The notes beneath the pieces were generated by a model. It was not told where the DNA came from. It ran no database searches and saw nothing but the letters and a program-made list of their open reading frames with translations. Positions 1-64,000 of a stretch of 64,000 bases of DNA are shown piece by piece (within the stretch, counting starts at the first letter, position 1; each line of letters opens with the position of its first letter). Both the position numbers and the translations under genes were made by a program. The stretch lies in NCBI GenBank assembly GCA_020205615.1, contig JAINUW010000387.1, forward strand, positions 1 through 64,000, given 5' to 3'. This stretch comes from Panax quinquefolius. Lineage: Eukaryota > Streptophyta > Magnoliopsida > Apiales > Araliaceae.

Positions 1-2
1 GT

Positions 3-349
3 GTGCAATTTTTAGGATATGTTATTGATAAATATGGCATTTCAGTGGATTCAGCGAAGGTGGAAGCAGATAATAATTGGCAACAACTGAAAACACCAAC
101 CGAGGTCAAGAGTTTTCTAGGGTTAGCGGGATACTATCGAAGGTTCATCTAGGACTTTTCTAAAATAGCTACTCCGTTGATGAATTTGACGAGGAAGTCT
201 GTAAAGTATGTGTGAACTGAGAAGCATGAGAATATTTTTCAAGAACTAAAGAGGATGTTAAGTGAGGTACCTATATTATCTTTACCAGATGATACAGGGA
301 ATTTTGTAGTTTCTAGCGATGCTTCGCATAGAGGACTGGGTTGCGTGCT
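3..349 (+). pseudogene. E1: Ty3/gypsy pol fragment (end of RT, start of RNase H)
   Basis: Reading from base 3 gives the end of a gypsy reverse transcriptase and the start of RNase H. VQFLGYVID is followed by FLGLAGYYRRFI near codon 40, then IATPLMNLT and ILSLPDDTGNF, and finally SSDASHRGLGCVL, where the Asp belongs to the RNase H active site. Spacing and wording match Tekay/Del-type chromoviruses. Two in-frame stops (150-152 and 213-215) show it is dead. The protein is interrupted at base 349 by insertion of E2 and resumes at 16951 after the duplicated target gtgct. It is the oldest layer here, and its upstream part lies outside the window. High confidence in the family, moderate in the lineage. 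Confidence 0.85.
345..349. repeat. E2 target site duplication, left copy (gtgct)
   Basis: The five bases gtgct directly precede the E2 LTR and recur directly after its right end at 16951-16955. They belong to the interrupted RNase H reading frame of E1, which confirms both ends of E2. Confidence 0.93.
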
Positions 350-710
350 TGATGAATGAGTTTTATACACATGAATTGAGTACGTTTGAGCTTAATCTTT
401 TGGATGTTTTTAAGTGTTTGTGTCTATTCATACATGTTTTATGTTGTTTTGTAGGAATTGGGACAAAAGTTACTTGGATCGACGTTTGGGGTGGCTAGAT
501 TCGCGTTTTTGGCTTGCCATTTATAGAACAGTAATTTTAGAGCCAATTTGAGTATTTCTCTGAACCTTATTTCAAAATTCGTAAAGAATGAAAGTTGTAG
601 ATCTACGTCTCCTTGTTCCGGAACATCTTGAATCATCGAATTCGGAGTTCGGATGAAAAGGTTATGGCCATTTTCCCAAAGGACGTCATAGTAGAAAATT
701 TCAAAAAATG

Positions 711-805
711 CTCCAGCGCCGGGGCGCCCATGTCAAGCTCAGTTTCAGCACCGTGGCACTAGGGAGCAGTTTTCCAGTGCCGTGCCCAGTACCGGGGCGC
801 TGGGG
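711..805 (+). promoter_or_regulatory. E2 U3 GC-rich palindrome cluster
   Basis: About four related GC-rich units built around the inverted repeat GCGCC-gg-GGCGC (first copy near 715-728; others near 744-762, 773-786 and 789-803). The cluster lies about 100-200 bp upstream of the LTR TATA box. The 3' LTR carries a more decayed copy at about 6074-6172. Position suggests a U3 promoter or enhancer module; no function is shown. Confidence 0.5.
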
Positions 806-908
806 AAGAGATTGGTCAAGCTTGAACGCGTTTTGGGGTGAATTTTGACAATTTTCTGACTCCATATTGGATTGGGTTTGTTCTTAAGCTAAAAATTGGA
901 CTTGTAAC

Positions 909-918
909 CTATAAATAC
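909..918 (+). promoter_or_regulatory. E2 LTR TATA box
   Basis: CTATAAATAC lies in the middle of the LTR, downstream of the GC-rich cluster. It is the best TATA-box match in the LTR, and transcription would start near 940-950. It is conserved in the 3' LTR near 6272-6281. Confidence 0.55.
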
Positions 919-1950
919 ATGATGTAAGGCATAAAATAAAGGGTGATTACATATATTAGCTTAGATAAAACACTCCATTAGATTAGAATATAAACCCTAG
1001 TTCTTAATTAGCCATTGGAGATTGAAGCAAATTGAAGAACACTAGAGATCATGAGCAAGAGCAAGAGCAAGAACAAGAGCAAGAGGGGAGCATCAGATTT
1101 GCTGACAACAGATTCTATTCTCTTCTCTTATCATAATTTTATCTTTTAATGTCTATTTAGTTGTGGATTCTTTGTTTTAATTCATTAATTATAAACTAAC
1201 TCTTTTATTAAGACTACCAATTGAACCTTTGATGTATATGAATTAATTATTTGATTTATTCCAATTAATTATGTCAAAATGAATTGTTTATTATATCTTG
1301 TACATATTGATTAATTATTTGGCCAATAATTACCTTGTTACTCTAGAAGGAATTGGAATAGGAGATCTAGGGTTAGAAGTGGGCATGATAACATGTATGC
1401 TTAATTATTTGCATGACGAATAATTAGGGTTGTGAATTGAATATGAATATCTGTTCACTGCATGTAACAAGTTGGGAATTGGGATTGAAAGAGTTTAAGT
1501 TAATTGTTTTGCATAGGAATATAGAAAGATTAACTGGATTAAATAGAAGTTAATTGATCACTTGGAAAATGGCTTTTGACACTTGGAATTCCTGTTAACA
1601 ATTCAGTAGGCATAATAATTGGGATAATTGGATAATTGGTTTATAGTTCATAATTGTGGATATTAGAGTCTTAATCTTTATTTATCTAAATTCATTCGTT
1701 AAAATCTTAGTTTTGTTTATTTGAATCATTTTAGAATAATCTATTTTTAATTATTTAATTTAGTTTTCATATTTCAAAAAATCACACTTTATGGTTGTTT
1801 AAATAAAATTGAATTGATATAGTGCTAGTAGTTGGAATTTATTGATTAGAATTCTCTGTGGGATCGACACTCTATCTTATAACTTTATTACTTGTTGACT
1901 GTGTACACTTGCACAAATTCATTGATTGCGAAATCAACCAACAAGTGTTT

Positions 1951-1968
1951 TGGCGCCGTTGTCGGGGA
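1951..1968 (+). other. E2 primer binding site (tRNA-Asp type)
   Basis: TGGCGCCGTTGTCGGGGA begins seven bases after the LTR end. It differs by one base from the complement of the tRNA-Asp 3' end that Athila-type elements use. It fixes the element's strand as plus. Confidence 0.85.
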
Positions 1969-2071
1969 ATTCTTTATTAATATTAATTGCATATTAGTTA
2001 TAATCAATTCGGTCTTAATTTAAACGTTATTTAGTTTTCTTCTTGTATTTACAGGAATTCTTTGCGAGTGT

Positions 2072-4140
2072 ATGCACACTAGATCAAGGGCTAAAAAGGA
2101 ACTTTTTCCTTATATAGACGATATCGAAAGGAAGTTCCAAAAATTGCAGTTGACTAGTGCGATGTCACCTGTGGAAAAAGATCTGGTAGAACAAGAAATA
2201 CCAGTGAACATGGCAGGGGATGAACAAAAATCACTTAGGGATTATGCCATGCCGAATGTTATAGATATACAGTTGAGTATTAGGAGGCCAGCAATTAATG
2301 CAAACAATTTCGAGATAAAACCGGGAACAATTTAGATGCTCCAAAATGCATGCCAGTTTGGGGGTAGTTCGACAGATGATCCTAACGAGCACATCTTGAG
2401 TTTCTTGGAAGTTTATGACACCTTCAAGTTCAATAATGTTTCGGAAGATTCTATAAGGTTGAGGTTGTTTCTGTTTACGTTGAAAGATAAAGCTCAGAGT
2501 TGGTTACATTCTTTGCCTCCTGGTTCAATCACAGCTTGGGACGATTTAGCTCAAAAATTTCTAGCTAATTTCTTCCCACCAGCAAAGTCGGCAAAATTAC
2601 GGAACGATATTCATACATTCGCATAGTTTGATTCAGAAACGTTATATGAGGTATGGGAAAGATTCAAGGATATGCTTCGTAAATGCCGACATCACGGAAT
2701 CCCATAGTGGATGCAGGTTGGGATATTTTGTGATGGATTGCATGCGCCCACAAGAGCCAGTATTGATGCAGCAGCAGGTGGAGCAATCGTGTCTAAGAAC
2801 TTTGATGAAGTTTATCAACTGCTAGAAACGATGGCCAACAACAACTATCAGTGGCCCATGACTAGGTCTAATCCTCCCAAAACACCGAGAAAGTTTGAAG
2901 TGGATCCAGTATAGCGTTGACAGCAGAGGTGTTCGCAATAGCTACAAAAATTAAAACATGGAGTCCACCATCCACGCAGCAAGTAGCAATGGTTTATGAT
3001 TTATGTGCTAGGAGTCATGCTACAGATCAATGTGCCATCAATTCTGAATCAGCTCAGTTCTTAGGGAGCTATAATCAATCAGCCCAACCGTATCCGAATC
3101 AAAATGCATATAATCCAGGTTGGAGAAATCACCCAGGATTTTCTTGGAGTAACAATCAAGCTCAAGCACCTAGACATCATAACACATCCGGATTTCAAAA
3201 TCAGACTCAACAGACAGAGAGGAAAACAAGTTTGGATGAAGCTTTGGAAAAATTAATTTTAGCCACTGACAAAAGGATCGGTGAACAAGAAAAGTTATTG
3301 AGTCAAGTAGATATGAATGTGAAAAGCCAAGGTGCTTCGATAAAGAATCTGGAAAATCAATTGGGACAGATAGCACATGCATTGAATAGCCACCTACATG
3401 GAACACTCCCTAGTGATACAGAGATAAATCCAGGCAGAGATGAGCATTGCAAGGCTGTGACTTTACGTAGTGGAACGGATTTGCAAGCGACAACTAAGGA
3501 TAAGGAAAAGAGGAGGATTAATCAAGAGATATTGAGTCAAAATTTTATGAACCAAATGGAACAACTAATCAATGCCTCGAACATTTGTCCTCAATACACT
3601 TGGCTCTATGACATGGATTCTGAGACTGATGGTGAGCTTGAACCAAATCTGCAACCGGATGTGCCAAATGATATAGATGTTGAAAGAGAAGAAAGACTTG
3701 GGGACCAAGAAAAGGAGATCGACGAAGATCTAACTTTTAGTACCAATGAAGATGAGCCAATTTTGATAGTGTCCCATGTACCTTATCCACCAAAGTTTAA
3801 GGATCCGGGCAGTTTTTCAAGACCTTGTCCAATTGGCAGTCATGTCGTAGGAAAAGCTCTTTGTAACATAAGAGCTAGTACAACTGTGGAGTCACGGTGG
3901 GTTGAAAATGAGAAGATAGAGGAAGATTTCATTGTGTTTACTAAGCTTCAATGCCCCAATCTGATCATAGACATAATGAAGAAAACACCTAGTTGTTGGA
4001 CGTTCTTAATAGGGAACCTATCTACGAAGAACATGATAGGTGACTTTCCTTCAAGGGCTTTTGCTAATGGGAACCTCCCAAAAGAGACATTGTTACTGAT
4101 GGATGGAGGGTTCCTCAATTTTTGTAGGGGAATTGGATAG
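2072..4140 (+). pseudogene. E2 gag with truncated protease remnant (Athila-like)
   Basis: Starts at MHTRSRAKKELFPYIDDIE, 104 bp after the primer site. The capsid region follows: DDPNEHILSFLEVYDTF, LKDKAQSWLHSLPPGSIT, DLAQKFLANFFPPAKSAKLR, then a DAAAGG block. In-frame stops lie at 2333, 2624, 2705 and 2912, and a one-base shift near 2915 leads into a 407-codon open stretch to 4140. A zinc knuckle near 2995-3035 reads YDLCARSHATDQC, with Tyr where the first Cys is expected. The protease lead-in (PPKFKDPGSF) is present, but the catalytic DLGAS is replaced by NIRAS and the following text matches no retropepsin, so the frame reads through an old deletion. No active protease is possible. Confidence 0.85.
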
Positions 4141-4430
4141 AGAATTAAAGAAGTCAGGCTGAGACTATAAAACAAGCGCTTATTGGGAGGCAACCCAAGT
4201 TTAATTTTTATTTTTAGTTTTTATTAGGTTTTATATTAGTAGTTTTGAATTTGAATTTATTTAGAATTTAATAAAATTGTTTCTATCAAGGTTTACAGGT
4301 TATTCAAGTCAAATTCAAGTGTGGTGCCCAATTTGTTCCATGTGTTTAGCCTATTCTCCAAACTTAGTGGACAAGGAGGAAGATTGTTATATTTTCAGGG
4401 AATTCCTCTCCTCTATTTTTTTCTATTTCA

Positions 4431-4470
4431 GTCATTGAGGACAATGTCTAGTTTAAGTTTGGGGGCATTT
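4431..4470 (+). other. E2 internal polypurine-like tract
   Basis: GAGGACAATG followed by TTTAAGTTTGGGGGCATTT closely matches the true 3' polypurine region at 5679-5714. E3 has an equivalent second copy at 10228-10265. It could be a second plus-strand priming site or the scar of an internal duplication. Confidence 0.5.
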
Positions 4471-5042
4471 TAGTGTCGTACTGCATATAGTTAGTTATCT
4501 GCACGGTAGTTCGTTTTTTTATGTGTTAGCATTGTTTTTTTTAGGCTGCATATAATACATGATAGTTATTTGCATATTCATATATGTGTTACATTAGTAT
4601 GTGTTCATGTAGTATAATTGCATTTTATTTTTATTTTTTTACATGAATCTGTGTGATCGGTTGGTGTGGTCTTAGCTCGGCCTATGATAAGATTGGTTTT
4701 GCATGTTAACTTGAACAGTGTTGATAATTGATGATGAGTTCTAATTTTAATCATGATGATAATCTGAGCCTGTCTAAAACTTATGTAAGTGGTTAGCACT
4801 TAAAGTTTAACTGTTTTAATCCACTTGGTTCAAGGGTTTCATAATTTGTTTCTGGGGGAAAATCTTGGTTAAAATTTAAAGAAATTAGCAAACTGGCAGT
4901 AAAGGTTGGAATGACGTAAAAGCTTGAGTTTGGGGAAATCTGTAGGATATATATATTATAAAAAGAAAAAAAAAGAAAAAAAGAAATGATGAAGAAAAAA
5001 AAAAGAAGAATAAAAAATCTAGGAAAAGAAAAAAAAAGAATA

Positions 5043-5217
5043 AACACCGTGGCATGCTTGTCTAGTTTTGTGGCCTTTATTACTTAAGTAAGTAAGCCCG
5101 AGGGGATTGTCTTTACACTTAGCGCCCTAAGGTCTTAATGACTTGGGAATCGTTGGTCGAAAGCTCGTTAAGGTAGCACTGAAAAGCCTAAGGGAATAAG
5201 ATATTGCACAGCCATGA
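5043..5217 (+). other. Conserved noncoding block shared by E2 and E3
   Basis: About 175 bp, including CCGAGGGGATTGTCTTTACA, AGCGCCCTAAGGTCTTA and CGTTGGTCGAAAGCTCG, recur in reverse complement at 9479-9652 of E3. The two elements otherwise differ strongly outside gag. In both it sits next to a purine-rich tract (4963-5041 here). No ORF is shared. Confidence 0.7.
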
Positions 5218-5438
5218 GAAAAATAAAAAAATGAATAAAACACGAGAAAGAGCAAAAATGCCCTCGTGGTTGAATAAAATTATAAATAAATCTTGTGTTT
5301 ACCCTAAGACTTGGTAATTGCTTAGTTTTAACCGGAGTTGTCATGTTCAAAAAAGTAATTGAATTGGAACTGAAATTTTCCTTCTAAGAAGTTTGTTATG
5401 TGACTATCTTGAAATGTGGTTGGTTAGAATAGTTAACA

Positions 5439-5461
5439 AGCACACACACACACACACACAA
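5439..5461. repeat. (CA)n microsatellite
   Basis: About ten CA repeats in the noncoding 3' part of E2. Confidence 0.9.
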
Positions 5462-5678
5462 CATGGGTGATGACTGGATTTGATTGACTAATTGGTTAGA
5501 GTTATGGATTTTGACTTAATTGGATATATTATTTAAGTATCAATGGTATCTTTGAGGCCTGTTGCTATATATCATACTGATTTATTACTGGGTTCGTAGG
5601 TATATTAGGAAGTAGATCATGCATATGAATTCATGTAGTTGACTTCGGTTGTTTATTTTTAGTTCTTTTGTATTTTTG

Positions 5679-5714
5679 CTTGAGGACAAGCAATGGTTTA
5701 AGTTTGGGGGTATT
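5679..5714 (+). other. E2 3' polypurine tract
   Basis: TTGAGGACAAGCAATGG then TTTAAGTTTGGGGGTATT lies directly before the 3' LTR start TGATGAGTGAG, as expected for the plus-strand primer. E3 has the same arrangement on the minus strand. Confidence 0.8.
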
Positions 5715-7213
5715 TGATGAGTGAGTTTTATACACATGAATTGAGTATGTTTAAGCTTAATCTTTTAGATGTTTTTAAGTGTTTGTGTCTATTCATGCAT
5801 GTTTTACGTTGTTTTGTAGGAATTGGGATAAAAGTTACTTGGATCGACATTTGGGGTGGCTAGATTCACATTTTCGGCTTGCCATTTACATAACAGTCAC
5901 TTCAGAGCCAATTTGAGTATTACTCTGGACCTTATTTCGAAAAACTTAAAGAATAAAAGTTGTAGATTTACGTCTCTTATTTCCGAAAAATCTTGAATCA
6001 TCGACTTTGGAGTTCGGACGAAGAAGTTATGGCCATTTTCCCAAAGGACGTCAGAGTACAAAATTTCAGAAAATGCTCCAGCGCCGAGGTGCCCATTTCA
6101 AGTTCATTTTCAGCGTCGGGGCGCTAGTGAGTAGTTTTCCAACGCCGTGCCCAGCGCCAAGGCACTGGGAAGAGATTGGTCAAGCTTGGACGTGTTTTGG
6201 GCCGAATTTTGACACTTTTCTGACTCCAAATTGGATTGGGTTTGTTCCTAAGCTAAAAATTAGACTTGTAACCTATAAATACATGGTGTAAGACATGAAA
6301 TAAAGGGTGATTACATAGATTAGCTTAGATAAAACACTCCATTAGATTAGAATATAAACCCTAGTTCTTAATTAGCCATTGGAGATTGAAGAAAATTGAA
6401 GAACACTAGAGATCAAGAGCAAAAGCAAGATCGGATCATCAGATTTGCTGACAACAGATTCTATTCTCTTCTCTTATCATACTTTTATCTTTTAATGTCT
6501 ATTCAGCTGTGAATTCTTGGTTTTAATTCATTAATTATGAACTAACTCTTTTATTAAGACTACCAATTGAACATTTGATGTCTATGAATTAATTATTTGA
6601 TTTATTCCAATTAATTATGTCAAAGTGAATTGTTTATTATGTCTTGTGCATATTGATTAATTATTTGGCCAATAATTACCTTGTTACTCTAGAAGGAATT
6701 GGAAAAGGAGATCTAGGGTTAGAACTGGGCATGATAACATGTATGCTTAATTATTTTCATGACGAATAATTAGGGTCGTGAATTGAATAGGAATATCTGT
6801 TCACTGCATGTAACAAGTTGGGAATTGGGATTGAAAGAGTTTAAGTTATTTGTTTTGCATAGGAATATAACAAGATTGATTGGATTAAATAAAAGTTAAT
6901 TGATCACTTGGAAAATGGCTTTTGACACTTGGAATTCATGTTAACAATTCAATAGGCATAATAGTTGGGATAATTAGATAATTGGTTTATAGTTCATAAT
7001 TGGGGATATTGGAGTCTTGATATTTATTTATCTGAATTCATTCGTTAAAAACTTAGTTTTGTTTATTTGATTCATTTTAGAATAATCTCTTTTTAATTGT
7101 TTAATTTAGTTTTCCTATTTCGAAAAATCACACTTTATGGTTGTTTAAATAAAATTGGATTAATATAGTGCTAGTAGTTAGAATTTATTGATTAGAATTC
7201 TCCATGGGATCGA
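5715..7213 (+). repeat. E2 3' LTR, first part
   Basis: Second copy of the E2 LTR, starting TGATGAGTGAG and broken at 7213 by E3. The last five bases (atcga) are the E3 target site. The rest of this LTR lies at 16875-16950. Confidence 0.92.
7209..7213. repeat. E3 target site duplication, left copy (atcga)
   Basis: atcga precedes the E3 LTR and recurs at 16870-16874. Both copies continue the E2 LTR sequence GGGATCGACACTC seen intact in the 5' LTR near 1859-1871. Confidence 0.93.
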
Positions 7214-9013
7214 TGTTGGGTAAAATCTATATACGCATAACATGCAAGTATACGTGGTCAACAAGTAATAAAGTGATGAGTAGAGTGTCGTTCCCACAGA
7301 GATAATTTAGCAAGAAACTTAACTTCATAATTATCAATTTCCTATTAATCCTAATTTTATTAAACTATCCAATTCAATGATTAAAAATTATAGAAACTAA
7401 ATTAAAAACAAATAAACTACCACAAACCAATTACCAATATCAAAATCAGGAAATTTCAAACAGTTAATGAAGAATTAGACTTATGATTTCACCCTAAGTT
7501 TCACTCTAATTTTAACACTTTTATTCCAATTCAATCCACTATCCTAGTTTATTAATCAAGAACACGAACGTAGTATTAACCACCTCTCGATGCACTAATA
7601 TCGTATTAACGTCAATCCATAATTAAGATAGAAATCCGTTAAATACCTTAACCAACTAAACCACTATATCTCTATGTGAATTACAATTGAAGAAGGTTGA
7701 AGAATAAGTTCTCTATCCGATTACATGCGGTGTCAAGCATATCTCTACCTTAACACTCATCAAGTTTAAGCTATTAACAAAATCTTGAACACATGCTATA
7801 TCAACTAGGTCTAGATTTGCATATCCTCTCTCGATTCCATACAAATCCACAAAGAATTGTTGATCAAACAATTCATAGATTCAAGCTCAAATCAATATAG
7901 ATAAACTGGAAATAGCTTATTAAATTGGAAATCAAAGTTTACAAAACCATCAATTCACTTAAGGATCCATCACAAGCCTAAAAAGTGAATTAGTTCATAA
8001 TAAACAAAATAAAGACTGAATAAATCATGGAAGTCATTCTTTCAATTACAAATAATAGTCTAAGACGAAGAATATTGAAATACACCCTTCATATAGCCTA
8101 GAATCGTAATCGTCTCGAAAATCTCCTTGAAATACTCCTCCAACCCTTGCTACGAAAAAACTGAGATTAATCTTTGTAATTTGCCTTGTGTGTCTTTAAT
8201 CTCATTGTTTGTTATTAATTATATACTTCCACATGTATTCTGATTACAATTCCATGCCAAAAAGAATCCCAAGTCATCACCATCACTAAAACTCCATGTT
8301 TGTAGCATTAGAAACCAACTAGGAGACTTCAAATTTGAGTACCCAAGCCCCAGCTTGCTATTTCCCTTTGTAATAGCAAGCCCCGGCTTGCTATCGAGCT
8401 GTTAAAATGCCCAGGACCCAAGCCCCGGCTTGCTATTAAGGTACAAAAGGGCAAGCCCCAGCTTGATATGCTTCTAAAAATTTGTTGCACTGTCCTTTAC
8501 TAAAACTGCCATAACTTTTAAACCGAGAGGAGTTACGAGGCCCACCACCTATCAAATCGAAGCTATCGACGAGCTCTACATCTTTCATTCTTTGAGTTTC
8601 CAGAAATAACGAATGGATGAAGGTCGAAATTGCATTGAAATTAGCTGCTGCTGTGTAATGACAAACAAAACAACTCTTAGCTTTGTCTTTATTGATTAAA
8701 AGGCCATACTCTCGCATCCGAACTTCCGATTGGAATGATACAAGATGTTTCGAAAATCCAAGAAAGAGTTCTACAACATAGTCCAAGTTCCACGCCACGA
8801 ACATGAAATACACATAAAATGAACATGAAGGCCCGAAGGATATCCGGAATTTCTTTTCCTTGCAATTTCATACCAATAGTCGCTCAATCTGCTTCCAAAC
8901 ATATAATCTACAAAATGAAAACAAAATGTATGAAAAGTAACTAAGAAAGACGAGATTAAGAAAATAATTCAAGTAATAGATGCCAAATAAGTAGGTATAA
9001 AACCTACTTATCA
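7214..9013 (-). repeat. E3 3' LTR (left on plus strand)
   Basis: 1800 bp, TGTTGGGTAAAATC to CTACTTATCA on the plus strand, with a near-identical partner at 15071-16869. It holds four GC-rich palindromic units (8344-8469) and a minus-strand TATA box near 8217-8226. Confidence 0.92.
8344..8469 (-). promoter_or_regulatory. E3 U3 palindrome cluster, 3' LTR
   Basis: Four copies of a unit centred on the inverted repeat GCAAGCC-cc-GGCTTGC (8344-8359, 8375-8393, 8418-8436, 8451-8469). It lies about 120 bp upstream, in sense, of the TATA box at 8217-8226. The same cluster lies in the other LTR at 16199-16325, and six further copies sit inside the element at 11988-12190. Confidence 0.55.
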
Positions 9014-9058
9014 AATACCCCCAAACTTAAACCTTTGTTTGTCCTCAAGCAAAAATAA
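9014..9058 (-). other. E3 3' polypurine tract
   Basis: Complement reads GAGGACAAACAAAGG then TTTAAGTTTGGGGGTATT directly before the 3' LTR. It matches the E2 tract almost exactly and fixes the element's strand as minus. Confidence 0.8.
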
Positions 9059-10306
9059 AACAAAAATGCAATGCAATGGAATGGAATGCAACTAATCTAT
9101 ATGCCTACGAATCCAGCAATAATGAGAAAAACAAGTCTTTTCGCCCGGCCTCAGAGAAATCAAGTAAACATGATGATACTTCATATCAAAACTAATGAAT
9201 AATTCCTATCAATCATCAAATCTTCAACTGTTATTACTGATATAGTGCGTGTGTGCTCAACAACAATGCTAACTAATATAATGCTAAATACAACACATAA
9301 TAGATCTCTTTAAAGGCATCATACAGTGCAAACTCACAAAATTCACAAACAGGCTAGATCCAACTAAAGTCAAACTTCCACCAAATTCAAGAGTCCAATC
9401 CGGGATACTTATGCTTTACTTTGCACTACGACGGCTTTTTACTCTTTTCCCATTTTATTGTTTGTTTGTTTTTTTTAACCATGGTTGTGCAATGTCTCAT
9501 TCCATTAGGCTAACAGTGCTACCCCTTAGCGAGCTTTCGACCAACGACTCCTAGACCATATAAGACCTTAGGGCGCTAGGTGTAAAGACAATCCCCTCGG
9601 GCGTACTTGCTCAAGTAACAAAGGCCCCGAAATAAGACTAGCCACGATATTCTTTTTTTTAACATTTTTATATTTTATTTTTATTTTTTATTTTTTTTCT
9701 TTTCTTTTAAAGCTTATATATCCCAGATTTTCCCCCCAAACTTATGTTTCTGTCTAAATTTAGCCATCTCCACCTGTTCATGTCTTTCATTCATTCAAAC
9801 TAATATTATCCTTAAGAAGTCAATTATGTATCAATTTAAACTTAATCAGTCAGCAAAGTTGTCTCTAACGTGCTAACCTGATTATACCAGGTTAACACGT
9901 TAGCCAAAAAATCATATTAAATTTCTAATAATCAGTGTTATACTTGTCTACTCAATCCCATTCTCCTCATTGGCCAAAATAGACTGTAACTATCAAACTG
10001 CTGGACTCATGCAAGATGAACATATTAACTAACTATTATTTTTGAATTTTTGATTTTTGATTTTTTTTTCATATATGTGGTAAACATAACATGATTGCCA
10101 AGATAAATAAAAACTATTTACATTCCTAAGCTACTATACAACTACATGATTACCTGAATGCAACATTTAACAATGAACTGACATATGCAAACCTAGCTAA
10201 TAAAATTAAATATGCAACATGCAACTAAATCCCCAAAACTTGAAAATTATAATGTCCTCATTGTATAGATAAAGCAATAAATAAGAGAGGACTTCCCTGT
10301 AATCGC
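9059..10306 (-). other. E3 3' noncoding region
   Basis: About 1.25 kb after the PTPD gene. It holds the block conserved with E2 (9479-9652), a pyrimidine-rich tract (purine-rich in sense, 9650-9712) and an internal polypurine-like tract (10228-10265). I see no coding potential. Confidence 0.7.
9479..9652 (-). other. Conserved noncoding block, E3 copy
   Basis: Reverse complement of the block at 5043-5217 of E2, with the same cores (CCGAGGGGATTGTCTTTACA, AGCGCCCTAAGGTCTTA, CGTTGGTCGAAAGCTCG) in the same order. Conservation between two otherwise divergent families suggests a cis-acting role. Confidence 0.7.
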
Positions 10307-11563
10307 CTAAGTCTGGGTTGGTGGTGGCTGTTGTTCTTCATCGGAATCGTTGGGTGGGATCCTTGGCATTGGGGCTGGTTGCTGGTATGGGAATTGGGAA
10401 GTAGGATTGAAGCTCTGGCGCGTAGTGTTCAATGAGGCGAAAGAAAAATTCATGGCCTCAAACATGTGGTCCTGCCTCGCTGCTAGTCTCCGCATTTCTC
10501 TTCGTGCTTCCTTTTTGTGCTCATCCACTTGTTGTTGAAGGTTGAGGAACTGAGGGCTAGATATTACTCCAGGTTGTGGTGAAGTCTCTGTATCTTGGTC
10601 CCCCATTGTCGCAGTCCCCTAAAACTCATCGTCATCCGAGGTGTCCTCAGCGTCAGCCTCATCCTCCGAGGCTGAGGGAAATACAAATCCTACTCCTCTC
10701 GGGTGCGACTCGCCTTGGGGCCACACCGCATATCTTGCAATCATTCTCGAGTCGAGTGTCTGCAGCGGCATCTGGGTTATCTCATCATCTGACCATCGAA
10801 CTCTTGCCTGTATACACAACCCACAAATGAGTGATGGGTGTGGCAATCCGCCAGAGTATGGTCCTCGAAGGCATCTTCGGATTAAAAAGTTAATTATAGC
10901 CCCTATGTCGATGATGAAATCTTGTACCATGGCATACAAGAGCACTGCCTTATCCTTAGGTACATCTGACGTGTGTGTCGATGGAAGTAACTTAGTGCAC
11001 AAAAAGGCGTACCATATCTTCCCATACCGACTGAGATCCTTACTGCGAAAGACAGTGCCTTCATGATTAGATTTTGTCCAAGAGGTACCCGGCCTTGTCA
11101 TCTCCTGCATAATAGCCTCATAATCTAGATCATTATCACGTAAGTGTTAGTACTGGCAATGTCTCGGTGCTCGTAATTGATAGTATGTGTTGATGGCGTC
11201 GGTACTGAAAGGCACTAACCTACACTGTAGAAAAGCATTGAAGGGGGCTTTATCCTCGGCGTTAGCGTAGAATTCTTTGACCACACTTACAACTGCGGCC
11301 TCGGGCTCTGCTGTGAATTTATTCAAACCTTTTTGATATATTTGTTGCATCATTTCGCCATCCACAGGCTCAGGTGCCAACCCCCGCTCAGGTGTGAGTG
11401 ATTTTGTCACCATATACTCGTAACGGTCGGCGGTGGCGACACTTATGAATTTTTGCCTATCAAAGGTTCGTGTTGGTTGTGTGGCCCCCAAACTCTCTCC
11501 TTGTTGCCTCTTTGATGCCGGTTTTGGTGCCATTAATTTGGAATTGAAGAGTTTTTCCCCCAA
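10307..11563 (-). pseudogene. E3 PTPD gene ('putative plant transposon protein' domain)
   Basis: One minus-strand frame of about 418 codons from 11563 (or Met at 11530, MAPKPASKRQ) to 10307, broken by two stops (11147-11149 and 10616-10618). Each stop is explained by one C-to-T change in a Gln codon. Domain cues are VVKEFYANAEDKAPFNAF, FSTDAINTYYQL, MTRPGTSW, YAFLCTKLLPSTHTSDV and DKAVLLYAMVQ, matching the plant PTPD family known from plant LTR elements. The tail has an acidic stretch (SEDEADAEDTSDDD), a short basic, possibly coiled segment (DEHKKEARREMRRLAARQ) and a Pro/Gln-rich end. It takes the place that pol or an env-like gene would hold. A TATA box lies about 215 bp upstream. Function unknown. 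Decay is lighter than in gag-protease. Confidence 0.78.
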
Positions 11564-11774
11564 ACTTTACTTAAGAACTTTGTCGAACACTTGGTGTGCG
11601 ACACTTGAAATTCCCATAAACTTGGTGATTTGGTTGAACTATGGGGATAGAAATTGAGGAATTAGACAACAAACTCCTCCTTTCAGTATATTACCATGTA
11701 AGTTGTAGAGATTTGTACAAAATCTATCCTCAAACTTCCAAATTGGTGTTGTTAGATTGGGTGGTGAAGGGTGG

Positions 11775-11784
11775 TTTTATAGAG
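11775..11784 (-). promoter_or_regulatory. Candidate internal TATA box upstream of the PTPD gene
   Basis: Minus-strand CTCTATAAAA is a canonical plant TATA box about 215 bp before the PTPD start at 11563 and about 200 bp after the palindrome cluster at 11988-12190. E8 has a comparable box before its PTPD gene. Confidence 0.5.
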
Positions 11785-11987
11785 AGGAGTGTATGTAGAT
11801 GGGTAGTGGGTTACTAGGTGGGAGGAGTGGGATTGTGTTTGATTGTTGTGAGGAGATGGAAAGTAATGTGTAAGGTCATGGGTGTATGTTGTGTAGGAGT
11901 GGGAGTGTAGGAAGTTGAAGTGTAAAGGGATTGGGATTTCATTTGTACATCATGTAACTGCCGAATTTCCTTTCAAAATCTGGACCC

Positions 11988-12190
11988 CTAAGTCCCGGCT
12001 TGATATTTACTCTTGAAGGGGCAAGCCCCGGCTTGCTAGCAATCTGTTAAGGTAGTATGAGGGCAAGCCCCGACTTGCTATTTAATCTTGGAGGGGCAAG
12101 CCCCGGCTTTCTGTCCATCTGCTAATGCACCATGAGGGGAAAGCCCCAGCTTGCTATTTGTCCATTGAGAGGCAAGCCCCATCTTGCTAG
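11988..12190 (-). repeat. E3 internal palindrome cluster (six units)
   Basis: Six units of the motif found in U3 of this element's LTRs, based on GCAAGCC-cc-GGCTTGC. They lie near 11990, 12019-12038, 12061-12080, 12093-12110, 12136-12155 and 12170-12189, spaced 30-45 bp. No LTR sequence surrounds them, so the motif was copied or amplified independently upstream of the PTPD gene. Confidence 0.7.
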
Positions 12191-12538
12191 TGGACCGGTA
12201 AGGCCTCTTATCTGCTATTGTACTTTGAGTTTCCTCTTCCTTGCCTCATGTGCATCCCATAGCTTATTGAGTACCTGATCATCATGAAAAACATCCTCAT
12301 AAGTAGATGTTAAGCAAATTCAAGCATGGAGGGTAAGATTATTTGACTATCAAATATACTGTAAATAATATTTAGTGGATTGACATGACTATATTCTAAA
12401 CCAAATATTTTTTTAAACTACCATCTCACTATCATGGATAAAATTACTTAAGAAAAGAAAAATGAAGAAAAAAATAAGATTGGGTTGCCTCCCAATCAGT
12501 TCTTGATTTTAAGTCGTTCAGCCTGACTACTCCCTGTT

Positions 12539-13639
12539 TTATCCCGGATCGGTTGGGTTAACTTTGGCATGATGATTATTTATCGCGCAACACCAACATT
12601 GTTGTAATGCATGCCTGTTCACTAGCATGCTGGATAATGAATTTGACTTGCTATCCTCAACTAATGCCTTAAGACCACTCTCCTCTTTGCAACCCCTGAA
12701 CTTGACACGTGTAGAGTCCTCGACCAACTCGCACTCTTCCTTGTCAGTTGGGATTGGGATTTCCTTGAACACCTTTACTGTTACTACCTGATCAAACGCT
12801 TTCATAATCAGTTCTCCGTTAGGCACGTCAATCAGTGTTTGTCCAGTCGCCAGGAATGGTCATCCCAAGATGATAGGGATGTTCTTATCTTCTTCAAAAT
12901 CTAATAGCACAAAATCGGCTGGAAATATTAGTTACTCAACTTTGACCAATACGTCTTTGACTATTCCTAAAGGGTATGTTATTTATTTATCGGCGAGTTG
13001 TAGACTAATATTGGTTGGTTTTGCTTCCTTTAATCCCAGCTTTCGGTAAATGGACAGTGGCATAAGATTTATACTCGCTCCTAAATCGCATAGAGCTCTT
13101 CCCACATCTTGATTGCTAATTGCACAAGGAATTGTAAAACTTCCTGGATCTTTCAATTTAGGCGAGAGCTTTTTCTATAGTATTGCACTGCATTCCTTGG
13201 TTAACGCCACTATTTCGAAATCCCGGAGCTTACATTTTTTCGAAAGTATATGTCCTTCATGAATTTAATGTAACGCGACATCTACTCAAGTGCTTCGGAA
13301 AATGGAATATTAATGTGTAACTGTTTGAATATATCCATAAACCTTGAAAACTGGTTCTTTAACTTGTTATTTTCTAACCTTAAAAGAAAGGGTGCAGGTG
13401 GTGTAGCTTTATGTTGTTTCTCTTCCGTAGCTTTTTGCACCACTTTTTTTGTACATTTCTTCTTTAATTCCTTCCCTTCATTCTTATATTCATCTCCTAC
13501 ACTAGCTTTCTTAGCCTAGTTAGAAACCAACTCTTTACTGCTTCTAAGTGTAATAGCGTTACACTGCTCGTGATTACCCTTAGGATTTCTCTCGGTGTCA
13601 CTTCGTAACTTCCCTTGTGGTCTATTATTCAATGCTAAC
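12539..13639 (-). pseudogene. E3 retropepsin-type protease region
   Basis: In sense it continues from gag. KLKDPGSF leads into CDLGASINLMPLSIYRKLG (around 13090-13035), which contains the catalytic Asp in the Athila-type D-L-G-A-S motif. IILG follows near 12870, where the next codon is a stop, then PFLATGQTLIDVPNGELI. Several in-frame stops (for example in the KXITYPLG and VEXLIFP segments) make it inactive. The downstream part to 12539 is open but matches no catalytic domain. RT would normally follow; instead the spacer and PTPD gene are found. Confidence 0.82.
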
Positions 13640-14936
13640 CCAATTTATCCTATCTGATTCTCTAGATTCTTGATCGCCATCTCTTGTGATTTCATAGCCA
13701 TGGCTTGATTTTTTATGGCCAAATTGGTGCTAGTCATGTATTTTGTCAACAATTCCTCTAGATCAGATTTCCTTTCTTGATATTGAGCTTTTTTTGGCTG
13801 GTTCTGAAATCCTGGTGGATATGATTGTCGTGAAGCTTGATTTTGCTGGTTGTTGCTCCATAAGAAATTCGGATGATTCCTATTTCCTTGATTGTATGTG
13901 TTCTGATATGTGTTTTGCGGAATTCTGTTGTAATTTCTGATGAACTGTACAGATGTTGGATTAATCATGTATTGCTCCATTGGGTGCTCTCCCTTGCACA
14001 ACTCGCATATTATTGCCACTTGCTGTGTTTGTTGTGCTTATGCTGCTGTTACCGACTCCAACTTCTTTGAAAGTGCAAATATCTGTGCTTGCACCGCTGT
14101 CATACTATCTACTTCTAACACCCCAGCTGCCTTCGCTTGTGTCATTCTTCTTTGTGGAGCCCTTTGGTAGTTATTAGCCGCCATGGTTTCAATCAACTCA
14201 TATGCTTCCTCGTAACTCTTAGCCATGAATGCTCCGCCCGACGCTACATCAATACTTGTCCTGAGATTCCCATGTAACCTGTTGTAAAAGGTGTTCATTT
14301 GCAGCCACTTGGTCAATCCATGATGTGGGCATTTTCTGAGCAATTCTTTGTATCTCTCCCAAGCCTCATATAACGACTCCCCATGTTGCTGTTCAAACAT
14401 CGTTATCTCGTTTCTCATCTTTGCAGTTTTCGCCGGCGGAAAGAATTTTTCGAGGAATTTCTGAGCTAAATCCTCCAATGTAGTTATCGAACCGGACGGT
14501 AGAGAATGCAACCAACTCTTCGCCTTGTCCCGTAAAGAGAATGGGAACAATCGAAGTTTCACCGCTTTATCCGACACCCCATTGAACCTAAAGGTGTCGC
14601 ACAGTTCCAAAAATTTGACTAGATGCTCGTTCGGATCGTCATTTGCCAATCCCCCAAACTGAAGTAAATTCTGAATCATTTGTATCATCCATGGCTTAAT
14701 TTCAAATGTATTCTCTACTATTGCTGGCCTGGTGATGCTTGATTGCGATTCGACCACCTTGAAGCAAGCATGTAGTCCCTTAATGCTTTCCGATCTTCGG
14801 CTGCCATTTCCTCTTATTTCTCAGGTGTTTCAAATTCTTGTCTCGTTTCCTTGATTCACTTGCTCAACCTCTGAAACCTTTTCTCAATGTTGTCATCAAA
14901 AGGCAGCAAATCTGGATTTTTGGACCTAGTTTGCAT
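13640..14936 (-). pseudogene. E3 gag (Athila-like)
   Basis: Starts with MQTRSKNPDLLPFDDNIEK at 14936, parallel to the E2 start. The capsid region (14757-14038) is open for 239 codons: NDDPNEHLVKFLELCDTFRF, RDKAKSWLHSLPSGSITTLE, AQKFLEKFFPPAKTAKMRNE, then ESLYEAWERYKELLRKCPHH and DVASGGAFMAK. A zinc knuckle in the 124-codon segment to 13645 reads CELCKGEHPMEQY, so the last Cys is replaced by Tyr. A stop near 14038 and damage before 14757 break the frame. Gag would form the particle. Damage is moderate, so loss of function may be recent. Confidence 0.85.
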
Positions 14937-15046
14937 AAACCGCTTCCACACCTGAAATAGAAGAACAATACAAAAATAAAAATGTAAAAGTAAAACAGGA
15001 TTAATTAAACTGATATTGTAAAACTATTAAGAATTATACTAAATAG

Positions 15047-15064
15047 TCCCCGGCAGCGGCGCCA
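15047..15064 (-). other. E3 primer binding site (tRNA-Asp type)
   Basis: Minus strand TGGCGCCGCTGCCGGGGA, six bases from the inner edge of the 5' LTR. It is one base from the tRNA-Asp complement. Confidence 0.85.
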
Positions 15065-15070
15065 AAAACT

Positions 15071-16869
15071 TGTTAGGTAAAATCTTTATACGCACAACAC
15101 GCAAGTATACGTGGTCAACAAGTAATAAAATGATGAGTAGACTGTCGTTCCCATAGAGACAATTTAGCAAGAAACTTAACTTCACAATTATCAATTTCCT
15201 ATTAATCCTAATTTTATTAAACTATCCAATTTAATGATTAAAAATTATAGAAACTAAATTAAAAACAAATAAACTACCACAAACCAATTACCAATATCAA
15301 AATCTGGAAATTTCAAACAGTTAATGGAGAATTAGACTTATGATTTCACCCTATGTTTCACTCTAATTTTAAAACTTTTATTCCAATTCAATTCACTATC
15401 CCAGTTTATTAATCAAGAACACGAACGTAGTGTTAACCACCTCTCGATGCACAAATACCGTATTAACGTCAATCCACAATTAAGATAGAAATCCGTTAAA
15501 CACCTTAACCAACTAACCCACTATATCTCTATGTTAATTACAATTGAAGAAGGTTGAAGAATAAGTTCTCTATCCGATTACATGTGGTGTCAAGCATATC
15601 TTTACCTTAACACTCATCAAGTTTAAGCTATTAACAAAATCATGAACATATGTTATATCAAATAGGTCTAGATTTGCATATCCTCTCTCGATTCCATACA
15701 AATCCACAAAGAATTGTTGATCAGGCAATTCATAGATTCAAGCTTAAATCAATATAGATAAACTGGATATAGCTTATTAAATTGGAAATTAAAGTTTACA
15801 AAACCATCGATTCACTTAAGGATCCATCACCAACCTAAAAAGTGAATTAGTTCATAATAAACAAAATAAAGACTGAATAAATCATGGAAGTCATTCTTTC
15901 AATTACAAATAATAGTCTAAGACGAAGAATATTGAAATACACCCTTCACGTAGCCTAGAATCGCAATCGTCTCGAAAATCTCCTTGAAATACTCCACCAA
16001 CGCTTGCTAAGAAAAACTGATATTCATCTTCGTAATTTTCCTTGTGTGTCTTTAATCTCATTGTTTGTTGTTAATTATATACTTCCACATGTATTCTGAT
16101 TTCAATTTCATGCCAAAACGAATCCCAAGTCATCACCATCACTAAAACTCCATGTTTGTAGCATTAGAAACCAACTAGGAGACTTCAAATTCGAGTACCC
16201 AAGCCTCAACTTGCTATTTCCCTTTGTAATGGCAAGCCCCGGCTTGCTATCAAGCTGCTAAAATGCCCAGGACCCAAGCCCCGGCTTGCTATTAAGGCAT
16301 AAAAGGGCAAGCCCCAGCTTGCTATGCTTCTGAAAATCTGTTGCATTGTCCTCTACTAAAACTGTCATAACTTTTAAACCGGGAGGTTTTACGAGGCCCG
16401 CCACCTATCAAATCGAAGCTATTGACGAGCTCTACAACTTTCATTTTTGAGCTTCCAGAAATAACGAACGGATGAAGGTCGAAATTGCATCAGAAGTAGC
16501 TGCTGCTGTGTAATGACAAACAAAACAACTCTTAGCTTTGTCTTTGTTGATTAAAAGGCCATACTCTCGTATCCAAACTTCCGATTGGAATGATACAAGA
16601 CGTTCTGGAAAAGCCAAGAAAGAGTTCTACAACATAGTCCAAGTTCCACGCCATGAACATGAAATACACATAAAATGAACATGAAGGCCCGAACGATATC
16701 CAGAATTGCTTTTCCTTGCAATTTCATACCAATAGTCGCTCAATCCGCTTCCAACCATATAATCTACAAAAAGAAAACAAAATGTATGAAAACTAACTAA
16801 GAAACACGAGATTAAGCAAATAATTCAAGTAATAGATGCCGGATAAGCAGGTATAAAACCTACTTATCA
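15071..16869 (-). repeat. E3 5' LTR (right on plus strand)
   Basis: 1799 bp, TGTTAGGTAAAATC to CTACTTATCA on the plus strand, partner of 7214-9013. It contains the U3 palindrome cluster at 16199-16325. The two LTRs differ by scattered substitutions. Confidence 0.92.
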
Positions 16870-16950
16870 ATCGACACTCTATCTTATCACTTTATTACTT
16901 GTTGACTGTGTACACTTGCACAAATTCATTGATTGCGAAATCAACCAACA
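16870..16950 (+). repeat. E2 3' LTR, second part (with E3 target duplicate)
   Basis: atcga (16870-16874) repeats the E3 target. From there the sequence continues the E2 LTR to its end CCAACA at 16950, followed by the E2 duplication gtgct. Confidence 0.92.
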
Positions 16951-17156
16951 GTGCTCATGTAGCATGACAAGGTCATTGCGTATACATCACACCAATTAAA
17001 GGATTATGAGAAGGTCTATCCTACTCATGATCTAGAATTGGCAGCAATAGTTTTTGCATTAAAGATATGTTGACACTATCTATATGGGGATAAGTGTGAG
17101 ATATATCTGCACCATAAAAGTCCTCAAATATATCTTCACACAAAAAGAGTTAAATA
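16951..17156 (+). pseudogene. E1: continuation of gypsy RNase H
   Basis: Resumes the frame broken at 349. [20 protein letters not shown] is followed by [30 protein letters not shown] and a TQKELNM-like end. This is the RNase H core of Tekay-like elements, with two in-frame stops. The homology stops at 17156, where the E4 LTR begins, preceded by aaata as a possible target site. Confidence 0.85.
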
Positions 17157-19616
17157 TGTAATGAGCGGGAATTTTGTAATTAATTTTATTAATTTTATAT
17201 ATTTATTGAATTAAATAAATATTTGAGTTGATTTATTTATTGAGATAAATAAATATTCGATGAAGTTACTATGTAATAATTTAATTAGAAAATATGTTAA
17301 CTAAATTAATGTATAATAATTTTATGGATTTAAGATTTAATTTAATGAAATAATTAAATTAAATTAATTAAATTGTTTAATAATTACAATGTGCTAAATG
17401 ATGATGTTCTAATTTGATTTAATAATTAAATTAGAAATTTAATAATATGTTACATAAAATTATAATTATATTGTAGATGTTTGGTTTAATTATTAATGAA
17501 ATAAGATTAATAATGTAAAGTATTTAGAATTAGATTAATTTAATTTGCTAAGAGTGTGACAATTGAACTATATTAAATAAGTAATATAAAAATAAATTGA
17601 GGGAAAAGTTTTAGTGTGCAAGGAAAACAAATCCTTGCGGATTTTGGCATAATATAACTGATAAAGCTTTTGGTTTTTTTACTTGAAGACTTAAGTTTGC
17701 GCGTAGTGGTATATATCAGTTTGCATTATACGTATTATGCTAAGGCTAAAGCTAGAAACACAGAGGAAGGAGATTGAGAGTTCTCTGAGAATTGGGAGTC
17801 AAGAAGAAGAAGAGGGTTTTGTCAAGCTAATCTATCATCTTTGCTAACTCTTAATAAGGAATTAAAAGTGATAGTAATCTATTTCTAATTCATAAGTTTT
17901 GGTTTCCTACATATTTTTCTCTGTAATTGGTTGTTATGGTATGAATTAAAGAGATATGATGCTATATGTTTTATTAGGTGTTTATAATATGTGGTATATT
18001 GTTTAAGAATGATTTTCTGAAATCAAATTAACATGGAATATGTTTAAAAGTGAGGAATTGTGTTTTTGATAAAATATATATGTTTTGGCTTGGTTGAGAG
18101 TCCAAATTGAGGATTTGATCATATAATAATCTGTTAATTGTTATCTGATTGTGTTAATATGTTAAGAAACAAAAAGAATGCATGTATATGGACTAATTTG
18201 TTTAAGAAATGAAGTTTAGGTGATTGAATTCGCTAAACATATTGGAAAACAAAGAAAATAGCAAAAACATAGTTTTAATCATTGATTGTGTAAAATGTTT
18301 GTGTTATTAGAATTATGATATGCATGCTTGGTGATGTTTCTAATAAGTTTATAGCCTCTAGGTTTGTTGATTTCTGCTTAATTAGGGAAAATTTGGGTTG
18401 AACTATGAAGCAAAGACGCAGTCTGCAAGTTTCTGTCTGCATACCGGTGTAGCTGCGCCTGCTGAGTGTTCTTAGTATTGAGCACCATTGCAGCTGCACC
18501 GGTGCCAAGGCTTAGGGTAGCGCAGATGCGGCCTCCCCTGAGCAGAAATAATTTATTTTTTTAGTTTTCAGTCCATGACATGTTGCCCTAACCCAGTCTA
18601 GGGTGCATGCTAATGTGTTAAACATGTAATGAAGTTCTATAATAGATTGTAAACATGTGTTCAATGATTTCAAATTGTAAAGTTAATATGTTGTGAAAAA
18701 TATTAACTTGCTATTTGTTTAAGTCTTGAGATGTGGTTTAAAGGTTACGTTGCTATGTTAGACTTATGATTTCAGATTAGTGATATGATATTAATTTAAA
18801 AGTCAGAACTTAAATTATGTTAACAAGTTGGATTTAAATGAGAACTAAAACATATAGGGTTAATGTTAATGTAACTAATCGGTATTGTGATTCTAATGAT
18901 ATATGTAGGGTTTTGACGAATATGTGTTATAGTTGTATAACTTAAACACGAGGCAAGTTCCTAAACCTTATTTCTTTATGTAGAGCAAGATCATTATCCT
19001 ATCTTGTTTATTATTGTTATGCAAGTATCTAAATCTTACTTTTCACTAAGAAAATCTCCTAATCTTGAACTTGATATTGTTTGGATTAAGATGGCTCAAG
19101 TTATTTATTCATATTGAGCAAGTTTCTAATCATTGTTTCTTATTAATTCAAAGCTTGAAATGTTCCTTATTTCGAACGAGACTCTCTAATTCCATTGAAG
19201 ATAGTCTATTGGATATACAATATTTTATTCAACTATATATTGTTGTGATTCTATTCTTGATTTTAAATATTGTTACTCAATACCTAGTTATTGTATCTAA
19301 CTTCGAATGGCTAGTGAACCTTTATTGATTTGACTAGTCCATAGTTGATGAGCGTTCTAAAATTCTAGAACCATTGTTAAGCTAATCCAAACTAAACATT
19401 CTTTAATGCGGAAATCCTAAGTCAAACTGAGATGAACATCCCTAATATAGGAGATTATTGTACGCGTTAGCGTTAAGATGTTTGTGCACAATACATGGTA
19501 CGAAGGGTTGATCACCCGAAGTATGAAAGGAAAGGTGTGTATAGTCTAACAACTGTTAAAGGTTGAGGTAGAAATACTTAGTAACCTGGGACATAGTTCA
19601 AGGTCTTAAGACCCTC
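17157..19616 (+). repeat. E4: truncated Tekay-like LTR
   Basis: Starts TGTAATGAGCGGGAATTTTG, aligning with the E7 LTR start TGTAACAACCCGATATTTTC, and follows the E1 RNase H directly. Near 19431-19480 it has a segment like 59925-59960 of the E7 LTR (GAACATCCC...TA.G.G then GCG..A.GCG), so it is a relative of those LTRs. The end is missing because E5 starts at 19617. It holds a GC-rich island at about 18405-18535 with the palindrome GCACCGGTGC. Open frames such as 19065-19328 match nothing recognised. Confidence 0.6.
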
Positions 19617-22347
19617 TGTGAGGATTCAGAATTTTACGAATAAATTTTATTTATTTATTTATTTAATATTTATATTGATTATCAATATTGTGCTAAGTGT
19701 ATCTGTGATACAAGTCTAGAGAAGTGGTCAACAGAGAATAGAAACCCTAACCCTAATTAGGGGTAACACGAAGAGTTTGTGATACTAAATATTATCATAA
19801 GTACGTGAATGTAGATTACATATAAAATTTATTAGGGAAATTAAGTGAGAAATAGCAAACCCTAATTGGTAAACCCTAATTTGGATATTTAAAATCCTAA
19901 TTCAGGAGCTCAAAAGTTAAAATAAAATAGCTAAGTGTTAAAAGTTATGGAATAAAAGGGAAATGTCTAAAATGCTCTTCAAGTTGCAGGGGAAAAGACC
20001 AAATTGCCCTTAGTGAATGAGAAATAACCGAAATACCCTTTTACTTAAAAGTTAAGTAAAAGATATTATCAAATCTTGTGAGTCATCACTCTAAATTATC
20101 CCATGTGTGTAAAAACCTCACCAAATCAGATATCTTGGGACACTTAGCACCATTTGTGGCCATGGATTAAAAAAAATCAAAATATTAGAAAGCAAGAAAA
20201 GTTTACTTTAGTTTATCATTTCTTTAAGTTCATTCTCTCTTTAAAATTTTGAAATCTAGAGTGAGAAAGAGTGAAAAGATTAGCCAAGTTCATTTCTTAG
20301 CAAGCCAATAACAGATTCCAAGATCAGAAGTCAAGAATCAAAGCATAAAGGTATAAAATCCTAGCCTTATAAAAATCATGTGTTATATGTCAGATGTTGT
20401 TGTTTGTTGTCTAGAGTAGTGTATAAGGATGTTCGTAGGTGATCTATGATGTTACATCATAGATCCATAACATCTAGAATCCAGAAAATGAGTTTTTCAA
20501 ACTGATCATGAACCCTAAAAATAGGGCCTGACAGCCTAATGTCAGGGCTCATAAATCTCTTTGTACATATGTTAAGTGTTATGTGTGTTTTATGTTATAG
20601 ATTTGTTCACTGTCATGTGGAGAGTAGACTAGAAGTGAAATCACCTCCATAAAATGTCTAGATCTCAAGATATAGGTGGTCAAACATGGTTGACTGACCA
20701 TGAGAGACTTTTTCTGGAAAACCAAGATTTTTCCAAATGTCTGACAAGCAACTTTAGAGCCTTAGATCATACTGTGTTTAAGTGATTAAGCCTTGTTGTT
20801 GTTTTGATCTTGTAGAATGGTATAAGGACTACACGATCATGCCTTTAGAGTACCCATATCATGATCAGGATCGAAATTAATCATGGTCAAACTTGAGTTG
20901 ACCGACTGCCTTATGAAGAAATCTGGAAAACTCAGATTTCTCAAGAACAGCTCATGGTCAGTATTTTGTCCTGCTCAAATCATGCATTGGTGTTGTTATT
21001 TGACTGTACTAATGTTGTATAGTTGCTCTTTGACATCTATACTACAATTATTAGCCATTAGATCATACAAAGTGAACCAAGAATGAGAGATATGAAGATC
21101 AAAAGTAGCCAACCCGAACTGTTCTTCATTTTTGGGTAACCCAGAAATAAAGAACAACTTCTGACATGATCTTTGAGGGCTTATAACTCTCTATATGTTG
21201 ACTAATGACCATGAAATCAGTTTGTGGTTGTAGTATTACATCAGTATTACAAACCTAACACCATTAGCTGCCCAGAAATCAACAAGAACACTGATTTAAT
21301 TTCGGTCAAACTAGGTCACCTGTAAACAGACTTTGAATGTCTGGGTTTAATGAAGAACACCTATAACGACGGTTCTGTCGCTATATGGCCCTTTAGCGAC
21401 ACTTAATTTTGGCAAATTAATTATTTTATTAAATAATTAGAGAAAATTAGTTTTTAATTATTAAAAATTCAAAATATATTCCTAAAAATTATTTTAAAGC
21501 TTAAAAATGGATTTTTAATAATTTTGAGTATATTTCATAAATATTTAATATTTTTGGAATATTAAAGGTATTTAATTTATTTAATTATAATATTAAATAA
21601 ATTACTTAAAAATGATTTTAATTCTTGAAAATCATTTAAAATATATTATGGTGTTAAAAATATTTGAAGTTATTTTAATAACTTTTAATATTTTGTGATG
21701 AATTTTATTAATAAATTAATATTAATGGTAATGAATTTTTTAATGAATATATTAAAAAATTATGAAAAATTAGAATTAATGATTTAAATTTCATATAAAA
21801 ATGATTTAAGGGTTAGAAAAATATTTTGAGTTATAAAATATAACTTTTGATATTTTGTCATGAAAATATTAATATTTTAATATCAATGTCAATTATTGGA
21901 TAATGGATTTAAATGTTTAAAAATCATATATATATGATTTTAAGGTATTAAAATACTTTGAAATATTATAAATATATTATAATATTATAGTATGATTTTC
22001 ATTAATACTTAATAATAAATAAATATTAATGATAAAGGAATAAAGTGGTATTTCATTTATATATAAATAAGTTATAAGTGATTAAAAAATTATGATAAAT
22101 GGTAATAATTATTAAAAAATTATTACGAGCCTATAAAAAATATTTTGATTAATAATCAAATTATCTAAGATAATTATTAAGTGTTTGGATTGAGTCTTAG
22201 TGATATTAGGCTCGAGAATTATCCCACTAGACCGTCGGGATGTTAGAATTGTGTCGGATTCAACTCAGACTAAAATAGTTTGACTTCATACCGAGTCTTA
22301 GGTAGTTTGTGAACTGATAGGGTTATGTGTTATGTGTTTAGGATAAC

Positions 22348-22383
<36 letters not shown>

Positions 22384-24232
22384 CATTGTGATGATATTAT
22401 TCTAACTTGGAGATCAATATTATTAATATTAGGTCCTTAGACGAAGAAAAATAGAATGTGTAGCAATAGTCGACGATACATGCAAGTTTTTCTGCACTTT
22501 ATGCAAACCTCATATTTTAAATGCCAGCTTCGTTTAAATTACTTTATTAAATGAAAATTTGATATTTATCAGTTATGATCTGGTGATACATAATGTTTAT
22601 GTATTCTATTATTCAAAGGTTATGATTTCTTGTTCAAACATAACCAAGTCATATGAGTTATTATTATGGAAAATGCGTTTGATTTGATATTAAAGCATAG
22701 TTTGTGAGAAACCAATTTTGTTTGGTACAAATGTATAAGCATAGTTTGTGAGAAACCAATTTTGTTTGGTACAAATGTATAAAAGTACAGTTTATGAAAA
22801 AGGAAATTTTTTTGGTGCCAATATATATACTGACACTATTAGAACTGGCAGTGAGGAACTGTTGATGGGCAATTATGGTTGTCCTTGGCAGTAGTAAACT
22901 ATCTCTGTCTCCAACATTTATAGCAATGATCAGACAATATATAGAGGATGATATGCATACTCCTAGTTTTATTTGGTTGAGCGGGTTAACCCGGGTTGCT
23001 AAGTCTATAGGACTGACAGTAACTCGTAATGTGCGGGGTTTGGCAGATAAACCTCAGTATATATTTATGGCACTGCTCTAAACTTTATGTTCATTCCACC
23101 CAGATTTGGTGTGTATGGAAAAACTCTGAACTTTATGTTCATTTATTTTAGAATTGATATATGTATAACATTATGTTATTGTTCAAAACTTGTTGAGCTT
23201 CTGTAGCTCATCCCTGCAAATATTTTCTTTATTTGTAGATATAAAGAATATATTCCAGAAGTTTCAGTATTGTGGATAAAAGGCTTAAGATATGGATACC
23301 CTGTTAAGAGCTATAATGTAAAAGTAACGACCTTTTGAATCAATGTAATGGTATATTATTGGTTTAGTGTATTATTAGTTGAGATATTTAGTTGTTATTC
23401 TAATAGAATTAGAAAAATGTACAGTATCTATATGAACTATATATCTGGATGATAGTGTTAATAGACATTGGTCTCTGATACACTGAGGTAGCACTTCACT
23501 CAGTTCCAAGAACTCTAACATTAACACTATGGAGGTCAGATAGATACGAATTATAGATATGGAAGAAATATCTATAAGATACTGAACCTGTACATCCAAG
23601 TGAGGGTATTCAGTTATAATGATTGTTCTGACGAGAACTACTATTTACTATGAGTACTGTGAATCTTGGATTTATAGGAATTATTATCTTATAGAATATT
23701 TACGTGAGCACCAAATTGGCTACAGTAAATGTAGAGAATTTGGGGCGTCACACCCTCAGATATTAATGTTGAACTTGTTTCCTAATCTTGATTCGATGAA
23801 CAAGTTCTTTATTATTCAATGTTCATTGCTTACTCCTATGATATTGTTATTGTTATCATTATATTTGTGAGCAATTGTTTGCTCACTCTTGCATATAACA
23901 CTGCAGCTAAAGTTGAGAAAGTTGACGAGTCGTCTACTAGCAAGGGCAAGGGCAAGGGCAAGATGTCCAAATGATGAAGACTTATTTAATAGAGTCTATG
24001 TTATGAGACTTATTTAATTAGATGATGTATTCCACAAACTTATGCAATAATTTAAGGTTAGATTACCTGGGATTTATTTTAAGTTGAAGTAACTCTTTAA
24101 TGGGGAGGATTATTGTTTTAAGTTATTTAAGTTATGTCTTTATCCTTGATTATGGGTTGTTGGTTGTAATTGTTTTGGATAGTGAGCACCAAATTCTGTG
24201 ATAATGAAGTACCCGAATTTGGGGGTGTAACA
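19617..24232 (+). repeat. E5 5' LTR
   Basis: About 4.6 kb from TGTGAGGATTCAGAATTTTA to GGGGGTGTAACA just before the primer site. The start is placed by comparison with E7 and is less certain than the end. Recognisable in order: ACCCTAA-rich part (19739-19930), a run of stem-loops (20440-21400) including one matching the GCGAC palindrome of E7, long AT-rich DNA (21410-22200), a (TA)n run (about 22350-22381), a 44-bp tandem repeat (22693-22780) and the end. Confidence 0.7.
22693..22780 (+). repeat. 44-bp tandem duplication in the E5 LTR
   Basis: Two near-perfect copies (22693 and 22737) of a 44-bp unit starting AAGCATAGTTTGTGAG, followed by a third degenerate copy from about 22781. No ORF or known function. 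Confidence 0.85.
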
Positions 24233-24235
24233 AGT

Positions 24236-24248
24236 TGGTATCAAAGCT
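24236..24248 (+). other. E5 primer binding site (tRNA-iMet type)
   Basis: TGGTATCAAAGCT, three bases after the LTR end, is one base from the usual TGGTATCAGAGC of plant LTR elements. Confidence 0.8.
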
Positions 24249-24470
24249 TTATGTTATGAACCTTAGGTGGGGGAAACCTTAGGAAGTAACCTTTAAGGAG
24301 ATCAAAAACATAGTGGTGAGAACTTTGATCTAGTTTTAAGGTATGGATTAAGGAATTCATTAAAGAGAAATAATAAAAGACTTTATATGTTTATGTGTTG
24401 ATAACTTATGTGCTCGCGAGTATCGAAGAGTGTCATGTAGTAAATAAAACTTAAGGTATTTTGTTGTCAG

Positions 24471-25242
24471 GATGTTTAATGCTGAAGGATTCAGTTAAGC
24501 TAGGGAGAAGATACCTTAGGTGCCTAGAGATGAGGAGTCCCGAGATGTCTATGTTGTTCAAGAGCAGTTAATTCAGAGGGAGCCTTCTCTGTTGGTCACT
24601 ATTGAGGGACATGGGAATGAGCCTGTGTCTGATCTAGAGGAGGAGGACTCTGGGAAGATAGAGGTGGAAGATGAGGAAGAGGATCCTGTGGAGGTGGAAG
24701 ATGAGCAGTTGATACAGCTAGGATGTATGATGAATTATATGATTGTAATATAGAATTGCAGTCTAAGGTTGAGGAGATGAATGAGCTGGCTTACATGCGT
24801 CAGGCTATTATAGAGTAGAAGGGTGTGGAGATTCAGGATCTAGACATATATCTTGGGAATACAGAATGGAACCTAGTTCACACAGAGGGTCATCAAGAAT
24901 AGCTTTTGGCTGAGAATGAAAAGATGAAGACTGGAGTTGAGAAGCTAAAAGATGATTTGAAGGAGGAGTCAGCTAAGCGTGCGAGATCAAAAGACGTTTG
25001 GATGAAGGCTACTCAGCGTACAAATCGTGCTGAAGACAAGGTTCAGACAACAAAGGTCAAGATGAATTAAATGGGTTATGCTTTTCATTCTGCGATTGAT
25101 AGGTCCCAAGACCAAGTCTTTTATTACCTAACTCAGTTTGAAGACTTGACATGGTATATGATGGATCGTGGAACAATGTTTCGCATCATGGAAGAAGAGC
25201 ATGGAGAAGCTTCTCGACGTCTTTATATACCAAAATAGGAAG
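24471..25242 (+). pseudogene. E5 extra ORF upstream of gag (acidic, coiled-coil)
   Basis: A decayed frame of about 255 codons lies between the primer site and gag. The first half is strongly acidic (VSDLEEEDSGKIEVEDEEED, EVEDEQ). After a frame change near 24715 the second half is Lys/Glu-rich and probably coiled-coil (LLAENEKMKTGVEKLKDDLK, EESAKRARSKDVW), ending with SRRLYIPK and a stop at 25242. Four or five stops interrupt it. I recognise no domain. The smooth composition and length of the two halves show that it was once translated. Standard Tekay elements have gag first, so this is either a lineage-specific ORF or a captured gene. Confidence 0.55.
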
Positions 25243-25491
25243 AGTAATAAGTTATGTGATTAAATATGTGTTACACAAATTGTAAATCCCTTATTTTGAG
25301 ATAAAAAATGGGGTAAGATGACCATATATCCTGAAACTTTTTAAGTTCAGGAAAATTGATGTAGATAGTAGAGATGCTATCCTTTGATATATTTTAGGAA
25401 ATATGAATTGATAAAATATCGAAATTACCTAAATGTTATATGTTAAGCTTTAATCATAGAATGTTTAAGTTAAACGTTAATATTTAAGAAA

Positions 25492-26480
25492 TTGAGTGGT
25501 GATCTAATAAGCGTATATCTTAAACAAAAAATGCCTCCTACAAGAAGACAACCATGCCAACAACCACCCCTTGAAGGGTCTACTAACAACAACAATAATG
25601 AGTCCAATGCTAGCCCAGTTCAGCAATTGGTGACCTTGCTAATAGGAGCACTTGCGAATCAGCAACAAGCTCAAGTCATGACTTTTAAGGACTTCAAAGC
25701 GGTTGGACCGCTAGAGTTTCAAGGGTCTATGAATCCAGTTGAAGCCCAAACCTGGATCATGGAAATGGAGGAGGTTTTCGACGTTGTCAGGGTCATAGAG
25801 GATCAGAAAACCACTTTAGCAACGTTTATGTTGAAATCTGAAGCTAGTTATTGGTGGCAGGAAAATAAGGTTCATGGCGTATAAGGAATGATAACATGAG
25901 ATAGGTTTAAAGAAATATTTTTTAAGATGTACTTTCCGTCTAGTTCCCGGAACCAGATGTAATTTCAATTCTTGAAATTAAAGCAAGGAACCTTGCATGT
26001 GCTAGAGTATGCAGTGATGTTTAATAAGTTTGTAATGTTTGCTCCGTACCAAGTTAATATAGATGAGTATAAGGCGAAAAGGTTTGGAAAGGGGTTGAAG
26101 CAATAAAGGAAGTAATAACCAAAAAAGGAAGTTGAATGAAAATCCAAATGTAGGAGGACAACAAGGAAGTAAGAAAAAGAAGAAGTTTGAAGCTTGTACT
26201 ACTTGTGGGAAGAACCATACTGGTATGTGTCTGAAGGATAAGCGAGTATATTTTAATTATGTCCAGGAGGGTCACATTGCGCCAAATTATTTTAGCCCCA
26301 AGAAGGGAGCTTGTTTCACTTGCGGGTCGAAGGATCATATGGCTCGTGATTGCCCTAGAAAGACAGCAGGAGGTGCAAGTGGAGGTAAGGGAAGCAACAG
26401 TGGTGCTACGTTAATTATCATTGGGCTAGTGTCATCAAACCGACCTACTGGCAAAACTTTCAATATGACCGTGCAAGATA
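25492..26480 (+). pseudogene. E5 gag (chromovirus type)
   Basis: The capsid start at 25492-25884 has the family wording FKAVGPLEFQGSMNPVEAQT, ATFMLKSEASYWW. A stop follows and the frame is damaged to about 26116. The C-terminal part (26132 on) has a basic stretch (GSKKKKKFEA) and three zinc knuckles. The first, CTTCGKNHTGMC, is intact. The second has lost its cysteines (YFNYVQEGHIAPNYF). The third, CFTCGSKDHMARDC, is intact. Part of the capsid is missing. It runs directly into protease. Confidence 0.85.
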
Positions 26481-27039
26481 TTGTGCAGTCAAAGGATGTG
26501 GTTTCAGATATCATTCTAATCAATGATATTAATGCTTATGTGTTATTTGAATCGGGTGCTACTTGTTCATTTATATCCAATGGTTTTGTGAAGGTCATAG
26601 ATTTGCTTTAGGAAGAATTAGATATTCCTGTAAGCATATAGATTGAAAATAGGGAAGTGATTCCTGTTAGGTTTATATACAAGAATTATAGGGTGGATAT
26701 AAAGGGCCACGAGATGATGGTAGATTTGATACCGATTAAACTTGGGGAATTTGATGTTATAATGGGAATAGATTGGTTATTTAATTATGGGGCTGTAATT
26801 GATTACCAAAAGAGATGTTTTAACCTTATGACTCCGTCAAAGGTGGTGTTTTATGGCAGGAAATTGCCTAGACAAGCAAGTTATCCGACGGTGATGCGGG
26901 CCAAGAAATTACTGAAATAAGTATATGAAGGATACTTAGCCTATAAAATTGATACTCAGAAGAAGATTGCGAAATTGGAAGAGATACCAGTCATTAGAGA
27001 TTTTGCAGATGTATTTCCAGATGATTTGCATGGACTTCC
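26481..27039 (+). pseudogene. E5 protease and start of RT
   Basis: AYVLFESGATCSFIS holds the retropepsin site with Glu in place of the catalytic Asp (usual FDSGA). GEFDVIMGIDWLFNYGAVID follows, a family hallmark. In-frame stops lie near 26609 and 26639 and after KKLLK (26918). The last recognised text, IRDFADVFPDDLHGLP, is the linker before RT. It stops at 27039, where foreign LTR sequence begins. Confidence 0.85.
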
Positions 27040-28004
27040 TGTTGACGTCGGGATTTTTATTTGTCCCTTTTTGTTCTTGAATTTTAGTGTTATCATTTTT
27101 GGTGAGATTTGTTTGAAAAAACAAGTTTGAAAAGTTCTGACATGTATATGTCGATGATTTTACTGTAAGAGTCGCCAATTGGTTATTTTTAAATGGTTGC
27201 ACCAACTCAATCGAGAAAAGGTTTGCACAAAGACCCATGTATTTGACACAGTTTGACTGGTTTATAAAACCAAAATTCATTAGGGTCTGGGGGCTTGATT
27301 AAGAAGAGGGAAGGTGTTAGGCACCCCCCCCCCTGACTTCCGTGATAACACGGTTACTGCCACTTTTTAAATAAACTTTTATCTATAAATGTGTGTGTGT
27401 GTGTGTTAGGTTTATGTACAGTTGTTTGGAAGTGGTGCTATGCCTCGTTTACACCTATATACAAAGGGTTTGACTTTTGTTTAAAGTTGAATTATAACAA
27501 GATATAGTAATGATATTTTGTAAAATAAGTTTTTTAAACCCTTGTGCTTAATATTAATTGAGGCATTTGGTACTTTCATTTTATTAAATGTTTAGCTTGA
27601 TTGCTTTTATTTTTGAGATGCGAGGCATCTTCGAGAAAATAAGATATATAACAATGTCGAACTCCTTGTGGGCATAAGAGCCATATAAGGAAATTTAGAC
27701 ACCATAGATAATTTACATGCTGGCTGTAGCTATAAAATGTCCATCACGAGAACTGAATCTATATCCAGGAGTTGAATTTATGAGCACTTAATTCCTAGGC
27801 TCACATGTGAAAGAAATATTAACAAAAGCTAGAAAAAGAACTAGATTTGAACAAATCTAAACCATTCCAGCTTAAACGGTTCCAGTTTAGTCACTATGAA
27901 ACAGTTAAAGTGAGAATTGGCTAGATTTAGGGAAATCTTAGCCCGCAAGCTGAAAATTAAATATTTACATATGAAAGCGAAAAAGAGTATAGTTATATAA
28001 AAGC

Positions 28005-28043
<39 letters not shown>

Positions 28044-28387
28044 ATGATCAACTGCCATGAAGTAAAATCTAGGCAGGACTTTGAAATGTAAATATATATA
28101 TATATATATATCTGTTGCATTTACAACTTTTATTTATATATATATATAAGTATATATATATATGAGCAATAAAAAGCCACGGATCAACGATCCGGGCATA
28201 CCCACATAACGCGACTCTCAACATTAGTAGATATAAGTATATAAAAGTATGGAAAAGCTTAAAAATCTAAAAAATCTTACAATGGATTTCCAAGAACATT
28301 TCAGATAGCTTTTCATGACTGAAAACTTGGTTTCTACCTGTAAAACTTCATGACTCTCTTTTTTTCAAATGAGCTCCCAAGAGCTCA

Positions 28388-28395
28388 TATATAAA
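28388..28395 (+). promoter_or_regulatory. E6 LTR TATA box
   Basis: TATATAAA, followed about 12 bp later by a GC-rich stretch that can fold (GCCACGGGT-ct-ACCTGTGGC with one G-T pair, then CCCGGG-ttgc-CCCGGG). Transcription would start near 28420, placing the hairpin arrays in the RNA leader. Confidence 0.55.
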
Positions 28396-28795
28396 GACCT
28401 GATAGCCACGGGTCTACCTGTGGCTACCCGGGTTGCCCCGGGCCATGTGGGTCCCGTTGTCTAAAAGTACGTGCACTTTGGCTACGCGTTATTTGCATAA
28501 AACTTTATAACTTTCAATCTGGGCATCCGATAAAGGCGTGTTAGACCTTTTCGAGAAGCTGTTATCGAGAGCTACACAATGACATGGGATTAGAGGTTGT
28601 ACAAATCCGAAAAGATGGGTCCATGACTAGATCTTCAAGTCTTTAAATTATATTCGGTGTGCTGTCTTTTTGTAGTAATCACTCGAGATTTGAGCTATGA
28701 TTCTTGTGGGACACCTTGTATGAAGTGTTGACTGAAATGATGTTGGGACAATGTAAATGTAGTATCGAGGTGGCAAAATGACAATTTTGTCCCTC

Positions 28796-29170
28796 ACCGG
28801 GGTTATCTCCGACTTTGCACAGATGTAGTAGTTGTTGTTAAGGGTTATCTCAGAGATTGGGCTGTTGTGAATGCTGAATGTCCTCAGGGTTAATCTCTAA
28901 GATGTGTTTGACCTCCAGGGGTTATCTCTGGGGTACACACTGAGTATCTCGGGGTTATCTCCGAGGTTGAAACTAACTTTTTTGGGGTTATCACTGGAAC
29001 TGGAACTGCTTCCCTCAGGGTTGTCTCCGAGGTCTGGAACTGGATCTCCCAGGGTTATCTCTAGGATTTATACTGAGTATCTCGGGGTTATCTTCGAGAA
29101 TGAGAATTGAGGATCCAGGGGTTGTCTTCGCGATTAAAATTGAGTTGACTTCCAAGGTTATCTTTGGAAG
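28796..29170 (+). repeat. E6 leader: tandem stem-loops with loop GGTTATCT
   Basis: Eleven units at 31-42 bp spacing share the 8-base core GGTTATCT or a close variant. Arms on either side pair and differ from unit to unit: CTCGG/CCGAG (28948-28965), CTCCAG/CTGGGG (28913-28933), CCTCaG/CcGAGG (29013-29032), TCCcAG/CTaGGA (29047-29066), TCTCGG/TCGAGA (29080-29099) and CTTCCAA/TTGGAAG (29149-29170). Units near 28843, 28986 and 29120 are weak. Lower-case letters mark mismatches. Confidence 0.8.
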
Positions 29171-29561
29171 ACAATTTTTCCCTCTTACAGGGTTAGCAAA
29201 AGGAATGCAAAATTTCAAGTGTTTACAGATGCCCCTCTTTATCATATTCATGCAATGTAACAACATGAATAGGATAAATATTGCTAGACACTTGAAATAT
29301 GACAAGATAATCATGATACAAATGTAACACAACATGATGCAAATGTATATTGAGTGTATGGAATGGAGGTTTCTCCATGATTGAGACTATATGATGTTGA
29401 CATTTAAGGTTATCACCAAAGTCCTTAACCCTCATCGCCAACTTTCCACCGCAGATGTTCTTCTCATATGCGAGAGACTTTTGGGGAATTATGCTTTAAT
29501 TGCTGATGATCTGTATAAAAGATTCCATCATTAGTCCTGCCCGATGAGGATGGTTTCCCAT

Positions 29562-29958
29562 GATTTGCATCACTAGGTCTTTCTGATGCTTTGTTGGAGT
29601 TACTGCCAACGGCTAGTTATGTCAGAGCTGCCTGACCCTCATTGAAATTTCCTTCAACAGCTGATATCATCGGACCACCTTCGATGCTTCGCTGGATTTA
29701 ATTGCCAATGAATAATGTTGTTAGGGTTGTATGACCCTTGTTTAAATGTTCTTCAACAGCTAATACCATCAGACCACTTCTGATGCTTCATTGGAGTTAA
29801 TTGCCAACAGCTAATGATGTCAGGACTGCCTGACCCTCGTTGAAATGTCCTTCAACGGCTGATATCACCTGACCACCTCTGAAGCTTCACTACATTTAAT
29901 TGCCAATGACTAATGATGTCAAGACTATATGACCTTCATTGAAATGTTCTTCAATGGC
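29562..29958 (+). repeat. E6 leader: 99-bp tandem repeat built of stem-loops
   Basis: Four units of about 99 bp (starts near 29562, 29661, 29760, 29859). Each holds up to four inverted repeats. Examples are CATCGGA/TTCGATG (29668-29686), CATCAGA/TCTGATG (29767-29785), GTCAGG/CCTGAC (29819-29834), CGTTGAA/TTCAACG (29838-29857) and CATTGAA/TTCAATG (29937-29956). Arms change together between units. Confidence 0.8.
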
Positions 29959-31071
29959 GGAGGATGTAAGAAATCTCCGCTGGGGAATAGATTTCTGATG
30001 AGATGCATGGTTTTGATTGTAATTACAACCCGATTAATGGCATTGGACCTTCACAAGATATTGCCCTAGTTAGCTTTCAAGAGCTATGATAATTGGCTTC
30101 GTAGACCCTGTGTCTGGGCAAATACCAATGATTGATATGTAGACCTGCAGTTTGGTGTTTGAGAATCAGGATTTTAGGCTTTTCCGCTTAATTACGTAGC
30201 ATCTGTTTTCCTGATTTGAATTTTTAGCTTGTGGGACCTCCTTTGAAACTCAAATTTGATCAAGTTGGAAGGGGTGGGGACCACCCAACACAGACATAGG
30301 TGGACCTGCGACTGGCACGAGTACGCATACAGCCACCAATGGGTTTATATCTCACTTTTTTCCCTTTGTTAAGTCATTTTCACTTGAAGCCGCACAGAGA
30401 ATCCAAGATTTCTTCTTCAGATCTATTGAGTTCGGGTTGTTTTCTGTAAAATCCATCACCATACAAGTGTTCTACCCTATCCTGGTAACGTATACAAGTT
30501 TTCTTTTCCAGTTTTGACCGTTGGAAAGCGAGATATCACATGAAATGCCTCAAACACATAGTAGTGAATATGCATGCTCATATGACTTTATAAAAATTAT
30601 TTAACACAGCAAATATTAGTATTTAAACATGCTGAACGTATTGATTTGAAAACAAATGAATTTTGAAATAGTAAATTTGGCACCTTTTTCTGCTATTTTT
30701 TTATCCTATTTGAGGACAAATGAGCAAAAGGTTGTGAAGAAAAGTAATCCTGGTAATTAGCCTATCCTTGTGGATTATGACTTTGATATTTTTCATGCAT
30801 ATAGGATGTTTATGACTGTGACTTGGTGTGCCACTAAATGGACACCTAGTCATGCTTACGCGCATGTGGATAGTCTAGTTTACAAAAAAGACTCTGGCGA
30901 AATTTTTTTCTTGAGTCTAGGCATTGAATGAACATGCATTTTTAACTTTACTGTAGTCGTATGTTAAAGTAACACATGTATGCATATAGACATAAAATGC
31001 ATTTAATGAGCTCTAGGTTAGAATTTACCACACCCTTTCTGAGATGATTTTGGAGACTTTTGTCCAGATAT

Positions 31072-31150
31072 ATGGATCCAGACTAGCCGAGTAGCTCCCG
31101 TAGGACCTCTGCAGGTGTGAGGAGGAGAGCTTCTGATATGCCTCGGCCTC
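31072..31150 (+). pseudogene. E6 plant-mobile-domain ORF, N-terminal piece
   Basis: Starts MDPD, one stop, then PSSSRRTSAGVRRRAS and MPRPRP, an Arg/Ser/Pro-rich basic start. The E7 insertion at 31150 cuts it. The frame continues in phase at 60628 once the duplicated gcctc is counted once. See the entry at 60628-61143 for the domain. Confidence 0.6.
31146..31150. repeat. E7 target site duplication, left copy (gcctc)
   Basis: gcctc recurs at 60623-60627 directly after the right LTR of E7, and the interrupted E6 ORF is in phase across it. Confidence 0.92.
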
Positions 31151-31679
31151 TGTAATAACCCGATATTTTCTATGTAATTAAATCAGAAATTTTGCATATA
31201 AATTTTTTTTTATTAAAATAAAATTGGGGAATATGTATAAGTCAAAGCATATGTATTTATGTGATAAATAAAAATATATTTTTTACATGAATAATTACAA
31301 ATAATTTTATTTTAAAATTATTGATCATTATAAACCATATTCTTATAATAATTAATTTTATAAGTACAAATGTTTTTATTATTTAATTTTCATGAAAATA
31401 TGATTATAATATTATTTAAATAATATATGGAATGATTATATAACTATTATAATAATTATTTTATTATATGAATTTATTTGATTAATTAAGTTAATTATTA
31501 TAACTTAATTAATAATGGTTTGTATTTGGAAGATAAATTGGATATGGAATCCAAACCATAATTTTGGATTTTGAACAATGAATGAGAATAATAATATAAT
31601 ATTATTTATATTTCAGTACTATAAATATGTACCGTATGTATAGACCGATAATTGTTAGTCAATTACGGTGTATCATGAC

Positions 31680-32240
31680 GAACCCTAGTATTACCAAGTT
31701 AAGCCCTAATTTGAAACTCAAATTAGAGTACAAGTAATGTGATTAGTGTCAGATATTATAAATATAAATGCTAATTAGGTAAAGCCTAATTATTGACTCG
31801 AAACCGTAATCGTGAAATTTAAACCTTAATCGCTAAAGTATAGAGCTTAATGTTAATTAGGAAAACTCTAACTGATATTTAGAAACCCTAATTAACTGGA
31901 AACTCTAATTTCTAAATTAGTAACCCTAATTACTAAACTAGAACCTTAACTATTAAATTATATAGTTAACCGTTAATTAGGGAAACCCTAATTGCAAATT
32001 GATAACCCTAATTGTAAAAATTAAGAATTCTAAATGCTAAAACAAGAACCCTAATTATCAATTTGTAAGCCCTAATTGCTAGATTAGCAATCTTAATTAC
32101 AATTTGTAAAGCCTAAACTTAATTTGCAAGTATAATGTAATTAGAAAACTAATTGTAATCAGGAAACTCTAAATTATATATATATATATATATATATATT
32201 TGAATCTAATTTTTATTTTTTTAAACCCTAAATACAAAGC
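31680..32240 (+). promoter_or_regulatory. Telo-box-like ACCCTAA cluster in U3 of E7
   Basis: Eight or more copies of ACCCTAA or AACCCTAATT, separated by 20-40 bp of AT-rich DNA, upstream of the TATA box. The 3' LTR has the same cluster at about 56225-56770, and E5 a smaller one near 19739-19930. Telo-boxes of this kind are known promoter elements in plants. Confidence 0.55.
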
Positions 32241-32828
32241 CTAGAAAATAAAATTTTTAGAAACCTTAGGGTTAAACTCTAAGTGTCAAACTCTAAGGGT
32301 TTGTCAACTTTACAATTTGGCCATTAAAATCATAAGGCAAACGATCTTATTACCCTTTTTGCATTATTTAAGAGATAGCTTGCAAATCTTGCTAAAATAA
32401 GAGTTGGTCACCAACTCTAGCAAAACCCATGTGCTACTAAGTTTAGCAATTCAGCCTTTACATAATCCAAATTCATTGCATCAAGTTATATATATATTAA
32501 AGAGAGAGAAAAGTCTCTAAAATTAGCTCATTTCAATCCTTTCACACCACCAAAGCTCTCTCTCTAAACCCACGAAATCTTAAAGCCTTTCAGTCCCAAA
32601 ACAAAGCCCCACTACCTCCACTAACAAATTAGTAGCATAGAATCAAGATTTGTTCATAGAAAGGTATAAAACCCTACTAAGAATCTGATATTGATTGATG
32701 TGTTAAATGTTATGTTTTAATATTAAAACTTTTTTTATAGTGTATAATGACGATCTGGGTTGATAGATGTTAGATCCATAACATCTATAGGCTCAGAGTT
32801 GAGCAAATCTGGAAAAAGTTGAAAAAGT

Positions 32829-33491
32829 GGTCTGACAATGAATGTCAGACCTTAGAGATCTTTGCATGTAATGTGTTTTTGTTGTTTAAAGGTTTGATCA
32901 TATAGTATGTTATGAGATCTGTACTCTGGAATTTGATTCAAGGTCAGAGCATGAACAGATTGCATGATATGGGTGGTCAAACCTCATTGACTGACCATGA
33001 CTGAACAAAATCTGGGTAACCCAGATCTTGCCCAGAACGGTCTAACAAGAAGTTCATGGTCTTTGATCTTACTGGTTGTTATTTGTTTGTTGTTTTTGTT
33101 GCATCCAGGTTGTAGTCTTGTATATGGACTACAAGTTTATGCCTTAAAATCTCCTAAACATTAAACTGGGTGATTATAGTTGACGGTCAAACCAGGCGGG
33201 TCGAGCATGTTCTCTGTTTTCTGGGTAATCCAGAAAACATATGAACATGTCATCTGACATGGTTTGATCGGATCATAACTGTTAAATTTGTTGTTGTTAG
33301 ATCGGCCATGTTTATTGTTAAATCATGTAGTCTTACACTAGCACTACAAGATCTGACCAACATCTTGCCCAAAAACAACATGGTCAGTGCTTAATGTTTG
33401 GTCAAAGTATTCAACTTGATCACTAACATGAGTTTCTGGGTTTGGCCAAGAACATGAAGAACACCTATAGCGACGGTTCTGTCACTATAGG
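32829..33491 (+). repeat. E7 leader stem-loops, 5' LTR copy
   Basis: Downstream of the TATA box lie GGTCTGACA-atgaa-TGTCAGACC (32829-32851), ATCTGGGT-a-ACCCAGAT (33010-33026) and TGTTTTCTGG-gtaat-CCAGAAAACA (33215-33239), the last inside an outer CATGTTC/GAACATG pair. CCTATAGCGAC-ggttct-GTCACTATAGG (33464-33491) has one mismatch. Equivalents lie at 57388-58250 in the 3' LTR and 20527-21400 in E5. Confidence 0.7.
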
Positions 33492-34357
33492 TAGTCTTTA
33501 GCGACAAATTTAACAATTTTATTTATTTTAATTTCCAAAAATCATTTAAAAATAGAAATTAATTTCTGAAAATTACAAAATTAATTTTAAAAATTATTTT
33601 AAGTTATGAAAATTAACTTTTAATAATTTGACATATTTTGCATAAATATTAGTATATATTTAAATATTATTGATATTTAATTTATTTAATAAATGCATTA
33701 AACAAATTAGTTAAAAATGATTTTTGTTATATTAAAATCATTTTAAATGATAATAAGGTATTTAATGATATTTTAAGTTATAAAATATTACTTTTAATAT
33801 TTTAAAGTAAATTTCATTAATTATTTAATTTTAATGATATTAGAATTATTTAATAATTATATTAAATAAATTAGTTTAGAAATGATTTTAATATTATAAA
33901 AATCATTTTAAATGAAAATAAAGTATTTAAAAATATTTTAAGTTATAAAATATAACTTTTAATATTTAAAGGATAATTTCATTAATAATTTAATATTAAT
34001 GATATTAGATTTTGTTAGTTCCTAGTAGGCACAATATAGATCTAAAAGGGGGCGGGGGGGGGGGGGGGTTGAACAGATCCTTTAATTTCAAATACTTTTT
34101 CTCGTTTATTTTGTATTGCTCATTAAGTAGCATATGACTAACATAAGAATCTTTCCAAGCATAGTGGAATAAGCAAAAGATCCCCTTCATTGATATATTC
34201 ATAATCATCCATACATTGTTTGTAGAGTTGCTTTCGTAGTAAGCAGTTAAAACATGTATAGCAGTTATAGCAGTTAATGTACGTAATGTAAATGACATAA
34301 AGTAAAGACACAAGGGGTTTTAAGTGGTTCAAAGACTCAAGCTCTTAATCCATTCTT

Positions 34358-34524
34358 CTGCTTTCAACTAGCAGGATTTCCACTAAGGAAGGGCAGCACC
34401 TTGAATCACTAAGATTCCTTCAAGGCCAACAGCCTCGGGACATCAGTTCACTACGAACTCTTCAAGGCCAGCAGCCTTGGAACTCCTCTAGTTACCTAGG
34501 AACTCTTCAAGCCCAGCAGGCTTG
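34358..34524 (-). repeat. E8 leader stem-loop array
   Basis: On the plus strand, in order: CTGCT/AGCAG (34358-34374), TTCC-actaa-GGAA (34378-34390), GAATC-actaa-GATTC (34403-34417), CAAGGC-caaca-GCCTcG (34421-34437), GTTC-actac-GAAC (34446-34458), CAAGGC-cagca-GCCTTG (34463-34479), CAAGCC-cagca-GGCTTG (34508-34524). It lies downstream of the LTR TATA box in sense, so in the RNA leader. Confidence 0.82.
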
Positions 34525-35504
34525 GAACTTCATTTAGTCCCTCCGGACAAGGACCCCTCAGGCCCTGACTTCTTGTTGTTGTTGTTGTTGATGTCATTAG
34601 CTTCAAAACATCTTTTGTACTTAGCAGCTTGGTGTGGTCCTCTTTGCTTGCTTTCTGCTTTGAGTCTGGACCACATCTTCCTTGGTGCAACTGATCTTTA
34701 TTCTTTTCTGCTCATCTTTGTCTTGTATTAGCAGTGCACCATCACCATCTAGATTTGCTAAGTCTCTGTGCTTTTGGTAGACTTCTTCCGACACTTAGCA
34801 ATCCCTGAACCCTTATTTAATGTTTTGTAGACATGGTTCTGCACTTATTCAGTTTTAGCTTTTGGTTCATGGTGATTCGTAGAGTGGCTCCCTTGATCTT
34901 CTTTGTACTCAGCCACTCTTCTGAATGCTATCTTCTTGGCCTTCTCGGCTCTCAGCTTGGCTGCCATCTTTAGTGCCATTTTCATCTTTGTTGAGTAAAG
35001 CTTTGATCTGTTTAAGTTCTTCTTCAAAGCTGCTTCACTTCCACTTTGGTAGTCTCACTATCACTGAGACTTGTTCTGTTGATCTTTGGTGGAACTCGTA
35101 GAGTCAACAATAGCATTCACCAACTCAACGATTCTGCAACATAGCAATCATCAGCAACTCTTGATCTTTGAAGCTCTGTCGATTTATACTGCTTCTCAAT
35201 CTTCCCGTTGGAAGATAGCCATTGAAAGTTATTCAAATTGCTTCACAAATCTCGAGTTATTTGGTGCAGACTGCCGATGTGACATGTTATCTTTTTCTGA
35301 CTTTCTGACACTGCAGTCTACTATTTCACCTACACCGTCAGATATGTTACTTTAATGTCTTAGGCAGGTCGAAGACTTTATTTCCCCCTTCGGATTTCAT
35401 GATCAGAGGTTGTCCTTGCATCGATGCTCTCAATAAGCTTTTGTCTGAATGCCAACCTTCAGATTAAACTGTTGCCAATGCTTCAATCGTTAGTGTTTCA
35501 AACT

Positions 35505-36730
35505 CTACGATTCTGATGCACTTCTTCTTGGACCTGATCGTAGTGTCTTATTGACATGGAGAGTCAATACTATGATCTCGAGGAGTGTTCACTTAATCTT
35601 CTGTGTAAAACACCTCTTCCTCTTTTTGTGCAGTGCTTCAATACTTCTGTTTGCCTCGACTATTCTCAGACACTGATGGATTGACTCCTTGTTTCTGCCC
35701 CATTCTGAATAACAAGTCACTTCAGATTTGTGGCGTGTCCAGCTCGCTTTCTCATTGTGATCTCTCGTTCACTTATCATCAATGGACTGACCCAATGCTT
35801 AATCACTTTTAACCTTGTTATTCAGAGGCTGACCAATATCTTTGTGTATACTCCATCAGTTTCTTCTTTGTTTGGCAAACACTACGATCCTGGTCACTTC
35901 CAATATCGTTGTTATCATTCCACTTGTCAGCTACTGCACATGCTGATTTTCCTTAGTCAGCTACTAAAGTCTTCTTGTGATTATCTTGTGGAAGTCTTTA
36001 TCTTGAATGGCTTCGCAACTCAATCTGGATGCTGATTGGGTTGATGCTTAGATCTTCTAATAGCTTGCATGCCATTCGTTGAGTGCTCTCTGGCTTCCCT
36101 TAGGTGAGATGTATCTTTGCAGTACCAACCAGAGGCTTCATTCCTTTGGATATTCTAGGACTGCTCAATTGTTAAGAATCGTGTTTGCTCTACGATTCCA
36201 TCTTGACTTTGTGAGCACATCTGTTGAGATCTTAGCTCTGCACTCTTTGATTCAGCTTTGGCTGTGCAGACATTACGACTCTGAGATCAAATCTTGACAC
36301 TATGATTTCTATCGTTGTGCTTGTTGTCTTCATTTGATCTTGCTCGACTACGATCTCTGACCTTGATATGATCAGTAAATTCTACGTCTCTGAGTGTAGT
36401 CTACGATCCTTGACTTGATCGTCAAGAGACTCTCTACGACTCGAAAGTGTAGTCTACGATTCTCGACTGGCTTCGGCTAATCATTTCTACGGCCAGGCTC
36501 GTGGCAGTTCTCTACGATATTAAACATGACATCCTCAGCAGACTACGACTCCGAGGAAGCTTTACTCGACACACAACAATCCTTCCTCGTCTCTCCAGGA
36601 AGTCTACAAACTCCGAGATCTACTATCTTACAGACTATGATTCTGCTTCGATAGCTCTCAAGTTATCCTTGACTCTCCTGACAGACTATGATTTTTGGTG
36701 CAGTGCTCGACGATCATACAAGCCTATCTA
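35505..36730 (-). promoter_or_regulatory. E8 U3 repeat motif cluster (CTACGAT / ATCGTAG)
   Basis: A dozen or more copies of CTACGA(T/C/A), often as GTCTACGATC or GACTACGAC, spread over the U3 part of the LTR. E11 has the same motif at about 62160-62405, and the spacer before the E8 PTPD gene has related ATCGT copies at 49978-50093. Confidence 0.55.
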
Positions 36731-37008
36731 TTACATCATAAGATCAACCTAACATGTTTGATCTTTCTATGTTTATAGTCCTTGTATATTATTTCATTTT
36801 AAGGACTTTACAAATCTGTTTTGCTTATGTAGGATTGACCTAACATATTTGAATAATTCATTCTAAGTCCTTGTACATATGTTTCTATAGTCTATTAGAG
36901 GATTTTGCAGCTTTTCTTAATGCAAGCATACTTGCATATTCATTCATATATATATCATAATCAAATCATATATAAATACGAATATCATTCACATGTTTAT
37001 TCCTAACA

Positions 37009-37036
37009 ATCTCCCCCTATTTGATTATGACAAAAA
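37009..37036 (-). other. E8 polypurine tract
   Basis: Complement reads TCATAATCAAATAGGGGGAG directly before the 3' LTR, the SIRE-type tract. It fixes the strand as minus. Confidence 0.8.
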
Positions 37037-37220
37037 TAATATGTGCATATGCATGTTATGAATGAATCTTATATACAAATGAGTCAGTCAGATTTCTAAA
37101 ATAGATAATCATGAACGTCATTTATAATAATATAGAATTTAATACACTGACATTTTATATCCTGGATCCAGAACATACCTAACTAGTTAGAGATGTACCT
37201 CTTTGGCTCCATTTATATTT

Positions 37221-39039
37221 CTAGGATGTCTGTTGATCAGCTACTCGTCTTGCTTGGTCTGTTTGCTCCTGCTCCCCCTGGGATGTTGACTTCATTTCTC
37301 TTGTTTGCTCCTCTTCTTCTTCTTCTTCTGGCTCCCCCTCAGCCTTTGCAATTACAGGCTCATCATCTTTTGGCTCCCCCTCAGATGATGACTCAGCTAC
37401 TTCTTTTGCTATTGTCTTCTTTGTCTTCTTTTCTTCTTTCCTTTTGTTCTTCTTGCTCTTTCTTGAGTGCCTCTTTCTATGCCTCTTTTTCTCCCCCTTT
37501 TTATCATTAATCACTTAGGAGATCTACTCCATGTTGGACATTAGTTGCTCTATCAGGTAGGAGGAGTTACCGACTTTAATCTCGAGGTCTTGTTGGTTGA
37601 ACTCAAGTTGCATAGAGAAAGACTGATTTATGTTGTCAATCTTGTCAGAGAGGACTTTGAGTTTTTCTTCATTTACCTTTTGCGCTCGTAGAGCTTCAGC
37701 CTTTTGATCATGTATTGCTTTCAGATAGATGTGATCTCTCTCTTTGATTTTAAAAGATACATCAGCCATTATTGCTTAGAGTTTGTCTTGAACTGGATGA
37801 TCTCCTGTTGCGGTCATCACCATCTTTGACTCCTCATTAATTAGAGATAATTTCACAACCAGCTCAGCAGAATTCTTCAGCAGCTCCTGCTCCATAGGAA
37901 TTTGGTCATCTGGTTGGACATCTTCTTGTTGAGCTCTAGATTGGAATCTATGATTTTCGTCCTTGGATAGATTTTCGAAAGTGTTGACAATCTGAAAGAT
38001 CGTTGAGTGCCAATCGATATTGGCAGATAAAAGGATGTTGGGCAACAGTGCTTGAGCAGATGAAGGTTTCTCATCTTGAACTTGAACACTATCAGTGATA
38101 GAGTGAACAGACTATGCGAATATTTCCTTGGTCATAAACCTTCTGCCTTCTGAGTCCACTCTATGATCGTAGGGAATATAGTGATTTTTGACATGTCGAT
38201 AGACTTTGTAATGGGGTTAGTCATTGATCATCATGGTTGCCAACTTCTTTATCCTGGGGAAGTTTTGTGACACAAGTTCCAAATTTGGAAACTGAGAGTA
38301 GCACCAGCTGAAGTAACTCTCATCTCTCTAATTATGTGCTTTTAGCCAAGGCATCCATGGAAAGAACCATCTCAGCAGAAGATCTTCAGAATTGTACAAT
38401 ATAGTTGTGCAATCTAACTACATATTTTTCCAGTTATGAAGCACTTCATCTGTAGTCATTCTTATAACTCGAAGTTGTTCATTCCCATGATTTATCCATC
38501 TTGCGGCTGGTCCAGCTGGTGGTTCATCGAAGACTTCCACTACAATTCTTCTGCTACTTCTGGCTGGAGAGAGAACATGATAGTATTCTGGTTCCTCTGA
38601 TTCCTGATGTGCAGAATCAGAATCTTTCTCTATCGCTTCCCTTGTTGAGCCTGAATCTTGCTGATTCCCTTCATCATATTTATCAGTGAATTCTTCTTAT
38701 TTGTCTTCATTTTCAGAGCTTTCTTCAGCAATATCTTTCTTGGAATCATCTTCTCCAATGCTAGTCTCATCTTCAACACTTTATTCATGTGATTCATATT
38801 CCTCATCACTTAATTCAATGACTTCAGTAGAGTTATCAGTTTTCTATTTGGAGGAAAATTGAGCAATCAATCTGTAACACTTCCTTCTCCTTGGAGGTTC
38901 AGTTATGGGAGAATCAGACTCTTCTTCTTCTTCAGACTCTGAGGCCTTTGAGTCATCAGGCAAGCTTCCTTGATGTTCATCATTGGCAGGGGCAGGTATT
39001 TCTTTTTCGATCTCATCATCTTTTGATCCATAATGAGAG
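37221..39039 (-). pseudogene. E8 large ORF, C-terminal half (acidic, coiled-coil, basic tail)
   Basis: One minus-strand frame of about 600 codons with scattered stops. It continues the PTPD ORF of 48084-49362 in phase across E9. In order: an acidic Ser/Glu-rich region (KASESEEEEESDSPITEP), a central region with NLSKDENHRFQS, a coiled-coil candidate (LKAIHDQKAEALRAQKVNEE, KLKVLSDKIDNINQSF) and a Lys/Arg-rich end (KKGEKKRHRKRHSRKSKKNK), then more Glu runs to a stop at 37218. Such acidic/coiled tails resemble the extra 3' ORF of SIRE-like elements. The basic tail could bind nucleic acid or act as a nuclear signal. Function unknown. Stops at 37515-37523, 37770-37775 and several places upstream. 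Confidence 0.6.
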
Positions 39040-39044
39040 CTTAT
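39040..39044. repeat. E9 target site duplication, left copy (cttat)
   Basis: cttat recurs at 48084-48088 after the right LTR. The E8 reading frame is in phase across it. Confidence 0.92.
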
Positions 39045-40890
39045 TGAAAGTAGTATGCACACAAGCCAATCATGTTTGATGATAAAGCATATACTTTGTA
39101 ACAATCTTATTCATTTATTAATAAAAAGTATTAATTTATTAAAGGCTTTTAATTATCTACATGATGCTATTTTATAATATGTGATAAACCCATAGTTTTA
39201 AGCAATGCTTTTAGAATAATGATGATGATCATTCTAATGAGATCTAAATTCTTAGAAAGCTTAAAACTAAAATAGTTCCCAATCATTGGATTACTAAATT
39301 GGGGATTAGTGAATCCGGATAGATTGGTACATGCGTTGCTTGCTCATTGGATGAGGATGATTGATCTCATGATCATTTGTGTGGAGACACTAAAGCAAGT
39401 ATGTAGGTGCTTATTAGAGAATAAGTTCACTGAACGTGGCTCGCTAAGGAATACCTAATGGAGTTTTACTTGCCTTGTCAATAAGAATTCTCAGTAGTGA
39501 TAGTAGTACAAGTAATCCTTGGACTTGAGATCATCATAGTATTGTGTATGATGAGTTATACTTTGACTTATTCCTTAAGACCCTTAGGGAATATCAAAGG
39601 GTATGCTTGGGTATAATAAGTTATACATATGGAGATAATGTATGATCAATAAAGAATCTACCACTTCTAATAAAAGAAGAGAAATGTCCTATGTGATTCG
39701 ATAAATGACAACCCAAGAGTCCTTGGTTAAGGCGTAATGAAATTAGAAAGGAGTTTCTAATTTGCATTATTTGGAGTTGTGCATTTAAGAGTCGAAATAC
39801 ATATAATTAAATAAAATAAGACTCGATAAGTAATTTCATGTCTTATATTTAATTGGGACATTGTATGGTGGAAGGATTGAATTCATTTAAGAACTATTTA
39901 CTCAAAGGTTCTTTAATGATTAATGTTGAAATCTATATTATCCGGAAAGTCGTTGATCGCTAGGGAGGCTTATCCCTATGGTAGAATAAATATGATTTAT
40001 TTAAATAAATTAATTGTTTAATTTATTTATTTAAATAAGATTAGAATTGTTCTAATTAATTTATTCACAACCGGTTTAATATGGAGAACCTAAAGGGTCA
40101 CACCATAAAAGGAAGAATAATTATTTAAGAAGTTAATGGCATAATCGTAATAATATGTTAAGTATATTTAATTTAATCTATGGTGATAGAATAAATTAAA
40201 TAGCTTAATATTTATTATTTAATATTTTAGAAATATTAAATATAAATTAATAAGAGGAGTCTTATTAATATTATTACAATTATTATTATTTTAATTTCTA
40301 AAAGAGTTTAGGAATTAATTTAATATAAGTACTCTCATTTATTCCTAATAGGATTAGGAGGAAAATTAATTAAAGGAGTTTAATTAATTATCCCTAATAA
40401 GATTAGTGGAGCCCATTTAATTAAAAGAGTTTAATTAAAAATACCTTATTTTAATAGGTTACTTGATATCTTTATAAGAGAAGTCTTATATCGGATATCA
40501 ATGATACGCAATTCCAAAAGTTGGAGAAGACGCCTTTTTCTATAGTAGATGAGAAAAACTAGGGTTGAGCCAATATCCTTCTTCTTGAATCATTATTATT
40601 CCTTGGTGGATCACCTCTAGAGGCCATACACTTGGGTGGCTTACATTGATCAAAGGAAGGAACCAAACCCGGTGATTCAAGGAGATCGAGAAGTAGGGAG
40701 GTGAACTCGCATAATGAGGAAGCTCGTTTCTACAAGGGTATGATTTCATAATTTCTTATTCTTCGTTTAATTAATAATTGTGCATAAAGGGTGATCCGGG
40801 TATATGGTTTGTAAAAATTTTAAACTCGATTTATCTCGCCCGCTTAATTTTTGCAATTTGATTACGTTCTTGAATATTACAAACCTAACG
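39045..40890 (+). repeat. E9 5' LTR
   Basis: 1846 bp, TGAAAGTAGTATGC to CAAACCTAACG. The last base differs from the 3' copy, which ends CTAACA. Differences from the 3' LTR are few, mostly small indels. The last 650 bp holds a run of stem-loops (40220-40499). Confidence 0.93.
40220..40499 (+). repeat. E9 LTR stem-loops with short purine-rich loops
   Basis: Eight inverted repeats in 280 bp: TAATATTT-tag-AAATATTA (40220), ATTAATAAGA-ggag-TCTTATTAAT (40246), a 12-bp stem around CTAAA-agag-TTTAG (40291-40318), CCTAAT-agg-ATTAGG (40344), AATTAATTAAA-ggag (40364-40389), CTAAT-aag-ATTAG (40394; extends to CCCTAAT/ATTAGGG in the 3' LTR), TTTAATTAAA-agag (40416-40439) and TATAAGA-gaag-TCTTATA (40473-40490) inside GATATC/GATATC. 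Confidence 0.7.
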
Positions 40891-40891
40891 G

Positions 40892-40903
40892 TGGTATCGA
40901 GCC
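40892..40903 (+). other. E9 primer binding site (tRNA-iMet type)
   Basis: TGGTATCGAGCC, one base after the LTR, is two bases from the usual iMet-type TGGTATCAGAGC. Confidence 0.75.
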
Positions 40904-41073
40904 AAACCTTTATGCTAATTATTAATTGTTTTAATTTGATATGTATATTGATATGTGTTTAGAACAATTTTATTGGGCATAATTTAATTGTATAAAATTT
41001 AAATAAATAAAAATGGAGATGTAGATATATATTATATATTTCATATATGATATATGATATATGATATATGATA

Positions 41074-41108
<35 letters not shown>

Positions 41109-43254
41109 GTTTATATATTATATTATATATATAAGGAAGTCATGGATTCACGTGATTAGCAGCAAGAAGATTCAGCAGGAGCATGATTCCTGGAAACATG
41201 TAACTTTGGTAACTTTGGTCCACGCAATCACGGATAACATATAAAAAAAAAAAAAAATTGTTGCCGAATCAATGGTCCTGCACGAAAATCTCAAAAAAAA
41301 AAAAAAGGTTAGCATGTAGTTGCACGTGGCCATGCTTAATCACTTCTAACTCACGGAAATATTATATATATAATATATTACGAATATTTATATATATATA
41401 TATATATTCTTAATTATTATATAATTAAAATAAAAAGTTTATTTTAATTTTAAAATAAAAGGTTTATTTTAATATTAAAATATAAAGTTTATTTTATTTT
41501 TTAAAATTGAATTTCATGCTAACTAATTAGAGTTAGAATTGGATTCCATGATAACTAATTGGAGTTGAAATTGGATTTTATTTTTCCTTAAATAAAGGAG
41601 TTTATTTAAATATGAAATAAGATTTCATATTATTCAAAATAAAGGAGTTTATTTGTGAGTAGGAAAGAGAATCCATGTTTCCTTAAATAAAGGAGTTTAT
41701 TTAAATATGAAATAAGATTTCATATTATTCAAAATAAAGGAGTTTATTTGTGAATAGAAAAGAAAATCCGTGTTTCCTTTAATAAAGTTTTTTTTATATA
41801 TGGAATTGGATTCCATAATTAATTAAAATAAAGGAGTTTATTTTGATTAAAATTTTGATTAAAATAAAATAGTTTATTTTATTCAAAATTGGATAAATTA
41901 AAATAAAATAGTTTTATTTTGATTTAAATTTGGATTAAAATAAAGGAGTTTATTTGATTCAAAATTAGATTTTATACTAACTAATTTTGCCCATTAAATG
42001 ATATCAATATATATATTAAATGTTTATTATTCATAAGATGAATGTTATTTATTGATGCATATGATGATGTGTATGATAATAAATGGGATTGATTATGGAC
42101 TATTGACCAACGCGATTGGATTTTATTTTAGTTGGATGCATGAATGTATGGGTTTTATTAAATGGGGGGTCTGCGTACTCGCCTTCTCTAATTTTTTTCT
42201 TAATGTAAATTCTATCTCTCTCCTATGTACTTCCTCTTGACTGCTGATCAAGGTTTCTATTTATTTTAAATAATTTTATAATAGGAATAGTTAGAATTAA
42301 TTTTGAAAAATTGGAGATCAAGGAGCAAGGAGCGCTTGAAGACCCGTTTGTAATGGAGCCCGGGTTTAAATGGAATAGTTATATTTAAATATTATTTCTT
42401 GCACCCCTAGGGTTTGACCTTTTGGTTCACTTGGTGGCTCTAGTGAACCGAACTAGAATAAAAGTCCATAATCAATCCGGGTAGAATATAGTATTCTATA
42501 TGTGAATGCTTATACTATATATATTATATATTATGCAAACATGCTTCAGATGTTCATTAATACGACGCGTATTTTTTATATATATATAATACGTGCGCTA
42601 AACAAGATGAGACAAATTAATAACAAACCCCTCAATTTTTTTATATTAAGTCCTAAGCGTTCAAAGAGATTTGGAATATCGAACGTCATTTTCTAGCATG
42701 ATAAAATTAATAGAGTATTAAATATTTAATATGAGTTTGTTGTGTCACCACAAGGCAAATATTAAGTATTTAAGATGTTAATTTATCACATTTGATGCTT
42801 ATAAAGAAAATTGAACAATATTGTTTTGTTGTGTCACCACAAGGATGATATTTTTCTTTTTGAATATATGGAGTGCTAGGTCGGACTTAACTTGGATAAT
42901 TTTGATCGGATGTGCCACCACTTGATCAAAATAATCTAAGAGGCAAAATAAAAGGAGTTGCGATAGTTGATGTAATTGACAAAAGTTGTCTACCTATTTA
43001 TTTATATATAGTTTGTTGTGTCACCACAAGGCTATATACATTTGAAATGGGATCCTTATTCTCATTAGCAAATCTTTAATTAGATTTTCTTAGAACTATA
43101 TAAGTGAGGGTAATATAGTTTAAAGAAAAATAGTGGGAGATACCAATTTAAAACAAGACCTAATTTATTTTGGTAATTAATAAAAGAATGTATGTTAAAA
43201 TGTTGTTAATTACAAATTCATTTACGTAATTTTACAATGTCTAAAATTACTATC
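40904..43254 (+). other. E9 leader between primer site and gag
   Basis: About 2.35 kb without a gene. It has a (GATATAT)n/(TA)n tract (41037-41105), poly-A runs, a first hairpin array with core AAATAAA-ggag-TTTATTT (about 41425-41960) and a second four-unit array with core TTGTGTCACCACAA (42721-43038). Short open frames here are not credible genes. Confidence 0.7.
42721..43038 (+). repeat. E9 leader: four stem-loops with a common core and variable stems
   Basis: Core TTGTTGTGTCACCACAAGG (a variant, GTGCCACCAC, in unit 3) sits between different pairing arms: AATATTT/AAATATT (42721-42763), AATAT/ATATT with outer AAAGAAAA/TTTTCTTT (42803-42859), GATAATTTTGATC/GATCAAAATAATC with one mismatch (42895-42936) and TATATAG/CTATATA (43005-43038). 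Confidence 0.78.
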
Positions 43255-44040
43255 ACTGCGAAGCATATTAGATGCTAAATTATCGTAGGCCGAATTAAAC
43301 GGATTGGTTAAGGAATTTGAGAATAGTTCTTATAATTTGAAAAAGCTATCTTATGTCCTTAATACGCCTATCCCCGCGAATGGTTGCGCATAATGCCTCC
43401 GAGGAAGACATTGCTACTTTTAGAAAGTGGCAAGATGATGCACGATTGACTCAATGCATCATGCTCGCATCTACGAGTAACGAGCTTCAACGTCAAGATG
43501 AAACTATGGATGCTTTACTATATTCCTGCACATCAAGTAGTTGATGGTGAGGAAAGTAGGACTAATAGATATCAGATATCTAAGGAGCTCTTCCGATCTA
43601 GAATGACCGATGACACTACAGTACAGATAAAAGTCCTTAACATTATCAATTTGATTGATCAATTAGGACAACGAGTTTTGTCATGGATGGAGAGTTGAGC
43701 CAAGATTTGATCTTGCACTCACTCCCGGACTCCTTTCACAATTGTTGTGAATTTTTCATATGAACAAGCTAGATATCAGCTTTGCTGATTTGCTTAACAT
43801 GTTGAAAAATGTTGAGAGTCACTTTCCAACCAAGAAAGACCAAGTCTTACTGGTAGGGGCCAAAAGGATCTTCTAAAAAGGAGAACGATTCTAAGAAGGT
43901 AAATATAAAGGCAAAAATAAAGGATAATAAGAACAAAACAGATACGGATAGCAAAGGTGTTTGCTTCCACTGCAATAAGCCTGGACACTGGAAAGAAACT
44001 GCAAGAAGCATCTTGCAGAGGCTAACCAAAGAAGCTTAGT
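43255..44040 (+). pseudogene. E9 gag (Copia type)
   Basis: Broken over several frames. LKKLSYVLNTPIP near 43330 is followed, after a frame change, by HNASEEDIATFRKWQDDA, CIMLASTSNELQRQDETMDA, YQISKELFRSRM, SQDLILHSLPDSF and a Lys-rich stretch. The zinc knuckle near 43960-43995 reads CFHCNKPGHWKETA, lacking the final Cys. This is standard Copia gag wording, with at least five frame changes or stops. Confidence 0.85.
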
Positions 44041-46200
44041 GAAGTTTTGGTTACAAATACAAATTTGTTCATGATTTAAAATAATTTTTTTAAGTCAAGG
44101 TTCTACTTGGGTATTGGATGCCGACTTTGGTTATCATAAATATAGATTTATGAAGGGACCAAACAGAAGTAGAAAGCTAAACAAATATAAGTAATCCTAT
44201 GTGCGGGAAATGTAGCAAAGGTTGCCATATTAGCCATAGAAACTTATAGTTTAGCAATGCCTATGGGCAAATCTATTAAGTCAATAAGTTGTTATTGTAT
44301 TCCAGTTCTTGTTAAAAATATTATTTCCATTTTATTGTTGGACAATGAAATCTTTGGTATTATAATTAAGAACAATTGTTGTTCTATTTATAATAATAAT
44401 GTTTTGTATAGAACCGGAATATTACTTAATTGATTTTGTATACTTGAATTACGTGAAAATAATTTTACAAATTGAACAAACTAGTATAAGAAAAGGAGAT
44501 GATCATTCAAAGAGTTGAATGTGTGTATTTGCTGAAATACAAGTGTGAATTATTTGAAAGGTTCAAAGAATTCAAAAGTGAAACAAATTGGCAAAGTATT
44601 AGGATTCTTTGATCGGATCAAGGAAGGAATACTTGTGCAATAAGTTTCTAGATCATCTCAAATGGTTTTCTCATAATGGACGCCTCTCGATACATAATAA
44701 TTGATTGATGTATCTGAAAAGAAAAATCATACCTTGTTGAACATGGTACGGTCCAAAATAATTTTACCGACATTCTAGTATCCTTCTAGGATCATGTCCT
44801 AGAAATGGCTGCATATCTACGAAAAGGTAACCTCAAAATCCGGCCCCAAGACTCCATAAAAGTTATGGACATGGAGGATTCCTAATCTTAAGTATGTTAA
44901 GTTAAGGGGTTGTCCAACTTATGTGAAAATGTTTCAAAGGATAAGCTTGGGACAAGATTTGACAAGTGTCGATTTGTGGGACATCCTAAAGTAAGTTTAG
45001 GGTATATGTTCTATAATCCTGCTTAGCAAAAGGTGTTTATTGTGAAACACGCTGCCTTCTAAGATAAATGTGTTTATCATTGAAGGGGCTAGTGGGAGGA
45101 TAATAGATCTTGAAGAGTTCAAGAACCACAAAATACTATAAGTCAAATAAGAGGAACCTGTAGATAGATCTATTTTACCACAACCGAATCGTAAATCTAG
45201 AATAGTACCGAAGATACCTAGGAGGTATGGATTCATCATGGATGATGATGATGAGGTACGCATCATAGACGATGATGATCTAGAGTTACATACGATGAGG
45301 TAAGAGTTCTAGTGTGTACAAAAGGGTCAGTGGGAGCGTCTTGAAATTTCTAGTATTATATGTTGATATACTACGGATGAGGAATTACATACCAATGCTA
45401 CAATCAGTAAAGATAAAGTTGTCTAAACATTCCTCCATGAATGATTTGGAAGAGTATCTTATTTGGGGATATAAATCTATATAGATAGATTTAAAAGGAT
45501 GCTCGACTTAACCCAAGGAACGTATATTCATTTGATGCTAAAGTCGTTTAGCATGGCAAACTCCAAGAGATGTCTCATGTTGATGAGCCATGGAGTGTAT
45601 CTCTCTTAATAGTCCCCACAAACTATTAAAAAGAGAGAGATCGCATGAGTAACAATCATGTATGTAATGAAATATATGAGACCTGATGTTGATCAGTCAT
45701 ATTATGGAGAAGTTCACTATGAGTCAGTGAAAAACATCTTAAAGTGCTTAACCGGCACTAAGGATGTGATCATATTCATGGTGGGTCTAAATTAAAACTA
45801 GATGGCTTAACAGACTCAAGTTTTTCAGACAGACCAAGATGAAAAAAAAAAATCCACTTTAAGGTAAAGCGTTATCTTGAACAGTGGTGCAGTGAATTGG
45901 AAAGGTTCCAAACAGCAAAGAGTTGCTGGTTTAGTGATAAAGACAAAGTAAATAGCTATAAATGAAGCTGCAGGTTGATTGCTTGGATTAAAAGTTCATT
46001 ACAGAACTAGGAATAGTTCCTAAGTCTCATCTTGGATCTAAACATGTGTTGTGGCACTTTCATTTGATTATTAGAATCATTGAAAGATGAGAAATCACTA
46101 TAGAGATAGTGGACTCTCATGAACAACATTACATATCCATTAACTAAAGCTTATCCAACAGCAGGATAATCGTCACTTAGAGAATAAGAGTATGAGATAC
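44041..46200 (+). pseudogene. E9 pol remnant (protease, integrase, RT, RNase H)
   Basis: Protease start STWVLDADFG near 44096. The usual segment ETYSLAMPMGKSIKS then CYCIPVLVKNIISILLLDNE lies at about 44240-44350. The integrase end region near 45000 reads GYMFYNPAXQKVFIVKHAAF. RT C-terminus YMRPDVDQSYYGEVHYESVK near 45680, RNase H SGAVNWKGSKQQRVAG near 45885. Much of the integrase core and most of RT are deleted or unreadable, with stops throughout. It cannot encode an enzyme. Confidence 0.82.
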
Positions 46201-46216
46201 CATGACGATTGACTTT

Positions 46217-46232
46217 AGTGCAAGTGGGAGAT
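46217..46232 (+). other. E9 polypurine tract
   Basis: GTGCAAGTGGGAGAT directly before the 3' LTR, the usual Copia tract. Confidence 0.8.
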
Positions 46233-48083
46233 TGAAAGTAGTATGCACACAAGCCAATCATGTTTGATGATAAAGCATATACTTTGTAACAATCTTATTC
46301 ATTTATTAATAAAAAGTATTAATTTATTAAAGGCTTTTAATTATCTACATGATACTATTTTATAATATGTGATAAACCCATAGTTTTAAGCAATGCTTTT
46401 AGAATAATGATGATGATCATTCTAATGAGATCTAAATTCTTAGAAAGCTTAAAACTAAAATAGTTCCCAATCATTGGATTACTAAATTGGGGATTAGTGA
46501 ATCCGGATAGATTGGTACATGCGTTGCTTGCTCATTGGATGAGGATGATTGATCTCATGATCATTTGTGTGGAGACACTAAAGCAAGTATGTAGGTGCTT
46601 ATTAGAGAATAAGTTCACTGAACGTGGCTCGCTAAGGAATACCTAATGGAGTTTTACTTGCCTGTCAATAGGAATTCCTGCAGTGATAGTAGTACAAGTA
46701 ATCCTTGGACTTGAGATCATCATAGTATCTTGTGTATGATGCGTTATACTTTGACTTATTCCTTAAGACCCTTAGGGAATATCAAAGGGTATGCTTGGGT
46801 ATAATAAGTTGTACATGGAGATAATGTATGATCAATAAAGAATCTACCACTTCTAATAAAAGAAGAGAAATGTCCTATATGATTCGATAAATGACAACCC
46901 AAAGAGTCCTTGGTTATAAGGCGAGAATGAAATTAGAAAGGAGTTTCTAATTTGCATTATTTGGAGTTGTGCATTTAAGAGTCGAAATACATATAATTAA
47001 ATAAAATAAGACTTGACAAGAATTTCATGTCTTATATTTAATTGGGACATTGTATGGTGGAAGGATTGAATTGCACGGTAACTATTTACTCAAAGGTTCT
47101 TTAATGATTAATGTTGAAATCTATATTATCCGGAAAGTCGTTGATCGCTAGGAGGCTTATCCTATTATCAGAATAAATATTATTTATTTAAATAAATTAA
47201 TTGTTTAATTTATTTATTTAAATAAGATTAGAATTGTTCTAATTGATTTATTCACAACCGGTTTAATATGGAGAACCTAAAGGGTCACACCATAAAAGGA
47301 AGAATAATTATTTAAGAAGTTAATGGCATAATCGTAATAATATGTTATGTATATTTAATTTAATCTATGGTGATAGAATAAATTAAATAGCTTAATATTT
47401 ATTATTTAATATTTTAGAAATATTAATTATAAATTAATAAGAGGAGTCTTATTAATATTATTACAATTATTATTATTTTAATTTCTAAAAGAGTTTAGGA
47501 ATTAATTTAATATAAGTACTCTCATTTATTCCTAATAGGATTAGGAGGGAAAATTAATTAAAGGAGTTTAATTAATTATCCCTAATAAGATTAGGGAGCC
47601 CATTTAATTAAAAGAGTTTAATTAAAAATACCTTATTTTAATAGGGTTACTTGATATCTTTATAAGAGAAGTCTTATATCAGATATCAATGATACGCAAT
47701 TCCAAAAGTTGGAGAGTACGCCCTTTTTCTATAGAGATGGAAAAAACTAGGGTTGAGTCAATATCCCTTCTTCTTGAATCATTATTATTCCTTGGTGGAT
47801 CACCTCTAGAGGCCATACACTTGGGTGGCTTACATTGATCAAAGGAAGGAACCAAACCCGGTGGATTCAAGGAGATCATGAGAAGTAGGAGGTGAACTCG
47901 TACATGAGGAAGCTCGTTTCTACAAGGGTATGATTTCATAATTTCTTATTCTTCGTTTAATTAATAATTGTGCATAAAGGGTGATCCGGGTATATGGTTT
48001 GTAAAAATTTTAAACTCTGATTTATCTCGCTTCTGCTTAATTTTTGTAATTTGATTGCGTTCTTGAATATTACAAACCTAACA
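46233..48083 (+). repeat. E9 3' LTR
   Basis: 1851 bp, TGAAAGTAGTATGC to CAAACCTAACA, followed by cttat. Nearly identical to 39045-40890. Confidence 0.93.
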
Positions 48084-49362
48084 CTTATTTGAGCATTTGC
48101 ATTTGGAGATTTAGTTGGGTCATCTTGTAGCTTCTCTTCAACTTCAAAGTGAGTACTCTGAGAATTGGTCATAGGGCTTAAATATTCTTCTTCATCAACA
48201 GAGTTTACATCTTCTTTTATAGATCTAGCTCCACATTGCTGGATCTATTCTCTGGGGATTCAGTCTTGAGATCATCAGTTTCCTTTTCTTCTTTTGACTG
48301 TATGTCCTCTTCTTTGTTAGATTTTCTTCCTTGGGGAACTAGAACTGATTTTTTCATCCCTTTTGCTTTCTTCTTGGGTGGTTCTTGGAGTAGTCTATTA
48401 CTCATTCTTTTTGGGATTTTAGCAGTTGATGCTGGTTTTTCTCCTGCTCCTTGTTTCTTCTTGTCAGTGGAAACATGTCTTGACGAAGCCTCTACATTTT
48501 TCAAATTCTTAGGCTTCTTCTTCGTCGGTGTGGCAGCAACTGTTGCAGAGTCATCAGACTCAGAGCTTTCCACCTCCTTTGTTTTTCTCTTCTTTGCAGA
48601 GACTTTTCTGCTGCTTCTAGTTTGTGTTAGTCTCCTGTTTTCCTTTGGGTTTTTCTACCAATTCACAAACAGTTGTGGAGACATTACTTTGTGCACATTC
48701 AGAGGTTCTCCCTCATTATCCTTGATTTTGCTTCCCAGCTTCTTCTTCATCACAATGCTTAGCAGTCTTCCATGAAATACTTTTGTAAGTGGTTTGTCTG
48801 TAGATTTCTTCAACTCATCTTTTTCTATCCATTTGGAGATTTGATCGAACAGGATAGCTCCAAAGTTGATTTACTTCTTCAGAACTATGGCAGACATAAT
48901 CTTCAACTACTGTTCGAGTACAGTGTCGTGTGTAGTATCTTTGCACAGTATACATTTTCCCGCTATCTCAGCAAGAAACTCGAATTCCTTAGGAAATTCC
49001 TTCTTCTTCATATCCTTCAGACTAGGGTTTCTTTGGTACCGCATTAGCCTCTTGCCTTCTTCAATGTCGACTTCATCCAGGTTTATCTGACCTTTATTGG
49101 GAAACCCTAGTCATTGATTGATGTCTGATGCTCTTATCGTTAGACTAGATCATTTCACCTTAGTAGTCAGAAGCTCAAAGTTTGTTGAAGCATTTGAGTA
49201 GAACTGCTTCACTAGCTCTGTATAAACTGGAGTGTTGGCCTCCAAGCACTCAGAGAACCCAACTTCCTTTACGAGTTCAAGTATATCCTTGAACTTTGTC
49301 TCTGATTCTTCAAACTTTGTAAAGCCGAGTTGAATACCCGTTATAACTTTCCATTCTTCCAT
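48084..49362 (-). pseudogene. E8 large ORF, N-terminal half (PTPD-like domain)
   Basis: Starts MEEWKVITGIQLGFTKFEES at 49362. Domain cues are TELVKQFYSNASTNFELLTT, SDINQ-stop-LGFPNKG, MSAMVLKK, INFGAILFDQISKWI and KPLTKVFHGRLLSIV, the order seen in the SIRE-associated branch of the PTPD family (weaker match than E3). A Lys/Ser-rich region follows (TPTKKKPKNLKNVEASSRHV; PPKKKAKGMKKSV), likely nuclear or nucleic-acid binding. Stops occur near 49113, 48907 and 48653 and a frameshift near 48220. After that the frame (MTNSQSTHFEVEEK) continues in phase into 39039. A TATA box is 170 bp upstream. Function unknown. Confidence 0.6.
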
Positions 49363-50181
49363 TTAAGGAGTTCAAGGTATATGGTATGTGGTTCGGAGAG
49401 ATTTAGCTGAATGTGATTTGGGCTCTGGAAGTTTAATTGGTTTGGCTTCGAAGAAGATTCTAGGGTTTGAAAATTGGAGGGAGAGAGGTTCAATATGTTC
49501 TGATAACTGTTTATAGATTTGAATTTGTTTTTATAGCAGTTCCTTCTGACTCTGTATCGCTTTAACGTGTCAACTAGTCATTGGTTGCACGATGTCCATT
49601 AATGAGCTATAACTCCCCATTAACTTTTCAGTTATATGTCTCTTTTAGAAGAGTAGACCTTTGATTGACGTGGATTGACCGTTGACCTTTCTGGTTCATA
49701 GAGTATCTTGATAAGGCAGTTATGGACTCTACATTTTCCCTTGTTGACTCAACGATCAACATTTGAGAGATGTTGCATTGGATGATTTTGACATTCTTCT
49801 AATTTTGAACCTGCAAAGTTCAGCTACTGATGTACTTCATGAACCCTTGAGCATGTTTCTTCAACAGGACATCTTTCCAACTAATCTTCAAATTTATCTC
49901 CCATAATCTGAATATTTGAGCATTTGCCCTGTTCTTCTAAGCTCCTTATAAGTTAAGAGTAGTCTCTTGTAAGACTTCGATCGTCGAGTCTGTTTCTATG
50001 ATCGTTGAGGTTGTACTGCGATCAAAGAGGTTACATCATGATCGTTAAGTTCTCTCAAACTCTACTCTGCGATCGTTGACTGTCTTGATCCTTGAGATGA
50101 ACTTGATTTAGCAATTCTTCTGGGTTAAGGTAGCTCAGGAAGGGCCAACCTCTTAGAGTGAGCTAAGGGTCAGGTTTGTCC
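49363..50181 (-). promoter_or_regulatory. E8 spacer upstream of the PTPD ORF: candidate internal promoter
   Basis: No gene. Minus-strand CTATAAAAA at 49536-49528 is a good TATA box about 170 bp before the ORF. At 49978-50093 four or five copies of GATCGT / CGATCGT lie close together, related to the ATCGTAG repeats of the LTR U3. The layout parallels the E3 spacer. Confidence 0.45.
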
Positions 50182-50844
50182 CTAAGGCGCTTTCCAGATG
50201 AGATGCTTTAGGAGTAATTTGAACTGATATCTCTTTTGACCTTTTCTGGTGAGGAGGTCCTCTATCAACTTCAGATAATTATATTTGCTGTGATCGTGGT
50301 GTATTCTTGCTTTTACACTGCTATCAGATGTTTGATTGTAGGAACTACATGATTTTAAGTTAGGTGGCTGATAGGTTATCAGTAGTACGTTTTGAGACGT
50401 TCCTACTGACTTTGGATCTTCATTTGGTTCATCAGCCACAAAGTTTTGGGACTCTGTAGCTGGTACATTGCCTCATAGAATATTTCAGTGTTGTTGTTCC
50501 TTAAGAGATCACTGCTCCCCCATGGTTGATGTTGTCTTTTCAGTGAGGTGTGATTCTTTTCCTTCATGTTCATTTGGAAGCATCCCTGGATATCTCTTTA
50601 TGACTGAAGTCATTAAATCTTCAGGGTTGATCATTCTTCGATCTATTGACAACACTACGAACGTAGTCTTTTTTGTCAGCTTGTACTTGTAGAGTTCTGC
50701 TCCCGTAATGAGTTCCTCATGTTTGATGCTCGATGATCTTCTGATGTAAGATTCCTTGAGGACAATCTTCGCATGCTTGAGCATCTAAGACCCTTTTTCA
50801 TTTTTGGTTGAACGACCTTCTTTCATATAAAGGTTAGCAGCCAT
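50182..50844 (-). pseudogene. E8 unknown ORF upstream of the PTPD ORF
   Basis: One frame of about 221 codons from MAANLYMKEGRSTKNEKGS at 50844 to 50182. A stop lies at codon 20, and three TGA stops lie close together near 50475-50511. The open part includes MLKHAKIVLKESYIRRSSSI and FVVLSIDRRMINPEDLMTSV, a soluble, basic, mixed-composition sequence. The end (KYNYLKLIEDLLTRKGQKRY) is helical and basic. I recognise no family. It stands where gag would be expected but has no zinc knuckle or capsid motif. Spacing to the next ORF is 819 bp. Confidence 0.4.
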
Positions 50845-51704
50845 TTGAGCTTCATTTATATTAGCTCAGCAGGTCTTCAAGGACAAGCTTTGATATGTAG
50901 GAGTTTTGTCAGAATTATTTCTAAACAGTCCTAAGCCTTCTGCTGGTTGAGTCTTCTTGACTGAAGTCTTTTGCTTTAGCATTCCTAAATGTGGTCAAAT
51001 AGACCAAGTACCTGCAGGTTATACATTTCTATTTTTGGTACCCATGGTTAAATGGGTCCTGCTAAGTTAGTTTACTAAACCCCTGTTCCTCATATATTTG
51101 GATAATCATCATATTGACCACCATAATTCGTATTCATGCATAAAATTAACTTAGGTAATATTTTCTGAGATGCATGGTAGTGAGTGTGTGTGAAATCTGC
51201 CCTTTTAATAACACACTCTTTTTCTTTGATGGTTTCATCTTTTGCTAGGTTATGTTCACACGGTTTAAATGTTCACAGAGTGAGAATCAACTCTACGATT
51301 TATTAGTATCTGGTTGATTCATGGAGGTGATCAGTTTCTATGAATCTTCAAGATTCTCTTGTAGATCTGATCATACTCTATGTGTCATTAAACACTTAGA
51401 CCATAGGATGTATAAACACGTTAACTCATCAGCAAAGATTACTTCACATTCATTCGACCTGTGATGCTCTTAAAACCATTTCAGGTTTCTTTCAAGTTGT
51501 CATCTTCAACCTAAAACTTGGACGGAGAGAAAGTTTATAGACATTTGAGTTTCCATCATCAGTGTACTTTCTCTCTTCACCTTTTTAGATAGATTATGAA
51601 TTTTTGAAGAAAAATTGTTATAGTTCGTAAGTGAGTTGCAAATATGATGTTCATATCTATATTAGTGAGGAACCGTACCTTTTTGCTGTCATTTTCTTAA
51701 ATAT
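50845..51704 (-). other. E8 leader remnant
   Basis: About 860 bp with no credible gene. The primer site that should lie at its right end is missing. The sequence changes abruptly to E10 at about 51705. Confidence 0.6.
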
Positions 51705-53148
51705 ACTAAGAGATAAATTAGCACATACCTTAACTCACAATTACCAATCTTCTATTAACCCTAATATATTAAACAAATCAAATTCAACGATTAAAATTAA
51801 CAAAACCAAAACTAAAATTTAGAATAATTAAATTAACATAAAACAATCACGAATACCAAAATCTGAATTTTCAAACAATTGATGGAGAATTAAACTTATG
51901 ATTTCACCTTAAGCTTCACTTTGATTTTAACACTTTTATCCCAATTTAACGCACTATCTCAGTTTATTAATCAAGAACACGAACGCAGTACTAACCACCT
52001 CTCGATGCACTAATACCATATTAACTTCAATCCATAATTAAGATAGAAATTTGTTAAACACCTTAATCAACTAACCCGCTATATCTCTATGTGAATTACA
52101 ATTAAAGAAGGTTGAAGAATAAGTTCTCTATTCGATTACATGCGGCGTCAAGTAAATCTCTACCTTAACACGAATCAAGTTTAAGCTACTAACAAATTCC
52201 TAAACACATGATATACTAACTAGGTCTAGAATTGAATATCCTCTCTCGATTCCACCCAACTCCACAAAGAATTGTTGATCAGGCAATTCATAGATTCAAG
52301 CACAAATTAATATAGATAAACTGGAGATAACTTATTAAATTGGGAATCAAAGCTTACAAAACCATCGATTCACTTAAGGATCCATCACAAGCCTAAAAAA
52401 TGAATTAGTTCATAATAAATGAAATAAACACTGAATAAATCATAGAAATCATTCTTTCAATTACAAATAATAATCTAACACAAAGAATATTAGAAAACAC
52501 CCTTTACGTAGACTAAAATTGCAATCGTCTTGAAAAACTCTTCGAAATACTCCTCCATTTTTGCTCTTCACAAGCTGACTTTGATCTCTGTAATCTCCTT
52601 AAATCCCTTCTCTTTTGTGTTTGATAGAGTAGTATATATCCAGCCTAACACTCTAGCCACAATCTTTATCCAATAGACTTATAAGACCATACAAACAACT
52701 AAAATTCGAGTCCAAAAGGAAGTATAACTGCAACAGGACACCTCAAATTTTCCCAACCCATACAGACGACGGGTATGTATACTGTAGATGCCCGCCCCGG
52801 TGGGCTTGTGCTCTATCTTGAATGAATGTAGACCCCCTGCCTACTCGACGGAAGTGTGTATGTAAACGCCACTTGTGCCATTGCTTCCTCTGCTAGATAA
52901 CTTGGAAGACCCCCATGGGTGGGCTATCCTCCGAAATGACTTGTTGCAAAGACCTTTGAGTTGTTTCCAAATATGCTCCAATTAAGTTCCAAATGCACCA
53001 AATATCTCCAATAGCACGTTCAATTCTACAACCATCAACCTACACATAAAATGACATAAAACAAGTGAAAATGCTCATGATCAAAAGAATATAACAACGA
53101 AATAAGCATGAATTAGATATGAAATTGCGTATATAAAATACACTTATT
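51705..53148 (-). repeat. E10: Athila-like LTR fragment
   Basis: About 1.44 kb matching the E3 LTR from about base 90 of the plus-strand copy (GATAAATTAGCACATACCTT like 7303 on) to its end (AAATACACTTATTA). The first 90 bp are absent. It carries its own GC-rich island (52750-52930) with GCCCGCC-cc-GGTGGGC at 52790-52805 and a minus-strand TATA box at 52631-52641, the same arrangement as E3. No internal region follows, so it is a solo or truncated LTR. Confidence 0.75.
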
Positions 53149-54757
53149 AGCCAGCAGCCTTGGGACTTCAGTTCACTAAGAACTCTTCAAGGCCAGCAGC
53201 TTTGGAACTCCTCTAGTTCCTCAGGAACTCTTCAAGCCCAGTAGGATTAGAACTTCATTTAGTCCTTCCGGACAAAGACCCCTCAGACCCTGGCTTGTTG
53301 TTGTTGTTGTTGGTGGTGGTGCTGAGCTGCTAAGATGTCATTAGGCTTCAAAACATATTTTGTACTTAGCAGCTTGGTGTGGTCGTCTTTGCTTTCTGCT
53401 TCGAGTTTGGACCACATCTTCTTTGGTGCAGCTGATCTTTATTCTTTTCTGCTCATCTTCATCTTGTATCAGCAGTGCACCATCACCATCTGGATTTGCT
53501 AAGTCTATGTGCTTTTGGTAGACTTCGTCTAGCACTTAGCAATCCCTGAACCATTCTTGAATGTTTTGCATACATGGTTTTGCCCTTGTTTAGTTTTAGC
53601 TTTTGGTTCACGGTGATTCGTAGAGTGGCTCTCTTGATCTTCTTTGTACTCAGCCACTCTTCTGAATGCTATCTTCTTGGCCTTCTCGGCTCTCAGCTTG
53701 GCTGCCATCTTTAGTGGCATTCTCATCTTTGTTGAGTGAAGCTTTGATCTGTTTAAGTTCTTCTTCAAAGCTGCTTCACTTCCACCTTGGTAGTCTCACT
53801 GTCATTGAGACTTGTTCTGTTGATCTTTGGTTGAACTCGTATAGTCAACAATAACATTCACCAACTCAACGATTCTGCAACATAGCAATCATCAGCAACT
53901 CTTGATCTTTGAAGCTTTGTCGATTTATACTGCTTCTAAATCTTCCCGTTGCAAGATAGCCATTAAAAGCTATTCAAATTGCTTCACAGATCTCGAGTTA
54001 TTTGGTGCAGACTGCCGATGTGACATATCATCTTTTTTTGACTTTCTAACATTGTAGTCTACTGTTTCACCTACCCCGTCAGATATGTTACTTTGATGTC
54101 TTGGGCAGGTCGACGACTTTATTTCCCCCTTCTGATTTATTGATCAGAAGTTGTCCCTGCGTCGATGCTATCAATAAGCTTTTGTCTGAATGCCAACCTT
54201 CAGATTGAACCGTTGCCAATGGTTCAATCCTTAGTTGTTCGAACACTACGATTCTGATGCACTTCTTCTTGGACCTGATCGTAGTGTCTTATTGACATGT
54301 AGAGTCAACACTACGATCTCGAGGAGTGTTCACTTAATCTTCTGTGTAGAACACCTCTTCCTCTTTTTTGTCTGATTGCTTCAATACTTCATTTTGCCTC
54401 ATTGCTCTCGATTAATCGATGGATTGACTCCTTGTTTCTGGCCCATTCTGAATAACAAGTCACTTCAGATTTGTGGCGTGTCCAGTTCGCTTTCTCATTA
54501 TGATCTCCCGTTCACTTATCATCAATGGACTGACCCAATGCTTAATCACTTTTAGCCTTGTTATTCAGAGGCTGACCAGTATCTTTGTGTATACTCCATC
54601 AGTTTCTTCTTTGTTTGGCAAACACTACGATCCTGGTCACTTCCAATATCATTGTTATCATTCCACTTGTCAGCTACTGCACATGCTGATTTTCCTTGGT
54701 CAGCTACTAAAGTCTTCTTGTGATTATCTTGTGGAAGTCTTTATCTTGAATTGCTTT
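53149..54757 (-). repeat. E8 5' LTR fragment
   Basis: Matches 34425 to about 36020 of the 3' LTR, including the stem-loops (53160-53250; here GTTC-actaa-GAAC), the C/T-rich coding-like stretch and the TATA box. The end that would join the leader and the outer 990 bp are both missing. It ends at about 54757 next to E7 gag. Confidence 0.85.
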
Positions 54758-55430
54758 AAAATTTAATGTGTTGGCTAGGTTCGCTCCGCATCAAGTTGAT
54801 ACGGAGGCTAGGAAGGCGAGAAGGTTTGAGCTGGGATTAAAACCCTTGCTCTACAACAAGGTGGCGGTGTTGCAAATCAATACTTTTGCAACACTTTTAG
54901 AAAAAACTATTATTGTTGAGGAGGGGAGTGAGGCCACGAGCCTCTACAATAAGGAAAAAAAATAACAAGGGCAATGTAGAGGGAGCTGTGAAGGTGGAAA
55001 CTAATAGTGGGAATGGGGGCGGAAATGGAAAGAGAAAAGGGAGCAATTTTGGGAATGTGTTGATGAAGCAAGAAGGTGTGAAAACGCAGGTTGTTCAATG
55101 TAATAACTGTGGGAAGAACCATTTGGGTGAGTGTCTGAAAGGTAAGTTTGCGTGTTATAAGTGCGGGCAGGAGGGCCATATCTCTCCCAACTGCCCTAAT
55201 CCTAGAATGAATAGTGGGTGTTTTCTGTGCGGGTCAATGGAGAATAAGGTGAAGGATTGTCCAAAAACGAGAATGGAGGCAGGAATCATGAACACGAGAA
55301 AAGGCAGCGGGACTCTGGCGATCACAGGACCAACGTCACCAACCAAGACAACAAAATCAACCTCAAGGGTCTTCAACATGACGGTCCAGGATGCTGTGGC
55401 AGCTGGTGTTGGAACTCCAGGTACTATTCG
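54758..55430 (+). pseudogene. E7 gag C-terminal part and start of protease
   Basis: Begins inside capsid with FAPHQVDTEARKARRFELGL and NTFATLLEKTIIVEEGSEAT. A frame change occurs in an A-run near 54954-54962. The nucleocapsid has CNNCGKNHLGEC, CYKCGQEGHISPNC and CFLCGSMENKVKDC, the third lacking its His. FNMTVQDAVAAGVGTPG is the lead into protease. Homology ends near 55415-55430, before the FDSGA site. Everything from protease to integrase and chromodomain is absent. Confidence 0.85.
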
Positions 55431-55697
55431 TACAAATTTTATTTTTCGTATATATGATTTTCCTATATATAGCAAATTATTTTATAAAAAAAATTTGAAG
55501 GAGGAATTTGAGTTCTATTAGAAATCAAAATTTCGTTTAATCAGATAGACAAGCTTTACGTTGAATAGTTAAAGATCAATTCGATCAAAATTTGATCGAG
55601 ATCTATTTGCAATGACTGTGTATGTTATCTACCCTTATATGTTTAATTTTCTTTAAATGGTGATTTCGGGGACGAAATCTTTCTAAGGGAGGGTGAA
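55431..55697 (+). other. E7 3' internal end and polypurine tract
   Basis: Joined directly to early protease. ATTTCGGGGACGAAATCTTT at about 55663-55682 is the standard 3' end of Tekay-like elements. The tract AAGGGAGGGTGAA ends at 55697, before the LTR. Confidence 0.82.
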
Positions 55698-58600
55698 TGT
55701 AACAACCCGATATTTTCTATATAATTAAATCAGAAATTTTGTGTATAATTTTTTTTATTAAAATAAATGCGGGGAATATATATAAGTCAAAGCATATGTG
55801 TTTATGTGATGAATAAAAATATATTTATTACATGAATAATTACAAATAATTTTATTTTAGAATTATTGATTATTATAGACAATATTCTTATAATAATTAA
55901 TTTTATAGTAAAAATGTTTTTATTATTTATTTTCCATGAAAATATGATTATAATATTACTTAAATAATATATGGAATGATTATAAAACTATTATAATAAT
56001 TTTTTTATTATATAAACTATTTTGATTAATTAAGTTAATTATTATAACTTAATTAATAATGGTATGTATATGAAAGATAAATCAGATATGGAATCCAAAC
56101 CATAATTTTGGATTTTGAACAATGAATGAGAATAATAATATAATATTATTTATATTTCAGTACTATAAATATGCACTGTATGAATAGACTGATAATTGTT
56201 GGTTAATTATGGTATATCATGACGAACCCTAGTATTACCATGTTAAGCCCTAATTTAAAACTCAAATTAGAGTACAAGATTGTTAGGTAATCGTGATAAT
56301 GTGATTAGTGTATGATATTATAAATATAAATTCTAATTATTGACTCGAAAACGTAATCGTGAAATTGGAACCCTAATCGCTAACGTATAGAGCTTCATGT
56401 TAATTAGGAAAACTCTAACTGATATTTAGAAACCCTAATTAACTGGAAACCCTAATTTCTAAATTAGTAACCCTAATTACTAAACTAGAACCTTAACTGT
56501 TAAATTGTATAGCTAACTGTTAATTAGTTAGGAAACCCTAATTATTATTTAGGAAACCCTAATTGCAAATTGATAACCCTAATTGTAAAAATTAGGAATT
56601 CTAAATGCTAAAACAAAAACTCTAATTCTCAATTTGTAAGCCCAAATTTCTAGATTAGCAATCTTAATTACAATTTGTAAAGCCTAAAATTAATTTGCAA
56701 GTATAATGTAATTATGAAACTTTAAATTACATTTTTTTGGAAACTAATTTTTATTTTTTTAAACCCTAAATACAAAGCCTAGAAAAATAAATTTTTGGAA
56801 ACCTTAAGGTTAAACCCTAACGGTCAAACCCTAAGGGTTTGTTAAGTTTACAATTTGGCCATTAAAATCATAAGGCAAATAACCTTATTACCTTTTTTGC
56901 ATTATTTAAGAGATAGCTTGCAAATCTTGCTAAAATAAGAGTCGGTCATCAACTCTAACCAAACCCATGTGCTACTAAGTTCAGTAATTCAGCCTTTACA
57001 TATATAATCCAAATTCATTGCATCAAGTTATATATATATTAAAGAGAGAGAAAAGTCTATAAAATTAGCTCATTTCTATCCTTGCACACCACCAAAGCTC
57101 TCTCTCTCTCTCTCTAAATCCACAAAATCTTAAAACCTTTTAGTCCCAAAACAAAGCCCCACTACCTCCACTAACAAATCAGTAGCATATAATCAAGATT
57201 TGTTCATAGAAAGGTATAAAACCCTACTAAGAATCTGATCTTGATTGATGTGTTAACTGTTGTGTTTTAATGTTAAAACATGTTGTTTGTAGTGTATAAT
57301 GATGATCTAGGTTGATAGATGTTAGATCCATAATATCTATAGACTCAGATTTGATGTTTTTGTAAATCTAGAAAAAGTTGAAAAAGTGGTCTGACAATGA
57401 ATGTCAGACCTCATAGATCTTTGTATGTTATGTATTTTTGTTGTTTAAAGGTTTGATCATTTAGTATGTTATGAGATCTGTATCTGGAATTTGATTCAAA
57501 GTCAGAGCATGAATATATTGCATGATATGGGTGGTCAAACCCCATTAACTGACCATGACTGGACAAAATCTAGGTAACCCTGATCTTGCCCAGAACGGTC
57601 TGACAAGAAGTTCATGGTCTTTGATCTTACTGGTTGTTATTTGTTTGATGTTTTTGTTGCATCTAGGTTACAGTATTGTATATGGACTACAAATTTATGC
57701 CTTAAAATCTCCTAAACATTAAACTGGGTGATTATAGTAGACGGTCAAACCAGGCAGGTCGAGCATATTCACTATTTCTGGATAACCCAGAAAATATATG
57801 AACATGTTGTCTGACATGGTTTGAACGGATCATAACTGTTAAATCTGTTGTTGTAAGATCAATTGTATGTTATAGAACTACTCTTTTACATGTTGGCTAC
57901 ATACTGAAAGTGTTAAATCACAATAACAATACAAGGATTGCAAGTTGTGGAAGCCCAAAAGTGACTACTCGAACTATTCTTCATTTTTGGGTAACCTAGA
58001 AAATGAAGAACAGCTCTGACAGCCACTTTGCATGCTCAGATTTCTTTCATTCTATGTGGTTTGGCAATGTTTGTTGTTGTACCATGTAGTCTTACACTAG
58101 CACTACAAGATCTGACCAACATCTTGCCCAAAAACAACATGGCCAGTGCTTAATGTTTGGTCAAAGTACCCAACTCAATCACTGACATGAGTTTTTGGGT
58201 TTTGCTAAGAACATGAAGAACACCTATAGCGACGATTATGTCGCTATAGGCAGTCTTTAGCGACAAATTTAACAATTTTATTTATTTTAATTTCCAAAAA
58301 TCATTTAAAAATAGAAATTAATTTTTGAAAATTACAAAATTAATTTTAAAAATTATTTGAAGTTATGAAAATTAACTTTTAATAATTTGACATATTTTAC
58401 ATAAATATTAGTATATATTTAAATATTATTGATATTTAATTTATTTAATAAATGCATTACATAAATTAGTTAAAATGAATTTTTTTATATTAAAAATCAT
58501 TTTTAAATAATAGTAAGGTATTTAAAGATATTTTAAGTTATAAAATATAACTTTTAATATTTTAAAGTAAATTTTGTTAATTATTTAATATTAATGATAT

Positions 58601-60622
58601 TAGAATTATTTAATAATTATATTAAATAAATTAGTTTATAAATGATTTTAATATTAAAAAATCATTTTAAACAAAAAAATAAAGTATTTAAAAACATTTT
58701 AAGTTATAAAATATAACTTTTAATATTTAAAGGATAATTTAATTAATAATTTAATATTAATCATATTAGATTTATTTATTAATTATATTAAATAAATAGT
58801 TTAAAATGGTTTTATTAATTTAAAAGTAATTTAAAAAGGATATAAATGAATTAAAAATATTTTAAGTTATAATTAATGACTTTTAATATTTGGATAAAAA
58901 ATACATTAATATTTAAATATTAATGATAATTATTTAAAAATGATTTTTAATTGTTTAAAAATCATTTAAGGGTAATATTAATACTTTAAAAATATTTTAA
59001 GTTATTATAAAACTTTAATATTTTGGTAATGGTTTCATTAATAGTTTAATATTAATTAAATATTAATGATAATATAATTATTTAATATTTAAATCATTTA
59101 ATAATGATTTCGGTGTTCAAAAAATCATGACAACTTATAATAATTGTTTAAAAATTATTATAAGTCATTTAAAAATAATATGACTGATATTTAGGTTATT
59201 TAAATGGATATTGAACTACAGGATAGTCTTAGACTCGATAATTACCCGATAAAGCCAATAGTACACCGATATGTTTCAGAAATTGACCTAGACTTATATG
59301 AATTGTCTGTATACATATTTGTTTGTGATCTAATAACTGCTAAACATATGTGATAATGTGTGTAGGTTATGTGCTGACTGCAAATAACAGTACTATGTGT
59401 TATGATATATTATTCTAATCGAATAAATGATTTTATTAATGATAGTGCCTGATATAAAAGATAAAACTAAGTTGCATAACTGTAAGTAGCAGACCAGGCA
59501 AGTATCTAACCCTTTGGATTTACTTTATGCAATGGACATGCGTAAGATAATATCTAAACTATTCTTTTTCATTATTCAAATATCTTAACCTTTGTATATA
59601 CTTATACAATGATTCTGTATAAGTAAGTTATTAGATTATAATTTGTTGTACAAGTTCCTTAATTCTGTTGTTATAGATCAAGATATATATGTTGTTCGTT
59701 AATTTCTAAACATAGTTATATAAGTGACCTCACTTGAATAATCATTATATTTTATCACACGTTGATACATACTTATTGGTGTACAGTATGTATACGTTGA
59801 TTTAAAAGATGTCTAAGCTATTTGATCTAGTTAGACTCAAACTTAAAAATGTTGTTGAACAAGATACAACTTTATTGTTATCCAACCGAATTATTTTGGT
59901 TCGGATTCTAGACTGTTATGAACATCCCAAATATGGGAAACTTTTATGCGCCTAAGGCGGATATGTTGGACAAAAATATCGTTCTTGTATGTAGTATTGA
60001 TCAATATAGGGAATAACAGGCTGATCACCCCCCGTGCCTGTAAGTTCTGATGGTTTACAGATGAAGTTCTGTTTAACCTTTTCAAAAATAGAAAATAATG
60101 TTCATAGTCTGTCGACTAATCTCTAGTTATAGTGAGTACGTAGTTTCAAAAATTTGATATAGAATTAATATATTGTTATTATTGGTTCAGATTACTTCAT
60201 AACTGTTGATTCGTTGTAGAAGTGTCATACAAAGAAGGCATTTACTTTTTTCAGCTAAAATTTATTATTGCTATTACTTGTTGGGCATTCAAATGCTCAT
60301 CCTTACTTAATTTAAATGTTTTCAGCTAAGTGTGAACAACCTGAAGGCTCTGCCAAGAACAATGGAAAAAGGAAGGTTGTCAATTAAGTTTGTGCTATCT
60401 TATGTAATAACTAGACTTTATTAAGATAATGATATTTATTATTATCATGTACTGTAATGAATGTATTAAAGGTTACGTACTTGGGATCAGACTCTGATAA
60501 TTATGTAAATTAAGTTTGGTACTTATATTATTGTTATTTTTATTAGTATTATTCCGCTCATAGAAATGGTATCGTGAAGCAATGAGTTCGGGTTTTAAGT
60601 ACCTGAATTTTGGGGCGTCACA
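55698..60622 (+). repeat. E7 3' LTR
   Basis: 4925 bp, TGTAACAACCCGATATTTTC to GGGGCGTCACA, followed by gcctc. It holds the ACCCTAA cluster (56225-56770), TATA box (57029-57041), stem-loops (57388-58250, including the perfect 11-bp CCTATAGCGAC-gattat at 58223-58250) and long AT-rich DNA. Its end resembles the E5 LTR end. Confidence 0.92.
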
Positions 60623-60627
60623 GCCTC
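60623..60627. repeat. E7 target site duplication, right copy (gcctc)
   Basis: Matches 31146-31150. Confidence 0.92.
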
Positions 60628-61143
60628 GCCCAGCCCGATAGCATCATTGGTTGACCGAGTCACTGATTCGTCGTATTCGGGTTGAGATACCAAATGACGA
60701 GGATGAGGAGGAAGATGTACTGGCCGCGGATCCTGCTCCTCCTATTTCTATTCCCCGCAGGGAGCTTCTAGCTATAAATGTGACGATTCCAGAACTTCGG
60801 GATGATTTGAATCGTCACCCCTCGATCTATCTATATGCGAACAAGGAAAATGCCGTGTTAATCTTCCCATTTGTAAGGGGCAAGGGTTCTAATATTGCTT
60901 TGCATTGTGATGTAGGTTCCCAACTTTATACAACCTTGAGGGAACTGGTTCAACATACACTCCCTATACCAGACTCTTCACCCGTAGTACCGAGAGATTA
61001 TGCATGCTTGGGGTTTCAAGGCGTTCTTTTCCATCATCCCTCGTCATTGTCCTTAGGGTTACCTCAGGGCGTTGTCTGAGTGCTGGTTTTACTAGACTAA
61101 TTCTTTTCATTTGCTGGATTATGAGGTGATGATGACACTGATG
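60628..61143 (+). pseudogene. E6 ORF with plant mobile domain (PMD), main piece
   Basis: Continues the frame begun at 31072, one stop before 60651. LTESLIRRIRVEIPNDEDEE leads to an acidic, then Pro-rich stretch (AADPAPPISIPRRELL). The middle (ITIPELRDDLNRHPSIY-like, GSNIALHCDVGSQLYTTL) is not recognised. After a frameshift near 61030 the text reads RALSECWFY, TNSFHLLDYEVMMTL, which matches the start of the plant mobile domain (usual form: ALVERW...TFHL..GEMTITL). E11 cuts it at 61143. PMDs occur in the MAIN/MAIL proteins and in plant transposons. The call rests on a short match. Confidence 0.5.
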
Positions 61144-62612
61144 TGTTAGTTCCCGGAGGCACGACAAATATCTAGAAGGGGGGGTTTAATAGATAATTAA
61201 AACTTTTTCTTTTAACTTATTTAGGATGATGATAATCAGTGCACAATGGAATGAGTATTTAATATGCCTTCTGTTAGATACCTTGAGTTAATGAGAGTGA
61301 GGTAGTTATGACAGTTATAGCATAATAGCAGTTATAGCAGTTATAATGAACACAATAATTTTAAGTGGTTCTGAGCAATTAAAGCTCCTAATCCACTCTT
61401 CTACTCCTTGAGTAGGAAATCCACTAAGGATGTCTGTTACACTTCTTGAATCTCATAGATTCCTTCTGAACCGTGCAGCTTCAGGTACTTCTTAGTTCAC
61501 TCTTGAACTCTTCAAGTCCAGCTGACTTGGTTTCTCACAGTTCACTTAGAACTCTTCAAGTCCTGCAGACTTGGTTTTCTTACTTCAGTTGATTGAAATG
61601 TTGTTTAGATCATGATTGATGCTACTCAGTTTCTATTAAGCACTAGTTCGAAAGAACTGAGTAGCTGAGTAAGCTTTCCCTTTTTATCAGATCGTAGAGT
61701 GTTCTTGTGTGTTTTTTGTCAATGCTTGTCTCTTCTTCTCATCTGTCTTTGATCTATATATATGTGATCTTGAAATCTATCCGTTGAAGTCATCTGATGA
61801 GCCATTAAATGCTTTTGACATTTCTGAGATTTGATGGAGACGTTTTTGCACATCTTCTGAATTGCACTCTGGCCCACTGACAAAGCAGACTGCTTTCTCA
61901 CCTAACACCTCAAAAGGTGTTTCCTCTGCCTAATGGTCCTTTTCATAGCTTCTTGGATACGTTTCTTTGGATCAATACTAAGGATATCTTATGTACCGTT
62001 GGGACTGGTGAGAACTTCAACGTTCAAAACCCATTCCATATTTGTTGGAGTCTATCTTCAAATGAACAACAGGGCTTGATGTTTTTGACACGAGGCAGAT
62101 GACACTCTACTATCCATGTCGTAGTTTCTTGCCATATTGATGTTTGCTCTTAAGAGAACACTACGATTTCTCGCAAGAATTTGCACACTATGATCTTTTC
62201 ACACGACGATCAACACTTGCTCGTCTTACAGACTCTGCATTTCCTAAAGCACACTACGATCTCTGAGTTAGCTTCGCCAAATGTCTGGACCACTCTACGA
62301 TTTCCTGAAGAGGCCCTTCAAGGCAGATACACTACGATCATTTTAGAACTACGATCCTACCTTAGATTCTGCATTCTGTTGATCAGCTGGATAGACTACG
62401 ATTCTCTTCAAAGCCTATCTATTTCTTTCTAGCCATAGATCAACCTAATATATTTGATCTCTTTATCTATACAAGTGAACATTAAAGGCTAAGATCAACC
62501 TAACAATTTTGATCTATCACTAAGTCCTTGTATATATATTCCTCGAAGGACTTTACACATAATCATGAGCATTTACTTTAAACATCAAATCATAATATGC
62601 ATTCTTCCAACA
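61144..62612 (-). repeat. E11 3' LTR
   Basis: 1469 bp, TGTTAGTTCCCGG to CTTCCAACA. It holds the stem-loop array (61401-61573), a minus-strand TATA box (about 61755-61768) and CTACGAT repeats (62160-62405). Confidence 0.85.
61401..61573 (-). repeat. E11 leader stem-loop array
   Basis: On the plus strand: CTACT/AGTAG (61401-61415), ATCC-actaa-GGAT (61419-61431), GAATC-tcata-GATTC (61448-61462), CTGAA/TTCAG (61466-61484), GTTC/GAAC (61495-61508), CAAGTC-cagct-GACTTG (61513-61529), GTTC-actta-GAAC (61540-61552), CAAGTC-ctgca-GACTTG (61557-61573). Order and spacing match the E8 array. Confidence 0.82.
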
Positions 62613-62640
62613 ATCTCCCCCTATTTGATGTTGACATAAC
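62613..62640 (-). other. E11 polypurine tract
   Basis: Complement ends CATCAAATAGGGGGAGAT against the LTR, as in E8. Confidence 0.78.
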
Positions 62641-62821
62641 CAAGGATATTTATTGTCATGATTATTAAATTTTATATGCAGTTGCAGTAAAGTAAACATG
62701 ACTTAGTATTTCAATGAGCAACTGAAATTTCTAGAGAATAAGCATGAATTTATTGATGTATGGAGACAGATATTACATTTAAGATTGACTACATCAATAC
62801 AACTTGAAATCCAACTTATCT

Positions 62822-64000
62822 CTATTTCTTTGGCCTTTTGCTTCTTGGAGGATTTGCATATTCATTAGCTCTCCTCTTTCTGCTTGCTTCATCTCTTCTG
62901 GCCAAATCTTCCAGCTCACTTGGGCTTCATCTAGGAATGTGATCATGCCTATTCATGAATGCAGGATCTCCAATTGGCATTCTTAGGTCTGTTGTTGTCA
63001 CCACATGAGAGCTGGTAGTTGTCCCTTGATTCCTTAATGGTTGAGCCATTAAAATTTCCTGCTGATTAGATCGTTGAGCCTGATGGCTGGATCGTGGAGT
63101 CTGCTGAGTGATTTGCCTAGCAGGAGGGTTCCTCAAGGCTTGAGTTTGGAATTATCCTCTGGCTCTTCCCTCACCTCCCTGATCTCCTTTGCCTTTATTC
63201 TCCCCCTTTATGTCAGCATCAAGGGTTCGAATGTCTTCGGAGAGGTGAGTCACTCCTTGGACAAGTTCGTGAAGTTGACTCTGAGTGTGAGCAATGTCTT
63301 CTCGATTTTCGGCGATCAGAGCTTTAGATCGAGCTTCCCGTTGTTGAAGATCGGTCAATATGTTGTCAGTCTGTTGACCTTAGCTGATGTAAAATTGTTG
63401 GAACTCTCTTACTGCAGTTTGCATATTGAGGAAGCTCTCCATCATTAGTTTATTTTGGGCGTCATGAGTGGACTGTAAAACAAAAACAACATCTCTATGT
63501 CTTTTGGCTGCAAGAAAATGAATGTCTTCCTTGTCCTTTATCCTCTGAACCATTTCCTTGATGATTTCTTTCAGTGTTTTAGAAAGTTCAGACCTTAGGG
63601 AGAGTGGAAGATTGTTTGCAGCATTGATCATTGATGTTAATCTTAGCTGAATAAGAGCAGTATGATCTTCAAGACTTTCGTCGAGTTCCTTGACTACTTT
63701 CGCAAACATTTCTGACTGATCAGCCTTTGTGGACAACTTTGAAAGAATTTGATCCAATTGGGGAAATTTTGAGGAGGGAGGTGATGTGCCTTTGAATTTA
63801 TCTTGCAAAGAGTAGAGGGAAAGATCAAGATTGAAGAATTCATTATTGGATGAGGAGGGAATATCTGAGGGAGGAGCCTGGGTTTGGATGATTAATGTTG
63901 GTGGCTCTACGATTTGAGGTATACATTCTACAATGGGGTTAGAGTCAGTGATCGTAGAGATGATAGGTTCTGGGAGCATTAGGGAGTTGATCTTATTTGG
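62822..64000 (-). pseudogene. E11 large ORF, C-terminal part (coiled-coil, basic tail)
   Basis: One minus-strand frame open from the window edge to the stop at 62822, with three internal stops (about 63377, 63149 and 62924). Ser/Pro/Thr-rich start (PSDIPSSSNNEFFNLDLSLY), a helical middle (LRSELSKTLKEIIKEMVQRI) and a second coiled segment (REARSKALIAENREDIAHTQ; VTHLSEDIRTLDADI). Gly/Lys-rich and Gln-rich parts follow, with a basic end (DEASRKRRANEYANPPRSKR). Same position and overall make-up as the C-terminal half of the E8 ORF but little direct similarity. Probably the extra 3' ORF of a SIRE-like element. Function unknown; the upstream part lies outside the window. Confidence 0.6.

What the first reader, a model, noticed from the sequence alone, without database searches (positions are those of the whole stretch)
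28796..29170. Tandem hairpins with constant octaloop GGTTATCT in the E6 leader
Eleven units at 31-42 bp spacing keep the loop GGTTATCT while the flanking arms differ but still pair (CTCGG/CCGAG, CTCCAG/CTGGGG, CTTCCAA/TTGGAAG, TCTCGG/TCGAGA). An ordinary decayed tandem repeat would keep the arms similar and lose pairing. The array lies 0.4-0.75 kb after the LTR TATA box, so it is probably transcribed. A constant loop on variable stems suggests a repeated binding site for a protein or RNA, or template-switch repair.
Basis: partly seen in the sequence, partly recalled or inferred. Interest (0 to 1): 0.78.

Follow-up and report, generated by a model that had tools for sequence, protein, structure and literature searches.

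The report
Constant-loop hairpin array in retrotransposon LTR
The long terminal repeat of an old, very abundant jumping gene, probably of a plant, carries eleven short hairpins in a row that share one loop sequence while their stems differ yet still pair, a pattern that points to a repeated structural signal whose reader is not yet known.

Summary
Eleven ~33-bp units (28795-29169) share the core GGTTATCT; their arms pair better with their own partner than with other units' arms (38 of 55 Watson-Crick pairs, swapped 29.2, P 0.0015). In 30 of 30 single copies own arms beat the swapped mean; in 29 of 30 P is below 0.05. Two copies with target duplications place the array inside the LTR (27040-29227), after a TATA-like box and 58 bp before the LTR end, so probably in R/U5 of a transcript. 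Over 30 copies the sense strand folds better than the antisense, unlike two control stretches, and G-U exceeds A-C. Best reading: RNA hairpins presenting one loop, kept while the element was active; the loop's reader, such as Gag, is inference. A DNA-level function or foldback copying is not excluded. It resembles Sirevirus repeated motifs but fails two of their features.

The parts
27040..29227 (+). LTR that holds the array (TGTTGACGTC ... GTTTACA), inserted into the gag-pol region of another Ty3-type element
   Evidence: In the 11 other loci that were fetched, likeness to the window begins at 27038-27042. Two copies that span both ends have target duplications: AAAGT/AAAGT (L056/L057) and CAACG/TAACG (L062/L063). 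Of 30 array copies 22 stop at 29215-29232 and 8, the window's own among them, continue.
28388..28396 (+). TATA-like box TATATAAAG, the last of many TATA-like sequences of the LTR; another is at 28238-28247. Start of transcription about 30 bp further is inferred
   Evidence: Pattern listing; no transcript data
28795..28814 (+). unit 1, core GGTTATCT at 28801 with 6-nt arms
   Evidence: exact core in 28 of 30 copies
28837..28856 (+). unit 2, core at 28843
   Evidence: exact core in 25 of 30 copies
28882..28902 (+). unit 3, core at 28888 with one inserted A in this copy
   Evidence: exact core in 20 of 30 copies
28914..28933 (+). unit 4, core at 28920
   Evidence: exact core in 20 of 30 copies
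28947..28966 (+). unit 5, core at 28953; pair 4 is T-A in 13 copies and C-G in 11, with 3 T-G and 1 C-A
   Evidence: exact core in only 6 of 30 copies
28980..28999 (+). unit 6, core at 28986, G-U among the commonest forms of three pairs
   Evidence: exact core in 23 of 30 copies
29013..29032 (+). unit 7, core at 29019
   Evidence: exact core in 18 of 30 copies
29047..29066 (+). unit 8, core at 29053; units 4-5 and 8-9 lie in a duplicated 61-bp block (82%)
   Evidence: exact core in 13 of 30 copies
29080..29099 (+). unit 9, core at 29086
   Evidence: exact core in 14 of 30 copies
29114..29133 (+). unit 10, core at 29120
   Evidence: exact core in only 3 of 30 copies
29150..29169 (+). unit 11, core at 29156, perfect 6-bp arms in this copy
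   Evidence: exact core in 18 of 30 copies
29228..31150 (+). 5' part of the internal region of the same element (99-bp repeats at 29581-29954), then cut by a nested LTR element at 31151-60622 flanked by GCCTC

Best explanation
The array is a run of about eleven short hairpins in the 3' part (R/U5) of the LTR of a high-copy LTR retrotransposon, probably of a plant. The loop-side sequence GGUUAUCU is fixed or nearly so while most stem letters are free as long as they pair. Most likely the hairpins form in the element's genomic RNA, in the leader just upstream of the LTR end, and a protein that reads the loop (Gag or a host RNA-binding factor) uses the many copies for a high-avidity step such as packaging, dimer formation or assembly. 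Shown: near-fixed core, arms that differ between units and pair in 30 copies, position inside the LTR after a TATA-like box. Supported but not shown: sense RNA as the molecule that folds.
For: Commonest letters of the arms in 30 copies: 57 of 66 Watson-Crick and 63 of 66 with G-U, against 43.6 (sd 3.0) and 55.5 (sd 1.6) for swapped arms; P 2e-5 and 1e-5. Own arms above the swapped mean in 30 of 30 copies, P below 0.05 in 29 of 30. A two-state compensated polymorphism at unit 5 pair 4, reached by 0 of 2000 shuffles. At commonest-letter level 7 of 8 core positions are shared by 11 of 11 units and the eighth by 9. Transitions among copies at CHH sites: core 2.9%, arms 4.8%, linkers 11.4%; transversions are lower in core and arms than in linkers in each context that they share. 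Sense strand folds better against shuffles than antisense: mean z -2.31 against -1.72, 23 of 30 copies, paired p 0.0014; two control stretches of the same LTR show no such bias (7 of 22 and 4 of 12 usable copies). G-U cells 170 against A-C 114, although in the linkers C-to-T (10.7%) is rarer than G-to-A (13.1%). The array ends 58 bp before the LTR end.
Against: No transcript, no probing, no binding data. In the window copy the pairing signal is at least as strong on the antisense strand (z -3.4 against -2.9), G-U and A-C are 9 to 6, and the whole array folds little better than shuffles (z -0.83 sense, -1.76 antisense), with three hairpins, one of them partial, in the longer folds. Over 30 copies a mean of 5.1 of 11 hairpins appear in the minimum-energy fold. 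One control stretch of the LTR has z -1.73 (12 copies), not far from the array's -2.3 to -2.5. The arms are not better kept than linkers at CG (16.4 against 15.6%), CHG (15.2 against 13.1%) and A/T sites (8.6 against 5.0%). The exact core is present in 188 of 330 unit cells, in only 6 and 3 of 30 copies for units 28953 and 29120; core position 5 varies (A to G 19%). Units descend from one another (6 distinct 5-nt left arms among 11; duplicated block), so swap P values overstate independence. Dealing the 3' letters anew among copies gives 1424.7 (sd 9.2) Watson-Crick cells against 1446, and the highest of 2000 shuffles is 1463. The GGTTATCT array is not among the 22 listed windows richest in perfect dyads. 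The 30 copies are the fetched part of 40 scored out of 4305 first-look candidates, all but the window's own at 81-83% identity.
Confidence: 0.5

Rival explanations
1. A DNA-level array of dyad boxes, like the repeated motifs of Sirevirus LTRs. A host factor binds the fixed core (its complement AGATAACC contains AGATAA, a WGATAR-type GATA site) or the symmetric flanks next to it, and the array regulates transcription or chromatin. The arms are symmetric because the DNA dyad or a cruciform matters.
For: At commonest-letter level the closing bases -1 and +1 are shared by 11 of 11 units and -3 and +3 by 10 and 11, so part of the 'arm' belongs to the fixed sequence. TTATCT occurs at 7 of the 11 cores; plant GATA factors bind WGATAR (PMC10693065, passages). 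Sirevirus elements carry 8 to 32 palindromic boxes, in the LTR and, where there is an ENV gene, upstream of it (PMC2829016, section 9). Pairing in the window copy does not favour the sense strand.
Against: A reader of the duplex core has no need for arms that differ between units yet pair. G-U excess and the sense-strand folding bias over 30 copies are not expected. The array lies after the LTR's TATA-like sequences.
Confidence: 0.25
2. Foldback copying: reverse transcriptase, or DNA polymerase, switches template inside short inverted repeats and copies one arm into the other, so stems stay paired without selection for a structure. The core is constant for another reason.
For: Template switching can create and maintain hairpin stems (PMC8794818, passages). 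Abnormal strand transfers are invoked for tandem repeats in plant retrotransposons (PMC7004042, passage). Other dyad arrays in the window with different loops (ACTAA, CAGCA) also have arms that differ and pair.
Against: In five LTR pairs of the window, 59 one-sided changes and one two-sided, non-pairing change in 372 dyad pairs, against copying in host DNA; about 1.6 two-sided changes were expected by chance, so power is low. No inverted core is seen in the array: GGTTATCT matches there are on the + strand only and AGATAA is absent. The near-fixed core needs a second cause. The GCAAGCC array does not covary.
Confidence: 0.17
3. An ordinary palindromic tandem repeat that decayed, with chance pairing and shared descent of units giving the signal.
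For: Units 4-5 and 8-9 are a duplicated block; the count of two-sided pairs is not significant within the window copy; perfect dyads are not in excess there.
Against: Most family copies pair better than the window copy: its 38 of 55 compares with 35 to 48 in the others, and 25 of 29 exceed 38. The GCAAGCC array shows what decay without covariation looks like. The core is shared by 11 of 11 units at 7 of 8 positions at commonest-letter level.
Confidence: 0.08

Closest known systems
Repeated motifs (RM boxes) of Sirevirus retrotransposons, Bousios et al. 2010 (PMC2829016; passages and section 9)
   Same: Clusters of at least 8 short dyads in plant LTR elements, of unproven function
   Different: There all but one of the 13 motifs have a fixed CGG-CCG signature, copies are commonly over 85% identical and the LTR boxes lie upstream of the TATA box. 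Here the centre is fixed, the arms vary and covary, and the array lies after the TATA-like box near the LTR 3' end.
Drosophila gypsy insulator, twelve repeats bound by Su(Hw) in the 5' untranslated region (PMC2493044, passages)
   Same: About a dozen closely spaced copies of one site in the leader of an LTR element
   Different: Sites for a zinc-finger DNA-binding protein; no paired flanking arms are described in the passages seen; animal element
Hairpin loops that start Ty1 RNA dimerisation and packaging (PMC5454406, abstract and outline)
   Same: Hairpins near the 5' end of LTR-retrotransposon RNA whose loops act in packaging
   Different: Two hairpins with complementary loops, not an array of one loop; GGUUAUCU is not self-complementary
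Tandem repeats of Tat/Ogre/Retand elements (PMC7004042, and PMC11963269; passages)
   Same: Family-specific tandem repeats in non-coding parts of plant LTR elements
   Different: Those lie in the 3' UTR or between pol and the 3' LTR; this array is inside the LTR and is made of hairpins

Membership tests
Sirevirus repeated motifs | Clustered palindromic boxes in the LTR | tested here: met
   Eleven dyads at 28795-29169 inside the LTR 27040-29227
Sirevirus repeated motifs | CGG-CCG signature as the constant part | tested here: not met
   In the window copy CGG before and CCG after the core occur together in 2 of 11 units (28801, 28953; sequences); the constant part is the centre
Sirevirus repeated motifs | LTR boxes lie upstream of the TATA box | tested here: not met
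   The TATA-like sequences of the LTR, the last at 28388, precede the array; the next, at 29514, is outside the LTR. The true start of transcription is unknown
Sirevirus repeated motifs | Ty1/copia Sirevirus pol phylogeny | not tested
   No pol of this element was identified in the window
RNA hairpin array (structured RNA element) | Compensatory variation of stem pairs | tested here: met
   Between units. Among copies of one unit: strong at unit 5 pair 4 only, modest overall. The count of two-sided pairs within the window copy is not significant
RNA hairpin array (structured RNA element) | G-U pairs tolerated on the sense strand more than A-C | tested here: inconclusive
   170 to 114 over 30 copies, but 9 to 6 in the window copy; a mutational strand bias is not excluded
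RNA hairpin array (structured RNA element) | Match to a known Rfam family | tested here: not met
   Three matches in 27000-31200, all far below the gathering score and with E 0.093 or worse
GATA/WGATAR binding-site array | AGATAA (TTATCT on the + strand) in each unit | tested here: inconclusive
   TTATCT at 7 of 11 cores; binding not testable
Tat/Ogre/Retand 3' tandem repeats | Repeats between pol and the 3' LTR | tested here: not met
   Array is within the LTR
Template-switch maintained stems in host DNA | New compensated pairs after insertion | tested here: inconclusive
   None among 60 changed dyad pairs of five LTR pairs; about 1.6 two-sided changes expected by chance

The most novel reading that the evidence does not exclude
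Plant LTR retrotransposons of several lineages carry, in their LTRs, a common kind of RNA signal: tandem arrays of mini-hairpins in which one loop is repeated on freely changing stems, read many times over by Gag or a host factor during packaging or assembly. The GGUUAUCU array and the ACTAA and CAGCA arrays at 34.4 and 61.4 kb would be cases from at least two element families.
Probability: 0.25. Interest if true: 0.8.

Novelty: new variant of a known kind. Interest (0 to 1): 0.6.

Why it matters
How plant LTR retrotransposon RNAs are recognised for packaging is, to my knowledge (recalled, not searched for as such), largely unknown. An array with eleven copies of one loop, found in all 30 examined copies of a family with thousands of first-look candidates, gives a concrete and testable candidate and a computational signature (fixed loop, covarying stems, swap test) that can be scanned for in other plant genomes. 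Even if the DNA reading is right, it adds a new type to the repeated dyad boxes known from Sireviruses.

Tried and rejected
Array descriptor in viral contigs: 13 loci; the matches looked by eye like short tandem repeats without relation to this array, L012 alone showing paired arms, the same in each unit. Two narrower patterns gave nothing. Rfam: nothing above threshold. Further units elsewhere in the window by covariance model: none convincing; the 11 units score E 0.041 or better and the next hit is at E 0.48. tRNA primer site: scanned with tRNA ends recalled from memory; none at the LTR end, the nearest match in 28400-31140 being two mismatches of 14 at 29815 in the 99-bp repeats. The downstream 99-bp repeats: hairpins Y (8 of 24 permutations reach the own value) and Z (2 of 6) do not covary significantly. 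The ACTAA and CAGCA comparators reach P 0.017 and 0.033 with five units each, but I chose the units after seeing the dyads, so this is weak. Their family-level test could not be run because the genome search stopped answering. A protein search with the ORF at 60642-61076 gave one 97-aa relative without a name. Pfam scans of 18 open frames of the window found no domain in those assigned to this element. Literature on such arrays: the listings of searches showed no title or abstract start describing a constant-loop, covarying-stem array in plant LTRs; only those listings and the passages named elsewhere were seen.

Limits of the statistics: units are related by duplication; the swap test treats them as exchangeable; the 30 copies are a best-match sample; per-copy P values share one ancestry; in the control folds 22 and 12 of 30 copies could be used.

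Full report
What was checked. The window holds eleven units with the core GGTTATCT or a one-change form of it between 28795 and 29169. Seven are exact, three have one substitution, one an inserted A. Core starts are 32-45 bp apart, mostly 33-34. The run has no gap in which a unit without the core could have been overlooked, so core constancy inside the run is not produced by choosing units by the core. In the window copy the core columns agree with the majority in 97% of cells (the inserted A left out), the 6-nt arms in 65%, the outer positions in 51%.

Do the arms pair more than they should? I dealt the right arms anew among the units. Five-base arms: 38 of 55 Watson-Crick pairs, swapped 29.2 (sd 2.7), P 0.0015; arm lengths 4, 6, 7 and 8 give P 0.022, 0.0023, 0.0056 and 0.021; with G-U counted, lengths 4 to 7 give 0.034, 0.0014, 0.0019 and 0.009, and length 8 gives 0.19. 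Dropping any one unit leaves P at or below 0.017 for five-base arms, and dropping one of each pair of near-duplicate units leaves 0.0007 to 0.017. A slid register gives 10-22 instead of 38. The tool's own count agrees on cells paired (3 of 500 shuffles) and covariation score (5 of 500), but not on the number of pairs changed on both sides (76 of 500). Perfect dyads of 6 bp or more are not in excess in the array, and the array is not among the 22 listed stretches of the window richest in perfect dyads. In RNA the first two and last two core bases also pair, so the predicted loop is UUAU, not eight bases.

A built-in control. Another element of the window carries 14 copies of a GCAAGCC..GGCTTGC dyad at 33 and 42-43 bp steps. 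Its arms are alike and decayed: own arms 60 of 70, swapped 60.4 (P 1.0); over seven bases 79 of 98, swapped 79.3 (P 0.76). The GGTTATCT array is different.

The family. After many unanswered requests the window's genome (3.57 Gb, 821 contigs) was searched with the array: 4305 first-look candidates, 40 scored, 30 fetched including the window's own. The copies are old and star-like: each has a mean identity to the others of 0.79 to 0.85 and none has a closer partner than 0.89. Counting pair types per arm pair over the 30 copies, the commonest letters pair in 57 of 66 positions, in 6 more they are G-U, in 1 A-C and in 2 neither. Swapped arms give 43.6 (sd 3.0), P 2e-5; with G-U 63 against 55.5, P 1e-5. 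There are ten distinct 6-nt arm pairs among the eleven units, but only six different 5-nt left arms. One of the six G-U entries, unit 5 pair 4, comes from two balanced paired states: T-A in 13 copies, C-G in 11, T-G in 3, C-A in 1, G-G in 1; no shuffle of 2000 reached its number of paired cells. Taken singly, 30 of 30 copies have own arms above the swapped mean and 29 of 30 have P below 0.05; L023 has 0.073 and L016 0.0405. So the outcome that would have refuted the finding did not occur. Against this, dealing letters among copies pair by pair gives only a modest overall excess (1446 against 1424.7, sd 9.2, shuffled maximum 1463), as expected if most variation among dead copies arose after insertion. 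The exact core is found in 188 of 330 unit cells, from 28 of 30 copies (unit 28801) down to 6 (28953) and 3 (29120); at commonest-letter level one core position, the A, is shared by 9 of 11 units and the other seven by 11.

Where it lies. The query 27040-27460 gave 8258 first-look candidates. In the 11 other loci fetched, likeness to the window begins at 27038-27042; the flanks before it differ, except that five share a GAGTCGCCACC-like stretch. Of five copies followed with 10-kb stretches, two end at the base matching 29227 and have target duplications AAAGT/AAAGT and CAACG/TAACG (the second with one mismatch). Of the 30 array copies 22 stop at 29215-29232 and 8, the window's own among them, run on into the internal region. 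The array is therefore inside the LTR, about 0.41-0.78 kb after the TATA-like sequence at 28388 and ending 58 bp before the LTR end, which in a transcript would be R/U5. The window copy sits in the coding region of an older Ty3-type element (protease and zinc knuckle hits in 26099-26917) and is itself split by a nested LTR element (31151-60622, duplication GCCTC).

RNA or DNA? In the window copy the signal does not favour the sense strand (G-U 9, A-C 6) and the whole array is little better folded than shuffles. Over 30 copies the sense strand is better folded than the antisense relative to shuffles (-2.31 against -1.72, 23 of 30, paired p 0.0014; -2.53 against -1.87), whereas two other stretches of the LTR lean the other way without significance (28400-28780, 22 usable copies, -0.83 against -1.14; 27500-27880, 12 usable copies, -1.73 against -2.11). 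G-U cells outnumber A-C cells 170 to 114 in pairs whose commonest letters are Watson-Crick, although linkers show fewer C-to-T than G-to-A changes. A mean of 5.1 of 11 hairpins is present in the minimum-energy fold, range 2 to 9, with 3 in the window copy. CHH sites change less in the core (2.9%) and arms (4.8%) than in linkers (11.4%), and transversions are rarer in core and arms; but at CG, CHG and A/T sites the arms change as much as the linkers or more (16.4 against 15.6%, 15.2 against 13.1%, 8.6 against 5.0%). These results lean to RNA but do not prove it.

Could copying alone make the stems? Template switching can create and keep hairpin stems (PMC8794818, passages). If it ran in host DNA, pairs of LTRs that were identical at insertion should show compensated pairs. 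In five LTR pairs with 372 dyad pairs, 59 changed on one side and one on both, not pairing (about 1.6 two-sided expected by chance). The test is weak but gives no support. Copying by reverse transcriptase during the active life is untested.

Is it wider than one family? The top-ranked dyad-dense stretch of the window against shuffles is 61376-61625 (8 dyads, 1.5 expected). There and at 34380-34560 the loop ACTAA or a variant sits on four kinds of arms, and the loop CAGCA or a variant on arms whose second pair is G-C, C-G or T-A; the exact permutation P values are 0.017 and 0.033 with five units each. These units were picked after seeing them. The 99-bp repeats at 29581-29954 give no significant covariation.

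What it is most like. The repeated motifs of Sireviruses (PMC2829016, section 9) are the nearest described thing that I found, but their constant part is the CGG-CCG arms and those of the LTR lie before the TATA box; both were tested and not met. The gypsy insulator (PMC2493044) shows that a dozen copies of one site in a retrotransposon leader can be a protein platform; Ty1 (PMC5454406) shows that hairpin loops near the 5' end can serve packaging. Which of these this array works like is open. I put 0.5 on an RNA hairpin array read through its loop, 0.25 on a DNA-level dyad array, 0.17 on foldback copying and 0.08 on plain decay.

The host was not identified; that it is a plant is my inference from the kinds of elements and the genome size, and rests on no call.

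Noticed in passing
window 8343-8466, 11988-12187, 16199-16322: Fourteen GCAAGCC..GGCTTGC dyads in another element's LTRs and interior at alternating 33 and 42-43 bp steps, close to the 33 and 42-45 bp steps of the GGTTATCT array although the sequences are unrelated.
   Followed up: partly
window 61360-61600, 34380-34560, 53150-53290: Dense arrays of short hairpins with repeated loops (ACTAA, CAGCA and variants) on different paired arms in related repeats of a further element; the first is the top-ranked dyad-dense stretch of the window.
   Followed up: partly
window 29212-29298: Two nested inverted repeats (14 and 15 nt arms, 93%) span the 3' end of the LTR and the first 70 bases of the internal region, and no TGG-type tRNA primer site was found at the LTR end; possibly a structure used for priming.
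   Followed up: no
L046, L047, L050, L053, L054 at the LTR start: In 5 of 12 loci, the window's own included in the 12, the LTR follows a GAGTCGCCACC-like stretch, which suggests a preferred target or repeated nesting in one repeat family.
   Followed up: no
window 31138-31150 and 60628-61076: The nested element (31151-60622) split a small ORF beginning MPRPRPAR; its second part has one 97-aa unnamed relative (P0001, 56% identity over 59% of the query) and no Pfam match.
   Followed up: partly
window 29581-29954; L069: 99-bp tandem repeats with internal dyads in the internal region; the number of units seems higher in L069.
   Followed up: partly
window 24236-27039: Initiator-Met-type primer site (one mismatch to a recalled 12-base pattern) followed by gag-protease remains of a Ty3-type element that the array's element interrupts.
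   Followed up: no
L012:107-198: A viral contig carries a 21-bp tandem repeat with TCTAGA-GGTTA-TCTAGA dyads; the same 8-mer, no other likeness seen.
   Followed up: no
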